From Sediminibacterium magnilacihabitans (lineage in GTDB: Bacteria > Bacteroidota > Bacteroidia > Chitinophagales > Chitinophagaceae), in contig PVEQ01000013.1 in NCBI GenBank assembly GCA_002973575.1, positions 1-64,000 of the forward strand: DNA of 64,000 nt. Reading direction: 5' to 3'. The notes under the pieces are model-generated. The model did no database searches. It was given only the letters and a program-made list of their open reading frames with translations, and was not told the DNA's origin. Made by a program: the position numbers and the translations under genes. Below are positions 1-64,000 of the stretch, one piece after another. Numbering within the stretch: position 1 is the first letter of the stretch; every line of letters begins with the position of its first letter.

Positions 1-177
1 TCAACCCAGGATGGGCGTGAACTCAGAAGATATAGAAACCGATGGAAAGTGGAAAGACTTTTTGCCTGGATTCAACAGTTCCGCCGATGTCAAACGAGAT
101 ATGATTATCACGAGCAAAACTTTTTAGGGTTTGTTCAACTGGCTTGCATCGTTATCCTTTTAAGAAATTACTTTTGA
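1..177 (+). CDS. IS5-family transposase, C-terminal fragment (5' end outside window)
   Basis: Open from the window edge to a TGA at 175-177. The translation contains [15 protein letters not shown], then [13 protein letters not shown], then [19 protein letters not shown] at the C-terminus. This is the characteristic tail of IS5-type DDE transposases: the catalytic Glu sits in the [10 protein letters not shown] block, followed by an aromatic-rich region and the FLGF...ILLR ending. The protein catalyses cut-and-paste transposition of its element. Whether the upstream part is intact cannot be seen. It lies tail to tail with the toxin fragment at 152-250, which it appears to have interrupted. Confidence 0.8.
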
Positions 178-186
178 GATAAGCTC
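1..186 (+). mobile_element. 3' end of an IS5-family insertion sequence
   Basis: Frame 1 reads through positions 1-177 as the C-terminal 58 residues of a DDE transposase (see the next entry). The native toxin reading frame on the other strand stops making sense at about position 186, where the leftward-read sequence begins GAGCTTATCTC, a typical IS5-group terminal sequence, next to a TAG/CTAG that could be the target duplication. The exact end is inferred from where the PIN toxin homology breaks. The rest of the element and its other inverted repeat lie left of the window. Confidence 0.7.
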
Positions 187-250
187 TAGTTAGCAAAAAG
201 CTTATCCACAGATTGGTATCGAGAATAATTTTATCTCTTTTGCTTGGCAT
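152..250 (-). pseudogene. PIN-domain toxin, truncated after about 21 residues by the IS element
   Basis: An ATG at 250-248 starts a 32-codon frame overlapping the antitoxin gene by 20 bases. It opens MPSKRDKIILDTNLWISFL, the classic first strand of the VapC-like PIN RNase family; Asp11 is the first metal-binding acidic residue and the DTNLWISF block is typical of Bacteroidota PIN toxins. After about residue 21 the homology stops and the frame runs into IS sequence, ending at a TAA at 152-154. The other PIN acidic residues are missing, so this copy cannot be a working nuclease. Residues 22-32 are IS-derived and not native. The rest of the toxin may lie beyond the IS, outside the window. Confidence 0.75.
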
Positions 251-455
251 ATTGCTTGGCTCTAACCGATTCTACTTCTTTCGTAATATCTTCCAGTGAT
301 GGAACGGTTTTATGTGCTTTTTTGCGTATCTTTTTTACAATAGCTAAAAAACCATCGTCTGACATTTCCTTGATCGAAATCAATTTCATATCAGCAAGAT
401 CTTGTAAAAGTTTGCCTGCTTTCGGGTTCAATATGTCCACTTGCACTGTGCTCAT
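231..455 (-). CDS. Antitoxin-like protein of a PIN toxin-antitoxin pair
   Basis: 74 residues beginning MSTVQVDILNPKAGKLLQDL, with a charged C-terminal half containing a VPSLEDITKEVE segment and a basic tail. Small proteins of this form are found upstream of PIN toxin genes in Bacteroidota, and here its 3' end overlaps the truncated PIN toxin start by 20 bases, the usual translationally coupled arrangement. The family role is to bind and inhibit the toxin and often to repress the operon; that is inferred from context and general resemblance rather than a clear DNA-binding motif. With the partner toxin cut off by an IS5-type insertion, this is probably an orphan. Confidence 0.65.
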   Translation of the reverse strand: MSTVQVDILNPKAGKLLQDLADMKLISIKEMSDDGFLAIVKKIRKKAHKTVPSLEDITKEVESVRAKQYAKQKR

Positions 456-492
456 AATTCAAATTTAATGTATTTTATCCTTTCATCTTCCA

Positions 493-1176
493 CTATTGTC
501 TGCAAAATTTGGTGAAATCAATACTTCTTCTGCGACTGAACCCCAAGTATTGATACAACCGGATGGCCCTTTCATTGCTTTGGGCTACATGCAAGAATGG
601 AACGATGCCTTGTTCCAGGTTTTTATTAGATACAAATGCTACCAGTTGTTTTGCAAAACCACGGCCGGCAAAATCAGGATGTGTAACAACAGCACTGATT
701 TCTGTAAATCCATCCATTCGCATCCGTTCACCGGTAACTGCAACCAGGCGGCCTTCAAACCGGATACCGAAATAATCTCCCATCAGACGGGTGTTATGTT
801 TATAGTAACCTGGTTGCACTAAGTTGATCAGTTCGTACACCTCATCTTCATTGGCTTCGCCTAAAGGTATTATGGTTTCAGTAATAGGTGCAGGGATATG
901 GGCACTACAAACCATTTGTTCGCACGCCAATCTTGTCAGTAATGAGTAATGCGCAGGTAGCTGTGGCAGATCACCGATGATGAAAAAGGGTTCATGCTGT
1001 TGAATCAGTTGATCAAACTGATCTTGCACACTTTCATTTCCAGTCTGATACGCTGTAAAGGCAACCACATCTGGCCGGTATCTTTTCACGACTGTATTGC
1101 CTATCGCAAATGCTGCATGCGTTTCTGTAAGCGCATACCAGGCAGGGTTATCTAGCTTATGGTATTCCTTGCTCAT
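493..1176 (-). CDS. GNAT-family N-acetyltransferase (FR47-like)
   Basis: 227 residues. The C-terminal half (about 115-225) has the GNAT fold signature: the EISAVVTHPDFAGRGFAKQL block is motif A, with the R/Q-x-x-G-x-G/A acetyl-CoA pyrophosphate loop represented by GRGFAK, followed by FLHVAQSNERAIRLYQYLGF, the motif B Asn/Tyr region. The N-terminal 110 residues are a poorly conserved substrate-side domain. It should transfer an acetyl group from acetyl-CoA to an unknown amine in the cytoplasm. It stands alone, divergent from the VanZ-like gene. Confidence 0.8.
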   Translation of the reverse strand: MSKEYHKLDNPAWYALTETHAAFAIGNTVVKRYRPDVVAFTAYQTGNESVQDQFDQLIQQHEPFFIIGDLPQLPAHYSLLTRLACEQMVCSAHIPAPITETIIPLGEANEDEVYELINLVQPGYYKHNTRLMGDYFGIRFEGRLVAVTGERMRMDGFTEISAVVTHPDFAGRGFAKQLVAFVSNKNLEQGIVPFLHVAQSNERAIRLYQYLGFSRRRSIDFTKFCRQ

Positions 1177-1241
1177 CTATTCAGATAACAAGTTAGCACA
1201 TTTTCAAAATTGCATGAATCCCTTATTAACTTTACCATTGT

Positions 1242-1685
1242 ATGTCCGGCGTTTATCATTGGTTCACCAGGTTATCGGTCAGGCACAAAACTTTACTGTT
1301 ACTGGCTATAGGCTTGCTGTTGGCCGGATTGATCAATTATTATCTTTTTCAACCACGAATACTGATCCTCGAACCATTCCATCCTGTTCGAAGGTCATTG
1401 AATGATCATTCTTTTTTACAGCTGTTTTTAATTGGCTACTTTTCCGATGCTGCATGGTGCAGCGCGCTGATGCTGGTAACCGTTGTACTTTCCGAACACA
1501 GGGTATTGTATTTCAGGAATAAATTGCTTATCTTCCTATTGCCATTCGCCATAGAAGCAGCACAGGGGTTCGGATTGCTCAAAGGAACATTTGACTGGTA
1601 CGACCTCCTCACTTACGGATCAGTGGAATGCGCATCCATTATCCTTTTCCCAAGTCTAATATTCCCCCTGTATGAAAAGAAATAA
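1242..1685 (+). CDS. VanZ-like membrane protein
   Basis: 147 residues with about four hydrophobic segments (about 17-37, 62-82, 94-108, 127-143). The motif FDWYDLLTYGSVECASI resembles the conserved D(W/Y)-D-L-L-N-x-x-G region of VanZ-like integral membrane proteins, a family named after the teicoplanin-resistance accessory protein but mostly of unknown function. Its last 14 bases overlap the start of the secreted protein gene at 1672, so the two are probably translationally coupled. No antibiotic-resistance genes are nearby, so a resistance role is not suggested. Confidence 0.6.
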   Translation: MSGVYHWFTRLSVRHKTLLLLAIGLLLAGLINYYLFQPRILILEPFHPVRRSLNDHSFLQLFLIGYFSDAAWCSALMLVTVVLSEHRVLYFRNKLLIFLLPFAIEAAQGFGLLKGTFDWYDLLTYGSVECASIILFPSLIFPLYEKK

Positions 1686-2169
1686 AGCAGACCTGCTGTC
1701 GTTTACCATTGTATTGACTTTTCTGTTGATGGCGGTTGCCAGCGCGCCTCCTCGCCAAACTTATCATTCCAAACCCCAGCCTTGCACCAAACACCAACCC
1801 ATCAATTATAGCCCCGTGTTGGTGAAAGTCAACATCACTGGCAGTTATAACATGAAGGATATAACAGAGGTACAACGCATACGACCCACCCTCGTACTGG
1901 ACGATCTCAACATTGCAAATTATTCCAAGTACAAACTGGCCGATGGCGTTACACCCAACCTCAACCTGTACATTACGCTCAACAATGATAACTACGGGCA
2001 CTATGGCGCTTCCGTAACCGCTTATGTGTATGATGGTGATTTTAACTTTACCATCAATACCGATTATGTGACCCTGGAAAAACTCTATTCCGATATTGCC
2101 TATAAGATCAATGGCTATGTCACCGGGGGATGGTGTAAGAATTGCCCTAGCCCTTGTGTAGTTAACTGA
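1672..2169 (+). CDS. Secreted protein of unknown function
   Basis: 165 residues. Residues 1-25 form a signal peptide (basic start MKRNK, hydrophobic core, ASA cleavage region). The mature part is rich in Asn, Tyr and Thr with alternating beta-like patterns, has one Cys near residue 38 and three near the C-terminus (the WCKNCPSPC stretch), suggesting disulfides. I do not recognise the family. The start codon lies inside the end of the VanZ-like gene (ATGAAAAGAAATAA overlap), so the two are co-expressed. Confidence 0.6.
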   Translation: MKRNKADLLSFTIVLTFLLMAVASAPPRQTYHSKPQPCTKHQPINYSPVLVKVNITGSYNMKDITEVQRIRPTLVLDDLNIANYSKYKLADGVTPNLNLYITLNNDNYGHYGASVTAYVYDGDFNFTINTDYVTLEKLYSDIAYKINGYVTGGWCKNCPSPCVVN

Positions 2170-2264
2170 TCATCAGAGCCTTGAATAACCCATCAAAATA
2201 ATGCTACCGTCATCACCTGGGCTTCATGAATAAAATCAGTATATTCATTTCATAAACCATCGCT

Positions 2265-2639
2265 ATGAAAAAAGTAAAAATCGCTTACTGGATCGTAACC
2301 GGAATCCTGTGCCTGATGATGACTTTCAGCGGCATAGTGAATGCCATGAGTACACCTGAATCAATTACATTATTCAAACACCTCGGCTATCCCAACTACC
2401 TCATTCCCTTCCTGGGTATTGCCAAATTGCTGGCAGTAGTTGCCATCTTGTTTCCAGGGTTTCCGCGACTCAAAGAGTGGGCCTATGCCGGTTTGATCAT
2501 TGACCTTACCGGAGCGCTTTACTCATCGATTTCCGTAGGTGATCCCGCATCGCAATGGAGCTTCATATTGATTGGACACCTGCTGGTATTCGCGTCTTAT
2601 ATTTTATATCACAAGAAGAAAGCGGTACCTGCCAGTTAA
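2265..2639 (+). CDS. DoxX-like family membrane protein
   Basis: 124 residues with four predicted membrane helices (about 6-27, 46-66, 73-93, 96-116). The order TGILCLMMTFSG / KHLGYPNYLIPFLGIAKLLAVVAILFPGFPRLKEWAYAG is characteristic of the DoxX-like group, small inner-membrane proteins linked to quinone or redox stress but without a firmly established reaction. It has its own start after a 95-base gap. Its TAA shares a 4-base TTAA overlap with the stop of the GlxA-type regulator on the other strand, so the two genes converge exactly tail to tail. Confidence 0.75.
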   Translation: MKKVKIAYWIVTGILCLMMTFSGIVNAMSTPESITLFKHLGYPNYLIPFLGIAKLLAVVAILFPGFPRLKEWAYAGLIIDLTGALYSSISVGDPASQWSFILIGHLLVFASYILYHKKKAVPAS

Positions 2640-3616
2640 ACGGCGATCATTTCTTTATTGTACCGGTTGCGATAAGCCACCGGCGAAAGACCTGTTACCT
2701 TACGGAAAATGGTTCTGAAGGCTTTGGTATCGGAATAGCCTACTTCATACATGACTTCGTTGATGTTTTTGCGGCTGAGTTCAAAATCTTTCTTGGCTGC
2801 TTCTACTTTCACACGCTGGATGTATTCGGCAACCGTATTGCAGGTGGCTTTCTTGAAGCGTCGTTCAAAACTGCGGCGGCCTAATGAGAGCATAACAGCT
2901 AATTGGTCTACCGTTATTTTTTCCTGGAAATTGGCTTCGATGAATTCCTGCGCTTTTTTGATGGGCTCGTCTTCGTGTTCCTTCTGACCTCTGAACACTG
3001 TAAAAGGCGATTGTGTATTCTGGTATATCTCTATGAGGAAATATTTGGAAGCCATCACCGCCATCTGCCTGCTGGCATATTTTTCTGTCAGATAGATCAA
3101 CAGGTTCCAGTAAGATTTGGCGCCGCCGCTGGAGTAGATGCCATTTTCGTCGGTCACAATTTTATCATCCACCAGGTTCACCTGTGGGAACATATTCCTG
3201 AACTCTCTGGCGTACATCCAATGCGTAGAGCATTTTTTACCCTCCAGCAAACCGGTGGCAGCCAGGAGAAAAGCGCCGATACAAAGGCTGGCTACTTCAG
3301 CGCCTGCGCGATGTTGCTGCACAATCCAGGGTATGAAATCCTTGTTGATCTCAATGGCGTCTTTCATATCACCACTCAGCGCCGGGATAATGACAAGGTC
3401 TGTCTTTTTCACTTCATCCAACAAGGCATCGGTGTTTACTGTAAAAGAACCATCGTGCAGGGGAACCTTGCGGTCAAGGCCCACCAATTGTATCTTGTAC
3501 ATGGGCGGTTGCCGGGCCGACAGGAGAAAATCATTCAAAGATTGAAACAGGTGCCTGGGGTCGTCGACACTGCCTAATACGGCTCCGCGAGGTACGATAA
3601 TGGATATATGTTTCAT
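2636..3616 (-). CDS. GlxA-family transcriptional regulator (DJ-1/PfpI domain plus AraC-type HTH)
   Basis: 326 residues. Residues 1-200 form a DJ-1/PfpI class I glutamine-amidotransferase-like domain, with Cys in the nucleophile-elbow position of ASLCIGAFLLAATGLLEGK. Residues 225-320 carry two AraC helix-turn-helix units ending in the family signature VGYSDTKAFRTIFRKVTGLSPVAYR. Such GlxA-type proteins are cytoplasmic activators whose DJ-1 domain senses an unknown metabolite. It converges on the DoxX-like gene with overlapping stop codons; no clear target is visible, though the VOC gene is divergent to it. Confidence 0.88.
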   Translation of the reverse strand: MKHISIIVPRGAVLGSVDDPRHLFQSLNDFLLSARQPPMYKIQLVGLDRKVPLHDGSFTVNTDALLDEVKKTDLVIIPALSGDMKDAIEINKDFIPWIVQQHRAGAEVASLCIGAFLLAATGLLEGKKCSTHWMYAREFRNMFPQVNLVDDKIVTDENGIYSSGGAKSYWNLLIYLTEKYASRQMAVMASKYFLIEIYQNTQSPFTVFRGQKEHEDEPIKKAQEFIEANFQEKITVDQLAVMLSLGRRSFERRFKKATCNTVAEYIQRVKVEAAKKDFELSRKNINEVMYEVGYSDTKAFRTIFRKVTGLSPVAYRNRYNKEMIAV

Positions 3617-3783
3617 CCGTTGTCTTTTATTTTATTTTGGTCGGATGGAACCTCGCAATGACATCCCGCTAAATGTAAGATAATGATCATGCTCGGTTTC
3701 ATGTTATAAAGATACAAAAATCGGTGTCGCAATCAACCCCATAGATTGCCGTATTACCACCACTTTTCTCTGGAAAAGCCTGT

Positions 3784-3791
3784 TAGCTTTG
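3784..3791 (+). promoter_or_regulatory. Putative -7 promoter element (TAnnTTTG) of the VOC gene
   Basis: TAGCTTTG matches the Bacteroidota sigma-ABfr -7 consensus TAnnTTTG at all fixed positions and ends 35 bases before the ATG at 3827. The upstream -33 element is weak (only a T-rich stretch near 3763-3767). If correct, transcription begins near 3797, which excludes the longer reading frame starting at 3746 and supports the 3827 start. Confidence 0.45.
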
Positions 3792-3826
3792 TGAAACTAT
3801 CAATCCTTAAAACAAAAATCATTGCC

Positions 3827-4267
3827 ATGCAACACATGAATCCTTACATCAACTTCAACGGCAATACCGAAGAAGCCTTCAATTTTTATAAATCTGTTTT
3901 CGGCGGTGAATTCGCCTTCGTACAGCGTTTCAAAGACGTGAAAGACCAGCCCGGCTGCTCCAATGTTCCCGAGCAGGACATGAACAAGATCATGCACATT
4001 GCACTGCCCATCGGTAAAAGCGGTATGCTCATGGCAACAGATGTACTTACTTCAATGGGCCAGCCGGAGGTTACAGGCAATAATATTTCTATTGCGTTGA
4101 GTCCGGATAGCAAAGCAGAAGCCGATAAGGTTTTCAGCGGCCTTTCTGCAGGCGGACAGGTAATTGTGCCGATGAGTGATATGTTCTGGGGCGCTTATTT
4201 TGGCATGTTTATAGACAAGTTCGGTATCCAGTGGATGCTCAATTTCGATCATAAAGTCAATGGATAA
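3827..4267 (+). CDS. VOC-superfamily (PhnB-like / glyoxalase-fold) protein
   Basis: 146 residues from the chosen ATG at 3827; the frame is open back to 3746, but homology begins at MNPYINFNGNTEEAFNFYKSVF, the standard N-terminus of the PhnB / 3-demethylubiquinone-like VOC group, and a promoter element lies at 3784-3791. The fold is two beta-alpha-beta-beta-beta modules; the C-terminal MFWGAYFGMFIDKFGIQWMLN is the typical second module. The reaction is unknown; many members are uncharacterised and lack the full glyoxalase I metal set. Its TAA overlaps the ATG of the following small gene by one base. Confidence 0.85.
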   Translation: MQHMNPYINFNGNTEEAFNFYKSVFGGEFAFVQRFKDVKDQPGCSNVPEQDMNKIMHIALPIGKSGMLMATDVLTSMGQPEVTGNNISIALSPDSKAEADKVFSGLSAGGQVIVPMSDMFWGAYFGMFIDKFGIQWMLNFDHKVNG

Positions 4268-4476
4268 TGGTGGAAGTTTTTAAAACGAATGTTGTGAAGC
4301 AGGAGCAGGCCCGTCAATTGCTGGGCCTGCTCCTGCAACGTTTTCCTTCAAGCAAGATCAATTTCGACCTGGAGGATTGCGATAAGATACTGCGCTTGGA
4401 AGGGCACGATTTCATCGTTGATGATGTGATGCGCCTGGTCAGGAGGGAAGGTTTTGCCTGCTCGGTGTTGGATTAA
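4267..4476 (+). CDS. Small protein of unknown function, coupled to the VOC gene
   Basis: 69 residues, starting in a TAATG overlap with the VOC stop codon. The sequence VKQEQARQLLGLLLQRFPSSKINFDLEDCDKILRLEG...VMRLVRREGFACSVLD (abridged) resembles the small alpha/beta heavy-metal-associated-like fold seen in hypothetical Bacteroidota proteins, but without a CxxC metal site. No function is assigned. Its last 38 bases overlap the convergent cytochrome c gene. Confidence 0.6.
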   Translation: MVEVFKTNVVKQEQARQLLGLLLQRFPSSKINFDLEDCDKILRLEGHDFIVDDVMRLVRREGFACSVLD

Positions 4477-5029
4477 GCTCATCTGATACAATATTTACAG
4501 TACCGGCTTTCATTTTACGGGCATAGGAGCGAATCTGTACTGCATATACCAACGCCTTCACCAACACCAGCACAGCACCGATGTAAACGATGAAGAAAGT
4601 GCCATCCTGCGAAGAAGGGGGCGTATAAGCTGCTCTCTTACGTCCGGGTTTGGCAAACGGCGCCTTGGCTTCTCCTTCCGACTTAGCGCTTTCCAATTTG
4701 ATATAAGCAACAACATGCTTGATGTCTTCTTCACTCAGATCGGGATGATCGGGCATGGTTACTTTATTGAACTTTTCAAATAAGGCCGTTGCGTCCTTAT
4801 CGCCTTTACGGATCATCCCCTGTGAAGAGTGTACGAAGCCAATGATCCACTCGATCGGGTGGCGCTGATCTACTCCTCCGAGAGAAGGGCCAACCACTAC
4901 CTTATTCACTGCATGGCAGGCGCCACAGCGTGCATTGAAGATCGTTTTACCATGATCGGTATCACCGGCTTTTGCTTGTTGCAGCCATCCGGCAAGACAG
5001 AACCATAAGAAGAAAGTTAGTCTTTTCAC
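4439..5029 (-). CDS. Membrane-anchored cytochrome c, oxidase operon
   Basis: 196 residues. Signal peptide 1-21 (cleavage near AKA), then a class I cytochrome c domain with heme site Cys35-Gly-Ala-Cys38-His39 and likely axial Met92 in TMPDHPDLSEED. A proline/basic linker leads to one membrane helix at about 145-168 and a short cytoplasmic tail, an unusual C-terminal anchor. It is the last gene of the ba3-oxidase operon, 11 bases after the SCO gene, so it probably brings electrons to the CuA site of subunit II. The 3' end overlaps the small gene on the other strand. Confidence 0.88.
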   Translation of the reverse strand: MKRLTFFLWFCLAGWLQQAKAGDTDHGKTIFNARCGACHAVNKVVVGPSLGGVDQRHPIEWIIGFVHSSQGMIRKGDKDATALFEKFNKVTMPDHPDLSEEDIKHVVAYIKLESAKSEGEAKAPFAKPGRKRAAYTPPSSQDGTFFIVYIGAVLVLVKALVYAVQIRSYARKMKAGTVNIVSDELNPTPSRQNLPS

Positions 5030-5040
5030 TTTTAGAACTT

Positions 5041-5682
5041 TTAATCTTGAACATTCAATTTTCTTATATCCGCAATCAGCTGTTGTACTTCTGCATCATC
5101 TGTTCCGGTATAATATCCCCGGATTCTTTTCTGCTGATCAATGAGTACCAGCTTTTCCGTATGAATAAAATCTGTTGGCCCGCCATCGCCATCTGTTGCC
5201 ACCACCATGAAACTGTTACGGGCCAGTTTATAGATATCTTTTTTACGCCCTGTTAGCAATTGCCAGTTACGGGTATCCAGACCGAAGCGGACAGCGTACT
5301 GTTTCAACGCTGTCGCGCTGTCGCGTTCCGGATCAACTGTAAAAGAGCAAAACAATAACCGGTTACTGGAGCGATAGTGTTCCTGTATTTTTTTCAAACT
5401 GGCGGTAAGTTTGGGGCAAATAGCCGGACAATGCGTGAAGAAAAAATCCACTACCACTACTTTGTCTTTCCACTCACCGGCCGACACCATATCCCCTTCC
5501 TGGTTCACCAGCCTGAAGTCTGCAATGGTATGCTGCCATTGCCTGCCTGCGCTGTCTGTTGCCGGTCCCAGTACCGGCAAAGTCTGAACCCTGCTCTCAT
5601 ACCAATCCATTCCCACCCAGGCGATTGCCGGTATTACAAAGACCAATATCACAAAAAACCATATCGTCTTTTTAGTTCTCAT
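5041..5682 (-). CDS. SCO1/SenC copper chaperone
   Basis: 213 residues with an N-terminal membrane anchor (about 7-26) and a periplasmic thioredoxin fold. The copper ligands are present: Cys85 and Cys89 in THCPAICP and His174 in DFIHTEKLVLID. SCO proteins deliver copper to, or reduce, the CuA centre of cytochrome oxidase subunit II. Its start overlaps the stop of the subunit I gene by 4 bases, and a CuA subunit is encoded two genes upstream, fitting that role. Confidence 0.93.
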   Translation of the reverse strand: MRTKKTIWFFVILVFVIPAIAWVGMDWYESRVQTLPVLGPATDSAGRQWQHTIADFRLVNQEGDMVSAGEWKDKVVVVDFFFTHCPAICPKLTASLKKIQEHYRSSNRLLFCSFTVDPERDSATALKQYAVRFGLDTRNWQLLTGRKKDIYKLARNSFMVVATDGDGGPTDFIHTEKLVLIDQQKRIRGYYTGTDDAEVQQLIADIRKLNVQD

Positions 5683-7382
5683 TTGTTGTCACTTGCAAGC
5701 GGTGTGGGGTTATCGATATTGAATCGGGGAGCGCCCGGTCCGCTGTTCTTATTAACATTGATCAAAGCAGGCGTATAAGCCAGTACCAATATGATGATCA
5801 TGGCAATGATCCAGGGTTTGAACTGGTCGAACAAAGGCACTCTTTTTTCATCGTGATAAGCTTCGCTTACCGGAATTTCCAGCGAGCCTGCTGCTTTTCT
5901 CTTCCGCAGAATGGTTCCGAAGAAAGCTATAATAAACAACATGCCGGCAGTGAACATTACAATGCCCCCCATCATGGCCAGTGTGGTCGTAGGAACCCAG
6001 TCGCTGCGGAATAATTCGCTCTTAGGGTTGAGATAACTGATGCCCAGGTTGGTCCTTCTTGGTTCTCCGCGCAACCCTCCCCAGCTCATACCGAAAGAAA
6101 AGACCAGCATACCCATCATCCACAAATAGGGAACGATGGTAACGATCTTACGCATGAATACCGGTTTTCCACTCATACCTGAATAGAGATACAGGCTCAT
6201 ACCCACAATAGCAAGGAATACCGGTCCGGCTACCGTCATGTGAAAATGCCCGGGTAACCATGCTGTATTGTGCACTACTGTATTCAGGGAATAAGAAGCA
6301 TTGATGATACCGGTAACGCCACCGAAAATAAAAAGGATGAGTCCGCATATAAAATAAGAGAACAGGAAATTGTTTTCATCGAACCAGGGTAGTTTTTTCA
6401 TCCATCCGAACAATCCTTTCGCGCCTCTTTGTCTTCCTGCATATTCCAGTGATGCTGCTAATGTAAACGCAGTGATGAAACTGGGAATAGTTACGCCATA
6501 GGTAAGCATTCCCTGGAAAAATTTAACTCCTTGTGTAATGGAAGGATCGCTGTATTGATGGTGCACACCTACGGGAACAGAGAAGAGCAGGAACAGGAAC
6601 AGCGCCATTCTGCCGGCCAGATCAGAGTAGAGCTTTCCGCCCGCCACTTTAGGCAAAATGGTATAGAACATGATATAAGCCGGTAACAACCAGAAATACA
6701 CCAGTGCGTGGCCAAAGAACCAGAACAGGGTCCTGGCGAGGGCCACATTTACAGTGGTTGTCCAGCCCAGCGACCAGGGTACCAGTAATACCAATACCTC
6801 ATATGCCACTGCCAGGGTGCACACAAACCAAATGGTGAAATTTATCAATGTACCGATAACAGCCAACGGCGTCTTGGTTTCGGCATGAACTTTCTTCCAT
6901 TGCGTGTACATCACGGCCCAGTTAAAAAAAGGCACCCAGGATCCTACGATGAGCAATGCCGTTCCGATATAAAACAAAGGATGCGCTTTCAATGGCGGGT
7001 AAAAAGTATACAATACCGATGCTTTTCCTGCCAGCATGGCCCAGGATGCCATCAACGTTCCGCCCAGCATCAGTGCAAAGCTGAACCACATTAATTTTTT
7101 ATTAGGCTCCTGTTTGAGGTAATAGGTCATGGTGGCGTGACCGAACGCTACTGCAAAAAAAGTTGTAAGCACAATGGCGTTGATCACACCATGCAGGGTC
7201 AGGCCCTGGTAATAACCCAGTTTGGCAAAAGAAGTGTCCTGTAACACACCGGCACGGTAAATGGTTTGCATCAGTCCGTGGTAGATACCAATGATCAGCA
7301 GCGCAACGGGGATGGACAATTCCAGGAAAATGATTCGTTTAAAAGTCTTTGATACTTGCATGACGTTGGTTTTACTTAGCAT
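5679..7382 (-). CDS. ba3-type cytochrome c oxidase subunit I
   Basis: 567 residues, about 13 membrane helices; reduces O2 to water and pumps protons. It follows the Thermus ba3 (B-family) pattern: low-spin heme ligands His64 and His381, high-spin heme ligand His379 (PGHFHM), CuB ligands His225, His274 and His275 (VHHQ), and Tyr229 in GHALVYFWLLP, the residue cross-linked to a CuB His in true O2 reductases. That Tyr argues against a nitric-oxide reductase. The listed start overlaps the subunit II stop by 11 bases; an ATG at 7361 (MQVSKTF) is equally possible. High-affinity oxidases of this type suit low oxygen. Confidence 0.95.
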   Translation of the reverse strand: MLSKTNVMQVSKTFKRIIFLELSIPVALLIIGIYHGLMQTIYRAGVLQDTSFAKLGYYQGLTLHGVINAIVLTTFFAVAFGHATMTYYLKQEPNKKLMWFSFALMLGGTLMASWAMLAGKASVLYTFYPPLKAHPLFYIGTALLIVGSWVPFFNWAVMYTQWKKVHAETKTPLAVIGTLINFTIWFVCTLAVAYEVLVLLVPWSLGWTTTVNVALARTLFWFFGHALVYFWLLPAYIMFYTILPKVAGGKLYSDLAGRMALFLFLLFSVPVGVHHQYSDPSITQGVKFFQGMLTYGVTIPSFITAFTLAASLEYAGRQRGAKGLFGWMKKLPWFDENNFLFSYFICGLILFIFGGVTGIINASYSLNTVVHNTAWLPGHFHMTVAGPVFLAIVGMSLYLYSGMSGKPVFMRKIVTIVPYLWMMGMLVFSFGMSWGGLRGEPRRTNLGISYLNPKSELFRSDWVPTTTLAMMGGIVMFTAGMLFIIAFFGTILRKRKAAGSLEIPVSEAYHDEKRVPLFDQFKPWIIAMIIILVLAYTPALINVNKNSGPGAPRFNIDNPTPLASDNK

Positions 7383-7830
7383 CGGGATAATTCACGTATA
7401 CCTGTGCGTGCATGTTCTGGTGTCCTACGCCACAATATTCATGGCATACGATATCATACACACCGGGTTTATCAAATTTGACAGTTGTTTTGTTGATGGA
7501 TCCGTATACTGCCATCATGTTCACATTCTTCTGTGCAATATTGAATCCATGCACTACGTCTTTGGACGTTACATAAAAATCCACTTCACTGCCCACAGGA
7601 ATGTATATCTCAGCCGGCTGGAACTGCCACATGGAAGCCACGCTGAAAACCTGGTAGGTCTTATCGTCCAGCTTATTCACTTTGGGTTCTGCATATGCTT
7701 TATCATAAGGCAGGCATTCGGGTACATTACTCTTATATTTTTTCATAGCATAGAGCAATGAAAAAACAAAGAGGCCCATGACTGCCATGGAAGAGAAGAT
7801 GATACGCTTTTCTATTTTGTCTATGGCCAT
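7372..7830 (-). CDS. ba3-type cytochrome c oxidase subunit II (CuA)
   Basis: 152 residues: one N-terminal membrane helix (about 9-29) and a periplasmic cupredoxin domain. All CuA ligands are visible: His94, Cys129, Glu131, Cys133, His137 and Met140 in the block CHEYCGVGHQNMHAQ. The short form with a single helix is typical of ba3-type rather than aa3-type oxidases. It accepts electrons from cytochrome c and passes them to subunit I. It lies 11 bases after the small subunit IIa gene. Confidence 0.95.
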   Translation of the reverse strand: MAIDKIEKRIIFSSMAVMGLFVFSLLYAMKKYKSNVPECLPYDKAYAEPKVNKLDDKTYQVFSVASMWQFQPAEIYIPVGSEVDFYVTSKDVVHGFNIAQKNVNMMAVYGSINKTTVKFDKPGVYDIVCHEYCGVGHQNMHAQVYVNYPDAK

Positions 7831-7841
7831 GGCTATTGATT

Positions 7842-7964
7842 TTAGGTTCTGTTAATCATTAAAAAATAAATACTGTACCAGAAGATCAGAGCCAGCACTA
7901 CGAGCGCAATGAAAAATGCGATGGCGCCGGAAGGGAAGAAGGGTTTTTCGTTCGATGCATCCAT
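7842..7964 (-). CDS. ba3-type oxidase subunit IIa (40-residue single-helix protein)
   Basis: ATG at 7964-7962, TAA at 7844-7842. The protein starts MDASNEKPFFPSGAIAFF and has a single membrane helix (about 14-36, with FWYSIYFL). It has the layout of Thermus ba3 subunit IIa, a tiny single-helix protein with an EKP...GA...L-rich...FW..Y pattern that completes the two-helix topology of subunit II. Its place directly before the subunit II gene, first in the operon, is the usual order. It is short enough to be missed by gene callers; the match is by pattern and position. Confidence 0.82.
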   Translation of the reverse strand: MDASNEKPFFPSGAIAFFIALVVLALIFWYSIYFLMINRT

Positions 7965-7993
7965 AAATTGAAGTATTGCTGAAAATGATTGCA

Positions 7994-8001
7994 CAAAACT
8001 A
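7994..8001 (-). promoter_or_regulatory. Putative -7 promoter element of the oxidase operon
   Basis: Read leftward the sequence is TAGTTTTG, matching the Bacteroidota TAnnTTTG element at all fixed positions. It lies 30 bases before the subunit IIa ATG, so transcription would start near 7990. No convincing -33 TTTG was seen, which fits an activator-dependent promoter. Confidence 0.5.
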
Positions 8002-8046
8002 TTCAGACCCCGCTGCGTTAAGCATGACCTGGGGGATTTAGAACAC

Positions 8047-8060
8047 CTGATTTTAATCAG
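8047..8060. promoter_or_regulatory. CRP/FNR-type palindrome between oxidase operon and hemN
   Basis: CTGATTTTAATCAG contains TGAT-N4-ATCA, the half-sites of FNR-type boxes (TTGAT-N4-ATCAA) and the TGA-N6-TCA core shared with CRP. Its centre is about 63 bases upstream of the predicted oxidase start site (class I spacing is near 61.5) and about 110 bases upstream of the hemN ATG, so it could serve both directions. A CRP/FNR-type response regulator is encoded at 11776-12831. The assignment is inferred from pattern and spacing. Confidence 0.6.
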
Positions 8061-8163
8061 TTGGCATCTTGAGGTGGGTCAGTTTTATCCCGGGCTGATG
8101 AATATCTGTTGCATTACTAACATCCGTCACCTGCTGCACAAAAAGTCAATGTTAGTTTTGGGC

Positions 8164-9543
8164 ATGATGAATGAAATAACCATACCTCCTTTGTTGATCA
8201 AGAAATACAACCAGCCTGTTCCGCGTTACACCAGTTATCCAACCGTTCCTTTCTGGCAGAATATTATTTCCCGGCCTCAATGGACCGACCGGTTCCAGCA
8301 AGAGTTCTCACTCGAAAATGTGCGCAACGGAATCAGCATATACATACACCTTCCTTTTTGCGAATCACTGTGTACTTATTGTGGTTGCAATAAAAAAATA
8401 ACTTCCAATCATGCAGTGGAAGAGCCCTATTTGCAGGCCATAGAAAAAGAATGGAAACTTTACAGGGGGCTGATGCAGCAAACACCGGTGATCAGGGAAC
8501 TACACCTGGGCGGCGGCACGCCTACTTTCTTTTCTCCGCTGAACCTGCGCCGGCTAATTAACACTATACTAAAGAACAGCATCGTACACCCCATGCATGA
8601 ATTCAGCATTGAAGGTCACCCGAATAATACCACACCGGAGCATTTGAAAGTACTCGCGTCTTTGGGATTCAAACGCATCAGCTATGGCGTGCAGGACATG
8701 GATCCGGAAGTGCAACGCGTTATCAACCGGATACAACCGTTTGCAAACGTGCAACATGCAACAGAGGAGGCGAGAAAAGCAGGCTTTAGTTCTGTGAATT
8801 TTGATCTCATTTATGGCTTGCCGCTGCAAACAGCAGCAGGACTGCGAAACACTTTCAACCAGGTACTGGCCCTGAAACCCGACAGGATCGCTTTCTATAG
8901 TTATGCGCATGTTCCCTGGACCAGTAAAATGCAGCGGCTATTCAACGAATCGCAACTGCCGGCTCCGGAAGAGAAAATGCAACTGTACCTGGAAGGCAGG
9001 TCTTTATTGATAAATAATGGCTATCATGATATTGGCATGGATCATTTTGCATTGCCCAACGACTCCCTGTTCCTGGCCAAAGAAAAAGGCAAGCTGCACC
9101 GTAATTTTATGGGATACACTACGCAAAATAATGAGTTCCTGGTGGGACTCGGTGTATCCGCTATCAGCGATATCGGTAATGCCTTCGCCCAGAACGAAAA
9201 GAGCCTGCATGATTATTATCATGCTATCAGCAATGGCATGCTGGCAGTAAAAAAGGGGTATTTCCTCAATAAAGAGGACCTTCATTTCAGGCGTTATATC
9301 AAAGAGATTACCTGTAACGGCTCCACATCATTCAATAAAGAAGATAGGGACCCCTTGGGGACTTATTCTTTTCCGGTACTGGCTCAATTGCAAAAAGACG
9401 GGCTGGTCGATTATGATCTGAAAGGCGCTTCGCTTACAGCAATTGGTCATTATTTTATCCGCAATGTCTGTAGCGCTTTCGACATGTACCTACAAAGAAG
9501 AACGGCCGCAGATGGCAGAACATTATTCAGCAAGGCTATATAA
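8164..9543 (+). CDS. hemN: Oxygen-independent coproporphyrinogen III dehydrogenase (radical SAM)
   Basis: 459 residues from ATG 8164 (8167 is an alternative; the frame is open to 8074 but homology starts near IKKYNQPVPRYTSYPTVPFW, the conserved HemN N-terminus). The radical-SAM [4Fe-4S] site is Cys66-x3-Cys70-x2-Cys73 with the HemN-specific fourth Cys75 (CESLCTYCGC). It oxidatively decarboxylates coproporphyrinogen III to protoporphyrinogen IX without O2, so heme synthesis continues at low oxygen. A CRP/FNR-type box lies about 110 bases upstream, and the divergent operon encodes a heme-containing low-oxygen oxidase. Confidence 0.95.
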   Translation: MMNEITIPPLLIKKYNQPVPRYTSYPTVPFWQNIISRPQWTDRFQQEFSLENVRNGISIYIHLPFCESLCTYCGCNKKITSNHAVEEPYLQAIEKEWKLYRGLMQQTPVIRELHLGGGTPTFFSPLNLRRLINTILKNSIVHPMHEFSIEGHPNNTTPEHLKVLASLGFKRISYGVQDMDPEVQRVINRIQPFANVQHATEEARKAGFSSVNFDLIYGLPLQTAAGLRNTFNQVLALKPDRIAFYSYAHVPWTSKMQRLFNESQLPAPEEKMQLYLEGRSLLINNGYHDIGMDHFALPNDSLFLAKEKGKLHRNFMGYTTQNNEFLVGLGVSAISDIGNAFAQNEKSLHDYYHAISNGMLAVKKGYFLNKEDLHFRRYIKEITCNGSTSFNKEDRDPLGTYSFPVLAQLQKDGLVDYDLKGASLTAIGHYFIRNVCSAFDMYLQRRTAADGRTLFSKAI

Positions 9544-9553
9544 AAATTTCAGA

Positions 9554-9643
9554 TCATATATGCGAGGCCGTTGTTTGCCAGGTTGCACAGGTCCGAGATC
9601 TTCCTGCTGGAAATATGAAATCCGCCCCAGGCCTCGTATATGA
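9554..9643. repeat. Imperfect inverted repeat between hemN and ric
   Basis: TCATATATGCGAGGCC at 9554-9569 pairs with GGCCTCGTATATGA at 9630-9643 (14 pairs with a two-base bulge), separated by about 60 bases. It starts 11 bases after the hemN stop. There is no T-run after the second arm, so it is not a clear terminator; it could fold in the hemN 3' end or mark an old small insertion. Confidence 0.5.
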
Positions 9644-9661
9644 CCAATCTCAAAAAAGGGG

Positions 9662-9675
9662 ATGATCTTTATCAG
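9662..9675. promoter_or_regulatory. CRP/FNR-type palindrome upstream of ric
   Basis: ATGATCTTTATCAG contains TGAT-N4-ATCA, the same half-sites as the box at 8047-8060. A -7-like TTATTTTG lies at 9698-9705, placing the predicted start site near 9709 and the box centre at about -41, the class II activator position. NO- and low-oxygen-responsive ric/ytfE genes are commonly controlled by CRP/FNR-family proteins. Confidence 0.58.
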
Positions 9676-9710
9676 GATGGATGGAAATAAGTGCTTTTAT
9701 TTTTGTTTTT

Positions 9711-10481
9711 ATGACGTCGTTCAACATTCCAGGCAAGGAAGACCAGTTGCCTCTGATAAATAAAAAAATGCCTGTTACGGATATTGTGCAGAAAGATTAT
9801 CGCACAGCCGATGTGTTTCTCAAATACGATATCGAATTCTGTTGCGGAGGCAAGTGGCCGTTGGAAATAGTGTGCGAATCCAAGCAACTGGATACCAACA
9901 GTGTATTGTGTGAATTGGAAGAAGCCTGCCGGTTGATGCAACTTCCCCAGGGATGCCGGTTTGAAGATTGGAGCACCGGCTTTCTGATCGATTTCGTTCA
10001 AAATGTTTATCACCCGTATTTTAAGAGATCGCTGGAGCTAGCCGTCAACTATACCAATCGCTTCCTGGAAGGGCACCTCAAAAAATTTCCAGAGTTAGAA
10101 AAAATGAGAGAGATTCTTGACAAGCTGTCGTTGGTCGTCAACAAACGCATGAACAACGAGGAAGAGTCGTTCTTTCCTTATATCAAACAGGTTACCAATG
10201 CCTATCTGCGCAATGAATCGTATGCAGGACTGCTGGTAAAAACATTGCGCAAACCTTGGCAGGAAACTATGCATCAGGAATACAGCGAAGCAATCAAATG
10301 GTTAGATGAACTGCGTTCTGTCACAAAAGATTATTATTTACCTGGCAATGCCTGTACCACACACCGTGTTAGTTTTTTAAAATTGCAGGAGCTGGATCAT
10401 GAACTCACACGATACCTGCAATTAGAGCATACCATATTATTACCCAGGGTTGTTCAGGTGGAACAGGCCCTTCTGGCCTGA
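9711..10481 (+). CDS. ric: RIC/ScdA/YtfE-type di-iron protein (iron-sulfur cluster repair)
   Basis: 256 residues from ATG 9711; ATG 9768 (MPVTDIVQKDY) is a likely alternative because family homology begins there and the predicted start site is near 9709. An N-terminal ScdA_N domain holds the CCGG motif in YDIEFCCGGKWPL (adjacent cysteines). The rest is a hemerythrin-like four-helix bundle whose His and Glu residues (NVYHPYF, EEESFFPY, TMHQEY, ACTTHR, LDHEL, LEHTIL) would bind two irons. RIC proteins restore iron-sulfur clusters damaged by nitric oxide or oxidants. It lies between hemN and the two-component genes, its stop overlapping the following frame. Confidence 0.9.
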   Translation: MTSFNIPGKEDQLPLINKKMPVTDIVQKDYRTADVFLKYDIEFCCGGKWPLEIVCESKQLDTNSVLCELEEACRLMQLPQGCRFEDWSTGFLIDFVQNVYHPYFKRSLELAVNYTNRFLEGHLKKFPELEKMREILDKLSLVVNKRMNNEEESFFPYIKQVTNAYLRNESYAGLLVKTLRKPWQETMHQEYSEAIKWLDELRSVTKDYYLPGNACTTHRVSFLKLQELDHELTRYLQLEHTILLPRVVQVEQALLA

Positions 10482-10540
10482 TGCGGGTTACAATCACTTT
10501 ATTATATTTACAAACAGATTTATTCCTACATATTTGCTCT

Positions 10541-11779
10541 ATGCTGGACCAGGCTCACATGACGTCTTTATTCGAGAATGCTACCGAAGGCATCATCCTC
10601 ACGGGGCACGATGGGAATATTGTGCTCCTCAACCCGGCGGCAGAGCGCATGTTTGGTTACCAGAACAAGGAGATCATTGGCCAACCTGTTGAAATTCTAA
10701 TTCCCGCCCAGTTCAAAGCACACCATCATAAGCTGAGAGACGGTTTTTACCAAAAACCTTCCAACCGCGTTATGGGCCAAGGACGAGATTTGTTTGGCAG
10801 AAAAAAAGACGGCTCAGATATTCCCGTTGAAGTGAGCCTGAGTCATTATAAAAAAGACGACGAACTGTTCGTGATCGCCTTTATCGTAGACATTACACGC
10901 CGGAAAGAGATTGAACAGAATATGCTGGAGCAGCAAAAAGAACTGCAAAAAGTATCTACCGAGATCAGGAAGCTGAACGCCGAGCTGGAAGTGAAGGTAG
11001 AAGAACGAACGGTTATCCTTAAAGAAGCCCTTCAAAAACTGGAACAGTCGCAAAGAGAGCTGAGTGAAGCGCTTGACAAAGAAAAACAATTGAGTGAGAT
11101 CAAGAGCCGCTTTGTTTCCATGGCTTCGCATGAATTCAGAACGCCTCTCAGCACTGTTTTATCTTCCGCTTCGCTATTAGCTAAATATACCACTACCGAA
11201 GAGCAGGAAAAACGGAGCAGGCATATCGATAAGATCAAAAGCTCTGTACGTCACCTGAATGATATACTGGAAGATTTTTTATCCCTCGGAAAGCTGGATG
11301 AAGGAAAAGTAGCAATATCCATTTCAGGATTTGATCTCAAATCATTCATCGATGACACCACGGAAGATATGAAGGGTCTGCTGAAAAAAGGGCAGCATAT
11401 CCGGGTAGATTATACCGGAGAGCATTTCATTCATTCTGATAAAAAATTATTGCGGAATATTATCATTAACCTCATTACCAATGCCATTAAGTTTTCCGAT
11501 GAAGACAGTGGTATCAGCATACAGACCTCCGTTAACGATGAAATTGCCTCCATTAGTGTAGCTGATCATGGTATCGGTATTGCACCTGAAGACCAGGTGC
11601 ATTTATTCTCCAGTTTCTTCCGGGGAGCCAATGCCAACAATATTGCCGGTACCGGGATGGGGCTGCATATTGTGAAACGCTATACCGATCTGCTGCAAGG
11701 TCAAACAAAATTGGAAAGTGAACTCCAAAAAGGAACACGTGTAACCATATCCATTCCTGTAAATCATCCTGCTTCATGA
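10541..11779 (+). CDS. PAS-domain histidine kinase
   Basis: 412 residues from ATG 10541 (MLDQAHMTSLFENATEG); the upstream ATG at 10481 adds 20 unlikely residues. No membrane helix, so cytoplasmic. PAS domain at 5-122, coiled coil 122-190, phosphoacceptor His197 in FVSMASHEFRTPLS, N-box near Asn310/Asn314, G1 box DHGIGI (342-347), G2 box GTGMGLH (370-376). The PAS sequence IPAQFKAHH...GQGRDLFGRKKDG (gap shown) aligns by eye with the FixL heme-PAS region, with His62 at the heme-ligand position and Arg82 at the O2-contact position; similar residues also occur in non-heme PAS domains. Its stop overlaps the next gene by 4 bases, so the regulator is its cognate partner. Confidence 0.9.
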   Translation: MLDQAHMTSLFENATEGIILTGHDGNIVLLNPAAERMFGYQNKEIIGQPVEILIPAQFKAHHHKLRDGFYQKPSNRVMGQGRDLFGRKKDGSDIPVEVSLSHYKKDDELFVIAFIVDITRRKEIEQNMLEQQKELQKVSTEIRKLNAELEVKVEERTVILKEALQKLEQSQRELSEALDKEKQLSEIKSRFVSMASHEFRTPLSTVLSSASLLAKYTTTEEQEKRSRHIDKIKSSVRHLNDILEDFLSLGKLDEGKVAISISGFDLKSFIDDTTEDMKGLLKKGQHIRVDYTGEHFIHSDKKLLRNIIINLITNAIKFSDEDSGISIQTSVNDEIASISVADHGIGIAPEDQVHLFSSFFRGANANNIAGTGMGLHIVKRYTDLLQGQTKLESELQKGTRVTISIPVNHPAS

Positions 11780-12831
11780 AAACCATCTTAGTCATCGACG
11801 ATAATACAGACATACGCGACAATACTGCGGAAATCCTGGAAATGTCCGGTTACAAAACATTTACTGCCGAAAACGGTAAGAAGGGTGTAGAGGTAGCCAT
11901 CAGGGAAAAGCCAGACCTGATCGTTTGCGATATTATGATGCCCGAGCTCGATGGATATGGAGTACTGCACCTGCTCCGCAAAAACCCCGAGACGCAATTC
12001 ACCCCCTTTATTTTTCTTACAGCCAAAACAGAGCGTGCCGATCTTAGGAAAGGTATGGAGATGGGGGCTGATGATTATATCACGAAGCCTTTTGAAGACA
12101 TTGAACTGCTCAATGCTATTGAAGTGAGGCTGAAAAAAATACAGTTCCTGGGACATCATTACGCTATGTCGCCATCCGGCATCAGCCAGTTCCTGAAAGA
12201 TGTAAAAGATACAGGGAGTTTTGGTCAGCTGGCAGAGCAATACAGCATCGAAACATACAGCAAAAAACAACCTTTATATCATGAGGGCAAGCGCCCCCGC
12301 TATCTCTATTACCTCGTAAGGGGCAAGGTGAAAGCTTTTAAAATACATGAAGACGGCAAAGAATATATTACCGATATTCTCAGCGATGGCGATTTCATCG
12401 GATACCATGCATTGATCAATGATTCGAATTATGCAGACAGTACCCTGATACTGGAGGAAGCGGAGATCATGCAGATCCCCAGGGAAGACTTTTTGCAGAT
12501 GATCTATAAAGACATCCAGGTAGCCGCCAAATTCATACACATCATTACACAAAACATTAAAGAGAAAGAAGAAAGGCTTATCAGCCTGGCTTACAGTTCT
12601 CTCAGAAAACGTGTAGCAAAAGCCCTGGTAGATATTCATAGTAAATACAACAGCAATGGGGGTTCGAACCCCATTGAAATATCCCGGGACGATATTGCGC
12701 ATTACATTGGTACTGCAACGGAATCACTCATTCGCACCCTCAGCGATTTTAAAGCAGAAAAACTGATACAGATCAAAGAAAGCAAGATCATCATTACCGA
12801 TATCGGCAAGTTGCAGAACCTGTTGTATTAA
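11776..12831 (+). CDS. Response regulator fused to a CRP/FNR-type transcription factor
   Basis: 351 residues. REC domain 1-120 with acidic pocket Asp8/Asp9, phosphorylation site Asp52 (CDIMMP), Thr82 and Lys104. Residues 155-270 form a cNMP-binding-like beta barrel (KQPLYHEGKRPRYLYYLVRGKVKAF), and 275-345 a CRP-type winged helix with recognition helix TATESLIRTL carrying Glu316 and Arg320, the pair that reads TGA in CRP/FNR sites. It lacks the cysteine cluster of Fe-S FNR (only one Cys, in REC), so it should be controlled by phosphorylation from the kinase encoded just upstream (ATGA overlap), possibly plus a ligand. Likely targets are the TGAT-N4-ATCA boxes at 8047 and 9662. Confidence 0.9.
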   Translation: MKTILVIDDNTDIRDNTAEILEMSGYKTFTAENGKKGVEVAIREKPDLIVCDIMMPELDGYGVLHLLRKNPETQFTPFIFLTAKTERADLRKGMEMGADDYITKPFEDIELLNAIEVRLKKIQFLGHHYAMSPSGISQFLKDVKDTGSFGQLAEQYSIETYSKKQPLYHEGKRPRYLYYLVRGKVKAFKIHEDGKEYITDILSDGDFIGYHALINDSNYADSTLILEEAEIMQIPREDFLQMIYKDIQVAAKFIHIITQNIKEKEERLISLAYSSLRKRVAKALVDIHSKYNSNGGSNPIEISRDDIAHYIGTATESLIRTLSDFKAEKLIQIKESKIIITDIGKLQNLLY

Positions 12832-13283
12832 AACCACGACTCAATACTGTCTTCTTCCTGCGGCACTCCTTTCTGAACGCCTGTTACCGGCTCGGACTTT
12901 AAAGGCGCGCTGTTTTTTGGACGTGTTTTTTTATGTTGTATCCGGGCTGCTTCTACCTGGGCGCCTTCTTCAATATCCAGTACAGGGCAGTTGAGTTTAC
13001 CCCTGATACGCGCAGTATTGGCAATGACGGCCTTCTTACTGCTGGAAATATCTCCTTCCACTGTTCCGAATACCAGCAGGTCAGACGCATCTATATTCCC
13101 ATTGATCACTCCGGTTTCGCCAATTACCAACTTATCCTCTGCAACGATATCACCCATCACCGTGCCATCGATCCTTCCTGCTGTGGCAGCGTTGATGTTT
13201 CCGTGTACGATCACTCCCCTGGAAAGAAAAAAGCCAGCGGTATGTGCACTTTGTAAAATATTTTTCAGACTTAACAGGCTCAT
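12828..13283 (-). CDS. Bactofilin (polymer-forming cytoskeletal protein)
   Basis: 151 residues. The core (about 20-115) is a run of short beta-helix turns such as GVIVHGNINAATAGRIDG, GDIVAEDKLVIGETGVING and DLLVFGTVEGDI, the bactofilin signature of repeating hydrophobic/Gly steps. The tail (about 115-151) is basic then acidic and unstructured. Bactofilins polymerise without nucleotide into filaments that organise the cell envelope or position partners. Its ATG overlaps the stop of the actin-like gene by 4 bases, so the two filament proteins are made together. It overlaps the response regulator stop tail to tail by 4 bases. Confidence 0.9.
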   Translation of the reverse strand: MSLLSLKNILQSAHTAGFFLSRGVIVHGNINAATAGRIDGTVMGDIVAEDKLVIGETGVINGNIDASDLLVFGTVEGDISSSKKAVIANTARIRGKLNCPVLDIEEGAQVEAARIQHKKTRPKNSAPLKSEPVTGVQKGVPQEEDSIESWF

Positions 13284-14353
13284 TGCTTGTGGGGAGTGGG
13301 TGTGGGAGTAGCTGGCGTCAGGTCTTTATCCTGGAATACCGATACCGTAGTGCTTGAATTCCCAATGTCGATGCCCACACTTCGCTGCTGCTTGCCATCG
13401 GATATACGGAATGAATTATACAGGTACCCAATGCTGGCCAATTTTTCAGGTTCTGGCGCCACTTCCACCTGGATACTTCCATTGAATTCATTTTTAAACG
13501 CTTCTACCAGCTCCGGGTAATAAGCGCCACCACCCATGAGGTAAATTTTTTCACAGATTTCAAAATCCTGGTCGTTGAAATACTTGTTCAGCAGCAAATA
13601 GATCACTTCCCTGAAATACTGGTTGAGTATACTTTTGCGCAAACCTTTGATATCTACATTTTCACGGTTGATGAAAATAGAACCCTTACGAAACGCATCA
13701 TCCAACTGGTGCACGTTTTTCATTTTGAGGTAATAGCGTTTGCTTAGTTCCTGGTGCAGGTTATCGATGGCATATTGTAATCCATAAGAGCTGAAGCAGG
13801 TACGATGTACGAGCCCGTTTTCCGTTGCCATCCCCCCTTCAATGGTTCCAAAGCCCAGGCTGATGGCAATGAAATTGGTAGGAGGTTTGTTGCCGAGTAT
13901 TTTTTTCAATCCGATGATGCATCCTACAATTTCCGGTATGACATCAAAATTATCAACATCGAATGTAGTTCGTTTGACACTTCCATTCACGTTATAGGTT
14001 TGGGTATCATATTCAGCCATGAAATGCCTTTTACTGAGGAATTGTTCAGCGGTTGACTTGTAAACACTGTACGTAGAAAACGGAAAACCCATTGTAACAG
14101 CAACGGGTTGTTCTACTTGTGCGGCTACGGTAACAAGCGCCGATTTAAACAATACTTCATAGTCTTCCAGTTGTGGTGAAGCATTGGTGACATGGTTGGG
14201 ATTGACACCGGCTCTTTTTGCCAGGTTGCCCACCATGTACCAGGTGTCTTCTTTTTTGATTTTTAATCCGTTCAGCAAGTCCTTAGCAGAATTTTCGGTA
14301 TTGCCGAAGGTGGTTTCCAGCACACTGGGGAAGTTAACAGTTAATACTTTCAT
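13280..14353 (-). CDS. Actin-like ATPase (ParM/Ta0583-like) with apparently circularly permuted phosphate-1 motif
   Basis: 357 residues. Actin-fold landmarks are present but rotated. The N-terminus starts at MKVLTVNFPSVLE, which in ordinary ParM/Ta0583-like proteins follows the phosphate-1 hairpin. A phosphate-2-like segment is at 161-172 (FIAISLGFGTIE, with Ser165 where Asp is usual), the adenosine motif is at 270-280 (IYLMGGGAYYP), and a phosphate-1 motif appears near the C-terminus at 326-340 (VGIDIGNSSTTVSVF), followed by a TPATPTPTP tail. An in-frame TAG directly precedes the ATG (14354-14356), so no normal N-terminal hairpin has been missed. It is expected to bind ATP and may polymerise. 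It is operonic with the bactofilin gene. Confidence 0.8.
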   Translation of the reverse strand: MKVLTVNFPSVLETTFGNTENSAKDLLNGLKIKKEDTWYMVGNLAKRAGVNPNHVTNASPQLEDYEVLFKSALVTVAAQVEQPVAVTMGFPFSTYSVYKSTAEQFLSKRHFMAEYDTQTYNVNGSVKRTTFDVDNFDVIPEIVGCIIGLKKILGNKPPTNFIAISLGFGTIEGGMATENGLVHRTCFSSYGLQYAIDNLHQELSKRYYLKMKNVHQLDDAFRKGSIFINRENVDIKGLRKSILNQYFREVIYLLLNKYFNDQDFEICEKIYLMGGGAYYPELVEAFKNEFNGSIQVEVAPEPEKLASIGYLYNSFRISDGKQQRSVGIDIGNSSTTVSVFQDKDLTPATPTPTPHKQ

Positions 14354-14549
14354 CTAATACTTTATTTTAATAGTCAGGTAGACAGGGGAAAGGGCACTCA
14401 ATTCAGAGTAAGTAGAGTTGATGCAATAGCAAGTGTTCTTTAAGTATTAGTATGGGCAGAAATATGCTACCAATATCAAGCCAAATTTGTTTTGGCAAGT
14501 AATTATTCTAATAAATAATTGATAAATTATCTTGAATTTCATTAAAATC

Positions 14550-14590
14550 AAGGAGCCCTGGCCAGCATGCTGCACTGACCAGGGCTCCTT
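14550..14590 (-). terminator. Hairpin terminator of the glycan operon
   Basis: A perfect 12-base stem (AAGGAGCCCTGG at 14550-14561, CCAGGGCTCCTT at 14579-14590) with a 17-base loop that itself holds a short palindrome. Read leftward it comes 17 bases after the DUF3472 gene stop and is followed by a T-rich GATTTTAATG stretch. It ends the leftward operon that starts near 25674 and separates it from the actin-like gene. Confidence 0.8.
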
Positions 14591-14606
14591 ACCGGAAGAC
14601 TTTTCT

Positions 14607-15902
14607 TTATTGCAAGGCACCAAAGTCGATCATTGGCTTCTCTTTACCCGGTGCATGCGCGAACACAGATCGCAACACCGTATTGTTACTGAAAAATCCG
14701 CCGTTACGCAGGAAGAAAGCGCCATTTTCTTCTCCACCGCTATAATCTATGCGATACCCTTTTTGCGCGGTGGCATCGCCGGTGAACACCATTTTGGTAA
14801 GCGGTAACCAATCACTGCTCTTGGGTTTTACCCATTGATTTTGGTAAAAAGCTTTACGTGTAACATTCCCCATAGAGGGATCGAAATTTTCCAGGAAAGA
14901 ATGCAAACGCGTTAAATAAGTATGGGTATGCGGACGGCTGAAACTGGCAATCAATAACCACTTATGCTCTTCCGGTGCATAGAAATAAGCGGTATAGTTG
15001 GTATACTCATTGGCAACCGGCTCTGCATGCAACAGGAAACGATAAGTCTCACCGGCTTGCCAATTGTATTTCAGGTAACTCTGTCCCCCAGCGCCTTCGT
15101 TGCCAAATTCTCCTGCGTGTACCTGTTCTCCTTTTTTCAATAACCTGATCTTTTGATCTTCGGGTATGGACCTGGGGTCATCGGTTTTGAACGGACTCCA
15201 CACAGAAAACAATACACGCCTTTCTGTTGTTGAATTTACCTGTATCCCAAAATAGCCTTCGGCAAATCCATCAGCCATAAAATAAGAACCAACAGGATCG
15301 CTTCCTATGGGCACTTTTATTTCATTATAGAACCATTCTATTTCGTTGCCGGTTCCGGAGAGATCATAATTGATATGCACCGAAGGGCCTCTTCTTCCCC
15401 AATAAAAATAATTGCCCTGGTTGTCTTTTACATACTTTGCTTCGGCATCAACCGATGTACCACTGAGGTGCAACTCGCTGATCGTTGCAAATTCAGCTCC
15501 TGTTTTTTTAAGTCCCGCTATGTCTATTTTAACATAGCCAGCTGGAACAGTCCATTCGCCGAACTCGTATTCTTTTGCAGCATCGCCACTTACCCTGACT
15601 TTTTTTGCAACACTATTAATAGTGCACTGTAGTTCCGATTGCCCTTTCTCTACTACAACAGGAGCTGTTATTTTCAATGTTCCCGGCTTGGCCAGTTTCA
15701 CATAAGTGCTGAACACGGCTTTTGCATTCCGCCATTCTTTCCATCCTTCATTGGTTATTTTTTCCGATGCATTTCCTGCACATACAGTAACCCAGGAATT
15801 ACCACCCACAGGAACTGTAAGCGTTGTATCGCCGGTTGCCCGGAAAGCGGATAACCCTGCCACACACATAACAACAATGATCAACCAATATCGCTTTCTC
15901 AT
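14607..15902 (-). CDS. DUF5077/DUF3472-domain secreted protein
   Basis: 431 residues from ATG 15902 (MRKRYWLIIVVMCVAGLSAFRATG, a signal peptide); the frame is open to 15968, but those residues overlap the GH2 gene and precede the signal peptide. The mature protein has an N-terminal beta-rich DUF5077-like domain (about 25-150, with WKEWRNAKAVFSTYVKLAKPGTL) and a DUF3472 domain (about 165-350, with YFYWGRRGPSVHINYD and EWFYNEIKVP). These paired domains are common in Bacteroidota glycan loci and are thought to be carbohydrate-related, but no activity is established. Last gene of the sulfatase operon. Confidence 0.8.
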   Translation of the reverse strand: MRKRYWLIIVVMCVAGLSAFRATGDTTLTVPVGGNSWVTVCAGNASEKITNEGWKEWRNAKAVFSTYVKLAKPGTLKITAPVVVEKGQSELQCTINSVAKKVRVSGDAAKEYEFGEWTVPAGYVKIDIAGLKKTGAEFATISELHLSGTSVDAEAKYVKDNQGNYFYWGRRGPSVHINYDLSGTGNEIEWFYNEIKVPIGSDPVGSYFMADGFAEGYFGIQVNSTTERRVLFSVWSPFKTDDPRSIPEDQKIRLLKKGEQVHAGEFGNEGAGGQSYLKYNWQAGETYRFLLHAEPVANEYTNYTAYFYAPEEHKWLLIASFSRPHTHTYLTRLHSFLENFDPSMGNVTRKAFYQNQWVKPKSSDWLPLTKMVFTGDATAQKGYRIDYSGGEENGAFFLRNGGFFSNNTVLRSVFAHAPGKEKPMIDFGALQ

Positions 15903-15924
15903 TTTTTGATTTTTAAATTTCGCT

Positions 15925-19101
<3,177 letters not shown>

Positions 19102-20223
19102 CTATTTTGATGCCACACAACGGAAGCCTGTATGCTCCAGTCCCGTATCGGTAGAAGTTTTCATTCGCGATGTTACCCTGTACCCTTTACAATAAGAAGC
19201 GTTGCACATGAACGACCCGCCGCGCACCACTTTCTTGGGAACAGTAGGTTCCATAGGATCATAGCTGGACGAAGGGCCTGTTGGATTTGCCGTTACTGTA
19301 TTTTTTAATGATTGATAATAATCAGGACGATACCAGTCTGCCGTCCATTCCCAAACATTACCGGCCATATCGTACAAGCCATATCCGTTAGAAGCGAAAG
19401 ACCGCACGGGCGCCAGCCTGTCGAAATGATCCCAATCGGTATTCTTCACAGGAAAAACGCCCTGCCAGGTATTGGCTTTGGGTTTACCCGATTCAATGGC
19501 TTCATTGCCCCAGGGATATTTGGCATTGGCCAGTCCACCCCTCGCTGCATATTCCCATTCCGCTTCGCTGGGCAAACGTTTACCGGCCCATTTGCAATAG
19601 GCTACGGCATCATCCCAGGAAATATGTACCACCGGGTAATGGTCCTTGCCATTGATATTGCTGTTGGAGCCTTCAGGATGTTTCCAGTTAGCGCCTTTTA
19701 CCCAGCTCCACCATTGCGATACATCTGTTAAAGGCACAGGATGATCCGGCTGTGTAAACACAAGCGAGGCAGCTACCAACTGGCTTTCATCGGGCTTTGG
19801 CGTACCAGGAGGTAATTGTTTTTTCATCTCTTCCCAGTCCGGCGCTTTTTCTGCTGTAGTGATATAACCGGTAGCCTTCACGAATTTTTTAAAATCGGCA
19901 TTGGTCACTTCATTCGCATCCATCCAGAAACCATCCAGCTTAACCTGGTGCTGCGGGTATTCATCGGGTCTTCCTTCATCATCCGATGCGCCCATTGCGA
20001 ATGTACCTCCGGCAATCCACACCATGCCTTCATGCGAAATTTTTCCTTCGGTAATAGTGATACTGTCTGTCTTCTTTACTGCAAAACGTTGCGGCAGATT
20101 CTTTTCGCAGGAAAGCATGCTGTCTTTTTTACCTGCGTTCGCTGCCTGCTCTTGTTGATGGTTCTTACAGGAGCCGAGCAACAGCGTTGCAATAAAGAAA
20201 TATGTTTTGAACTGATATTTCAT
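19102..20223 (-). CDS. FGE-like formylglycine-generating enzyme (sulfatase activator), lipoprotein
   Basis: 373 residues. N-terminus MKYQFKTYFFIATLLLGSC is a lipoprotein signal (lipobox LGSC). The rest is the FGE-sulfatase (SUMF1) fold, from WIAGGTFAMGASDDEGRPDEYP to the ending RGGSFMCNASYCKGY...GFRC (gap shown). Cys340 and Cys345 sit where the catalytic Cys pair of aerobic FGE lies. FGE oxidises a sulfatase Cys to formylglycine using O2 and copper. Two Cys-type sulfatases are in the same operon; the start overlaps the preceding sulfatase stop (TAATG). The main alternative is a non-catalytic SUMF1-fold protein such as GldJ/GldK, but the conserved Cys pair argues for FGE. Confidence 0.85.
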   Translation of the reverse strand: MKYQFKTYFFIATLLLGSCKNHQQEQAANAGKKDSMLSCEKNLPQRFAVKKTDSITITEGKISHEGMVWIAGGTFAMGASDDEGRPDEYPQHQVKLDGFWMDANEVTNADFKKFVKATGYITTAEKAPDWEEMKKQLPPGTPKPDESQLVAASLVFTQPDHPVPLTDVSQWWSWVKGANWKHPEGSNSNINGKDHYPVVHISWDDAVAYCKWAGKRLPSEAEWEYAARGGLANAKYPWGNEAIESGKPKANTWQGVFPVKNTDWDHFDRLAPVRSFASNGYGLYDMAGNVWEWTADWYRPDYYQSLKNTVTANPTGPSSSYDPMEPTVPKKVVRGGSFMCNASYCKGYRVTSRMKTSTDTGLEHTGFRCVASK

Positions 20224-21764
20224 TAGTCCTTAACCTCCTGCTCAAAAATTTTCATTGCTTCATCATCATGGTATTGGTTGATCAGATCCTTTAGTTGTTG
20301 TTTTAATGAAGCAACCAGCCGGCTGTTCTTTTTTTCTGTATAAAGGTTCTTCATTTCGGCAGGGTCTTTCTTCAGATCATAGAGTTCCCATGCATCTGCC
20401 GGTCCGTAAAAGCGGATCAGTTTATACTGAAGGGTGCGGATACCAAAATGAGGCGATACACGATGCGGCTCGGGATATTCATAATAATGATAGTAAGCTG
20501 CTTTGCGCCAGTCTTTCGAATTGCCGGTTTGCAACAAGGGCAGGAAAGAATTTCCTTGTATAGAAGCAGGTGCTGTTACCCCGGCAATATTCAATATGGT
20601 AGGTGCGAAGTCGATGTTCACGATCATATCATTCACCGAGGTTCCCGGTTTGATAACACCGGGATAACGCATCACCAACGGTGTTTTCATAGACTCTTCA
20701 TACATGAACCGTTTATCAAACCACCCATGTTCTCCCAGGTAAAAACCCTGGTCAGAAGCATAGATCACCACCGTGTTTTGTGTGAGTCCGTTCTTATCCA
20801 GGTAGTCCAGTATTTTACCAATGTTGCGATCCAGCGACCGGGCGGTGGACAGGTAATCTCTCATGTAGTGCTGGTACTTCCATTCTACAAGCGCTTTTCC
20901 TTTGTACTGGCGTTCGTCAAAATCCTTACTCACTTTATCGTAATAAGCTTTGAAAGCATTTCTTTGTTCCGGTGTCATGCGGCCATACATGCCTCTTTCG
21001 CCATAGTTGGCATGCACTTTCAGATCGTAATCGAGCAGCATGGTCTTATCAACCGTCATGTCCTGGTTCTTTGCTGCAAGACGGCCTTTGTAATCATCGT
21101 AAAAGTTAGCGGGCAATGGGAATTGTTTATCATCAAAAGCGCCCAGGTCTTGTATATCCGGTAACCAACTCCGGTGCGTAGCTTTTTCTCCTATCACCAT
21201 ACAAAAAGGTTTGGATGTATCCCTGTGATCGAGCCAATCGAAACTCAGCTGGGTGATCACATCGGTGATATAACCTTTGAGACGAACGGTATCGTTTTGC
21301 TGGCCAATAAAATCGGGATTGTAATACTGTCCCTGGTCGGGCAATACACGCCAATAATCAAATGCATTACCCGGCAATGTTTGCAAATGCCACTTGCCGA
21401 TCCAGCTGGTCTGGTAATTTTTTTGTTTGAGCAGACGGGAGAACACTTCCTGCCGGATATCAAAGGGGTTGGAAATATTATTCACTTTCAATCCATTGAT
21501 ATGGCTGTATTTGCCGGTAAGCAATGTAGCCCTGCTCGGTGCACAGAGGGAGTTGGTAACGCAGGCATTTCGAAAAATGGCGCCTTCCCTGGCGATGCGA
21601 TCGATATTGGGCGTTTGCATCAACTTACTTCCATAAGCACTGATGGCCTGGTAAGCATGGTCATCGGAGAAGATGATGAGTATGTTGGGCGCTTTTTTAT
21701 TTTGCTGCGCCGTCAACGTCAAGCAGCATAGCAAACTGCTCAACACCAGTATTGATCTGATCAT
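20223..21764 (-). CDS. Sulfatase (formylglycine-dependent, family S1)
   Basis: 513 residues with signal peptide (1-20). Metal-binding Asp34/Asp35 region IIFSDDHAYQA, then Cys74 in SLCAPSRATLLTGKY, the C-x-P-x-R motif converted to formylglycine. The tail includes the family's KLIRFYGPADAWELYDLKKDP segment. It hydrolyses a sulfate ester on a glycan in the periplasm. Overlaps of 1 base with the FGE gene and 4 bases with the GH95 gene make a tight operon. The position cleaved cannot be read from the sequence. Confidence 0.93.
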   Translation of the reverse strand: MIRSILVLSSLLCCLTLTAQQNKKAPNILIIFSDDHAYQAISAYGSKLMQTPNIDRIAREGAIFRNACVTNSLCAPSRATLLTGKYSHINGLKVNNISNPFDIRQEVFSRLLKQKNYQTSWIGKWHLQTLPGNAFDYWRVLPDQGQYYNPDFIGQQNDTVRLKGYITDVITQLSFDWLDHRDTSKPFCMVIGEKATHRSWLPDIQDLGAFDDKQFPLPANFYDDYKGRLAAKNQDMTVDKTMLLDYDLKVHANYGERGMYGRMTPEQRNAFKAYYDKVSKDFDERQYKGKALVEWKYQHYMRDYLSTARSLDRNIGKILDYLDKNGLTQNTVVIYASDQGFYLGEHGWFDKRFMYEESMKTPLVMRYPGVIKPGTSVNDMIVNIDFAPTILNIAGVTAPASIQGNSFLPLLQTGNSKDWRKAAYYHYYEYPEPHRVSPHFGIRTLQYKLIRFYGPADAWELYDLKKDPAEMKNLYTEKKNSRLVASLKQQLKDLINQYHDDEAMKIFEQEVKD

Positions 21765-24139
21765 AAACTGATTTTTTTAGACTGACCTTTTATTGTTGGG
21801 AAGCTGATTAATTTTTGATTCACCATGATCTTACATTCACCACCGGCATGCGAGACTATTTTACAACCGGTTACTCTGCCTTCTTTCCATTCCATGTCTA
21901 CCACAAATCCACCTCTTGCACAAAGCCCTTTTACGGAACCGCTGCCACTCCATGCAGCAGGCAGGGCAGGCAGCAGCTGTATATAATGCTCCTGCGACTG
22001 GATAAGCATTTCTGCAATACCGGCCGTTCCCCCAAAATTACCATCGATTTGGAAAGGCGGATGGCCGCAGAATAAATTCGCATAAGTACCGCCGCCGCCA
22101 GACATTACAATGCCCATACGTGTTACCGGCTTGAGCAACTGGTTCAATAAGATCAGTGCATGATCGCCATCACCCAGTCTTGCCCAGAAATTGATCTTCC
22201 AGGCTTTGGACCATCCCGTACCCCCATCGCCCCTGTCGGCCAGGGTTTTCCTCGCAGCTTTTGCCAGCTCAGGTGTTCGTACAATGCTGATCTCATCATA
22301 AGGGTGCAGGCCATACAGGTGAGATACGTGCCTGTGCTGGGGTTCCGCATCTTTCCAGTCATCAAGCCACTCATTCAGATCGCCCGCTGCACCTACCTGG
22401 TCAGGCGCGAGTTGCGGAAGCAATTGTTGCAACTCCTTACTCCAATCGCTGTTGGTATTCAGAATAGCCGATGCATGAATACAGGCATTGAATAATTCGC
22501 GGCATATCTGCATATCGATGGCAGGTCCCATGGCAGTCTGGCCATGAAAACCATCGGGCGTGATATAAGTATTCTCGGGAGAATTGGAAGGCGCTGTAAC
22601 CAGCCAGCCATGTTTGGGTTCGCGTATCAGTACAGATTGCAGGAATTGCGCAGCGCCCTTGAGTACGGGAAAATACGTTCTCAAAAAAGCAGTGTCTTTG
22701 GTAAACCGGTAATGTTCCCAGATATGCTCGCAAAGCCAGGCGCCTCCTGTAAGCGTAGAGCCCCATTCAGCACCTTCGCCCGGAGAAGTATAACGCCATG
22801 GATTACTGATCACATGCGCTACCCATCCCTTTGCATTGTAATAAGCCTTCGCCGTTTTCTCACCAGGTATCACCAGGTCTTTGGTAAAACGGTGCAATGG
22901 TTCTGCCAGGCTGCTGAGATTGGTAGTCTCTGCGAGCCAATAATTCATTTGGATGTTGATGTTCAAATGATAATCGCCATTCCAGGGTGTTTGGTATTCT
23001 GTAGCCCACAATCCCTGCAGGTTCGCGGGCAGCAGGCCAGGGCGGGATGACGAGATCAGCAAGTACCTTCCGAAATTAAAATACAACACCGGTAATTCTA
23101 AATCTTGTTCGCCTTTATTATAACGGATCAGCCGCTGGATGGTAGTCAGCCCCGATACCGCATCGTTAGCAGGCATCTGCCAACGGCATCGGTTAAAATA
23201 TTTTTGATAGGCAGCAGCGCTTTTGCTTGCTGCAACCGCATATTGCATGGCCTTTGTTGCCGATAAATAATGTAAGCATTGTGCAAGTGGATCCGGTGCG
23301 GTGAGTTGGGAAGTATTCCAGTTAAAATTCGTAGCCGCTGCTATTTTGATCCAGCATTCTGAAGCGCCTTCTATGTGCAATACATTTTCTTCTGCCGTTA
23401 TTTTACCATCCTTAATAACAAGTTGTACTACCGATGCAAAGCGCATACCCTTCTCTTTACCCGATGGCAATTGTCCCTGCATGATCAGCTGATTTGCATT
23501 CGCTGTTACGGTTGCATGTTCTTTCCGGTAAAGTGATAACCTGGCATTGATGCCGGCTTTGCCGGAACTGCTCAACTTTATCCAAATGATATCATTCACA
23601 AAATCTGCAAATAATTCTTCTTTTATTTGCTGTCCATTACGCTTGAAACGGGTAACTGCTTTGGCATTTTCAAGATCCAATTGCCTTGTATATTCAGTAA
23701 CAGGCATTGCACTGTCTTTCCATTCAATAAAAAGATCGCCGAGTGCCTGGTAACATCCATATTTCACATGGGCTCCACTTCCAAAACCCGAACCTTCTCC
23801 TTTTGCAATAAAATGTTTTTGCAGCAATGCCTGTGCTTCCCTGTTTTTTCCGGCGAGCAGCAAATCTTGTATGGGTTTCAGGTATTGATAGGCTTCCCGG
23901 CTGTCTGCATCCTGCTCTCCGCCAGACCATAAAGAGATCTCATTGAGCGCGATCCTTTCTTTGCCAGTACTGCCATACATCATAGCGCCCATTCTGCCAT
24001 TACCCAATGGGAGGCTTTCTGTAAAAACTTTAGCAGCCGTATCAAATACAACCGTAATAGCTGCCCGTTGTGCATGCAATGCTCCTGTCAGCAACAGCAG
24101 TGTGGTGGTAGCAATTGTTCTTACTGCAAAATGCATCAT
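21761..24139 (-). CDS. Glycoside hydrolase family 95 (alpha-L-fucosidase / alpha-L-galactosidase)
   Basis: 792 residues, the usual family length, with a signal peptide (about 1-23). N-terminal beta-sandwich with ESLPLGNGRMGAMMYG, then an (alpha/alpha)6 barrel. The motif YHLNINIQMNYWLAETTNL contains the paired Asn residues that activate water in GH95, and NQLLKPVTRM...GTYANLFCGHPPFQIDGNFGG (gap shown) is the conserved C-terminal barrel block. GH95 enzymes remove alpha-1,2-linked L-fucose (some L-galactose) with inversion. Its stop overlaps the downstream sulfatase start. Confidence 0.93.
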   Translation of the reverse strand: MMHFAVRTIATTTLLLLTGALHAQRAAITVVFDTAAKVFTESLPLGNGRMGAMMYGSTGKERIALNEISLWSGGEQDADSREAYQYLKPIQDLLLAGKNREAQALLQKHFIAKGEGSGFGSGAHVKYGCYQALGDLFIEWKDSAMPVTEYTRQLDLENAKAVTRFKRNGQQIKEELFADFVNDIIWIKLSSSGKAGINARLSLYRKEHATVTANANQLIMQGQLPSGKEKGMRFASVVQLVIKDGKITAEENVLHIEGASECWIKIAAATNFNWNTSQLTAPDPLAQCLHYLSATKAMQYAVAASKSAAAYQKYFNRCRWQMPANDAVSGLTTIQRLIRYNKGEQDLELPVLYFNFGRYLLISSSRPGLLPANLQGLWATEYQTPWNGDYHLNINIQMNYWLAETTNLSSLAEPLHRFTKDLVIPGEKTAKAYYNAKGWVAHVISNPWRYTSPGEGAEWGSTLTGGAWLCEHIWEHYRFTKDTAFLRTYFPVLKGAAQFLQSVLIREPKHGWLVTAPSNSPENTYITPDGFHGQTAMGPAIDMQICRELFNACIHASAILNTNSDWSKELQQLLPQLAPDQVGAAGDLNEWLDDWKDAEPQHRHVSHLYGLHPYDEISIVRTPELAKAARKTLADRGDGGTGWSKAWKINFWARLGDGDHALILLNQLLKPVTRMGIVMSGGGGTYANLFCGHPPFQIDGNFGGTAGIAEMLIQSQEHYIQLLPALPAAWSGSGSVKGLCARGGFVVDMEWKEGRVTGCKIVSHAGGECKIMVNQKLISFPTIKGQSKKISL

Positions 24140-24150
24140 CCGATGTTTTA

Positions 24151-25674
24151 TTAGTTATCAGCTTTTACTTTATCCAATAAAGCAACCAATTCTTTTACGA
24201 TCTCCGGGTGCTGTTCTGCTACATTGTACTGTTCACGAATATCTGTTTGCATATTGTACAATTGCGGCTTGGGTAAATTGCCCAATTCTATATTCACCAC
24301 TTTGTCGTAAGCCGCTCCGTTATTGGGTACAATGTATTTCCATTGTCCTTTGGTAACGGATAACCCGCGCGCATCTTCTACGAGGAATGCCCTGTCTTCA
24401 TCATGCTTACCCAACAAAACACGCAGCCGTTCAAAACTATCGGGACCATCGCCATTATTCAATGAGTGGCCAGCCAGCTTTGCCAATGAAGCATAAAGGT
24501 CAACCTGACTGAACAATGCATTCGTTGTTTTACCTGCTTTCACCTGCCCGGGCCATTTCACAATCAATGGCACCCTTGTGCCTGCTTCAAATATGCTGTA
24601 TTTGCCTCCGCGCAATGCACCGCCGGGGTGATGATCGCCCAAATGCTCTACCGACCCATCAAGGTAACCATCATTCACCACCGGTCCGTTATCACTGCTG
24701 AAAATGATCAGGGTATTGTTGGTCAGGTGCAGGCTGTCCAGTGCATGCACAATTTGTCCAACCGTATAATCCAATTGCAAAATCGCATCTCCCCGCAATC
24801 CCATACCACTCTTACCCCTGAACATACTGTGCGGATAACGCGGCACATGAATATCGCCTGTTGCAAAATATAGAAAGAAAGGCTGTTGTTTGTTTTTGCC
24901 GATGAACTGTATCGCCTTTTGTGTGATCGTTCCGGCGATGTTTTCATCTTTCCAGCGTGCACTGTGACCGCCGCTCATCCATCCAATCCTGCTGATGCTG
25001 TCGATGATGGTCTGGTTATGCCCTTGCTGTGGATCGGGCTTAATGCGAAGCATTTCGGGATTTTCCTTGCCAGTAGGGTCGTTGCCGATCTTGTGTTGGT
25101 AATTCACTGCTATCGGATCGCTCGGATCGAGGTTCACCACGCGATGATTCTCTACATATACACAAGGTACCCTGTCGAGTGTGGCGGGCATGATGAATGA
25201 ATAAGTAAAGCCTACTTCATTGGGGCCCGGTTTGATATCGCCATTCCAATCGATCGTACCATTGGTACCAAGACCCAGGTGCCATTTGCCGATGGCCGCC
25301 GTTTGATAACCTGCCTGCTGCAAAGTCAGCGGCATGGTTCCTTTATTCATGGGAATAATCAGCGAGGCATCGCCGGGCGCTATGCCGGTTCCTTTTTGTC
25401 GCCAGGGATATTTACCGGTAAGGATGCCATAACGTGAAGGTGTGCAGGTAGCCGAAGTGCTGTGGGCATTGGTGAATCTCAATCCTTGAGCAGCCAGCCA
25501 ATCAATATGAGGCGTTTGGATCCTCGTCATTCCATAACAACTCAGATCGCCATAGCCTACATCATCGGCATAAATGATGATGATATTAGGCTTTCGTTGT
25601 GCAGATACGGCACAGACAAGAAAAAGAGCAGCAAACAGCACTAACTGTTTACTGGCAGTAAACCTGGTGGTCAT
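24151..25674 (-). CDS. Sulfatase (formylglycine-dependent, family S1)
   Basis: 507 residues with a signal peptide (1-25). Asp37/Asp38 in IIYADDVGYGDLSCYG and Cys77 in SATCTPSRYGILTGKYPW form the S1 active site (C-x-P-S-R). The ADDxGYGD opening and the SSDNGPVVNDGYLDG block are typical of arylsulfatase A-like exo-sulfatases, so this and the sulfatase at 20223 probably remove sulfates from different positions or sugars. It is the first gene of the leftward glycan operon, 11 bases before GH95. Confidence 0.93.
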   Translation of the reverse strand: MTTRFTASKQLVLFAALFLVCAVSAQRKPNIIIIYADDVGYGDLSCYGMTRIQTPHIDWLAAQGLRFTNAHSTSATCTPSRYGILTGKYPWRQKGTGIAPGDASLIIPMNKGTMPLTLQQAGYQTAAIGKWHLGLGTNGTIDWNGDIKPGPNEVGFTYSFIMPATLDRVPCVYVENHRVVNLDPSDPIAVNYQHKIGNDPTGKENPEMLRIKPDPQQGHNQTIIDSISRIGWMSGGHSARWKDENIAGTITQKAIQFIGKNKQQPFFLYFATGDIHVPRYPHSMFRGKSGMGLRGDAILQLDYTVGQIVHALDSLHLTNNTLIIFSSDNGPVVNDGYLDGSVEHLGDHHPGGALRGGKYSIFEAGTRVPLIVKWPGQVKAGKTTNALFSQVDLYASLAKLAGHSLNNGDGPDSFERLRVLLGKHDEDRAFLVEDARGLSVTKGQWKYIVPNNGAAYDKVVNIELGNLPKPQLYNMQTDIREQYNVAEQHPEIVKELVALLDKVKADN

Positions 25675-25755
25675 GATATTGCGGTTGGACTTTGATACTA
25701 CCTGCTAATATAGCAAATTGACCTCCCGTCTGTGATTGCAAACGATTGCGCCAAT

Positions 25756-26838
25756 TTAAAGGTACTTCTCGCCTTTGTTGCGCTTTACTTCAGCCACATA
25801 TTCTTTGATGGCCTGTTCTTTTTCTTTTTTACACACCAACAATACATCTTTGGTATCCACTACAATGAAATCGTCGAGCCCCTGTAATACCAACAGCTTA
25901 TCATGCGATGCCGAGATCATGCATTTGGTAGCGTCGATCACAATTACATTGTCTCCTGCCACAGCATTACCCAGGTAATCTTTTTCCAGGTTGTCATAAG
26001 CGCTGTTCCAGGTGCCCAGGTCACTCCAACCGAAAGAAGAAGGGATCACATATACATTATCTGCCTTTTCCATGATGGCCACATCGATGGAAATATTCGT
26101 ACACAAAGGATAGATTCCGTCCATCGCCGCTTTCTCGCGAGCAGTATTGTAATCAGCCTTCACCCCATCGAAAAGTTCATACATCTCAGGCTGGTACATT
26201 TCAAAAGCTTTCACCACATTCTTTACCCGCCACGCAAAGATGCCGGCATTCCATAAAAAATCTCCGCTGGCCAAAAAGGTTTTCGCCAGTTCGAGATTGG
26301 GTTTTTCGGTGAAGGTTTTTACTTTATAAATACCATCGGCAACCGGCAACACATCATGCTGGATATAACCATACCCTGTGTTAGGATAAGTAGGATTGAT
26401 GCCCAGCGTAACCAATGATTTGATATGACCCACAAAGTGAAGCGCCTGCAGGGTGATCTCTTTGAAACGTTCATTGTCCAGTATGAGGTGATCGCTCGGC
26501 GCCACGATCAAAGAAGCTTCCGGATCTTTCTGTAATAATTTGAAAGAAATATAAGCAATACAGGGCGCTGTATTTTTTCTGCTCGGCTCCGCAAGGATAT
26601 TCTCTACCGGCAGCGCTGGCAATTGCTTTTTTACAATAGATGTATATTCATCGGAGGTAACAATGAAAATATTCTCTTTAGGAATAAAAGTGGCATAACG
26701 CTCATAAGTCCATTGGATGAGGGTCTTGCCGGTATTTAAAATATCGAGGAATTGCTTGGGATAACTGGTTCTGCTCTTAGGCCAGAAGCGACTGCCGATA
26801 CCACCCGCCATGATCGCTACATAATGACTTTTATTCAT
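25756..26838 (-). CDS. manC: Mannose-1-phosphate guanylyltransferase
   Basis: 360 residues, the single-domain form. Nucleotidyltransferase signature MAGGIGSRFWPKSRTSYPKQFLDI at the N-terminus (listed with its flanks; the key residues are the GG, R and K), plus APSDHLI, GYGYIQ, FTEKPNLE and WNAGIFAW blocks. It makes GDP-mannose from mannose-1-phosphate and GTP for polysaccharides and GDP-fucose. It lacks the C-terminal phosphomannose isomerase domain of bifunctional ManC proteins. It lies 53 bases after kdsD on the same strand, consistent with envelope sugar supply. Confidence 0.93.
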   Translation of the reverse strand: MNKSHYVAIMAGGIGSRFWPKSRTSYPKQFLDILNTGKTLIQWTYERYATFIPKENIFIVTSDEYTSIVKKQLPALPVENILAEPSRKNTAPCIAYISFKLLQKDPEASLIVAPSDHLILDNERFKEITLQALHFVGHIKSLVTLGINPTYPNTGYGYIQHDVLPVADGIYKVKTFTEKPNLELAKTFLASGDFLWNAGIFAWRVKNVVKAFEMYQPEMYELFDGVKADYNTAREKAAMDGIYPLCTNISIDVAIMEKADNVYVIPSSFGWSDLGTWNSAYDNLEKDYLGNAVAGDNVIVIDATKCMISASHDKLLVLQGLDDFIVVDTKDVLLVCKKEKEQAIKEYVAEVKRNKGEKYL

Positions 26839-26891
26839 CTCAATCCTATATTAGAAGTTGCAATATTAAAGGAATGCAACGAGTTCTTTGG

Positions 26892-27863
26892 TTAAATAAT
26901 GCCTTCTTTTACCAGGTCATGTATGTGCAATATACCCAGGTATTTTTCGTCCTCGGCCACGATCAACTGGCTGATATCGTATTTCCGCAATACATCCAGC
27001 GTATCCACTGCCAGCATATCGGGTGGTATGGTTTTGGGATGAGCGGATAAAATATCAGCCGCTTTTATATCCTGTATGTTGTTGCTCTTTTCCAGCATAC
27101 GCCTCAGGTCTCCATCGGTAATAATACCCACTACCCGGTTCTGTTCGTCGGTTACTGCAGTTACACCTAACCTTTTTTCGGTGATCTCCACGATCACTTC
27201 TTTCAATGTGGCAGTGGGTAACACATGCGGACGTTCATTATGTGTATAGAGATCCGCCGCCCGCAAATACATCCGTTTGCCCAGGTTGCCGCCTGGATGG
27301 TATTTAGCAAAATCTTTGCCGCTGAAACCATTCAGTTCCATCAAACACACCGCCAGCACATCGCCCATGACCATCTGTGCCGTAGTGCTGCTGGTGGGGG
27401 CCAGGTTATTGGGACAAGCCTCTTTACTTACAGTTGTATTCAGCACCAGATCGCTCTGGGTAGCCAGGAAACTGTCGGTATTCCCCACCATACCGATCAA
27501 TGCATTGCCGAAATTTTTAATAAGGGGTACCAGCACTTTGATCTCCGGACTTTCGCCGCTCTTGCTGATGATCATCACCACATCATCGCGCTGCACCATG
27601 CCCAGGTCGCCATGGATGGCATCTGCCGCATGCATAAAGAGGGAGGGGGTACCCGTTGAATTAAGGGTGGCCACGATCTTCTGGGCTACAATGGCGCTTT
27701 TGCCAATACCACTGATCACCAATCGTCCTTTAGACCCATGAACAACCTTTACAGCCTGCTCAAAAGAAGGGTCTATGAAAGCAGCGAGTCCTGCAATCGA
27801 TTGAGCTTCTAACTCAATGGTATTCAGCGCTGTTTGATAAATCGATGTATGCATGCCGTGCAA
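26892..27863 (-). CDS. kdsD: Arabinose-5-phosphate isomerase (KpsF/GutQ/KdsD family)
   Basis: 323 residues: SIS domain (about 30-190, with GIGKSAIVAQKI and IISKSGESPEIK) followed by two CBS domains (about 200-320, with VVGIITDGDLRRML). The SIS part interconverts ribulose-5-phosphate and arabinose-5-phosphate, the first step of Kdo synthesis for lipopolysaccharide. An ATG three codons in (27854) is an alternative start. The CBS pair probably regulates activity by binding a nucleotide or nucleotide sugar. Confidence 0.92.
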   Translation of the reverse strand: MHGMHTSIYQTALNTIELEAQSIAGLAAFIDPSFEQAVKVVHGSKGRLVISGIGKSAIVAQKIVATLNSTGTPSLFMHAADAIHGDLGMVQRDDVVMIISKSGESPEIKVLVPLIKNFGNALIGMVGNTDSFLATQSDLVLNTTVSKEACPNNLAPTSSTTAQMVMGDVLAVCLMELNGFSGKDFAKYHPGGNLGKRMYLRAADLYTHNERPHVLPTATLKEVIVEITEKRLGVTAVTDEQNRVVGIITDGDLRRMLEKSNNIQDIKAADILSAHPKTIPPDMLAVDTLDVLRKYDISQLIVAEDEKYLGILHIHDLVKEGII

Positions 27864-28050
27864 AGGTAAACTTTAACAGCAAAGAGTGGATAATCCCCCT
27901 ATACTTCGTTAACTTCGCGGTCCTTTTTAATGTTCCCGAACCGGATATATCCCGCCTGGCGGAAAGTTTGCATAAAAATTCCGGTAAAATGAGCTAACTT
28001 ATCTATTTGTAAGATGTGCCGTTTGATCGGTACCAAAATTGTTTGTATAA

Positions 28051-30345
28051 ATGGCAACAAGTACTAAAAAGACCCCTGCGAAGACTACAGGCAAGGCAGC
28101 CAGCAAAGCTGCTGTGAAAAAGACCGGGGGTGCCACTAAAAAAACTGCCGGTAACTTCGATATACATGCCGGGCTTGAACAATATTTCGGGTTCCGTGAA
28201 TTCAAAGGAAAGCAGGAAGAAGCCATCAACAGCCTCTTATCCGGACAAGATACTTTTGTGATCATGCCCACCGGTGGCGGCAAAAGTTTATGTTACCAGT
28301 TGCCGGCTATGCTTTTGCCGGGCTGTGCCATCGTTGTTTCCCCGCTTATCGCCCTCATGAAAAACCAGGTTGACCTGGTAAGAGGTTACAGTGAAAAAGA
28401 TGAAGTAGCCCATTTCCTCAACTCTTCACTCAATAAAGGCCAGATCAAGGACGTAAAAGACGACCTCGACAATGGTAAGACCAAATTGTTGTATGTAGCT
28501 CCTGAAACACTCACTAAACAGGAGAACCTGGAATATTTCAGCGATCTCGATATTTCTTTTTTTGCAGTAGATGAAGCGCACTGTATTTCGGAATGGGGCC
28601 ATGATTTCAGACCCGAATACCGCCGCCTGCGGGAGATGATGGACATCATCAATCCCAATGTACCGGTGGTAGCGCTTACCGCTACCGCTACGCCCAAAGT
28701 GCAGAGCGATATTGTAAAGAACCTGGGATTGCGCGATCCGAATATTTTCATTTCTTCTTTCAACCGGCCCAACCTCTATTACGAGATACTGCCCAAGATC
28801 AAAATGGACCAGACCGTAAAGAGCATCGTTAAATTCATCAGTCAGCATAAAGGCAAGAGCGGTATCATTTATACCCTCAATCGCAAAACCACTGAAGAGC
28901 TGGCAGCCCTGCTGGTGGCCAATAATATCAAAGCCGTGGCCTATCATGCCGGGCTCGACCAGAAACTGCGTGCCGACAGGCAAGACCAGTTCCTCAATGA
29001 AGATGTGCAGGTGATCGTTGCCACGATTGCTTTCGGTATGGGTATCGATAAACCCGATATCCGTTTTGTGATCCATTTCAACATCCCCAAATCGATTGAA
29101 AATTATTACCAGGAAACCGGTCGCGCGGGCAGGGACGGACTGGAAGGTTTGTGTATTCTTTATTACTCGCATAAAGATGTAGCCAAGCTCGAACACCTCA
29201 TGCGCGATAAGCCGTTGAGTGAGCGGGAAGTAGGCGGCCAGTTAATTGATGAAACGGTAGCGTACGCCGAGAGTTCCGTGTGCCGCCGCAAAATATTGCT
29301 TCATTATTTTGGTGAAGGATGGGATACGAAGAATTGTGGTAACTGCGATAACTGCCGCAACCCCAAAGAAAAGATAGAAGCGAAGGAAGAAGTGGTGAAA
29401 ATACTAAAAGTGATCAGTGCGCTCGACGAACGCTTTGCCACCGATTATGTGGTAGGTGTAACGATGGGTAAGCTTACACCGCAGATGACCATGTTCAGGC
29501 ACGACGGACTGGAAGTATTTGGTATTGGAAAGGATAAAGAACCACATTTCTGGAACAGCCTTATCCGGCAGATGATGCTAGAGAACCTGATCCGCAAAGA
29601 CATTGAAGAATATGGGCTGTTGAAGATCACAGAAAAAGGCGAAAAATTCCTGAAGAAGCCTGCGTCTTTCAAGATCGTGCTCAACAATTTGTTCGAAGAT
29701 GCCAATGCCGATGATGAAGAAGGCGATGGCAATGCACAGGCCGGCGCTGCAACAGACGAAAAGCTGTTTGAAATGCTGAAAGAGCTGCGCCAGAAAGAGG
29801 CCAAGAAAAAAAGCCTGCCACCATTCGTCATTTTCCTGGAAACTTCTTTGCAGGATATGGCTACACTGTATCCTACCACATTGGCAGAGCTGGAAAAATG
29901 CCAGGGCGTGAGCAAGGGAAAAGCATTGAAGTACGGTAAGCCCTTTGCGGAGATGATTGCCAAGCATGTGGAAGAAAACGACATCGTGAAGCCCGATGAT
30001 TTTGTGATGAAAAGCGTGATGAATGCAGGCAACAACAAGATCTATATTATCCAGAACGTAGATAAAAAAATCCCGCTGGAAACCATTGCCAAAAACAAGA
30101 GCCTGCGCCTGGATGAACTGCTCGAAGAAATGGAAACCATTGCCGCCAGTGGAACCAAACTCAATCTCGATTATGCCATCGACGAGTGGCTCGATGAATA
30201 CGAACAGGAAGACATCATCGAATATTTCAAAGGTTGCGAAACATCTTCATTGCAGATTGCCCAGCAGGAACTAAGCGAAAACGACTTCACCTGGGAGCAA
30301 CTCAAGATCATGCGCATCAAGTTCCTGAGCGTTTACGGCAACTAA
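28051..30345 (+). CDS. recQ: RecQ-family ATP-dependent DNA helicase
   Basis: 764 residues. After a Lys/Ala/Thr-rich N-terminal tail of about 34 residues comes the helicase core: Walker [13 protein letters not shown] (Lys78), DEAH box in [21 protein letters not shown] region, SF2 motif [11 protein letters not shown]. The RecQ zinc site follows ([10 protein letters not shown] then [10 protein letters not shown]), then winged helix, an HRDC-like region near 580-660 and an extra C-terminal wing-like domain. It unwinds DNA 3' to 5' in recombination repair. The basic tail resembles histone H1-like tails and should bind DNA. Ends 1 base before the convergent OsmC gene. Confidence 0.95.
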
Positions 30346-30346
30346 T

Positions 30347-31003
30347 TCAAGCGTTGCCTTCTTTGTCTTTATTATAATGAAATAACAAAGCGCCCGAAGG
30401 ACACTGTTCAACCTGTTGCTTGATGCGTTCTGCACTGGCGCCATCTACATTCACCCATTTCTTTTCGCGTGGATCAAACACTTGTAACAGTTGTTTCCAG
30501 CAACGGGTGGAATGCTGGCAGTAGCCGGGTTTCCAATCTACAGTTATTTCATCATTACTGTACTTGACTGTTTTTTCACCCGGCGTGTCGCGGAAAACAA
30601 AAGTTCGCACTTTGGTATTCCCTTCAAGGATTTTTGAAACAGGACAACGGCTGGCGATCTCCTGTAGTTTTGTTTTTGTTTCTTCCGATACTGTTCCTTC
30701 AAACACAATATCACGATCAATGCTGGTAACCAGTTCTTCATTCTGTATTTCCTGGAAAAGATTGGTATTTACACGTATCGCGGGTATGTCCAACTCCTTT
30801 CGCTCAATATACATGCGCAGGGTAACCAGTGTACAGGATGCCAGCGAAGACAATAACAAAGTAAAAGGATCGGGCCCCAGGTCTTTCCCACCCGATGATT
30901 CAGGCTCATCTGCAATAAACTTTCCGTTACGCCATTCAATGGTACACTGATATTTTTCGGTACCGATACGGCCATGAACCGGTTCTTCTAATTTGTATTT
31001 CAT
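30347..31003 (-). CDS. OsmC-family peroxiredoxin fused to a mono-cluster ferredoxin domain (Fer4_19)
   Basis: 218 residues. Residues 15-140 are an OsmC/Ohr-like domain with the two redox cysteines Cys57 (SSLASCTLVTLRM) and Cys120 (IASRCPVSKIL). Residues 150-212 match the divergent 4Fe-4S mono-cluster domain (YjdI-like), with Cys162, Cys168 and Cys201 in GYCQHSTRCW and EQCPSGALLF. Each half is known separately; the join suggests the cluster domain supplies or senses electrons for peroxide or persulfide chemistry, which is inference. Divergent from the oxidoreductase gene at 31149. Confidence 0.82.
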   Translation of the reverse strand: MKYKLEEPVHGRIGTEKYQCTIEWRNGKFIADEPESSGGKDLGPDPFTLLLSSLASCTLVTLRMYIERKELDIPAIRVNTNLFQEIQNEELVTSIDRDIVFEGTVSEETKTKLQEIASRCPVSKILEGNTKVRTFVFRDTPGEKTVKYSNDEITVDWKPGYCQHSTRCWKQLLQVFDPREKKWVNVDGASAERIKQQVEQCPSGALLFHYNKDKEGNA

Positions 31004-31148
31004 AGGGGGTCCATTTTCTTAAAAATAAACTTAATTACCGGTATATTAACCCATATTAGAATTAATCGGATACGGCTTATATTTTCCTTAAAATGCAATA
31101 TATTCACGGCTCCATTTTCTATCAAAAAACGCCTAACGACAAAGCAAA

Positions 31149-32651
31149 ATGAAAAAGAAAACCGACAACAAGCCACAGGACAGCGGCGCCAATGATTCCA
31201 GGAGAAAGTTCCTGCGTAACAGCGCTACTGCACTGGCCGGCTTTTACATTCTTCCCCGCCATGTATTGGGTGGAACAGGTTATACCGCCCCCAGCGACAA
31301 ATTAATCATTGCCGGCGTTGGCGCCGGTGGTAAAGGTGAAAGCGATCTCTGGAATTTTTACCAGAGTGGAAAAGCTGAAATCGCCGTCCTCTGTGATGTA
31401 GACGAAAGACAATTCAAAAAAAGCCGCGAACGCTACCCCAAAGCGAAGATCTACAAAGATTACCGCGAGATGCTCGAAAAAGAGGGCAAAAACGTCGATG
31501 CCGTATCTGTTTCAACACCCGACCATATGCACGCTGTGATTGCCATGGCTGCCATGCAACTGAATAAGCACGTATACGTGCAAAAACCGCTTACACACGA
31601 TATCTATGAAGCGCGCAAGCTCACTGAAGCTGCCCACCGTTACAAAGTGGTTACGCAAATGGGTAACCAGGGCGCTTCGGGCGATGGTGTACGCCAGCTA
31701 ATGGAATGGCACAACGCCGGCTTATTGGGCGATGTGCATACCATTTATTGTTATACCGACAGACCTGTTTGGCCCCAGGGTATTGCCTGGTCTGCACAAA
31801 AGCCGCCAATTCCCCAAGAGCTCGACTGGAACCTCTGGCAGGGCACCGCTCCTTATAAAGATTATGTAGAAGGGCTCGTTCCTTTCAACTGGCGCGGCTG
31901 GTGGGATTACGGTACCGGCGCCCTCGGCGATATGGCCTGTCATATTATGGCACCTGCTTTCGCTGTATTGAACCTGGGTTATCCCGTATCGGCAGAATGC
32001 AGCGTGGCTACCCGTTATGTAGAACCCTGGAGAAAGGCTTTCTATCCCGAATCAGGCCCTGTATCATCTCATATCATCCTTACATTCAAAGGAGAAAAGG
32101 GCAAGCCCGATGTGAAACTGCATTGGATGGATGGTGGTATACAACCCGAACGTCCGCCAGAATTAGGACCCAATGAAGTAATGGGTGATGGCGGTAATGG
32201 AGCCATCTTCATCGGTACCAAAGGCAAGATGATGTGCGCTACCTATGGTAAAGACCCCCAACTGTTACCAACCTCACGTACCAACCAGGTAAAAGTTCCG
32301 AAAACGCTGGCGCGCGTACCCAATGGAGACAATGGTCACTATGCCGCCTGGGTAGAAGCTGCTATTGCAGGTTATAACAGTGAAAAAGCCAAGAACCTCA
32401 GTTCTCATTTCGATATCGCAGGTCCGCTTACCGAAAGCGTATTGATGGGTAACCTGGCCATACGCAGTTACGATATCCAACACAAAGAGAAAAAGGTGGA
32501 TGGTAACGGTAAAGAAAGAGAGAATATCACCTATCCCGGCCGTTATATCAAGTTGATGTGGGATGGTCCGAATATGCGTATCACCAATTTCGACGAAGCC
32601 AACCAGTTTGTGAAGAGAAGTTACAGGGAAGGCTGGTCATTAGGTGTATAG
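31149..32651 (+). CDS. Tat-exported Gfo/Idh/MocA-family oxidoreductase
   Basis: 500 residues. A twin-arginine signal (SRRKFLRNSATALAGF, Arg18-Arg19) precedes a Rossmann domain with IAGVGAGGKGESDL and DVDERQFKKSRERYPKAKIYKDY, then the family block CVSTPDHMHAVIA-type (VSVSTPDHMHA) with lysine-containing QKPLTHDIYEA. Members oxidise or reduce sugars or sugar derivatives using tightly bound NAD(P), and Tat export moves the folded, cofactor-loaded enzyme to the periplasm. It opens the sugar-oxidation cluster and ends at a strong shared terminator. Confidence 0.88.
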   Translation: MKKKTDNKPQDSGANDSRRKFLRNSATALAGFYILPRHVLGGTGYTAPSDKLIIAGVGAGGKGESDLWNFYQSGKAEIAVLCDVDERQFKKSRERYPKAKIYKDYREMLEKEGKNVDAVSVSTPDHMHAVIAMAAMQLNKHVYVQKPLTHDIYEARKLTEAAHRYKVVTQMGNQGASGDGVRQLMEWHNAGLLGDVHTIYCYTDRPVWPQGIAWSAQKPPIPQELDWNLWQGTAPYKDYVEGLVPFNWRGWWDYGTGALGDMACHIMAPAFAVLNLGYPVSAECSVATRYVEPWRKAFYPESGPVSSHIILTFKGEKGKPDVKLHWMDGGIQPERPPELGPNEVMGDGGNGAIFIGTKGKMMCATYGKDPQLLPTSRTNQVKVPKTLARVPNGDNGHYAAWVEAAIAGYNSEKAKNLSSHFDIAGPLTESVLMGNLAIRSYDIQHKEKKVDGNGKERENITYPGRYIKLMWDGPNMRITNFDEANQFVKRSYREGWSLGV

Positions 32652-32668
32652 CATCAGCAATGCATAAT

Positions 32669-32703
32669 AAAAGAGGCCGGTAATTTAATCACCGGCCTCT
32701 TTT
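32669..32703. terminator. Bidirectional rho-independent terminator
   Basis: A perfect 13-base stem (AAAAGAGGCCGGT at 32669-32681, ACCGGCCTCTTTT at 32691-32703) around a 9-base loop, with T-runs on both strands. It lies between the convergent oxidoreductase (31149-32651) and isomerase (32723-33595) genes and should stop transcription from both. Confidence 0.9.
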
Positions 32704-32722
32704 ATTTAAACAACGCGTTAAT

Positions 32723-33595
32723 TTAAATAGCGAACGCTTTCATATATTTCGCATCAGCCGCAGCGCTATCCAGCGGGTTGCTTCCGGTGAAAGCTTCCTG
32801 CTCTACAATATAGTTCCGCAATCCGTTGGCAGTACCTGCTTTCAGTATCGAGTGAAAATCAATGGTACCCTTACCCAATTGAACAGATTCATGTCCATTG
32901 GCTGTTTTAGCATAATCTTTCACATGACAAAGACGGAAACGGTTCGGATGCTTTTTAAACCATGCTTCGGGGCTTTCGCCGGCAGCCACTACCCAGTAAA
33001 TATCCATTTCAAAATCTACCAGGTCCTTATCAGTATTATTCATCATAACTTCCTGCGGTAATTGACCATCTACAGGTTTGAATGAATAATCGTGGTTGTG
33101 GTAAGCGAAACGGATGCCATTCTTTTTACAGATCTCACCCGCTTTATTGAATTCATCGGCAAATTTTTTGAATTGGTCGATGCTCTTCTGCGGTCCTTTA
33201 TACGGACAGATCAGGTATTTCATACCGATCTCTGCCGCTTCAGCAGCCTTTTTTTCAAAGTCTGTCGAAATATTGCAATGAGAGAAAATGATGCGCGTAC
33301 CCAGACCATCCAGGTATTTTGAAAAGTCTTTGTTACTCATCCCCCAAAACATACCGCTCTTACCTTCGAAGCTTTCTATTTGTTTGTAACCGTAAGACGC
33401 AACTTTTTTCAAAGTGTCTTTCGCATCCCGGGCCATGTCTTCTTTTACGGTCCACAGCTGAAGGCCGAATGCATTCAGCTTTTTGGAAGCGGCAAAGCTT
33501 TCGATCAAAGAAGATTTCCCTTTAAATGGCAGTGCTAATCCCAGTGCAGCAAATGCGCCGCCCCTTAAAAAATCCCGCCTGCTAGACGATGACAT
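32723..33595 (-). CDS. Tat-exported sugar phosphate isomerase/epimerase family TIM-barrel protein
   Basis: 290 residues. Tat signal SSSRRDFLRGGAFAALGLAL, then an AP-endonuclease-2 type TIM barrel with QLWTVKEDMARD, YHNHDYSFKP, FEMDIYWVVAAGE and HVKDY blocks; the His, Glu and Asp residues there are the usual divalent metal ligands. Such enzymes isomerise or epimerise keto sugars; exported members accompany Gfo/Idh/MocA and GMC enzymes in glycoside-oxidation loci. It is last in the leftward run beginning with the MFS gene. Confidence 0.85.
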   Translation of the reverse strand: MSSSSRRDFLRGGAFAALGLALPFKGKSSLIESFAASKKLNAFGLQLWTVKEDMARDAKDTLKKVASYGYKQIESFEGKSGMFWGMSNKDFSKYLDGLGTRIIFSHCNISTDFEKKAAEAAEIGMKYLICPYKGPQKSIDQFKKFADEFNKAGEICKKNGIRFAYHNHDYSFKPVDGQLPQEVMMNNTDKDLVDFEMDIYWVVAAGESPEAWFKKHPNRFRLCHVKDYAKTANGHESVQLGKGTIDFHSILKAGTANGLRNYIVEQEAFTGSNPLDSAAADAKYMKAFAI

Positions 33596-33631
33596 ACTAT
33601 TGATTTAAGAGTTAATAATTCCAGATCCGAA

Positions 33632-33675
33632 CAATTCACAATGTCGAATTACCTAATTGTCAAATTACCGAATTA
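33632..33675. repeat. Short AATT-rich tandem-like repeat
   Basis: Between the isomerase gene and the subunit-3 gene, units like TCGAATTACCTAATTG and TCAAATTACCGAATTAA repeat about every 16 bases, with a preceding CAATTCACAATG. The pattern resembles degenerate AATT-N4-5 repeats seen in intergenic DNA of Bacteroidota. There is no reading frame. Confidence 0.5.
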
Positions 33676-33676
33676 A

Positions 33677-34249
33677 CTAGGTTGCCCAAGCTTTATCTCC
33701 TTTTTTATAAGGAATACAGCCTTCGTATTTACCGGGAACGGCCACATAGCGCAAAGCTTGTTTGGCGCCTATTTCCGATGTGAAGTAACCCCAGAGGGTC
33801 AGTTCTTTCATCATACGGAAATAATGGGTAGGCTCTTCTTTCTTCTTGTTCTTCTGGTAGTCTTTCTGTTCTTTGTCCAGCGCTACCAAAAGGTTGTGGC
33901 GTTGTTCGGGCGTGCTTTCCATGAAAGATTTGCTGTTCATTTTCTTGCTCGCTTCATCCAGCTTCTTCAGGCCTTCCATGAAAGTCGTCTGGTCTTTGGG
34001 CTCATAACAATCCCTTACGATAACTGTCATGAAATCGCCCACTTTAGCAGCTTTGGCGCCGGGTGTGCTGGTAGCAGGAAGAATGGTCTCGGCTACTTCA
34101 TTCAGAAAACTCACATCATCTGCAGAGAAATTAACAGCGCCTGCTTCTGTTGTGCTTTTGGTTTTACAGCCCGACAAAAAAGCTTCTGCCCCGAGGATGG
34201 TGCCTCCTAGCAGTAATGCTACACTGGATATGGCTTCTCTTCTGTTCAT
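33677..34249 (-). CDS. Gluconate 2-dehydrogenase subunit 3-like protein (partner of the GMC enzyme)
   Basis: 190 residues. N-terminus MNRREAISSVALLLGGTILGAEAFLSGC reads as a short twin-arginine signal leading to a possible lipobox (LSGC). The mature part has FLNEVAETILPATSTPGAKAAKVGDFM and a C-terminal GYFTSEIGAKQALRYVAVPGKYEGC (parts listed), typical of the gluconate_2-dh3 family, the small subunit that escorts GMC flavoproteins through Tat (compare LacC of Caulobacter glucoside 3-dehydrogenase). It lies 24 bases after the GMC gene. Confidence 0.9.
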   Translation of the reverse strand: MNRREAISSVALLLGGTILGAEAFLSGCKTKSTTEAGAVNFSADDVSFLNEVAETILPATSTPGAKAAKVGDFMTVIVRDCYEPKDQTTFMEGLKKLDEASKKMNSKSFMESTPEQRHNLLVALDKEQKDYQKNKKKEEPTHYFRMMKELTLWGYFTSEIGAKQALRYVAVPGKYEGCIPYKKGDKAWAT

Positions 34250-34273
34250 TGCTTAATTTTTTTAGTTGATCGT

Positions 34274-35953
34274 TTATAGATTCTGTTTTTTCAATTCAGA
34301 TACGGCATGATCCACTGCCCTGGCGGTGAACGCCATATAGGTCAGTGATGGGTTCACGCAAGCTGCGGAAACCATGAAAGAACCATCCGTTACATACACG
34401 TTGGGAGCATCCCAAACCTGGTTGTATTTATTCAATACGGATGTCTTCGGATCGGCGCCCATACGTGCAGTACCCATTTCATGGATACCACGTCCGGGAG
34501 TACCATCTCCATCGCGCCCCTTCACGTCTTTCACACCGGCTGCTTCCAGCATTTCAATGGCGTCTTGCAGCATGTCTTTGCGCATCTTCAGCTCATTCTC
34601 TTTCAATTCGCAATCGATGGCCAGTACATTCAGACCCCATTTGTCTTTCTTGGTTTTGTCCAGCGTAACTTTATTTTCGTGATAAGGCAGTATCTCACCA
34701 AAACCGCCGATACCCATTGACCATGGACCCGGTTCGGTAAGCGCATCTTTGTATGCACCACCGATACTCAGTTCAGCGATCTCGCGGCCATAACCCTGGC
34801 GGCTGGCGCCTCCCTGGTAACCGAAGCCACGCAGGTAATCGCGCTTATCTCCAAACAGGTTGCGGTAACGGGGTATGTAAATACCGTTGGCACGGCGACC
34901 GAAATAATATTTGTCTTCGTATCCGTCTACATGTCCGCCTGCACCCACACCCAAGTGATGGTCCATCAGGTTGTGTCCCAGCTCTCCGCTGCTACTGCCC
35001 AATCCGTCGGGCCATACATCGGTGGCAGAGTTCATCAGTACCCAGGCTGAATTCAAGGTAGAAGCATTCAGGAAAACGATCTTTGAGTTGAATACATAAG
35101 TCTTGTTGGTTTCTGCATCAAGTACTTCTACTCCGGTAGCCCTTTTCTTGTCCTTATCGTACAATATCTTGGTAACGATAGACCAGGGACGGAGTGTTAA
35201 CCTGCCCGTTTTCATAGCGGCGGGCAGTGTGGCAGACTGTGTACTGAAATAACCGCCGAACGGACAACCCAGCCAGCATTTATTCCTGAACTGGCAGTTG
35301 GTTCTACCCTCATGTGGTACTGTAATATTAGCAGTACGGCCAATGATCATGGCGCGCTGGCCTTTATAATAGTCTTTCATCCTGGCCGAGACATCTTTCT
35401 CCACACAGTTCATTTCCATCGCCGGCATGAACTGGCCATCGGGCAATTGTGCAAGACCATCCCTGCTACCGCTGATTCCCGCAAATTTCTCTGCGTAATC
35501 GTACCAGGGTGCGATCTCTTTGTAACGAACAGGCCAATCAATAGCAATACCGTCTTTGGCATTGGCCTCGAAATCGAAATCGCTCCAGCGATAGCTCTGG
35601 CGCCCCCACATCAGTGAACGGCCGCCCACATGATAACCGCGGAACCAGTCGAACCGCTTGATCTCTGTATAGGGACTTTCCTTGTCATTCACCCAATAAT
35701 CGAGATTGGTTTCATTCAAAGGATAATCACGTTTGAGCACAGGATAGTCTTTCTCCATCTGCTGTGTTCTCCGGCCGCGGTGCGGGTAATCCCATGCCTC
35801 TTTGTTGGCATTGACATAATCTTTGATGTGCTCGATGTTGCGGCCTCTCTCCAACATCAGCACTTTAAGTCCTTTTTCCGTAAGCTCTTTGGCAGCCCAT
35901 CCGCCGCTGATTCCTGAACCAACGACGATGGCATCGTAATTTTGATCGGACAT
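34274..35953 (-). CDS. GMC-family flavoprotein oxidoreductase (glucoside 3-dehydrogenase-like large subunit)
   Basis: 559 residues. FAD-binding Rossmann start DAIVVGSGISGGWAAKEL with the GxGxxG pattern, then LMLERG. A Cys-rich segment NCQFRNKCWLGCPFGG is typical of GMC subunits paired with subunit 3. The C-terminus has HEMGTARMG and CVNPSLTYMAFTARAV, the His and Asn of the GMC active site. It has no signal of its own, as expected if it is carried out by its Tat-bearing partner encoded 24 bases downstream. The likely reaction is oxidation of a sugar hydroxyl (C3 in known homologues), passing electrons to cytochrome c. Confidence 0.9.
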   Translation of the reverse strand: MSDQNYDAIVVGSGISGGWAAKELTEKGLKVLMLERGRNIEHIKDYVNANKEAWDYPHRGRRTQQMEKDYPVLKRDYPLNETNLDYWVNDKESPYTEIKRFDWFRGYHVGGRSLMWGRQSYRWSDFDFEANAKDGIAIDWPVRYKEIAPWYDYAEKFAGISGSRDGLAQLPDGQFMPAMEMNCVEKDVSARMKDYYKGQRAMIIGRTANITVPHEGRTNCQFRNKCWLGCPFGGYFSTQSATLPAAMKTGRLTLRPWSIVTKILYDKDKKRATGVEVLDAETNKTYVFNSKIVFLNASTLNSAWVLMNSATDVWPDGLGSSSGELGHNLMDHHLGVGAGGHVDGYEDKYYFGRRANGIYIPRYRNLFGDKRDYLRGFGYQGGASRQGYGREIAELSIGGAYKDALTEPGPWSMGIGGFGEILPYHENKVTLDKTKKDKWGLNVLAIDCELKENELKMRKDMLQDAIEMLEAAGVKDVKGRDGDGTPGRGIHEMGTARMGADPKTSVLNKYNQVWDAPNVYVTDGSFMVSAACVNPSLTYMAFTARAVDHAVSELKKQNL

Positions 35954-36009
35954 TGTTTTAAATTTAATGATGCTTTATATAGTTACGCAGTTTAGATAGA
36001 CAAAGCTTA

Positions 36010-36903
36010 TTATACATCGCAGATTTTGATGGCCGCCCTTAAAGAACCCAGCTTATCGGCTGCAGCAGGGATGAACTCCTGTGCTACGTATCCTTTGTGG
36101 CCCACGCCTACAATCGCTCTCATGATGGCAGGATAATACAATTCCTGTGATTCATCTATTTCATGCCTGCCTGGTACACCTCCGGTATGATAATGGCCTA
36201 AGTATTGGTGGTGATCACGGATGGTGCGAATCACATCGCCTTCATCAATTTGCATGTGATAGATATCGTATAATAACTTGAAGTTGGGCGACCCGATGCG
36301 TTTGCACAACTCCACACCCCAGGGTGTTCTGTCGCACATATAATCTTTATGATCCACTTTGCTGTTCAACAATTCCATCTGTATGGTCACACCTTTCTTT
36401 TCGGCCAGCCCGATGATCTGCTTTAATCCTTCAGTACAATTCTTCAGCCCTGTTTCATCATCCATTCCGTTACGGCTGCCGCTGAAGCAAATCAGGTTGG
36501 TATATCCTGCTTGCGCCACCAATTCAATATGTTCTGTATAATTCTTAATAAGCGTGTCGTGGTATTGCTTATCGTTCCATCCCTTGGTAAGACTGATCTC
36601 TGCACCGTTACACATGGTAGAGATCAGGTCGTATTTTTTTAATGTTGCCCAGTCTTTGGGGCCCACAAGGTCTATGCCAACCAATCCTATTTCTTTTGCT
36701 GCTGCGGCCAGTTCATTCAGTTCAATACCGCCGTAACACCAGCGGCAAACAGAGTGCTTGATGTTCCCTTTTAATGATGTCATACTATCTTTTTCCTTTT
36801 TTTCTGCCGGAGTGAATGCCGAAAGCGCCGGCCCCGCTGCAACGACAGCGGATCCCGCTAAAATATGCTTGATCGCATTCCGCCTGTTTTGATCTGTAGC
36901 CAT
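36010..36903 (-). CDS. Tat-exported hydroxypyruvate isomerase-like TIM-barrel protein
   Basis: 297 residues. Signal NRRNAIKHILAGSAVVAAGPALSAF (RR at 6-7), then a TIM barrel with FSGSRNGMDDETGLKN, MELLNSKVDHKDYMCD, LLYDIYHMQIDEGD and GHYHTGGVPGRHEIDE. The Glu, Asp, His and Glu in these blocks are the metal-binding set of hydroxypyruvate isomerase (Hyi) relatives. Given its export and neighbours, it more likely acts on an oxidised sugar than on hydroxypyruvate. It sits between the GMC and MFS genes. Confidence 0.85.
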   Translation of the reverse strand: MATDQNRRNAIKHILAGSAVVAAGPALSAFTPAEKKEKDSMTSLKGNIKHSVCRWCYGGIELNELAAAAKEIGLVGIDLVGPKDWATLKKYDLISTMCNGAEISLTKGWNDKQYHDTLIKNYTEHIELVAQAGYTNLICFSGSRNGMDDETGLKNCTEGLKQIIGLAEKKGVTIQMELLNSKVDHKDYMCDRTPWGVELCKRIGSPNFKLLYDIYHMQIDEGDVIRTIRDHHQYLGHYHTGGVPGRHEIDESQELYYPAIMRAIVGVGHKGYVAQEFIPAAADKLGSLRAAIKICDV

Positions 36904-36933
36904 GGATAATTTTATAAAAGAAATAGTTAATGA

Positions 36934-38205
36934 TTAAGCCAATGCGGGTTGCTTTTTTCTGCGCATATAAATGAGCAGTCCTGCAAATGCAACAGTTAGA
37001 ATAACAGGAATGAGCAGGGTTGTGTTTAGTATTTCTGGTCCGGCCGCTTTTTTGGCCTCCGCCAAAGCAGTAGCCATCTCGGTTCCCGCAGCCGCGTCCA
37101 TATAACTTTTCAGACTGGCGCCGGCAGGAAGTTTGGAGGCCAGCAATTCATCGTAGCGTCCGCCCATGAACATCATATACACCGATACGGCAAACATACC
37201 GGCGCCCCCCATCAGGTTCAATCCTACAGCTCCTGTCCTGGGCAGGTTTTCTGAAACGAATCCCAGCATGGTGGGCCAGAAATAACAAACACCCATTCCA
37301 AACACCAGTGCGCCAACGAATAACATATTACCGGTACTGTGCCCTAATAAATACAATCCCAGGGCCGACAAGATCGCCGACATCAATAACACGCCCTGCG
37401 GAGAAAACCGGTGTACTACAGGTTCGGCCAAACCGCGGCCTACCACCATTACACCTGTTTCAATAGTCAGCAACAAAATAGCATTGTCCGATACGTTCTT
37501 CAACAATACATCTATCCATTGGCCGGTGAACAATTCGGTAATAGCTGTACCAAACATGAGAACGATCATCAGTATAAATAATGGATTGAGCAGGGCCTTA
37601 TACATGTCACCGGTAGAAATACCTTGTGCTACACGTTCTGTTACCGGGAAATTCAGTTTGCTGAAAAGGAACCCGTAGATCAGTGTGGGGATGATCATCA
37701 ACCCTACCTGCACCTGCCAGCCGATATTCATTTTATCAAGAATAAATACCAGCAAAGTGCCAATTACAATACCGCCGGGGAACCAAAGATGGAAATGGTT
37801 CAGCTTGGTGGTCTTGTTATCGGAGAAGATGGTTGCTACCAACGGGTTACAGGCCGCTTCCACGGTTCCGTTGGCAATACCTATACACAAAGTGGATATA
37901 AAAAGTGTCCAGTACCCGCCTGCAAAAATGGTAAGCAGGATACCTACTAAATGAAACACAAAAGCAACAAGCAGCAGTCGTTTCATGCCAATCACATCTA
38001 CTACAAAACCACCGATCACTACTGCCAGCGGGAACCCCCAGAAGGCGGTAGCAGCGATAGAGCCCAGCTGTGCTGCGTTGAGCTCGAATTGTACGCCAAG
38101 TCTGCTTAAAATACCGGCGCGAATACCAAAAGAAAGAGAGGTTACTAATAAAGCGAGGCAGCTCGCTACAAAAAGCTGGTTGCGTTGAGGAATGGCTTGC
38201 ATCAT
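36934..38205 (-). CDS. MFS transporter (sugar / nucleoside type)
   Basis: 423 residues with about 12 membrane helices; the helix-bearing halves are split by a cytoplasmic loop near 190-205. The start is QRNQLFVASCLALLVTSLSFGIRAG, and DVIGMKRLLLVAFVFHLVGI resembles the MFS loop-2 signature. An insert of about 40 soluble residues (ELLASKLPAGASLKSYMDAAAG) sits before the last helix, as in some Bacteroidota sugar transporters. It likely imports the product of the exported sugar-modifying enzymes. First gene of the leftward arm, divergent from the oxidoreductase at 38323 with a shared palindrome between. Confidence 0.88.
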   Translation of the reverse strand: MMQAIPQRNQLFVASCLALLVTSLSFGIRAGILSRLGVQFELNAAQLGSIAATAFWGFPLAVVIGGFVVDVIGMKRLLLVAFVFHLVGILLTIFAGGYWTLFISTLCIGIANGTVEAACNPLVATIFSDNKTTKLNHFHLWFPGGIVIGTLLVFILDKMNIGWQVQVGLMIIPTLIYGFLFSKLNFPVTERVAQGISTGDMYKALLNPLFILMIVLMFGTAITELFTGQWIDVLLKNVSDNAILLLTIETGVMVVGRGLAEPVVHRFSPQGVLLMSAILSALGLYLLGHSTGNMLFVGALVFGMGVCYFWPTMLGFVSENLPRTGAVGLNLMGGAGMFAVSVYMMFMGGRYDELLASKLPAGASLKSYMDAAAGTEMATALAEAKKAAGPEILNTTLLIPVILTVAFAGLLIYMRRKKQPALA

Positions 38206-38257
38206 CGTAGGGGTTGTTTAAAAAAGCAGCTAAATGTAGATTTTTATTTTCAAAGTC

Positions 38258-38274
38258 AGTGTAAAAAATACACT
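38258..38274. promoter_or_regulatory. Operator-like palindrome between divergent MFS and oxidoreductase genes
   Basis: AGTGTA-AAAAA-TACACT is a perfect 6-base inverted repeat with a 5-base A-tract spacer, midway in the 117-base gap between the leftward MFS gene and the rightward oxidoreductase. The symmetry and position suggest a repressor or activator site controlling both arms, but no regulator gene is present in this cluster. Confidence 0.55.
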
Positions 38275-38322
38275 TGTTTCAAATTTTTTTTACCAGTTTT
38301 ACAGCAAGTAAAAGCAAAACAA

Positions 38323-39489
38323 ATGAATCGAAAACTAAGAATGGGAATGGTTGGCGGAGGCAAAGATGCCTTTATCGGCGCCATTCACCGTATTGCAGCC
38401 AATATGGATGGCCTTATTGAATTGGTATGCGGCGCATTAAGTATTAACCCTGAGATCGCAAAGGATTCAGGAAAATCTTTATTCCTGCCTGAGGACCGTA
38501 TTTACCTCACTTTCGAAGAAATGATCAAAAAAGAAAGTGAGCTGCCCGCAGATAAGCGAATGGATTTTGTTACGATCGTTACACCCAATTTTGCGCATTT
38601 TGCTCCTGCAATAATGGCGCTCGATCATGGATTCAATGTGGTATTGGAAAAGCCCATCACTTTCACGCTCGACGAAGCATTGCAACTGAAAAAGAAAGTA
38701 GATGAAACCGGCCTGACCCTTTGCCTCACCCATACCTATTCCGGTTATCCGATGGTAAAACAGGCCCGTGCCATGGTAGCAGAAGGACAACTGGGTAAGA
38801 TCAGAAAAGTATGGGTGGAATATCCGCAGGGATGGCTGAGCAAATTATCTGAACGCGAAGGAAATGCCCAGGCAGCCTGGCGCACAGATCCCAAACGTTC
38901 GGGTAAGAGCGGCAGCATGGGAGATATCGGTACACATGCGGCACACCTCGCCGAATATGTAACCGGACTGCAGATCACCGATCTCTGTGCCGATCTGAAT
39001 ATCATGGTAGAGGGACGTGCCCTCGACGACGACGGTAACGTATTACTGAAATTCAATAACGGCGCCAGGGGTGTATTGATGGCCTCCCAGGTAGCGGCAG
39101 GAGAAGAGAATGCATTGAAAATACGTGTATACGGAGAAAATGGCGGCCTCGAATGGGCGCAACAAGAACCCAATACACTGTTGGCAAAATGGTTACATAA
39201 ACCTACAGAGATCCTCCGCGCAGGCGGTAACTATACCGATCGTTTATCCAGTTATGCCACGCACAATTGCCGCACGCCGGGCGGACACCCCGAAGGATAC
39301 TTGGAAGCATTCGGTAATATCTACCGCAATTTTGCCCTCACACTGTCAACCAAATTAAATGGTGGCACACCTACCAAAGAGATGCTCGACTTCCCCTCAG
39401 TAGCAGACGGCATCCGTGGTATGACATTCATTGACTCCGTAGTGGCTTCTGCACAATCAGAACTGAAATGGACAAAATTCGGATCTTAA
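38323..39489 (+). CDS. Gfo/Idh/MocA-family oxidoreductase (cytoplasmic)
   Basis: 388 residues from ATG 38323 (MNRKLRMGMVGGGKDAFIGA); the frame is open to 38185 but the added residues overlap the divergent gene and the palindrome. Rossmann fold with GMVGGGKDAFIGAIHR, VTPNFAHFAPAIMA, and the catalytic-lysine block EKPITFTLDEAL. Then HTYSGYPMVKQAR and a C-terminal alpha/beta domain. Without a signal peptide it would act on the imported sugar, complementing the exported homologue at 31149. The isomerase gene follows after 26 bases. Confidence 0.9.
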   Translation: MNRKLRMGMVGGGKDAFIGAIHRIAANMDGLIELVCGALSINPEIAKDSGKSLFLPEDRIYLTFEEMIKKESELPADKRMDFVTIVTPNFAHFAPAIMALDHGFNVVLEKPITFTLDEALQLKKKVDETGLTLCLTHTYSGYPMVKQARAMVAEGQLGKIRKVWVEYPQGWLSKLSEREGNAQAAWRTDPKRSGKSGSMGDIGTHAAHLAEYVTGLQITDLCADLNIMVEGRALDDDGNVLLKFNNGARGVLMASQVAAGEENALKIRVYGENGGLEWAQQEPNTLLAKWLHKPTEILRAGGNYTDRLSSYATHNCRTPGGHPEGYLEAFGNIYRNFALTLSTKLNGGTPTKEMLDFPSVADGIRGMTFIDSVVASAQSELKWTKFGS

Positions 39490-39515
39490 AAAATCAATAA
39501 ACACAATATTCATTC

Positions 39516-40574
39516 ATGACCACCATCAAAGGCCCTGGAATATTCCTTGCACAATTCCTGGGTGATCAAGCACCTTTCAATTCTTTGGATTCTATCTGCA
39601 AATGGGCGGCATCATTGGGTTATACCGGTGTGCAGATCCCTAGCTGGGACAGCCGCTGCATAGACCTGCAACGTGCAGCAGAGAGCAAGACTTATGCCGA
39701 CGAGATTAAAGGCATCGTGAAAGCAGCCGGATTAGAGATCACTGAACTGTCTACCCACCTGCAGGGACAATTGGTTGCCGTGCATCCGGCTTACAATGAG
39801 TTATTCGACAGTTTTGCTCCCCAAGCTGTGCGCAACAACGCCAGGGCACGTACCAAATGGGCTGTTCAGCAACTGAAATATGCAGCCAAAGCGTCACAGA
39901 ACCTGGGATTGAATGCACATGCCACATTCAGTGGGGCATTGTTATGGCATACCGTGTATCCCTGGCCCCAGCGGCCGGCCGGACTGGTAGAGACAGGCTT
40001 TACAGAACTGGCCAAACGCTGGTTGCCTATCTTACAGGTATTCGATGAACATGGTGTGGACCTCTGTTATGAAATCCATCCCGGCGAAGACCTGCACGAT
40101 GGTGTGAGCTATGAAATGTTCCTTGAAAAAGTTAACGAACATTCGCGAGCTTGTCTTTTATACGATCCTTCACACCTGGCATTGCAGTGCATCGATTACC
40201 TGGGTTATATAGACCACTACCACGAACGGATTAAAATGTTCCATGTGAAAGATGCTGAGTTCAACCCCACGGCCAAACAAGGCGTGTATGGCGGCTACCA
40301 GGGATGGGTGAACAGGGCCGGGCGCTTCCGTTCGCTGGGCGACGGACAGGTTGATTTCAAATCGATCTTCAGCAAGCTGGCAGCTTATGATTATAAAGGA
40401 TGGGCCGTTATGGAATGGGAATGTGCACTCAAACACCCGGAAGCCGGCGCGGCCGAAGGCGCGCCCTTCATCAAACAAAATATCATTCGTGTTACCGATA
40501 AGGCATTCGATGATTTTGCAGGAAGAGGCGCAGACGAAAATTTTAACCGCCGCATTTTAGGAATAGATCAATAA
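39516..40574 (+). CDS. Sugar phosphate isomerase/epimerase family TIM-barrel protein (cytoplasmic)
   Basis: 352 residues without a signal peptide. AP-endonuclease-2-type barrel: LGYTGVQIPSWDSRCIDLQ, CYEIHPGEDLHDG (metal Glu), LYDPSHLALQCIDYLGYID (metal Asp and His), MFHVKDAEF (His) and AVMEWECALKHPEAG (Glu). Oxidoreductase plus barrel pairs of this kind typically process inositol or oxidised sugars. It lies between the oxidoreductase and cytochrome c genes in the rightward arm. Confidence 0.87.
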   Translation: MTTIKGPGIFLAQFLGDQAPFNSLDSICKWAASLGYTGVQIPSWDSRCIDLQRAAESKTYADEIKGIVKAAGLEITELSTHLQGQLVAVHPAYNELFDSFAPQAVRNNARARTKWAVQQLKYAAKASQNLGLNAHATFSGALLWHTVYPWPQRPAGLVETGFTELAKRWLPILQVFDEHGVDLCYEIHPGEDLHDGVSYEMFLEKVNEHSRACLLYDPSHLALQCIDYLGYIDHYHERIKMFHVKDAEFNPTAKQGVYGGYQGWVNRAGRFRSLGDGQVDFKSIFSKLAAYDYKGWAVMEWECALKHPEAGAAEGAPFIKQNIIRVTDKAFDDFAGRGADENFNRRILGIDQ

Positions 40575-40611
40575 CTTGCCGAATAATCATTTAACCGACA
40601 AAGTGAACTTT

Positions 40612-41013
40612 ATGAAAAAGTATTATGTAGCCTTTGCAGTGCTGGCAGCAGTGATGACCGCCTGCGGAGGTAATGATGCAAAAAAAGAAGAGAAAACTAC
40701 TGCAACAACAGCCGCCGCTCCGGCAGCAACAACCGATCTCAGTGCTAATCCCGATTATCAAAAAGGACTGGAACTCGTAGCTAAGAATGACTGTCTCACT
40801 TGTCATAAAGTGAGTGAAAAAAACATCGGACCCGCTTATAAAGATGTAGCCGCCAAGTATGAAAACACAGATGCCAACATCAGCATGCTGGCTAGTAAAG
40901 TAATCAAAGGCGGGCAAGGTGTATGGGGTACTGTTCCCATGACGCCGCATCCGCAATTGAGCGAAGCCGATGCACAACAGATCATCAAATACATTTTCTT
41001 ACTCAAAAAATAA
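40612..41013 (+). CDS. Lipoprotein cytochrome c
   Basis: 133 residues from ATG 40612; the frame continues upstream only through a non-ATG start. Lipobox MTAC gives lipidated Cys18, followed by an Ala/Thr/Lys linker. The class I cytochrome c domain has heme site Cys61-Leu-Thr-Cys64-His65, GPAYKDVAAKY and the axial Met in GTVPMTPHPQL. Membrane-tethered and periplasmic, it is the obvious electron acceptor for the GMC dehydrogenase of this cluster, as cytochromes serve in gluconate and glucoside dehydrogenases. The DUF1080 gene follows after 6 bases. Confidence 0.9.
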   Translation: MKKYYVAFAVLAAVMTACGGNDAKKEEKTTATTAAAPAATTDLSANPDYQKGLELVAKNDCLTCHKVSEKNIGPAYKDVAAKYENTDANISMLASKVIKGGQGVWGTVPMTPHPQLSEADAQQIIKYIFLLKK

Positions 41014-41019
41014 TAAACC

Positions 41020-41757
41020 ATGCATCATCTTATTGCAGGTAGTTTGATTGCCGCCGCCGTACTTTTCAATGGCACTGCTAACAATCACACCTATGAAAAC
41101 ACCACTGCCGTAGTAAAAAAGAAAGGCTGGGTTTCCTTGTTCGACGGAAAAACAACCAAAGGCTGGCATTCTTACGGTAAGACTACCGCAGGAGAAGCCT
41201 GGAAAGTAACAGATGGGGCTTTATACCTCGATGCATCTAAAAAAGATAAGGCCGACTGGCAAAGCAAAACCGGCGGCGACCTGGTAACCGACGGGGAGTA
41301 TGAGAATTTTCACCTGAAGCTCGATTGGAAGATCTCTAAAAATGGCAACAGCGGCATTATCTTCTGGGTGCAGGACGACCCTTCCAAGTACAAATATGTA
41401 TGGAATACTGGTCCTGAAATGCAGGTGCTCGATAACGACGGCCATCCCGATGGAAAGATCAATAAACACCGCGCCGGTAATCTCTATGATCTGATCGCCG
41501 GAAAAGAAGGCGTGGTAAAAGCTGTTGGCGAGTGGAACACAGCTGAGATCATCAGCAACAAAGGGAAGCTCGATTTTATTTTGAACGGCGTAACCGTTGT
41601 ATCTACCACTTACGGCGATGACAACTGGAGACAAATGATAGCGGGCAGCAAGTTCAAAAGCATGCCCGACTTTGCCAAAGTCTTCAAAGGTCATATTGCT
41701 TTACAAGATCATGGCGGTGATGTGTGGTTCAGGAATATTATGATCAAGCAACTGTAA
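41020..41757 (+). CDS. DUF1080 / 3-keto-disaccharide hydrolase family protein, secreted
   Basis: 245 residues. Signal-like N-terminus (MHHLIAGSLIAAAVLFNGTA), then a concanavalin-like beta sandwich with the hallmarks GWVSLFDGKTTKGWHSYG, FHLKLDWKISKNGNSGIIFWV, PEMQVLDNDGHPDGKI and HIALQDHGGDVWFRNI. The family (PF06439) is named 3-keto-disaccharide hydrolase; members cleave the glycosidic bond after C3 of the sugar is oxidised. That links it to the GMC, cytochrome and isomerase genes here. Last gene of the rightward arm, followed by a terminator. Confidence 0.92.
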   Translation: MHHLIAGSLIAAAVLFNGTANNHTYENTTAVVKKKGWVSLFDGKTTKGWHSYGKTTAGEAWKVTDGALYLDASKKDKADWQSKTGGDLVTDGEYENFHLKLDWKISKNGNSGIIFWVQDDPSKYKYVWNTGPEMQVLDNDGHPDGKINKHRAGNLYDLIAGKEGVVKAVGEWNTAEIISNKGKLDFILNGVTVVSTTYGDDNWRQMIAGSKFKSMPDFAKVFKGHIALQDHGGDVWFRNIMIKQL

Positions 41758-41786
41758 AAAAGTAGACCTTATATAATCTTGAAGCG

Positions 41787-41820
41787 AAAAGCCCATAGAG
41801 CTTACGTTCTATGGGCTTTT
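41787..41820. terminator. Rho-independent terminator between DUF1080 and glpF
   Basis: A perfect 13-base stem (AAAAGCCCATAGA at 41787-41799, TCTATGGGCTTTT at 41808-41820) with an 8-base loop, followed by TATTA. It lies between convergent genes and has T-runs on both strands, so it can end both transcripts. Confidence 0.88.
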
Positions 41821-41863
41821 TATTACGCTGCAAATAAACGCTATTTTAAAATTAAGATGCAGA

Positions 41864-42583
41864 TCACTGCAACATATCAAACACAATAGCCGCCAGCAGT
41901 CCTCCAACAACAGGCCCCACTACCGGAATCCAACTATAGCTCCACCCACTGTTACCTTTGTTGGGAATGGGCAGCAACGCATGCATAATACGCGGCCCCA
42001 TATCCCTGGCAGGATTAATGGCATAGCCTGTAGGACCACCCAAACTGAGACCGATGCCCAATACCACCAACCCTGCCGGCAACGCATCCAATGCACCCAA
42101 ACTTGCAGCAGGCGCGGCCATATACAACACAGCGAACACCAGCGCAAAAGTGCCGATGATCTCCGTTGCAAGGTTGGCCGTTGTGTTGGGTATGGCAGGC
42201 GAATTACAAAAAACACCCAGTTTAGCCGCTGCATTGTCTGTTGCTCCAAAATGTTTGTAGTAAGACAACCATGCCAGCGTAGCGCCAATCATAGCACCCA
42301 GGAACTGGCCCGCAATATAAACAGGCGCCTGCGACCATTCTATCTTATGCAACCAGGCAAATGCAAGGGTTACAGCCGGATTGAGGTGCGCGCCACTTCC
42401 TTTGGCTGCAACAAAAACACCTACGAACACAGCCACACCCCAGCCAAATGCAATCACAATCCATCCACTGTTGTTTCCTTTGGTTTGATTGAGCACCACA
42501 TTGGCCACTACGCCACAGCCTAAAAGGACCAGCATGGCTGTTCCTGCCATTTCAGATAAAAAAATCGACATAGATAAAATCAT
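41864..42583 (-). CDS. glpF: Glycerol uptake facilitator (aquaglyceroporin, MIP family)
   Basis: 239 residues, six membrane helices and two half-helices. NPA boxes at Asn68 (HLNPAVTLAF) and Asn190 (YAINPARDMGPR); the Asp194 right after the second box is the mark of glycerol facilitators rather than water channels. It lets glycerol diffuse into the cell. It follows glpK by 24 bases and glpD is next, forming a complete glycerol uptake operon. Its 3' end faces the terminator at 41787. Confidence 0.95.
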   Translation of the reverse strand: MILSMSIFLSEMAGTAMLVLLGCGVVANVVLNQTKGNNSGWIVIAFGWGVAVFVGVFVAAKGSGAHLNPAVTLAFAWLHKIEWSQAPVYIAGQFLGAMIGATLAWLSYYKHFGATDNAAAKLGVFCNSPAIPNTTANLATEIIGTFALVFAVLYMAAPAASLGALDALPAGLVVLGIGLSLGGPTGYAINPARDMGPRIMHALLPIPNKGNSGWSYSWIPVVGPVVGGLLAAIVFDMLQ

Positions 42584-42607
42584 TATAGGGTTAAAGGAAT
42601 AAGATTC

Positions 42608-44104
42608 TTAATCGTGTGTTACATAGGAAGCCGTTGCATGCACCGCCTGTTTCCATCCGGCTGCTTTTCTTTGCGCTTCTTCATCTGCCATTTGCGGATG
42701 AAAAGTGCGGTCCATCTGCCAGTATTTTTCCATCTCCTCCATGCTCTTCCAGTATTGCACTGCAAGTCCCGCAAGATAGGCCGCTCCTAATGCTGTGGTC
42801 TCAGTAATCACAGGGCGTACAACTGTAGTGCGCAACAGATCACTCTGGAATTGCAACAACTGGTTGTTCACCGTAGCGCCTCCGTCTACCCGCAGCTCGC
42901 TGATCTTTACACCGGCATCCGCTTCCATAGCAACCAGCACATCCATGGTTTGATAAGCGATACTCTCTACGGCCGCTCTTCCGATATGACCGGCCGTAGT
43001 GCCCCTGGTAATCCCTACAATGGTGCCTTTGGCGTGCTGGTTCCAGTAAGGCGCCCCCAGTCCTGCAAACGCAGGAACCATATACACACCGCCATTATCA
43101 GCTACTGAATTAGCGAGCGCTTCTATATCGGCCGATGTTTTAATAATGCCCAACCCATCACGTAACCATTGCACAACAGCGCCGGCAATGAACACACTTC
43201 CTTCCAATGCATAATGCACCGTGCCATTGATTTTCCAGGCAATGGTAGTAATGAGGTTATTTTTTGAAGCGATGGGTTTGGTGCCCGTATTCATGAGCAT
43301 AAAGCACCCTGTGCCGTAAGTATTCTTTACCATGCCGGGATGCAAACACATTTGTCCAAATAAGGCCGACTGCTGATCACCCGCCACACCTGCAATGGGA
43401 ATATTCGCGCCCGTCAACACTTCCTGTGTATGACCAAATACTTCACTGCTCGAACGCACTTCGGGCAATACCGATGCCGGGATATCGAACAGGTCCAGCA
43501 ACCAGGGATCCCATTCCAACGTATGAATATTGAACAACATGGTACGCGATGCATTGCTCATATCCGTTGCATGCACTTTACCATTGGTGAGCTTCCAGAT
43601 AAGCCAGGAATCGATGGTACCAAAACATAACTCGCCTCTCACCGCCTGCTCTCTTGCACCTTCTATATGATCCAGTATCCATTTCAGTTTTGTAGCAGAA
43701 AAATACGCGTCGAGTATCAGCCCCGTGCGCTCTTGTATAGACACGTGTTTACCCGCAGCCCGCAACGTATCGCAATAAGCAGCGGTACGTTTATCCTGCC
43801 ACACAATGGCATTGTAAACAGGCTCACCGGTTTTGCGATTCCATACCACCGTTGTTTCGCGCTGGTTGGTAATGCCAATGGCTGCAATATCACGCAAAGT
43901 GAGTCCGGCCTTGAGCACCGCTTCTGTTGCTACCGATAACTGTGTGTACCATATCTCCGCAGCATCGTGCTCTACCCATCCTGCCTGCGGAAATATTTGT
44001 GTGAACTCTTTTTGCGCAACGGCTACTACTTCGCTTTTCTTATTGAAAACAATGGCGCGGGAACTGGTGGTTCCCTGGTCAAAAGCAAGAATGAATGTTG
44101 ACAT
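42608..44104 (-). CDS. glpK: Glycerol kinase
   Basis: 498 residues, full length for the FGGY family. ATPase fold start [18 protein letters not shown], glycerol-binding region [29 protein letters not shown], and the C-terminal signature [19 protein letters not shown]. It phosphorylates glycerol to sn-glycerol 3-phosphate, trapping it after entry through GlpF. The operon order on this strand is glpD, glpK, glpF. Confidence 0.96.
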
Positions 44105-44153
44105 AGGCTATCTAAGCAATCTGATTAAAAATACGGTTATTCTATTGGTTTTT

Positions 44154-45755
44154 TCAATCACGCAGTTTATACGATGCAGCCAGTTGACTGAATGTTGCCA
44201 CCTGGTCTTCCACCCACTGCGCATCTTTCTGCATTTGCTTTGCCATCAGTTCCGCTACCGGCCTTGCCATACGCATACTCTCGCCCGCATCGAGCAACAG
44301 CGCCCTCGTTCTGCGCGACAATACATCTTCTACTGTTCTGGCCATTTCCTCCTGTACCGCCCATGCCACCTGCGCTTCATGGATATGCAATTTTTCACTG
44401 ATCCACTTGCCGGCATCATTCATCTTTTGTTGCAAAGCCATTGCATCGGCCCCGTAGAAATACAAAGGATCATCCCAGTTTATGCCCGTAGTATATCCAT
44501 GTATAAGAAGTGTTTTGGTAACCGACTGTTTAGGCATCCATCCCAATTCTTTTTCTATACGGTTGACCAGGTCCTCACCCATTCTCCGGTAAGTAGTCCA
44601 TTTACCGCCCAGGATGGTGAAGAGCTTCGATGCGCTCACCATGATCTTATGACTTCTCGATATCTCTTTTGTTTTCTGTGCACCATTCGCTGGTATAGCC
44701 AGTGGCCGCAGTCCCGCGAACACGCTTAGCACATCGGCACGTGCAGGCTTGCGGGTTAAATAGCTACCGGCCGTATCCAGTATAAATCCTATCTCTGCTT
44801 CCAGCGCAACCGGCTCCAGGCTGGCTGCATCTACCGGTGTATCGGTGGTACCAACGATCAGCTTGTTGTGCCAGGGTACTACAAAGAGTACCCGGCCATC
44901 GGCTGTTTCAGGTATCATCAAAGCGCTGGTGGAAGGATGAAAGGTTTTATCGAGCACTACATGCACACCCTGACTCGCGCAAATACTTTTCGCTGCAGTG
45001 GGATCATCCATTTGCAGGATATCGTCTGCAAACACACCAGTGGCATTGATCACTGCTTTTGCTTTGAGGGAATAATGCATTCCTGTTTCTTCATCGCGGG
45101 CGGTTACTCCCCGCACATGTAATCCTTCTTTGATCAACCCGGTAACTTTCATGTAGTTGATCGCAAACCCGCCTTTTTCAAAAAGGGTCTGTACCAGGTT
45201 GATGGCCAGGCGTGCATCATCAAATTGCCCATCGTGGTATCGAACGCCGCCAAGCAGTCCTTCTGTTTTGATATTGGGTAACTGCTCCAGCGTTTCTTTC
45301 CGGGAAATATGTACGGACCGCCCCAGGCTCAGTCTGCCCGAGATCCAATCGTACAGCTTCAATCCAATAGTATACTTGATGCTATCCCAAAAATCATACA
45401 GCGGTATTACAAATCCCAGGTTCTTTACCAGGTGAGGGGCATTGCGGCAAAGCAATCCTCTTTCAATACTCGCTTCACGCACCAGTCCAACGTTTCCCTG
45501 CGCCAGGTAACGAACACCGCCATGCACCAGCTTGGTGCTTTTACTGGAAGTGGATTTGGCAAAGTCGGCCTGCTCCAGCAATAAAACCCGGTAACCCCTG
45601 GCAGCGGCATCGAGCGCTGTGCCCAGTCCTGTAGCGCCTCCGCCGATCACAACGATATCCCATTCTGTAGTGTTTGATAAAGCCGCTATGGCCTGTGCTC
45701 TTTTTTCAACTGTTTCGCTCATGGTGGTAGTTACCGGCATTGGTTTGTCTTCCAA
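44154..45755 (-). CDS. glpD: Aerobic glycerol-3-phosphate dehydrogenase (FAD)
   Basis: 533 residues. FAD motif DIVVIGGGATGLGTALDAAARGY, then SSKSTKLVHGGVRYL, typical of GlpD/GlpA. The C-terminal DAO_C domain contains ILGGKWTTYRRMGEDLV. It oxidises glycerol 3-phosphate to dihydroxyacetone phosphate at the inner membrane and passes electrons to quinone. An ATG at 45722 (MSETVEKRAQ) may be the true start, since the first 11 residues are weakly conserved. Divergent from tadA. Confidence 0.95.
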   Translation of the reverse strand: MEDKPMPVTTTMSETVEKRAQAIAALSNTTEWDIVVIGGGATGLGTALDAAARGYRVLLLEQADFAKSTSSKSTKLVHGGVRYLAQGNVGLVREASIERGLLCRNAPHLVKNLGFVIPLYDFWDSIKYTIGLKLYDWISGRLSLGRSVHISRKETLEQLPNIKTEGLLGGVRYHDGQFDDARLAINLVQTLFEKGGFAINYMKVTGLIKEGLHVRGVTARDEETGMHYSLKAKAVINATGVFADDILQMDDPTAAKSICASQGVHVVLDKTFHPSTSALMIPETADGRVLFVVPWHNKLIVGTTDTPVDAASLEPVALEAEIGFILDTAGSYLTRKPARADVLSVFAGLRPLAIPANGAQKTKEISRSHKIMVSASKLFTILGGKWTTYRRMGEDLVNRIEKELGWMPKQSVTKTLLIHGYTTGINWDDPLYFYGADAMALQQKMNDAGKWISEKLHIHEAQVAWAVQEEMARTVEDVLSRRTRALLLDAGESMRMARPVAELMAKQMQKDAQWVEDQVATFSQLAASYKLRD

Positions 45756-45774
45756 ATTATCTTATTTTGTTAAA

Positions 45775-46233
45775 ATGGAAGATTATTTATTAGAGAAGTC
45801 CCACGAATACTTCATGCAACAGGCATTAAAAGAAGCGCAGCTGGCCTATGATGCAGATGAAGTGCCCGTTGGCGCCGTGGTGGTCATGAACAACAAGATC
45901 ATTGCCCGTGGCCATAACCAGGTTGAAATGCTGAACGATTCCACCGCCCATGCCGAAATACTGGCGCTTACTTCTGCCTTTAATATGCTCGGCGCTAAAT
46001 ACCTGCCCGAAGCCACCCTTTATGTAACCCTGGAACCCTGCCTTATGTGTTGTGGCGCTTTGTACTGGAGCAAGATCGGCCGTATCGTTTACGGGGCTTC
46101 GGATGAAAAGAACGGGTTCAAACGTACTACAGGGGAGAACTGGCCCTTTCATCCCAAAACAGAACTCATCAAAGGCATCATGGAAGAAGATTGCGCCCGC
46201 CTGATAAAAGCGTTTTTCAAAAGCAAACGTTGA
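45775..46233 (+). CDS. tadA: tRNA-specific adenosine deaminase-type nucleoside deaminase
   Basis: 152 residues from ATG 45775 (MEDYLLEKSHEYF); the longer frame from 45619 is inside glpD on the other strand and is discarded. Zinc and catalytic residues are His59-Ala-Glu61 (STAHAEILAL) and Cys89/Cys92 (EPCLMCCGALYW). TadA deaminates adenosine 34 of tRNA-Arg to inosine. A close guanine deaminase relative is the main alternative. A -7-like TTATTTTG ends only 4 bases before the ATG, so the transcript may be nearly leaderless. Confidence 0.88.
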   Translation: MEDYLLEKSHEYFMQQALKEAQLAYDADEVPVGAVVVMNNKIIARGHNQVEMLNDSTAHAEILALTSAFNMLGAKYLPEATLYVTLEPCLMCCGALYWSKIGRIVYGASDEKNGFKRTTGENWPFHPKTELIKGIMEEDCARLIKAFFKSKR

Positions 46234-46290
46234 GACTTTTCGATTTCAGAAAGAAATCCATCGGTTGACGCGTTATCGACCGAACAACAG

Positions 46291-46298
46291 TAAATTTG
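46291..46298 (+). promoter_or_regulatory. Promoter of sodA (TAnnTTTG -7 element)
   Basis: TAAATTTG matches TAnnTTTG at all fixed positions, and a TTG at 46265-46267 lies 23 bases upstream, close to the -33 to -7 spacing of Bacteroidota promoters. Transcription would start near 46305, giving a leader of about 30 bases before the ATG at 46335 and ruling out the longer frame from 46296. Confidence 0.6.
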
Positions 46299-46334
46299 TT
46301 CTCCATCAAGATCCTAAAACAAAAATCAAATTAT

Positions 46335-46940
46335 ATGGCATTTACACTCGCACCGCTGCCCTATGCACACGACGCATTGGAGCCTCATATCGACACTACT
46401 ACCATGCAAATACACCATGGCAAGCACCACCAGGCTTATGTTGACAACCTCAACAAAGCGATTGCCGGTACACCTAACGAAGGAAAATCACTGGAACAAC
46501 TGGTGGCAGCTGCAGGATCTATCAGTCCGGCTGTTCGCAACAACGGCGGCGGTCACTGGAACCATACTTTTTTCTGGGAAAGCCTGGCTCCTAAAGCAGG
46601 CGGCGCGCCCTCTGGTGCACTGGCCGACGCCATCAACAGCGCTTTCGGTTCTTTTGATGCATTCAAAGAAAAATTTGCGCAGGCTGGCATGACCCGCTTC
46701 GGTAGCGGCTGGGCATGGCTGATCGTTAAAGACGGTAAGCTGGAAGTTTCTTCTACACCCAACCAGGACAATCCCCTGATGGATGTAGCCGAAGTAAAAG
46801 GCACGCCATTGCTGGGTGCCGATGTGTGGGAACACGCTTATTACCTTAAATACCAGAACCGCAGGGCCGATTACCTGGCTGCTTTCTGGAACGTAGTGAA
46901 CTGGAACAAAGTAGCCGAACGTTTCGCAGCAGCTAAATAA
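46335..46940 (+). CDS. sodA: Superoxide dismutase (Mn/Fe)
   Basis: 201 residues from ATG 46335 ([17 protein letters not shown]). Metal ligands His27 (QIHHGKHH), His77 (HWNHTFFW), Asp163 and His167 ([15 protein letters not shown]). It converts superoxide to O2 and peroxide in the cytoplasm. The sequence does not clearly decide Mn versus Fe. It has its own promoter and a following hairpin terminator, so it is a single-gene unit. Confidence 0.97.
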
Positions 46941-46967
46941 GGTTTTGGAAAATAGTATTATTTTGAG

Positions 46968-46994
46968 GTCCCGCTACAACATAGCGGGACTTTT
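46968..46994 (+). terminator. Terminator of sodA
   Basis: GTCCCGCT (46968-46975) pairs with AGCGGGAC (46983-46990) around a 7-base loop, followed by TTTT. It starts 27 bases after the sodA stop. Because the lipoprotein gene starts only 17 bases later, some readthrough or a promoter at the TTATTTTG at 46958-46965 may feed that gene. Confidence 0.75.
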
Positions 46995-47010
46995 CATTAA
47001 ACATGTCATT

Positions 47011-47610
47011 ATGAAAAAACTACTCTTCGGTTTATCAACGCTTGCATTACTCAGCGCTTGTTCCAGTAACAACAAGCGGCTCATCGTCATGAGCAAGGGC
47101 GCTGCAGATGTGAATACAGATACCCGAACCATTACAGCCAAAGATGGCGCCGGACACGATGAAAAAACCATCGACATCGCCGGTCAAAAGCTCAGTTTCC
47201 AGCTCAGCTCTCCCGCAGGTAACAGCAGTGTTGACATCACCGATAACGGCCTCTATGTAATTAATGTAAAGAACGATACCATTGTAGGCGGCTACCAGCC
47301 TTATGCAGATCCTAAAACATTGAAGCAGGTGTTTTCTCAGGATGATGTGAAGAAGCGGATCGATTCACTGGTTCAGGTAACAGAAGGGAAGAACATCAGC
47401 GCAGCCAACCGTAATTTCTTTTTACTTCCCAATACCGCTACAAAAATCAGCGCCAATATAGACGCGATAGTTGTAGGCCCTTATCATAAAATGACTTCTG
47501 CCGAAAAAGTAGGCGATAAAGACCCCGAAGTATACCGTTTCTTCAGCATCAAAGAAGTACGGGAAGAAATTGCCAGGTTACAGGCAATGACCGTTCCGGT
47601 AAAAAAGTAA
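47011..47610 (+). CDS. Putative lipoprotein of unknown function
   Basis: 199 residues from ATG 47011; the frame is open to 46945 but that would include the sodA terminator. Signal MKKLLFGLSTLALLSAC with lipobox LSAC (Cys17). The mature protein has regular beta-like segments (LSFQLSSPAGNSSVDITDNGLYVINV) and a C-terminal KEVREEIARLQAM helix. I do not recognise a family. It should sit in the periplasm attached to a membrane. It converges on yidD after 7 bases. Confidence 0.65.
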   Translation: MKKLLFGLSTLALLSACSSNNKRLIVMSKGAADVNTDTRTITAKDGAGHDEKTIDIAGQKLSFQLSSPAGNSSVDITDNGLYVINVKNDTIVGGYQPYADPKTLKQVFSQDDVKKRIDSLVQVTEGKNISAANRNFFLLPNTATKISANIDAIVVGPYHKMTSAEKVGDKDPEVYRFFSIKEVREEIARLQAMTVPVKK

Positions 47611-47617
47611 TAACGCA

Positions 47618-47848
47618 TCAGGGAACAGGATCGTAACCACTGCCGCCTCCGGGATGGCATTTGCTGATACGCTTGATGGCCAGCAAAGTTCCTTTGATCA
47701 GCCCGTGTTTTTGCAAAGCAGTGATGGCATACTGCGAGCAGGTGGGCGTGAACCGGCATTTGGGGCCGATGGCAGGGGAGATCACGTACTGGTATATTTT
47801 AACCAGCAGTATCAGCGGCCAGCTCAGTATCTGAAGTAGGCGTTTCAT
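47618..47848 (-). CDS. yidD: Membrane protein insertion efficiency factor YidD
   Basis: 76 residues with the signature [32 protein letters not shown] (core motif around residues 18-50) and the end [13 protein letters not shown]. YidD is a small membrane-associated protein thought to assist YidC in inserting membrane proteins. Its start lies inside the 3' end of rnpA (50-base overlap), the conserved rpmH-rnpA-yidD order; yidC is not in view. Confidence 0.95.
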
Positions 47849-48230
47849 GTAATGCTTTGATCAGCTTATTTACCAGCAGGGGCATTTTTTTTTGCAGCAG
47901 GTCTATAGATGGCAGGGTTTTATCAATATACAGGAAAAAAACAGCCAGTTGCTGTTTGCGTGCCTCCATACAATCGTAAAGCGGTTGTTTATGCAGGCGG
48001 TATGTTTCGCGCAGTAAACGTTTAACACGATTGCGGTCCACCGCTTTTTTGAAATGGCGTGCACTGACGCCAACACCCGCTTTTACCGGCTGCACTTCCT
48101 TTGTATCAACAGGCAGGTAAAATACTTTCACCGGGAATACCAGGAAACTGCGCCCTTTTGCGAACAATCCATCGATCTGTTTACGGCTCTTGAGCTTTTC
48201 CTTTTTATTGTATGAAAATGAGGCGGACAT
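47799..48230 (-). CDS. rnpA: Ribonuclease P protein component
   Basis: 143 residues. The RNase P protein signature is in [32 protein letters not shown] (residues about 50-85; the RNR box is key). It joins the catalytic RNA to trim tRNA 5' leaders. The start [18 protein letters not shown] is typical. It follows rpmH after a palindromic hairpin and overlaps yidD. Confidence 0.95.
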
Positions 48231-48248
48231 TCTTACACTAAACTAAAA

Positions 48249-48270
48249 AAGTCCCGCGATCGCGGGACTT
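48249..48270 (-). terminator. Perfect palindrome between rpmH and rnpA
   Basis: A 22-base perfect palindrome (arms AAGTCCCGCGA and TCGCGGGACTT, with no separate loop) followed leftward by six T's. It can terminate or attenuate transcription leaving rpmH, so rnpA may receive less message or have its own promoter. Perfect symmetry also makes it a possible protein-binding site. Confidence 0.8.
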
Positions 48271-48307
48271 ATATTTTCAATACCTGGCTCCCGGAAGAGC
48301 CCCGGTT

Positions 48308-48463
48308 TTATTTTAAACCTTTCTCGCTTGAAACAGTGAGTTTCTTACGACCCTTTGCACGACGGCTTGCCAGCACTTTGCGGCCATTGGCAGTTTGCAT
48401 GCGCTTGCGGAATCCGTGAACGGATTTGCGACGACGTTTGTGCGGTTGAAATGTACGTTTCAT
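48308..48463 (-). CDS. rpmH: 50S ribosomal protein L34
   Basis: 51 residues, starting [20 protein letters not shown] and ending in a [14 protein letters not shown] tail, with the hallmark [22 protein letters not shown] at 48463-48461, TAA at 48310-48308. Very basic structural protein of the large ribosomal subunit. The rpmH-rnpA-yidD order is conserved in bacteria. A possible -7 element TACCTTCG read leftward lies at 48550-48543, about 80 bases upstream. Confidence 0.97.
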
Positions 48464-48557
48464 AATGACGTTGTTTAACTAACCCGGAAATTTTGTTTCA
48501 TTTCATGCTGCAGTCACCATACTGCCGCCTGTGAAAGGACGGCGAAGGTAGGGAAAA

Positions 48558-48593
48558 GTTGTTAGTTGTTGGTTGTCAGTTGTTAGATTTTTT
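48558..48593. repeat. GTTGTTAG/GTTGTCAG short repeat (single arm)
   Basis: Seven-base units of the GTTGTTAG / TTGTCAG type run in tandem between rpmH and murI, just beyond the murI stop codon. The same unit forms a stem-loop at 59951-60027. It may be a residual copy of a dispersed short repeat of this genome. Confidence 0.6.
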
Positions 48594-48598
48594 AGGGA

Positions 48599-49438
48599 TC
48601 AACATTTAAATAATTGGAGATCAAGGTGTTTTGATGTAACCGGTTTGCCAAAGAAACGGGTGGCATGGTTGTCAAAATCAGCAGGAGAATCGGTAGTATA
48701 AAATTGTAACTGTCCGCCAGTGGTGCATTTTGCCGCCATTTCAGGGTGGTTGGCCAGGTATTTTTCAAGACTGGGCGCTACAATGGCTCCCTGGGAAAGA
48801 ATGGTCATTCCTTGCGGAGCAAATTGCCGGATCTTATCAATGAGCAGCGGATAATGAGTGCAGGCCAGCAATAAAGTATCTATCCTGGGCGATTGTTCCA
48901 GTAGCCTGTTGATGTGCTGCCTGATGAAATAATCCGCTCCCGGCTTATCATACTCATCATTTTCTACCAGCGGCACCCACATAGGACAAGCTTCCTGGTA
49001 CACTTTCAGGCCTGGAAAGAATTTAGCTATTTCAATAGGATAACTTTCACTCTGCACGGTTCCCACGGTTCCCATAATACCCACTTCACCCGAATGCGAA
49101 TAATTGCCTACCACTTCTGTTGTAGGCCTGATAACACCCAACACTCTCCTGGAAGGATCTATGCGGGGCAGGTCTTTCTGTTGAATGGTGCGCAAAGCTT
49201 TGGCGGATGCTGTATTGCACGCCAGCACTACCAGCTCGCATCCCTGTGCGAAAAACCACTGAACACACTCAAGCGTATAATGATAAATGGTTTCAAAAGA
49301 ACGCGGACCGTAAGGCGCACGGGCATTATCGCCCATATAGATATAATCGTATTGCGGTAAACGCTGAACAATCTCCTTCAGCACGGTTAAACCGCCATAG
49401 CCGCTGTCGAAAACACCAATGGGACCTTTTCCTTGCAT
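48599..49438 (-). CDS. murI: Glutamate racemase
   Basis: 279 residues. Active-site cysteines Cys74 (ACNTASAK) and Cys193 (ACTHYPLL); the N-terminal GVFDSGYGGLTVLKE is also conserved. It makes D-glutamate for peptidoglycan in the cytoplasm. Last gene of the large leftward envelope block, separated from ompH by a terminator at 49452-49476. Confidence 0.96.
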   Translation of the reverse strand: MQGKGPIGVFDSGYGGLTVLKEIVQRLPQYDYIYMGDNARAPYGPRSFETIYHYTLECVQWFFAQGCELVVLACNTASAKALRTIQQKDLPRIDPSRRVLGVIRPTTEVVGNYSHSGEVGIMGTVGTVQSESYPIEIAKFFPGLKVYQEACPMWVPLVENDEYDKPGADYFIRQHINRLLEQSPRIDTLLLACTHYPLLIDKIRQFAPQGMTILSQGAIVAPSLEKYLANHPEMAAKCTTGGQLQFYTTDSPADFDNHATRFFGKPVTSKHLDLQLFKC

Positions 49439-49451
49439 GGCTCAAAAATAA

Positions 49452-49476
49452 GAACCCCGTTGGTATAACGGGGTTC
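49452..49476 (-). terminator. Terminator after the second OmpH gene
   Basis: GAACCCCGTT (49452-49461) pairs with AACGGGGTTC (49467-49476) around a 5-base loop; read leftward it is followed by TTATTTTTG. It sits between ompH and murI and should reduce readthrough into murI. Confidence 0.8.
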
Positions 49477-49498
49477 GAAGTATCATTGATTTTATCAA

Positions 49499-50113
49499 TT
49501 ATCCTTTGGGTTTTACAGCACCGCCGGAAGGCCTGTTGCTGGGAGCGCCACCGCCTGACTGGCGTTTCCATTCTTCTTCGAGTTCTTTGGGGATGGCCAA
49601 CTTCAGTTTCATGGCTACACGGATGGTAAGATTATCCAACAACGGGGGTTGAACATAAGGATACAATGCATCCTGCTTTAAAACATACGCGTATTTCTGC
49701 TCTACCACCACATCGTGCAAAGCATCTACTATTTTCTTCATGAAAGGAGCCAGCAGCTCTTCTTTTTTCTGCTCAGCCAGGTTGTTGGAATATTCCTGCC
49801 ACCTGATCAATTTGATCTTAAGGGTATTCAGGTCACGCTGGGCCAGTTCCCTGGCTTTGGCAGGCATGGTAGCTGAATCTTTTTTCCAAACGCTGTCCTG
49901 GCGCATGTACATGCCCAATGTATAATCATACTCTTGTCTGAGTGAATCTTCGCTGAAACTTCTCAGGAGCGTATCCACTTTCTGGATACCCGGCATCAGG
50001 GGTAAGATAGACTGCTCATCAAAATACCCGATCTTAACCTGCTGTGCACTCGACTGGTTGGCAAACAGGAAACCTGCTCCAATAGCAACACACACAATTA
50101 AAAACTTCTTCAT
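49499..50113 (-). CDS. OmpH/Skp-family periplasmic chaperone (second copy)
   Basis: 204 residues with signal peptide (1-23). The KIGYFDEQSILPLMPGIQKVD start and the long helical middle (RQEYDYTLGMYMRQDSVWKKD onward) give the OmpH coiled-coil form. The C-terminus is Gly/Ser/Pro-rich. Skp proteins hold unfolded outer-membrane proteins in the periplasm. It follows the other OmpH gene by 34 bases; two paralogues after bamA are usual in Bacteroidota. Confidence 0.85.
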   Translation of the reverse strand: MKKFLIVCVAIGAGFLFANQSSAQQVKIGYFDEQSILPLMPGIQKVDTLLRSFSEDSLRQEYDYTLGMYMRQDSVWKKDSATMPAKARELAQRDLNTLKIKLIRWQEYSNNLAEQKKEELLAPFMKKIVDALHDVVVEQKYAYVLKQDALYPYVQPPLLDNLTIRVAMKLKLAIPKELEEEWKRQSGGGAPSNRPSGGAVKPKG

Positions 50114-50147
50114 TGTAGTGAGAATTTATGTTTGTTTTTGTTTTAGA

Positions 50148-50666
50148 CTAATTTTTGATCCCCAGTTCCCTTAACACATCTTCACTCTTGTCTAGTTTGG
50201 GGTCGGCAAATATAACGGTAATTCCTTCACTTTTATCGAGTACGAAATCGTAGGCTTTGGCTATTGCCATCTTCTGAACGGCGGTATATACCTTGTCCTG
50301 CACAGGTTTAACAAGTCTTTGTCTTTCTTTGAAAAGATCCCCTTCAAAACCGAAGCGTTTTTTCTGCAGGTCGCGTATCTCTTTCTCCATCACAAACAAT
50401 TCATCCTCTCTTTTCTTCTTCAGCGCATCGCTCAACATAAACTGTTCAGCCTCATAGCTTTTATACATTTTATCGAGTTGCGCCTGTTTATCGTCGATCT
50501 CTTTCTGCCATTGGTCGCCGATTTGTTTTAACTTTTTATCGGCGTCTTTGTATTCAGGAATTTTCTCCAGGATATACCGTGTATCGATAATGGCATAACG
50601 CTGCTGTGCAACTGCGGTATGGGCCAGGGCCATCCATATAACGGCAACAAAGAATAGCTTTTTCAT
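50148..50666 (-). CDS. OmpH/Skp-family periplasmic chaperone (first copy)
   Basis: 172 residues with signal peptide (1-20). Standard opening RYAIIDTRYILEKIPEYKDADKKL, long charged helices (about 45-125), then VYTAVQKMAIAKAYDFVLDKSEG as the final strand region. As a trimer it would cage unfolded outer-membrane proteins for BamA, encoded 25 bases upstream. Confidence 0.9.
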   Translation of the reverse strand: MKKLFFVAVIWMALAHTAVAQQRYAIIDTRYILEKIPEYKDADKKLKQIGDQWQKEIDDKQAQLDKMYKSYEAEQFMLSDALKKKREDELFVMEKEIRDLQKKRFGFEGDLFKERQRLVKPVQDKVYTAVQKMAIAKAYDFVLDKSEGITVIFADPKLDKSEDVLRELGIKN

Positions 50667-50691
50667 AATATTGGTTTAGTTAAGGGTTGTC

Positions 50692-53433
50692 CTATTCCGG
50701 TTCAAATCCTAACATGAAGGTAAACCTGGCAGCATCTTTCAAAGAACCGCCGGGCGTGAACCTGTCTAATCCTATACCATAATCAAATCCAAGTAAGCCA
50801 AACATCGGCAGGAAAAAGCGCATACCCAAACCTACCGAACGCCTTAACTGGAAAGGATTATAATCTTTCATGGAATACCAGCCGTTGGCCGCTTCAAAGA
50901 AACCCAAAGCATAGATGGTGCTGCTGGGACTCAAACTGAGCGGGTAACGCAGTTCCATGGTATACTTATTGAATATGGTAAAGTACTGGCTGGCCACTTG
51001 CTTATCGGGGTTGATCTTCGGATTCGAATTATCATACACAGGATAACCTCTGTGCGCAATGATATCGTAACCCAACAGCGCGAACTGGTTACTCAGACCG
51101 GCATCGCCCACCTGAAAACGTTCGAAAGGAGAGATACCCAGGTCTGAATTGAACCTGCCCAGGAAGCCGTATTTGGCCGCCATTTTCAGCACAAACTGCT
51201 TGCTCTTGTCTTCACCGTGTGGTTTGCCCAGGGGCACATACCATTCTCCGTTGAAACGCCATTTGTGGTATTCGATCCAGTTATATGGATTGGAAGCCGT
51301 CAGGATATTTTTATCAATCGCTGAGTACGGCGGCGTTACCTGCAAGCTCAGCAGGAAAGTAGAACCGCTGGTAGGGAACATCGGCTGGTTCACAGAGTTA
51401 CGCTGTAAAGCCACCCTGAAGTTCAGGTTGTTCACGATACCATTCTCAAAACCGGGCAGGTTGGTGGGGTCAATGGCATAATTGCTCAACTTATAACGGG
51501 TATAATTCACACCCATGGAAAGTGAGAAAAAGTCATCGGGCCATTTCAACTGCTTCGACAGGCTCACGGTGGCGCCGGTAGTAGAAATATACCGGCTGTC
51601 GGCTACGTTCGGATTATATGCACCGGTAAGCGGGTCGTAAGTTTGTCCGTATTTGGTATTGAAAATGCTGAAAGTAAGTGCATTCCTTTTTTTACCGCCC
51701 AGCCAGGGTTCGGTGAACGAGAAGTTATAAGAGCGGAACGCTTTACCATTACTTTGCACGCGCAAGCTCAGTTTTTGCCCGTCGCCCATTGGTAAGGGAT
51801 CCCAGGCCGATTTCTTCCAGATATTGCGGATAGAAAAATTATTGAATGTAACGCCCAGTGTTCCTGTTAAGCCAATATAGCCTCCCCATCCCGCACTCAG
51901 CTCCAGCTGGTCGCTCGATTTTTCTTCAACAGAATAATTGATGTCTACCGTTCCGTCGTCGGGGTTGGGTACGGGTACGGGGTTGATCTTTTCCTGGTTG
52001 AAATAGTTCAGCTGTGCAATCTCACGAACAGAACGCACCAGGTCTCTGCGGCTGAATTTTTCACCGGGGATGGTACGCAGTTCGCGGCGTATCACATACT
52101 CTTTGGTACGATCATTACCACTGATGCGCACATTCTTGATCGTGGCTTGCGGACCTTCCATGATCCTGATTTCGTAATCAATGGTATCATTATATACCGC
52201 CGTTTCTACGGGGTCAGTGCGGAAGAACAGGTAGCCATCATCCTGATACAGGTTGTTGATATCACCTCCTTCAGGAGTGGAGGTTTTACCCAGTTTGTTG
52301 TTCAGCAATTCCAGGTTGTAAATATCTCCCTTCTGAATACCCAATATACCGCTGAGCAATGAATCGGAATATTTGGTATTACCCCGCCAGCTGATGTTAC
52401 CGAAATAATATTTACGTCCCTCATTCATCTTGATGTCAATGTTGAGGTCGCCATTGGCGTTGTGGTATACGGTATCTTTTTCAATCACTGCATCGCGGTA
52501 GCCCAGCGAGTTGTAATAAGTTACCAGGCTCTCTTTGTCTTCATTGTACTTCTTCAAATCGAATTTGGCCGAAGAAAGTTTGATACGGATATAAGGATCG
52601 AGTACTTTTTTGGTTTTGCTGAAAGTGAGGAAGCCATTGTCTTTGATGTATTCATCAAATGAATAGCGCTTCACGCTTACGATCTGCCCACTGTCTACAG
52701 TAGGATGCAGGGTAAGCCTGGACTGCTCTTTGGTTCCCTTGAGTTGTTTTTTCAACTTGCCGTTATCTACTGTAGTACCGCCGAAGTTGATGTTATTGAT
52801 ATGGACCTTGTGTCCCTTTTCAACCAAAAAGTTTAACACCAGTGAATTATCGAAAGTAGAGTCTTTCGTTTCCGATATGGTTACTTTGGAATCCTGGAAG
52901 CCTTTCTCGGCATAGAATTTTTTGATGGCTTCAATAGCGGTGATCTTCATGTTCTCCGTTACCACACGGTTGGGCACGAGACCCGTTTTCCCCTGTAGCT
53001 CTTCCGCCTGCCCCTTGCTGATGTTGATGAAATGGAATTTAGACAAGCGCGGCCTTTCCGTTACAGCAATTTCGATATCGATGTTTTTTCCCTGTAGTTT
53101 GGTGATATAAATTTCAACATCGCTGAAATAATTCTGTCCCCAGAGCTTGGTAATGGCTTTGGAAAAATTATCGCCACCGGGAATGGTCACTTCATCGCCC
53201 ACATTGATATTGGCAATGGAGATCAGCAGGTTCTCATCGAAAAAGCGGTTACCTGTTACTTTGATCGCAGACACCTTGTATTTTTTAGGTGTCTTTTGGT
53301 TGAAGATATTCAACAAATCGGCATCTATGGATGTGATCGTAGTGTCTACCCCTGTTTTTTGTTGCGCCTTTGCAGAAAAACCCACCATCGAGGTAACGAA
53401 AGCCAAGACTAAAAATTTGTACACTTGCTGCAT
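50692..53433 (-). CDS. bamA: BamA, outer membrane protein assembly factor
   Basis: 913 residues. Signal peptide about 1-23. Several POTRA domains (about 45-480; the first begins YKVSAIKVTGNRFFDENLLISIANI), then a 16-strand beta-barrel with loop-6-type VGDAGLSNQFALLGYD and the C-terminal strand ending FTFMLGFEPE. BamA folds and inserts beta-barrel proteins into the outer membrane. The two Skp-type chaperones are downstream and uppS upstream. Confidence 0.94.
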   Translation of the reverse strand: MQQVYKFLVLAFVTSMVGFSAKAQQKTGVDTTITSIDADLLNIFNQKTPKKYKVSAIKVTGNRFFDENLLISIANINVGDEVTIPGGDNFSKAITKLWGQNYFSDVEIYITKLQGKNIDIEIAVTERPRLSKFHFINISKGQAEELQGKTGLVPNRVVTENMKITAIEAIKKFYAEKGFQDSKVTISETKDSTFDNSLVLNFLVEKGHKVHINNINFGGTTVDNGKLKKQLKGTKEQSRLTLHPTVDSGQIVSVKRYSFDEYIKDNGFLTFSKTKKVLDPYIRIKLSSAKFDLKKYNEDKESLVTYYNSLGYRDAVIEKDTVYHNANGDLNIDIKMNEGRKYYFGNISWRGNTKYSDSLLSGILGIQKGDIYNLELLNNKLGKTSTPEGGDINNLYQDDGYLFFRTDPVETAVYNDTIDYEIRIMEGPQATIKNVRISGNDRTKEYVIRRELRTIPGEKFSRRDLVRSVREIAQLNYFNQEKINPVPVPNPDDGTVDINYSVEEKSSDQLELSAGWGGYIGLTGTLGVTFNNFSIRNIWKKSAWDPLPMGDGQKLSLRVQSNGKAFRSYNFSFTEPWLGGKKRNALTFSIFNTKYGQTYDPLTGAYNPNVADSRYISTTGATVSLSKQLKWPDDFFSLSMGVNYTRYKLSNYAIDPTNLPGFENGIVNNLNFRVALQRNSVNQPMFPTSGSTFLLSLQVTPPYSAIDKNILTASNPYNWIEYHKWRFNGEWYVPLGKPHGEDKSKQFVLKMAAKYGFLGRFNSDLGISPFERFQVGDAGLSNQFALLGYDIIAHRGYPVYDNSNPKINPDKQVASQYFTIFNKYTMELRYPLSLSPSSTIYALGFFEAANGWYSMKDYNPFQLRRSVGLGMRFFLPMFGLLGFDYGIGLDRFTPGGSLKDAARFTFMLGFEPE

Positions 53434-53587
53434 CCGGTTTGGTTTGTTAAGTTGCTGTGCTGAAAGTACTGCAACAGTATCTTCCTGCCATATTTCTGGT
53501 TTGATAAGCGGGGCAAATTAACGGGAATTATTAAAAGTGTTTGTTAAATCACCCCGGATAAATTAAGGTATGCGGTTGAGAATGGGA

Positions 53588-54352
53588 TCAGGTCAATGGG
53601 GATTCCTCCTTTATTTGCTGACCTGTTTTACCAAATCTGCGTTCCCTGTTCTGGAAGTCGATAATGGCTTCATACAGGTTTTCTTTGCGGAAATCGGGCC
53701 AACGGGTGTCGGTGAAATATAATTCGGCATAAGCCAGTTGATACAAAAGGAAATTGCTGATGCGGTATTCCCCACTGGTACGGATCATCAGTTCCGGATC
53801 GGGAAAATCACTGGTGGAAAGGTATTGCTCCAGGGTCTCCTGGTTGATGGTCTCCGGGTTGATCCGGCCCGCCTTCACATCGATGCCGATATTCTTTACG
53901 GCATTTACCAGTTCCCACCGGCTGCTGTAACTCAACGCCATCACCAGGTTCAGTCCTGTATTGGCTTTGGTCATTTCTAATGACTCTTCGAGTTCCACGC
54001 GCGCAAAATCGGGCAGCATATTCAGGTCGCCGATCACATGCAAGCGTATATTGTTCTTATTGAGCGTTGGCACTTCTTTACGAATGGTGTCTACCAATAA
54101 TGACATCAATCCTTCTACTTCCTGCTGCGGCCGGTCCCAGTTCTCGGTACTGAATGCATACAGCGTAAGATACTGTATACCCAGCTCTGCCGCGCCTTCT
54201 ACGATATTGCGCACGCTTTCCACCCCATGAAAATGGCCATACAATCGATCCTGTCCTTTCTCCTGGGCCCAGCGCCCGTTGCCATCCATAATGATCGCTA
54301 TATGCTTGGGTAGTCGGGCTTTATCGATCCCTGCTACAAGGTCTTCCGGCAT
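53588..54352 (-). CDS. uppS: Isoprenyl transferase (undecaprenyl diphosphate synthase)
   Basis: 254 residues. Catalytic Asp23 in IIMDGNGRWAQ, then FSTENWDRP and the C-terminal block DPELMIRTSGEYRISNFLLYQLAYAE. It is cytoplasmic and membrane-associated and builds the C55 lipid carrier for peptidoglycan and glycans. It sits upstream of bamA and downstream of the DUF6089 gene. Confidence 0.96.
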   Translation of the reverse strand: MPEDLVAGIDKARLPKHIAIIMDGNGRWAQEKGQDRLYGHFHGVESVRNIVEGAAELGIQYLTLYAFSTENWDRPQQEVEGLMSLLVDTIRKEVPTLNKNNIRLHVIGDLNMLPDFARVELEESLEMTKANTGLNLVMALSYSSRWELVNAVKNIGIDVKAGRINPETINQETLEQYLSTSDFPDPELMIRTSGEYRISNFLLYQLAYAELYFTDTRWPDFRKENLYEAIIDFQNRERRFGKTGQQIKEESPLT

Positions 54353-54405
54353 AGTGCTTCCCTGCGTTTAGGCAGCGAAATTAACGAAATCAGCGGTTTG
54401 CGTGA

Positions 54406-55278
54406 TTAATTCTTGCCATTAGGCGAAGGACATTTGTAAGATTGCAGGTTGAAGGAAACACCCACTTTGAGGGTCACAAAAGAATCTTTTCTGGTACTGT
54501 TTCCCCTTTGTACCCCCTTGGTTCCTATGCGGGAACCCGTTTCATAGCTCCTATCCTGCAATAAGAAAGCAGGCGAGGGTGACCCGTCAGGCAGAGGCGA
54601 GAAGGCATCCGGGGCATAATTGCCGCTCACATCATCGAGGTAATCGGTACTGGTAAAACGGTAAGTAAGCTCGGCGAAGTAGTTCATACGCTCACTGATG
54701 GCATATTTGAAGCCCAGGGTAAAGGGGATGCTGATGGCGATGGGACTATAAGGTTTGAGATTGGGATAAGCGGCGCTGCCCTGGCCTTCGGTACCCAGGG
54801 GACGCAGGTAGTATTTCTGGCCGTTGAGGTACGCATAAGGGTCGAAAGAAAACACACCGATCCCCAGTCCTACATAAGGTGTATAATTATAGCCTTCGAA
54901 AGTGGGATTGAATTTGAAAAAGTTGAAATCACCTGCCAGGGCCAGTTCCCATACATTGGTATTGAAGCTGAGGTTGCGCCTGCGCTGAACAGGGTTATTG
55001 CTGTACATATCGGAATAGCCCAGCATGGCAAAATCTCCGGAAATGCGTAATCCTATATACTCGCTGAGTTGCCTCCGGTAAAAGACCCCGGCAGCCATTT
55101 TAGGCCTGTTCACCCGCAGGTCGGGGTTCAGATCGCCAAAATAATGGGCGGCTCCCACAGCCACCCCCACTTCGCCCAGGTGCCTGAAACTTTCCATGAG
55201 TTGGGCATCCGCTTTTTGCAACGCTAAGGTAGTAAGCAGGAAGGTTAAGGTCTTTCTCAGTATAAATTTAACCGGCAT
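54406..55278 (-). CDS. DUF6089 outer-membrane beta-barrel protein
   Basis: 290 residues from ATG 55278 (MPVKFILRKTLTFLLTTLALQKADAQ, a signal peptide); the frame opens at 55326. Beta-barrel features include GVAVGAAHYFGDLNPDLRVNRPKMAAGVFYRRQ and strands rich in Tyr/Gly (TPYVGLGIGVFSFDPYAYL). DUF6089 proteins are typically encoded between nadK and uppS in Bacteroidota; their role is unknown, though they resemble porin-like barrels. Confidence 0.82.
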   Translation of the reverse strand: MPVKFILRKTLTFLLTTLALQKADAQLMESFRHLGEVGVAVGAAHYFGDLNPDLRVNRPKMAAGVFYRRQLSEYIGLRISGDFAMLGYSDMYSNNPVQRRRNLSFNTNVWELALAGDFNFFKFNPTFEGYNYTPYVGLGIGVFSFDPYAYLNGQKYYLRPLGTEGQGSAAYPNLKPYSPIAISIPFTLGFKYAISERMNYFAELTYRFTSTDYLDDVSGNYAPDAFSPLPDGSPSPAFLLQDRSYETGSRIGTKGVQRGNSTRKDSFVTLKVGVSFNLQSYKCPSPNGKN

Positions 55279-55328
55279 ATTAGCATATTGGATACGTAAA
55301 ATAACACCTATTTTAAATACGATCAAGA

Positions 55329-56207
55329 TTAATTTCTTTTATCGAGGCCCCAGGTAAGTTTGGTCCGGAGGGTCGACAAGAAGCTATTTTCGTTCAAACG
55401 CACCAAATTCACCCTGAATTGTTCCTTTTTTACGGCCAATTGGATGGTTTTGTCCACGATTTCCCTCCGGGCATCCAGGGCACAAATGAATTGGTCGGCC
55501 CGCCCCTCCACTTCAAACGAAATAACACTGGTATCCGGCACCACGATCGACCGCACATTCAGGTTATGGGGCGCTACCGGCGTGATCACAAAACTGGACG
55601 ATTCCGGGAACAGGATGGGTCCGTTGCAACTCACATTATATCCGGTGGAGCCGGTGGGCGTACTCACGATCAGCCCGTCGGCCCAGTAGCTGTTCAGGAA
55701 TTCGCCATTCAGGTAGGTATGTACCTTGATCATGGGCGAAGTATCCCTTTTATGGATGGCGAACTCGTTCAGTGCAAAGGGTGTCTGGTCAAAGAGCGGC
55801 TCGTTGGAGTCGAGGTGGATCAGGGTTCTTTTATCCACGACAAACGTATGATTCACCAAAGCATCCACTGCGCTGCCCAGGTCATCGCGACTAATGCTGG
55901 CCAGGAATCCCAGGCGGCCGAAATTAATGCCCAGTATGGGTATATTATAGTCTCTCACCAGGGTTACAGCGTCGAGCATGGTACCATCGCCACCCAGGCT
56001 TATCAGGCAATCGATATCGGGCGTAAGGTCGCCCGATGTCTGGAACAACACGGTTTTAGCCAGCAAGTGCTGCGGCAGGGAAAACCGGTGCAGTAAAGGT
56101 TCGTACAGGTGAACGGTGGTATCGTAACGCGCCAATTCTTCCAGGAGCGCCAATAATGGGTTTTCCTGTTCATAATCGATGCCCCTGCTGTAAATCGCAA
56201 CCTTCAT
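55329..56207 (-). CDS. nadK: NAD kinase
   Basis: 292 residues. The GGDGT motif is at 72-76 (LISLGGDGTMLDAV), followed by GINFGRLGFLASI and the second motif TPTGSTGYNVSCNGPILFPESSS. It phosphorylates NAD to NADP. It lies 6 bases after the TamA-like gene and before the DUF6089 gene, the usual Bacteroidota order. Confidence 0.96.
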   Translation of the reverse strand: MKVAIYSRGIDYEQENPLLALLEELARYDTTVHLYEPLLHRFSLPQHLLAKTVLFQTSGDLTPDIDCLISLGGDGTMLDAVTLVRDYNIPILGINFGRLGFLASISRDDLGSAVDALVNHTFVVDKRTLIHLDSNEPLFDQTPFALNEFAIHKRDTSPMIKVHTYLNGEFLNSYWADGLIVSTPTGSTGYNVSCNGPILFPESSSFVITPVAPHNLNVRSIVVPDTSVISFEVEGRADQFICALDARREIVDKTIQLAVKKEQFRVNLVRLNENSFLSTLRTKLTWGLDKRN

Positions 56208-56212
56208 ATCAC

Positions 56213-57658
56213 TTAAAAGTCGTTTCTCGTCTGTAAATATAGTCCATTGCGCCCCAGTTGGTTAAAGCTGTACTCGATTTTAAAGACAAAATCATATATG
56301 GAAACAATGTCCATCCCAAGACCCCAGGTGCGTAATAAACCATTATTCAGTGTATTAGTAGGGTTTGGCTGGGTATTGTAACCATAGCCCAGATCGCCAT
56401 AAGCTTTCAGGAAAATACGGAAAGGTATCCGGTCATGCGTTTTGCTGGGGAAAGGATTTTTGAAAACAAAGCCCAGCAGTTGGTGGTGGATGGTACTCTT
56501 CAATATTCCTCCCGCCACGCCATCCACTACATTGTATTCCAACCCGCGCATTTGCGTAAACCCATACCCAATCAGCTTTTCATTGAAGAAATAATTGCTG
56601 AAAGGCAGTTTAACGGTTGCGATCGCTTCCCAGTGCAAAAAGGTTTTAGGAGCTATTGGTACGGCATAAACAGCCCGGGTGCTGGCCAGCCATAGATTGG
56701 ATGTTTTATCGAGACCCCGTTTGTACAAATTGGCTTCTATCTGGAATCCTTTCGAAGGATAAGATACCTGGTCTACATTGTAATATTTGTATTGATAGGC
56801 GAAATCAATGTGCTTCATTTCTGTTTTCCCATCCGGGTAATAAAGCGGGTTGATCTGCAGAATGGTATCGGCCACCGATTCGTGGTTATACGATACGCGG
56901 AAATAATGCCGCTCTTTTACATTGGGCCGGTAAGAATAAGTAAAATCGGCGCGTGTAACCCTCCGCGCCACTTCCTCCTGTTTATAAAATAGTTGTTTGT
57001 TATTGCCCGTTGCGTAGTTCACTTCTTTTTGCGTGGCATACACAAATCCTACATTGAAACCATTCCTAAGCTTACGGTCAAAAAAGGGCAGCTCGTACCG
57101 CAGTGTGATCTGTTGTGTATAACCCGTGATGAGCCATACATCTAAATTATCGTTGCGTCCGCTGACATTGTTCTGCGTGAATTTCATTCCGTAATTCACC
57201 CTTTCCAGGCTTCGTTTCTGGTCTACCCACCATTGGTTGAAGTTGCGGTCTACCAGTCGGAAATAAGGTAACGGGAACAGGTACCAGCGTTCTTTCAGGT
57301 CTACATTGATCCTGACCAGGTTGCCTTTTCTTTCGGCAATGTAGATGGCTACATCTACAAACAACAGGGTATTCATCAGTTGCTGGCGCGCCTGGTTGAA
57401 CAGGGCGGGCAGGTTGGCGCCGGACAATTCATCGCCTTTTTTAAAAGGCAGTTCCCGCATTACAATGAACAGTTTTGTTTTTTTATTCCCCGAAACAACC
57501 ACATCTGTTACCAGTAAAGCCATGTTTTTGAGGGAAGCCATTTCCGGCTTTATAGCGCTACTTGTATCGGCAGTGATGGCAGATACCGTATCCTGTGCAT
57601 CCAGGCAATTAAATGAAAAGAATAAAGCAAGGAGAAGCAATACTGGTAATACTTTCAT
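56213..57658 (-). CDS. POTRA-plus-barrel outer-membrane protein (TamA/BamA-like)
   Basis: 481 residues from ATG 57658 (MKVLPVLLLLALFFSF, a signal peptide; the frame opens at 57679). One POTRA-like domain (about 45-130, with NMALLVTDVVVSGNKKTKLFIVMRE) is followed by an Omp85-type barrel ending in FSFNQLGRNGLYLQTRNDF. This size, one POTRA plus barrel, is smaller than BamA and TamA. It may insert or transport another outer-membrane substrate; the precise role is unknown. Confidence 0.8.
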   Translation of the reverse strand: MKVLPVLLLLALFFSFNCLDAQDTVSAITADTSSAIKPEMASLKNMALLVTDVVVSGNKKTKLFIVMRELPFKKGDELSGANLPALFNQARQQLMNTLLFVDVAIYIAERKGNLVRINVDLKERWYLFPLPYFRLVDRNFNQWWVDQKRSLERVNYGMKFTQNNVSGRNDNLDVWLITGYTQQITLRYELPFFDRKLRNGFNVGFVYATQKEVNYATGNNKQLFYKQEEVARRVTRADFTYSYRPNVKERHYFRVSYNHESVADTILQINPLYYPDGKTEMKHIDFAYQYKYYNVDQVSYPSKGFQIEANLYKRGLDKTSNLWLASTRAVYAVPIAPKTFLHWEAIATVKLPFSNYFFNEKLIGYGFTQMRGLEYNVVDGVAGGILKSTIHHQLLGFVFKNPFPSKTHDRIPFRIFLKAYGDLGYGYNTQPNPTNTLNNGLLRTWGLGMDIVSIYDFVFKIEYSFNQLGRNGLYLQTRNDF

Positions 57659-57730
57659 CTGATAATATTCATTTTTCATTGTCAGATGGAATTCGTCATT
57701 TGCAAGGACTCATTTCATCGTGATTACCAT

Positions 57731-58390
57731 TTATATGTTCAGGTAAGCGATCAGGTGATTGTAGTTCTCTTTGAGCTCATTGGCATATTGTTCTTCGCCA
57801 AAATAATAGCGAACGATGTATTCATACCGTTGGAAAGAGGCTACGATATCAGATACTTCTACCTTGTTGATCTTGATGGTTACCACTACCAGCCCCGTAT
57901 CTGCTTCGGTATAAGTATTCAGTTGGGTGATATAGGCATCGTTGGTTTCTACCAGCCGGCTGATCTCTCCAAAAGAAAAATGCCTTTTATCTGTTTCCAG
58001 TACAATCACACCGCCCGGTTCATCATTGCCCAGGAAATGCGAGAGATGGCGCAGGAGGTCTTTGGCAGGGATCACACCGGTCAGTTCCGATTGCTCATTG
58101 ACTACGGGTACCAGTGAAAGCTGGTGTGCGGCGGCCTGTTTCACAGCCAATAAAAAATGTTCTTCGGTCTTAACAGATACTTTAACCAATGAATGCTCCA
58201 GTGAAGCCACCAATGCATCTTCATCGGCATCGAACAAATCGTCTTTGGTTACCAGGCCAATGAACTTTTCTTCGCTCAATACCGGCAGGTGCAACACGTC
58301 GTAATCTTCCATCAGTTGCAGTGCCAGCGCCACCCTGTCGAAAAGGTTGATGGCGGGAAACCCGGTATGGATCAATTGCGATGCCAGCAT
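57731..58390 (-). CDS. CBS-domain protein
   Basis: 219 residues. Two CBS modules in the first half: about 10-65 with LSEEKFIGLVTKDDLFDADEDA, and about 70-125 with VPVVNEQSELTGVIPAKDLL. The second half has an ACT-like domain with VVTIKINKVEVSDIVASFQRYEY. It is likely a cytoplasmic nucleotide-sensing regulator. In Bacteroidota it is often next to nadK, hinting at adenine-nucleotide control, but this is not demonstrated. Confidence 0.8.
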   Translation of the reverse strand: MLASQLIHTGFPAINLFDRVALALQLMEDYDVLHLPVLSEEKFIGLVTKDDLFDADEDALVASLEHSLVKVSVKTEEHFLLAVKQAAAHQLSLVPVVNEQSELTGVIPAKDLLRHLSHFLGNDEPGGVIVLETDKRHFSFGEISRLVETNDAYITQLNTYTEADTGLVVVTIKINKVEVSDIVASFQRYEYIVRYYFGEEQYANELKENYNHLIAYLNI

Positions 58391-58420
58391 GCTGTTCTTT
58401 CTTTACTAATACGTAAAAAT

Positions 58421-59200
58421 CTATGCTATGGTTGCGGCAGGTTTTTTCAGTTTATTCAGAAAGCCGGCCAGTATTTCGTTGAACGCTTCCGGCACTTCCA
58501 TCATGGGTGCATGTCCGCATTTGTCAACAAAATGCAACTCGCTGTTGGGGATCAGCCGGTTGAATTCACGTCCTACAAAAGGAGGCGTAACCGAATCATT
58601 ATTGCCCCAGATCAGCAAGGTAGGTTGCTTAATTTGGTTGAGTTCTTCACCGAGGTTATTACGGATGGCGCTTTTGGCAAGGGCAATGATCTTGATCACT
58701 TTGATCCGGTTATTGGTGATCTCGAACACTTCATCCACCAGTTCTTTGGTAGCGGTGGCGGGATCGTAAAACGTCAACTCCGTTTTCTTTTTGATATAAT
58801 CATAATCGCCCCGCTTCGGGTAGCTGTCACCCATACCATTCTCAAACAACCCGCTACTGCCGGTAAGGATCAACGACTTGATCCTTTCGGGATGTTTTAA
58901 GATATGCAGCAGCGCCACATGTCCGCCCAGCGAATTGCCCAGGAGATGAATTTGCTGGTAGCCCCGCATCTCAATGAACTTATGGACATATTTCTCCAAT
59001 CCACTTACGGTAGTATGGAAAATATCCAGGTCGAACAGTGGAAGTATGGGAACCACTACTTTGTAATTCCGCTTAAAGTGCTCGATCAGGTCTTCAAAAT
59101 TGCTCAGTGCGCCGAATAATCCGTGCAGTAGCAACAGGGTTTCTCCCTGGCCTTCTTCAATAAATCTGAACTTATCCTGTTGTTTGATCTCGTAATTCAT
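58421..59200 (-). CDS. Alpha/beta-hydrolase
   Basis: 259 residues. Oxyanion-loop GLFGALSNFED, nucleophile elbow in HLLGNSLGGHVALL (Ser in G-N-S-L-G), acid in LIWGNNDSVTP, and catalytic His in DKCGHAPMMEVPE. It could be an esterase or peroxidase-type hydrolase; substrate unknown. It lies between the CBS gene and a 207-base gap before cvpA. Confidence 0.85.
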   Translation of the reverse strand: MNYEIKQQDKFRFIEEGQGETLLLLHGLFGALSNFEDLIEHFKRNYKVVVPILPLFDLDIFHTTVSGLEKYVHKFIEMRGYQQIHLLGNSLGGHVALLHILKHPERIKSLILTGSSGLFENGMGDSYPKRGDYDYIKKKTELTFYDPATATKELVDEVFEITNNRIKVIKIIALAKSAIRNNLGEELNQIKQPTLLIWGNNDSVTPPFVGREFNRLIPNSELHFVDKCGHAPMMEVPEAFNEILAGFLNKLKKPAATIA

Positions 59201-59407
59201 TACTTCATTTTCATTTTCTTATGCCAGCAGATTGGCTCGGTACAAATAAAAGGAAATCCATTCAATAAAATACGGAAACGTTACAATGCTCCTGTTATAT
59301 AAATATGATGGATGTATGCTAAAATACTGATTTTAACATTAAAAACAGCAGATTGGCTTCATAAGCGAAACCACACAATCGATCGTATATATAATAATAA
59401 GAAAGCT

Positions 59408-59944
59408 TTACCTGATATGCTTGCCAATGCTTTCAAAGAATTGGGTAAGCTCATCAAAGAGTCCTTTGAAAACGGGGATCACCGCTCCAAAACCATTGAT
59501 GATCTTACTTCCCCAGGGCGCTACAAAAGGATAGGAACGGGAGGCGGCCAGCGTTTCGGGCTTGATCAGGTGCATGTTCACGGCATAAAAAAGCAGTACG
59601 CTGAATACGGTGATATAAAGACAGGCATATAAAACAACACCACACAGTTTATTGACCCATCCCAGGAAAGCCAGTTCAAGTGTGGTTTGAACGATTGTGG
59701 CTCCTACCCTTATCAGCAAGGCTACGCCCAGCATTACCAGCAGGAATGAAACGATGGGTAGCCAGGTGGCTGTTAATTGCGTGCTCTCTTTGAGCTTGCC
59801 CGCCACAACAGCCGAAAGTTTAAGTGCAGCCGCAAGGCCAATGATAATGCCCAGGAATGAAAAGGCGCCCACAACCAAACCGTTGCGGTAGCCCTTCCAA
59901 AGAGCCATAAGCATTAGTATCAGAAATATTGAATCTATGAGCAT
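59408..59944 (-). CDS. cvpA: CvpA-family membrane protein
   Basis: 178 residues with four hydrophobic helices (about 4-22, 24-43, 63-84, 100-121). The opening LIDSIFLILMLMALWKGYRNG with GLVVGAFSFLGIIIG is the CvpA start signature. The family is linked to colicin V export in E. coli, but its broader function is uncertain. The upstream gap holds a large hairpin repeat. Confidence 0.85.
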   Translation of the reverse strand: MLIDSIFLILMLMALWKGYRNGLVVGAFSFLGIIIGLAAALKLSAVVAGKLKESTQLTATWLPIVSFLLVMLGVALLIRVGATIVQTTLELAFLGWVNKLCGVVLYACLYITVFSVLLFYAVNMHLIKPETLAASRSYPFVAPWGSKIINGFGAVIPVFKGLFDELTQFFESIGKHIR

Positions 59945-59950
59945 GAGGTA

Positions 59951-60027
59951 GATGTCAGTTGTTAGATGTTAGTTGTCAGTTGTCAGATAAGGTTGATTCT
60001 AACAACTGACAACTAACAACTATCAAC
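59951..60027. repeat. GTTGTCAGTTGTTAG-type repeat forming a long hairpin
   Basis: The arm GTTAGTTGTCAGTTGT (59968-59983) pairs perfectly with ACAACTGACAACTAAC (60002-60017) over 16 bases, with an 18-base loop; the repeats continue outward on both sides. It lies between the yqeY stop and the cvpA start (leftward). It could end transcription or be a dispersed repeat; the same unit appears singly at 48558-48593. Confidence 0.8.
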
Positions 60028-60472
60028 CCAATAAGGTCTTTACTGCTGCCGAAATAGCTTTCCCATCTGTTTTACCGGCCAGTTGTTTTGTAGCTACACC
60101 CATTACTTTGCCCATGTCTTGCGGACCGGCAGCTCCTACAGAAGCAATGATGGATTTAAGGGCTTCTTTCAATTCTTCCTCGCTCAATTGTTGGGGAAGG
60201 AATTTTTCTATGATCGCTATCTCTTCCTGTTCTTTCTGTGCCAGGTCTGCACGGCCCTGTTGCTGGTAGATATCGAGTGAATCTTTTCTTTGCTTCATCA
60301 TCTTCTGTAACAACTTCAATTCACCTTCAGCTGTAACCTGTCCGTTCGCACCCGGCTCTGTTTTCGCTTTGATGATCTCTGCCTTGATGGCGCGCAAGCC
60401 GCGCAGCATGGCTTCGTCTTTGGACTTCATAGCATCTTTCATGCCAGACATCACTTGTTCTTCTAAGCTCAT
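60023..60472 (-). CDS. GatB/YqeY domain protein
   Basis: 149 residues. Characteristic YqeY form: LEEQVMSGMKDAMKSKDEAMLRGLRAIKAEI, then EIAIIEKFLPQQLSEEELKEA and MGKVMGVATKQLAGKTDGKAISAAVK. The family resembles the tail domain of the GatB amidotransferase and probably binds tRNA, but its role is not established. It lies 10 bases after gldC. Confidence 0.92.
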   Translation of the reverse strand: MSLEEQVMSGMKDAMKSKDEAMLRGLRAIKAEIIKAKTEPGANGQVTAEGELKLLQKMMKQRKDSLDIYQQQGRADLAQKEQEEIAIIEKFLPQQLSEEELKEALKSIIASVGAAGPQDMGKVMGVATKQLAGKTDGKAISAAVKTLLG

Positions 60473-60482
60473 AACGAATGGT

Positions 60483-60827
60483 TTATTGGTTTTCTTTCAA
60501 TTGTGTTTCCCTGAATTTCTTATAAAAATCCTGGGCGAATTTTTTCATATCGGCCGCCAGTTCGGTCTGTTGTGTGGACCGCATATAAGAGTCGGCCATA
60601 CCCATGAGGGTCTGGTAATAAAAATCAGCCATTTCATCTACCATCATGTCTTTGGTCCAGAGATCGATGCGCAGCGCGCTTTTATCGGCCGCATCCCAGA
60701 AAGCCACCATCATGGCTTTAGCGTGCTGCGCCATATCGGCCGTACTATCGGTGGCCGACCAGCTGATCTCCTGCGGCACTTTGTTTTCATCTAAATGAAC
60801 GTCTATTGAAATCGTTGAAGTATGCAT
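60483..60827 (-). CDS. gldC: Gliding motility protein GldC
   Basis: 114 residues. Matches GldC by layout: HLDENKVPQEISWSATD, then LRIDLWTKDMMVDEMADFYYQTLMGMADSY. GldC is a cytoplasmic protein needed for full gliding in Flavobacterium but is also found in non-gliding Bacteroidota, so motility is not proven. It follows the glycosyltransferase after 52 bases. Confidence 0.92.
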   Translation of the reverse strand: MHTSTISIDVHLDENKVPQEISWSATDSTADMAQHAKAMMVAFWDAADKSALRIDLWTKDMMVDEMADFYYQTLMGMADSYMRSTQQTELAADMKKFAQDFYKKFRETQLKENQ

Positions 60828-60879
60828 CTGAATTGATTGAGAACCGCAAAAGTACTAGGAATCCCTGAATCGCCCATTT

Positions 60880-61869
60880 TCATGAAACCAGCAGTTGCCA
60901 GAATGCTGCTGCAGTAGTTGCCCAGCTAAATTGTGCAGCCTTTTCTTTTCCTTTTTCGATATATTGTCCGCGCAGGTTTTCATCCTTGTACAGCGCAAGC
61001 ATTTGTTTGCCGATGGTTTCCGGGTTGGCCGGATCTGCATACAGGACCGCATCGCCACCTGTTTCCGGCAGGTTATTATTTTCTGCTGCAATAACAGGGA
61101 TACCCGCCTGCATGGCATCCAGCATGATCAGCTCCGATGCACAGGGTGCAGTGGTATGAACCAGCGCATACGCTGCCGTTATCAACCGGGTGTTCACTGC
61201 TGCCGGAAGCAAGCCGGTCAATACCACATCTTCCCTGTATTTATAAGTAGCAAGCTTTTCTGCAAGACCGGCGTGTTGTTTGGATACCGTACCGGTAATG
61301 ATCAGCTTCATATTGCTATGTTGCCATTTTTTGAACTGGGAGAAAGCTTTCAGGAGATTTAATAAAAGCGTATCGTGGTACATGCCTCCGCTGACCAGGA
61401 AATATTCCCGCCCATCTGCATAAGCAGCTTTGATGGTTTCTTTCTGCTGCCAGTCGGCCGGCTGCAATAAAGGATCAGGCGCACCGGGCAATACCGCTAT
61501 CTGTGATGCCGGGATCCGGTATTCATTCACCAGTTTATCTTTTACAAAAGCGGAGAGTGTTATTACCTGTTTTGCTTTGCGCAGTTTCAGCGGCACCAGC
61601 CATTTGCGAAAAAAGCTGCCGGGCACCACCCAATCATCGGCAATCAATATTTGTGGTATGGTGGTTCGCATACTGGCATCGGCGAGTTGTTTCACCCACA
61701 GACCGGGTTGGGGTTGTGGCGGGTTGTTGTGTTTCTCATCAATAAAAACAAATTCTTCAGCCGGCCGGTCAAGGCTCAACCGCCTGAAGAGTTGTTCAAT
61801 ATAATGATGGTATGTAGCGGGCTGTTGGCCAGCCTGTGAAAAACGGTTAACAGCAATGCGCATACGCAA
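60880..61869 (-). CDS. Glycosyltransferase (GT4-like)
   Basis: 329 residues. The C-terminal GT-B domain has FLVSGGMYHDTLLLNLLKAF, VVLTGLLPAAVNTRLITAAYALVHTTAPCASELIMLDAMQ (the Glu-x7-Glu-like region) and GIPVIAAENNNLPETGGDA. It transfers a sugar from a nucleotide donor to an unknown acceptor in the cytoplasm. The start is 2 bases from the DUF885 stop. Confidence 0.85.
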   Translation of the reverse strand: MRMRIAVNRFSQAGQQPATYHHYIEQLFRRLSLDRPAEEFVFIDEKHNNPPQPQPGLWVKQLADASMRTTIPQILIADDWVVPGSFFRKWLVPLKLRKAKQVITLSAFVKDKLVNEYRIPASQIAVLPGAPDPLLQPADWQQKETIKAAYADGREYFLVSGGMYHDTLLLNLLKAFSQFKKWQHSNMKLIITGTVSKQHAGLAEKLATYKYREDVVLTGLLPAAVNTRLITAAYALVHTTAPCASELIMLDAMQAGIPVIAAENNNLPETGGDAVLYADPANPETIGKQMLALYKDENLRGQYIEKGKEKAAQFSWATTAAAFWQLLVS

Positions 61870-61871
61870 AA

Positions 61872-63647
61872 TTAGAGCTTCGCAGCCCAGGCATCCATTT
61901 TTTTCTCCAGCACATCCAGGGGCATATTACCATCTTTCAGGATATTATCGTGGAAGTCTGAGAGGCTGAATTGATTGCCCAGTTGTTTTTCATACTTTGT
62001 ACGCAGCTCCCTGATCTTGAGTGCGCCAACCTTATAACCCAATGCCTGCGCCGGTATGGCCATATACCTTTCTATTTCGGCGGTGGCTCCTTCTTCACTG
62101 ATTGGTTCATTATCCATCATATACTGGATAGCCTGCTCACGTGTCATGCCCTTGGCATGCATGCCTACATCCACCACCAGCCTGATGGCCCGGTGTATCT
62201 CATCACCCAGCGCTCCCATGTACTGGTAAGGATCGGTGTACAAGCCCAAGTCTTTTCCCAGGCTCTCGCAGTACAGCGCCCATCCTTCTGCATACGCATT
62301 GTTGCCGCCAAAACGCCTGAATTTGGGCAGGCTCTGGTTTTCCTGCTGCAAGCTGATCTGGTAGTGATGCCCCGGAATGGCTTCGTGCAGGAACAGGCTC
62401 TCCATACCGCTGGTGGTATTGAATTTGGTAGCGTCGAGAATGGGAATATAAAAGATCCCCGGACGTGTGCCATCGGCACTGCCCTGGTTGTATTCGGCGC
62501 TGGCGCTGGCTGCGCGGAAAGCTTCTGTTTGCCTGATCTCGAAAGGTGTTTTGGGCGTATGGCCGAACATCTTTTTCAGGTTCGGCTCCATGGTCTGGTG
62601 TATCTTTTCAAATGCAGCCAATATTTCCTGTGGCGTTTTGTAGGGCATGAATTTTTTATCGGTCTTCATGTATTCGAAGAAAGCCTTCAGATCACCATTG
62701 AACCCAACTTCCGTTTTGATCCGCTCCATTTCTGTGCGGATGCGTTTCACTTCAGAAAGCCCTGTTTGATAAATTTCATCGGGTGTTTTATTGGTAGTGG
62801 TTTGATCTTTGATACGGTACTGGTAGTATTTCAAGCCGTTGGGTATATCGCTGATACCGGTTGTTTTTCTTGCTTTGGGCAGGTATTCCTGTTTCAGAAA
62901 ATCGGCCAGCCGCTTATAGGCCGGTGTGATCTGTTCGTTGATGAGCTTCACATAATCGTTGGTGAATCTTTTTTTATCGGCCTCGCTGAAACCGGCAGGC
63001 AGGTGGGTGATCGGCCCGTAAAACAGGCTGCTCTTCGCATCAGACACTACCATCGATTCCATCTGGGGAATCATTTTGATGACCAATTTTTCCGGTAGTA
63101 CCGTGTTGGCTGCAATGCCCTTCCTGAAATAAACAATGGCGCTGTCGGCATAGCCGCTGAATGCCGTTGCCCGTTTGATCCAGTCTTCATAATCTTTCAC
63201 TGTTTTGAAAGGTTGAATCACACTGCCGCTGCCGAACTGGCCAAATACCAGGTGCATGCTTTCGAATTGGTCCATGGGCATCAGGTTGTCGTTGAAGCCA
63301 AGGCCTTCCAGGTTGATGTCCATTTCACGCTTGAATATATCATAGCTCAGGCGGTCGTTGTCATTGAGGCTCTCCCTGTTGAAATGCGTGATGTACACAA
63401 GGTAGTTGCTGTAAAAATCTTTTAGCTTTTTGCGATAGCTGTCGGTGAAATCGGCGTAGAGCTTGTCGTTATACCGGTTATCACCATCAACAGTGGCTTC
63501 TATGGGAAACAATTGCAGGCGCTCTTCGTAATATTTATCGAGCATGGCGGCCAGTTCTTTATTGTCTGCCCCGTTCTGGTTGTTGTTGCTCAACTTGCAG
63601 GAGGCAAAAAGGGAAACGATCCCTAATAAACAGGTTATTGTTTTCAT
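61872..63647 (-). CDS. DUF885 (M32/oligopeptidase-like) lipoprotein
   Basis: 591 residues. Lipoprotein signal MKTITCLLGIVSLFASC (Cys17). The C-terminal half has the HEXXH-like HEAIPGHHYQISLQ and the Glu of NAYAEGWALYCESLG, the zinc-binding set predicted for DUF885. Some members are exported peptidases; specificity is unknown. It follows the 3-hydroxyacyl-CoA dehydrogenase gene by about 15 bases. Confidence 0.88.
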   Translation of the reverse strand: MKTITCLLGIVSLFASCKLSNNNQNGADNKELAAMLDKYYEERLQLFPIEATVDGDNRYNDKLYADFTDSYRKKLKDFYSNYLVYITHFNRESLNDNDRLSYDIFKREMDINLEGLGFNDNLMPMDQFESMHLVFGQFGSGSVIQPFKTVKDYEDWIKRATAFSGYADSAIVYFRKGIAANTVLPEKLVIKMIPQMESMVVSDAKSSLFYGPITHLPAGFSEADKKRFTNDYVKLINEQITPAYKRLADFLKQEYLPKARKTTGISDIPNGLKYYQYRIKDQTTTNKTPDEIYQTGLSEVKRIRTEMERIKTEVGFNGDLKAFFEYMKTDKKFMPYKTPQEILAAFEKIHQTMEPNLKKMFGHTPKTPFEIRQTEAFRAASASAEYNQGSADGTRPGIFYIPILDATKFNTTSGMESLFLHEAIPGHHYQISLQQENQSLPKFRRFGGNNAYAEGWALYCESLGKDLGLYTDPYQYMGALGDEIHRAIRLVVDVGMHAKGMTREQAIQYMMDNEPISEEGATAEIERYMAIPAQALGYKVGALKIRELRTKYEKQLGNQFSLSDFHDNILKDGNMPLDVLEKKMDAWAAKL

Positions 63648-63662
63648 ATGACGATTGTGTGC

Positions 63663-64000
63663 TTAAATATATTCATAAAATCCTTTGCCTGTTTTCCGGC
63701 CCAGCTCCCCCGCATCTACTTTTGATTTTTGCAAGGGTGAAGGTTGGAGCCTTTCGGGTTTACCCAGCGCTTCCCAAACGATCCGGCTCACGTTGTAATT
63801 GATATCCATACCAATCAGGTCCATCAACCTGAATGGCCCCATTTTAAAGCCCGATGCCTCCATAATACTATCTACAGTAGCTATATCGGCCTTGCCGGTC
63901 TCCACCAGCCGCATGGCTTCGAGGTAATAATGGCGGGCCATCCGGTTCACAATGAACCCCGGTGCGTCTTTGCATACCACCGGTGTTTTATCCATCTGTT
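63663..64000 (-). CDS. 3-hydroxyacyl-CoA dehydrogenase, C-terminal part (5' end outside window)
   Basis: The frame is open to the window edge; the ATG at 63995 is internal. The visible 110 residues are the C-terminal helical domain: KDAPGFIVNRMARHYYLEAMRLVE, GFKMGPFRLMDLIGMDINYNV and DAGELGRKTGKGFYEY. It is typical of 3-hydroxybutyryl-CoA dehydrogenases, which oxidise 3-hydroxyacyl-CoA with NAD. The NAD-binding domain lies beyond position 64000. Confidence 0.9.
   Translation of the reverse strand, partial: QMDKTPVVCKDAPGFIVNRMARHYYLEAMRLVETGKADIATVDSIMEASGFKMGPFRLMDLIGMDINYNVSRIVWEALGKPERLQPSPLQKSKVDAGELGRKTGKGFYEYI

Follow-up and report, generated by a model that had tools for sequence, protein, structure and literature searches.

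The oxidase operon of Sediminibacterium magnilacihabitans is preceded by a row of CRP/FNR-type sites centred at −41.5, −64.5, and −86.5 with a spacing of about 22 bp, in which the palindrome at 8047–8060 is the middle member. As judged by comparison of genome sequences, such rows recur at matching positions ahead of genes for respiration and heme synthesis throughout a large bacterial family of soils and waters, and their reader is probably a neighbouring oxygen-sensing two-component switch. We hold, with a probability of roughly three in four, that a row of dimers of a response regulator with a CRP-type output (hereafter REC-CRP) activates the ba3 oxidase operon under the control of a FixL-like sensor of low oxygen.

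The CRP-type row at the oxidase promoter

The locus lies in a window of 64,000 nucleotides, the whole stretch of DNA that was analysed, and its features are collected in Table 1. The oxidase is assigned to the ba3 type because its subunit I is nearest to the ba3 (type B) enzymes, the closest solved structures being 7deg (E 1e-166) and the ba3 entries 1ehk/1xme (E 1e-114), and because the CuA-bearing subunit II is short.

Table 1. Genes, promoter elements, and CRP-type sites of the oxidase, hemN, and RIC region, numbered by position in the window
Feature	Positions	Strand	Remarks
c-type cytochrome, final gene of the oxidase operon	4439–5029	−	
SCO/SenC copper chaperone	5041–5682	−	
ba3-type oxidase subunit I	5679–7382	−	
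ba3-type oxidase subunit II (CuA), 152 aa	7372–7830	−	
40-aa single-helix membrane peptide, subunit IIa-like, first gene of the oxidase operon	7842–7964	−	assigned by position and size
Oxidase −7 element TAGTTTTG	7994–8001	−	start predicted near 7989
Oxidase promoter-proximal half-site ATCCCCCAGGTCAT	8024–8037	−	centre −41.5; conserved part is the downstream TCA arm (8027–8025) only
Oxidase middle site CTGATTTTAATCAG, read CTGATTAAAATCAG in the oxidase direction	8047–8060	−	centre about −64.5, offset 59
Oxidase distal, weaker site CTGACCCACCTCAA	8069–8082	−	22 bp beyond the 8047–8060 box, centre about −86.5
hemN −63.5 site CTGATGAATATCTG	8095–8108	+	offset 58
hemN −41.5 site CTAACATCCGTCAC	8117–8130	+	offset 36; downstream TCA arm kept
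hemN −7 element TAGTTTTG	8153–8160	+	
hemN, oxygen-independent coproporphyrinogen III oxidase	8164–9543	+	predicted transcription start at or beside the ATG
RIC −63.5 site ATGACCAATCTCAA	9640–9653	+	full site, offset 58
RIC −41.5 site ATGATCTTTATCAG	9662–9675	+	full site, offset 36
RIC −7 element TATTTTTG	9698–9705	+	
RIC/ScdA-type iron-sulfur repair protein	9711–10481	+	
PAS histidine kinase, FixL-like heme PAS	10481–11779	+	heme His and O2-sensing Arg aligned
REC-CRP response regulator	11776–12831	+	recognition helix GTATESLIRTLSDFK; gene overlaps the kinase gene

An earlier sequence-only reading had described the box with its TGAT-N4-ATCA half-sites and a leftward TAGTTTTG at 8001–7994, and both are present as described; the box is in fact CTGAT-N4-ATCAG, with perfect 5-bp arms. 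The TAnnTTTG element has been mapped at −12 to −5 in Flavobacterium psychrophilum (PMC9723704), and all site centres were computed with it set there, so that offsets of 36, 58, and 80 correspond to −41.5, −63.5, and −85.5. On this footing the oxidase transcript is predicted to start near 7989, leaving a leader of about 25 nt before the ATG at 7964. The centre of the box then falls at −64.5, which is 3 bp away from −61.5 and close to the −63 estimated earlier from a start near 7990.

The box has the TGA and TCA cores, 6 bp apart, of a binding site of the CRP/FNR superfamily, and these cores are invariant in 25 operons. It departs from the strict FNR box, TTGAT-N4-ATCAA, in having C as its outer base. 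At the −63.5 site of 63 promoters near REC-CRP genes the outer base is C in 35, A in 17, T in 10, and G in one.

Conservation was assessed by aligning 29 family members' oxidase operons on TAnnTTTG; within the genus, a subunit II probe had found the operon in one other genome only (G010), and the comparison was hence widened to the family with subunit I as the probe. In most of the 29, a TGA-N6-TCA starts 57–59 nt upstream of the TA, often with a second one 22–23 bp further out. Counting TTTTG without the TA as well, 25 carry TGA-N6-TCA at offset 36 or 57–59 from the TTTTG or TAnnTTTG, and every one of these has TCA at offset 26. That TCA occupies the place of the downstream arm of the offset-36 site and is the most conserved part of the promoter besides the −7 element. 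The row is absent from the remaining four operons, of which genus g11 contributes three and genus g8 the fourth. The claim of a CRP/FNR-type site tied to a TAnnTTTG promoter upstream of a ba3 oxidase operon is borne out by the structure matches and the geometry.

The promoter class and the reach of the box turn out otherwise than first proposed. The sequence-only reading had envisaged lone class I activation from −61.5, with one box serving both the oxidase and hemN, and the position of the box near −64.5 and between the two genes is what such an arrangement would predict. A class I promoter, however, has a single site near −61.5 and none overlapping the −35 region, whereas here the −41.5 half-site is conserved in the oxidase operons of the family wherever the sole full site is that at −63.5, and the box has a partner at −86.5. 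Furthermore, hemN possesses a row of its own; its orthologs, most of them far from any oxidase, retain a comparable pair (CTAAC...TCAT with CTGA...TC), and the 8047 box, at offset 106 when counted from the −7 element of hemN, does not fall on the 22-bp grid. A box common to both genes was rejected on that offset and on the conserved hemN row, and we regard lone class I activation as very improbable. By position, with starts predicted from TAnnTTTG at −12 to −5, the promoter is of the class II or tandem (class III-like) kind.

Transcripts of hemN and RIC seem to have almost no leader, their ATGs falling 3–5 nt past the −7 element and around the predicted start (8153–8170, 9698–9713). For RIC, a start codon at 9711 is likelier than one at 9681 because the promoter lies between the two. 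A different arrangement is seen in G010 and G265 (L170, 3999–4080; L173, 10950–11031), where one pair of sites spaced by 22 bp has a TAnnTTTG element on either side, the two pointing apart, and serves both promoters symmetrically with sites at −41.5 and −63.5.

Promoter geometry and the excess over chance

The palindrome alone is weak evidence; its excess over chance lies in the geometry. TGAT-N4-ATCA occurs 11 times in the window against 1.6 expected, mostly inside genes, and the extended CTGAT-N4-ATCAG occurs 15 times in the whole genome, many copies of the palindrome being intragenic. Palindrome counts were rejected as a test of function since they do not separate functional from coding copies.

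A full rule combines a TAnnTTTG element with TCA at offset 26 and with five or six matching bases out of the six of TGA-N6-TCA at offset 57–59. Under this rule the window yields three matches, namely the oxidase, hemN, and RIC promoters, compared to an average of 0.05 in Markov sequences. Across this genome, gaps of 23 and 45–46 between TGA-N6-TCA and TAnnTTTG account for 16 of 37 matches. Among the 147 matches listed for 296 family genomes, which for some genomes include only the first places, gaps of 23 and 45 hold 27 each and most other bins about three. The peaks are sharpest around REC-CRP genes: in 1.13 Mb from 80 named genomes, gap 23 occurs 53 times and gap 45 occurs 63 times against about one elsewhere, while a reversed control gives 0–1 at either gap. 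The relatives in this sample are not independent, many genera are covered, and both peaks are a single base wide. Within it, 38 promoters have both full sites. The TCA half-site at offset 26 accompanies 17 of 25 gap-45 sites and one of 29 controls. The supposition that these are chance palindromes, TGAT-N4-ATCA being over-represented in this genome, draws on the many copies inside genes; set against single-base peaks at two promoter distances, a flat control, and conservation over many genera, its probability is negligible.

A longer row than usual is found in G244 (contig C333, 5091–5199), where four TGAT-N4-ATCA sites stand at an exact 22-bp spacing upstream of TACTTTTG.

The candidate regulator, its sensor, and its regulon

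The most likely reader of the row is the REC-CRP protein encoded at 11776–12831, as the sequence-only reading had proposed; its binding is inferred, and its candidacy is well supported by co-occurrence, linkage, and the recognition helix, which constitute the evidence that it targets the oxidase promoter. Pfam receiver, cNMP-type, and Crp helix-turn-helix domains, together with a CDIMMP motif, mark it as a response regulator with a CRP output. It is not a 4Fe-4S protein of the FNR kind, having a single cysteine, located in the receiver domain.

REC-CRP is present in 220 of the 296 family genomes, and these average 6.7 tandem pairs of sites per genome compared to 1.6 in the 76 that lack it (p ~4e-20). 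Its gene neighbours hemN or the oxidase much more frequently than expected by chance: of the 52 cases listed for hemN, 19 show the two genes no more than 6 kb apart, and for the oxidase the distance is at most 25 kb in 14 of 32. The cluster of RIC, kinase, and REC-CRP genes recurs. The helix TATESLIRTLSDFK occurs in this genome only in its two REC-CRP proteins and is invariant in the best 30 relatives.

This genome encodes five other CRP-family proteins as well as two weak matches. Three of the other CRP-family proteins have N-terminal cysteine clusters, and in their recognition helices the Glu/Arg spacing is preserved or nearly so. The row might be read mainly by such stand-alone FNR-like proteins (contigs C17, C5, and C10), sensing oxygen or nitric oxide directly, with REC-CRP acting elsewhere or as a second input. 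Consistent with this, all three retain the Glu and the Arg or Lys of the helix, and among genomes without REC-CRP, those with a cysteine-type FNR-like protein average 2.2 tandem pairs versus 0.8 in those without (p 0.008). Their helices (TTYETLFRIMNEL, TIYETVFKFLSEL), however, are unlike TATES-IR-LS-FK, the helix whose occurrence follows that of the rows; dense rows surround REC-CRP genes, and the presence of REC-CRP strongly predicts the number of rows. We consider this division of labour unlikely.

REC-CRP presence was nonetheless rejected as a full explanation of the tandem pairs, an FNR-like protein accounting for several exceptions. The congeners G186, G047, and G092 have 5–6 tandem pairs each although they lack REC-CRP, which means that rows of this kind can be read by a different protein. 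In these genomes (L191, L198, L199) a stand-alone protein of the FNR-like type has CxxC at its N-terminus and an almost identical recognition helix, as if regulators had been exchanged on a conserved set of sites. Often, too, a genome with tandem pairs and no REC-CRP encodes an FNR-like protein of the cysteine type whose helix is very similar. At the level of sequence, these cases support the helix as the reader of the motif and show that the receiver domain is not indispensable for such rows. In G339 (93% complete, 7% contaminated) the oxidase row is kept and REC-CRP was not detected.

The kinase encoded just upstream of REC-CRP is a predicted FixL-type heme-PAS kinase. Its PAS domain has FixL as its best PDB match (E 7e-18), and aligned with it are what we take to be the FixL residues for heme ligation (His) and O2 sensing (Arg); heme binding is predicted from this similarity and these residues, both of which are kept in most kinases linked to REC-CRP. 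In this genome, rows precede the oxidase operon, hemN, RIC, Hsp20, PPOX, and Usp genes, and in relatives they precede CcoN-, CcoS-, and CcoI-type genes and pyruvate:ferredoxin oxidoreductase, several of these being named by reading the sequence. Heme synthesis and high-affinity oxidases with the factors that assemble them are thus among the functions behind the rows, as one would expect for a low-oxygen regulon.

In relatives, the CcoN-, CcoS-, and CcoI-like genes lie behind rows close to REC-CRP at L266, L301, L305, L306, L309, L314, L318, L333, L334, L339, and L341; the type of oxidase thus varies while the control element stays constant. A second PAS kinase/REC-CRP pair is found on contig C9 of the same genome (109–128 kb; L123, L124), within a stress-gene cluster of DUF892, PPOX, two Hsp20, baeRF, Usp, BON, and P-type ATPase genes with at least five grid promoters. 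The C9 kinase keeps the heme His and has Met where FixL has Arg.

These features also bear on the nature of the signal, which for the same row and regulator could mainly be nitric oxide or redox state instead of oxygen. RIC, a protein that repairs nitric oxide damage, heads the kinase–regulator cluster, rows in relatives also precede Rrf2-type regulators, the C9 kinase lacks the sensing Arg, and heme-PAS domains can bind nitric oxide. Nevertheless, the oxidase, hemN, CcoN, CcoS, and CcoI are the classic low-oxygen set and the kinase in the window keeps both FixL residues, which leaves nitric oxide or redox an improbable main signal.

In the reading we prefer, REC-CRP dimers would occupy adjacent positions at intervals of about 22 bp, namely −41.5, where only the promoter-proximal arm would be recognised, −64.5, and −86.5. 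The −41.5 dimer would contact RNA polymerase in a class II manner and be anchored cooperatively by the stronger upstream site, and the effect would be activation rather than repression. Low oxygen is the most likely signal, presumably sensed by the FixL-like kinase, which would phosphorylate the receiver domain, and a single protein would do the job that FixJ and FixK share in rhizobia. With their own rows, hemN and the RIC–kinase–REC-CRP cluster would be induced in coordination, probably with positive feedback. A broader generalisation is tentative and somewhat less likely than not: that Chitinophagaceae and some other Bacteroidota place a low-oxygen regulon under a switch with a single step from FixL to REC-CRP, in which a cooperative 22-bp row is obligatory, receiver–receiver contacts join neighbouring dimers, and promoter strength follows the number of arms kept on a fixed −41.5/−63.5/−85.5 grid.

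Relation to known systems

Activator-dependent promoters of Bacteroidota are poorly defined, and the grid gives the placement of CRP-type sites relative to TAnnTTTG to a single base over many genera. A search of openly accessible literature turned up neither a REC-CRP/FixL system nor the site grid in Bacteroidota. The candidate regulator, sensor, and target list make oxygen control in these bacteria directly testable.

The grid is a variant of known control of the FNR/FixK type. It shares with the FNR, ANR, and FixK regulons of Proteobacteria the TGA-N6-TCA dyad core and the targets, namely a high-affinity oxidase, hemN, and iron-sulfur repair. It differs in its outer position, which is C or A rather than the T of TTGAT-N4-ATCAA, in the 22-bp row at −41.5/−63.5 on a Bacteroidota TAnnTTTG promoter, and in its regulator, which possesses a receiver domain but lacks iron-sulfur cysteines. 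In Escherichia coli, class II and class III CRP-dependent promoters with tandem sites combine a −41.5 site with one or more sites further upstream on a similar helix face. The row described here likewise has a −41.5 site and upstream site(s), but it keeps one spacing family-wide, its −41.5 site often consists of the downstream arm only, and its −7 element is of another kind. HcpR and HcpR2 of Bacteroides and Porphyromonas are also CRP/FNR-family regulators in Bacteroidota; their motif (GTAAC-N4-GTTAC for HcpR2) and their target, hcp, are different (PMC1274295). A close parallel is offered by the FixL-FixJ-FixK cascade of rhizobia (PMC4999443), with its heme-PAS kinase resembling the one here, its cysteine-free CRP-type regulator, and its oxidase and hemN targets. 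Unlike that cascade, the present system carries the receiver and CRP DNA-binding domains in one protein, without the LuxR output domain of FixJ, and a two-regulator cascade is thereby shortened to one step, which suggests that FixL-FixJ-FixK has a shortened counterpart in which these two domains are fused.
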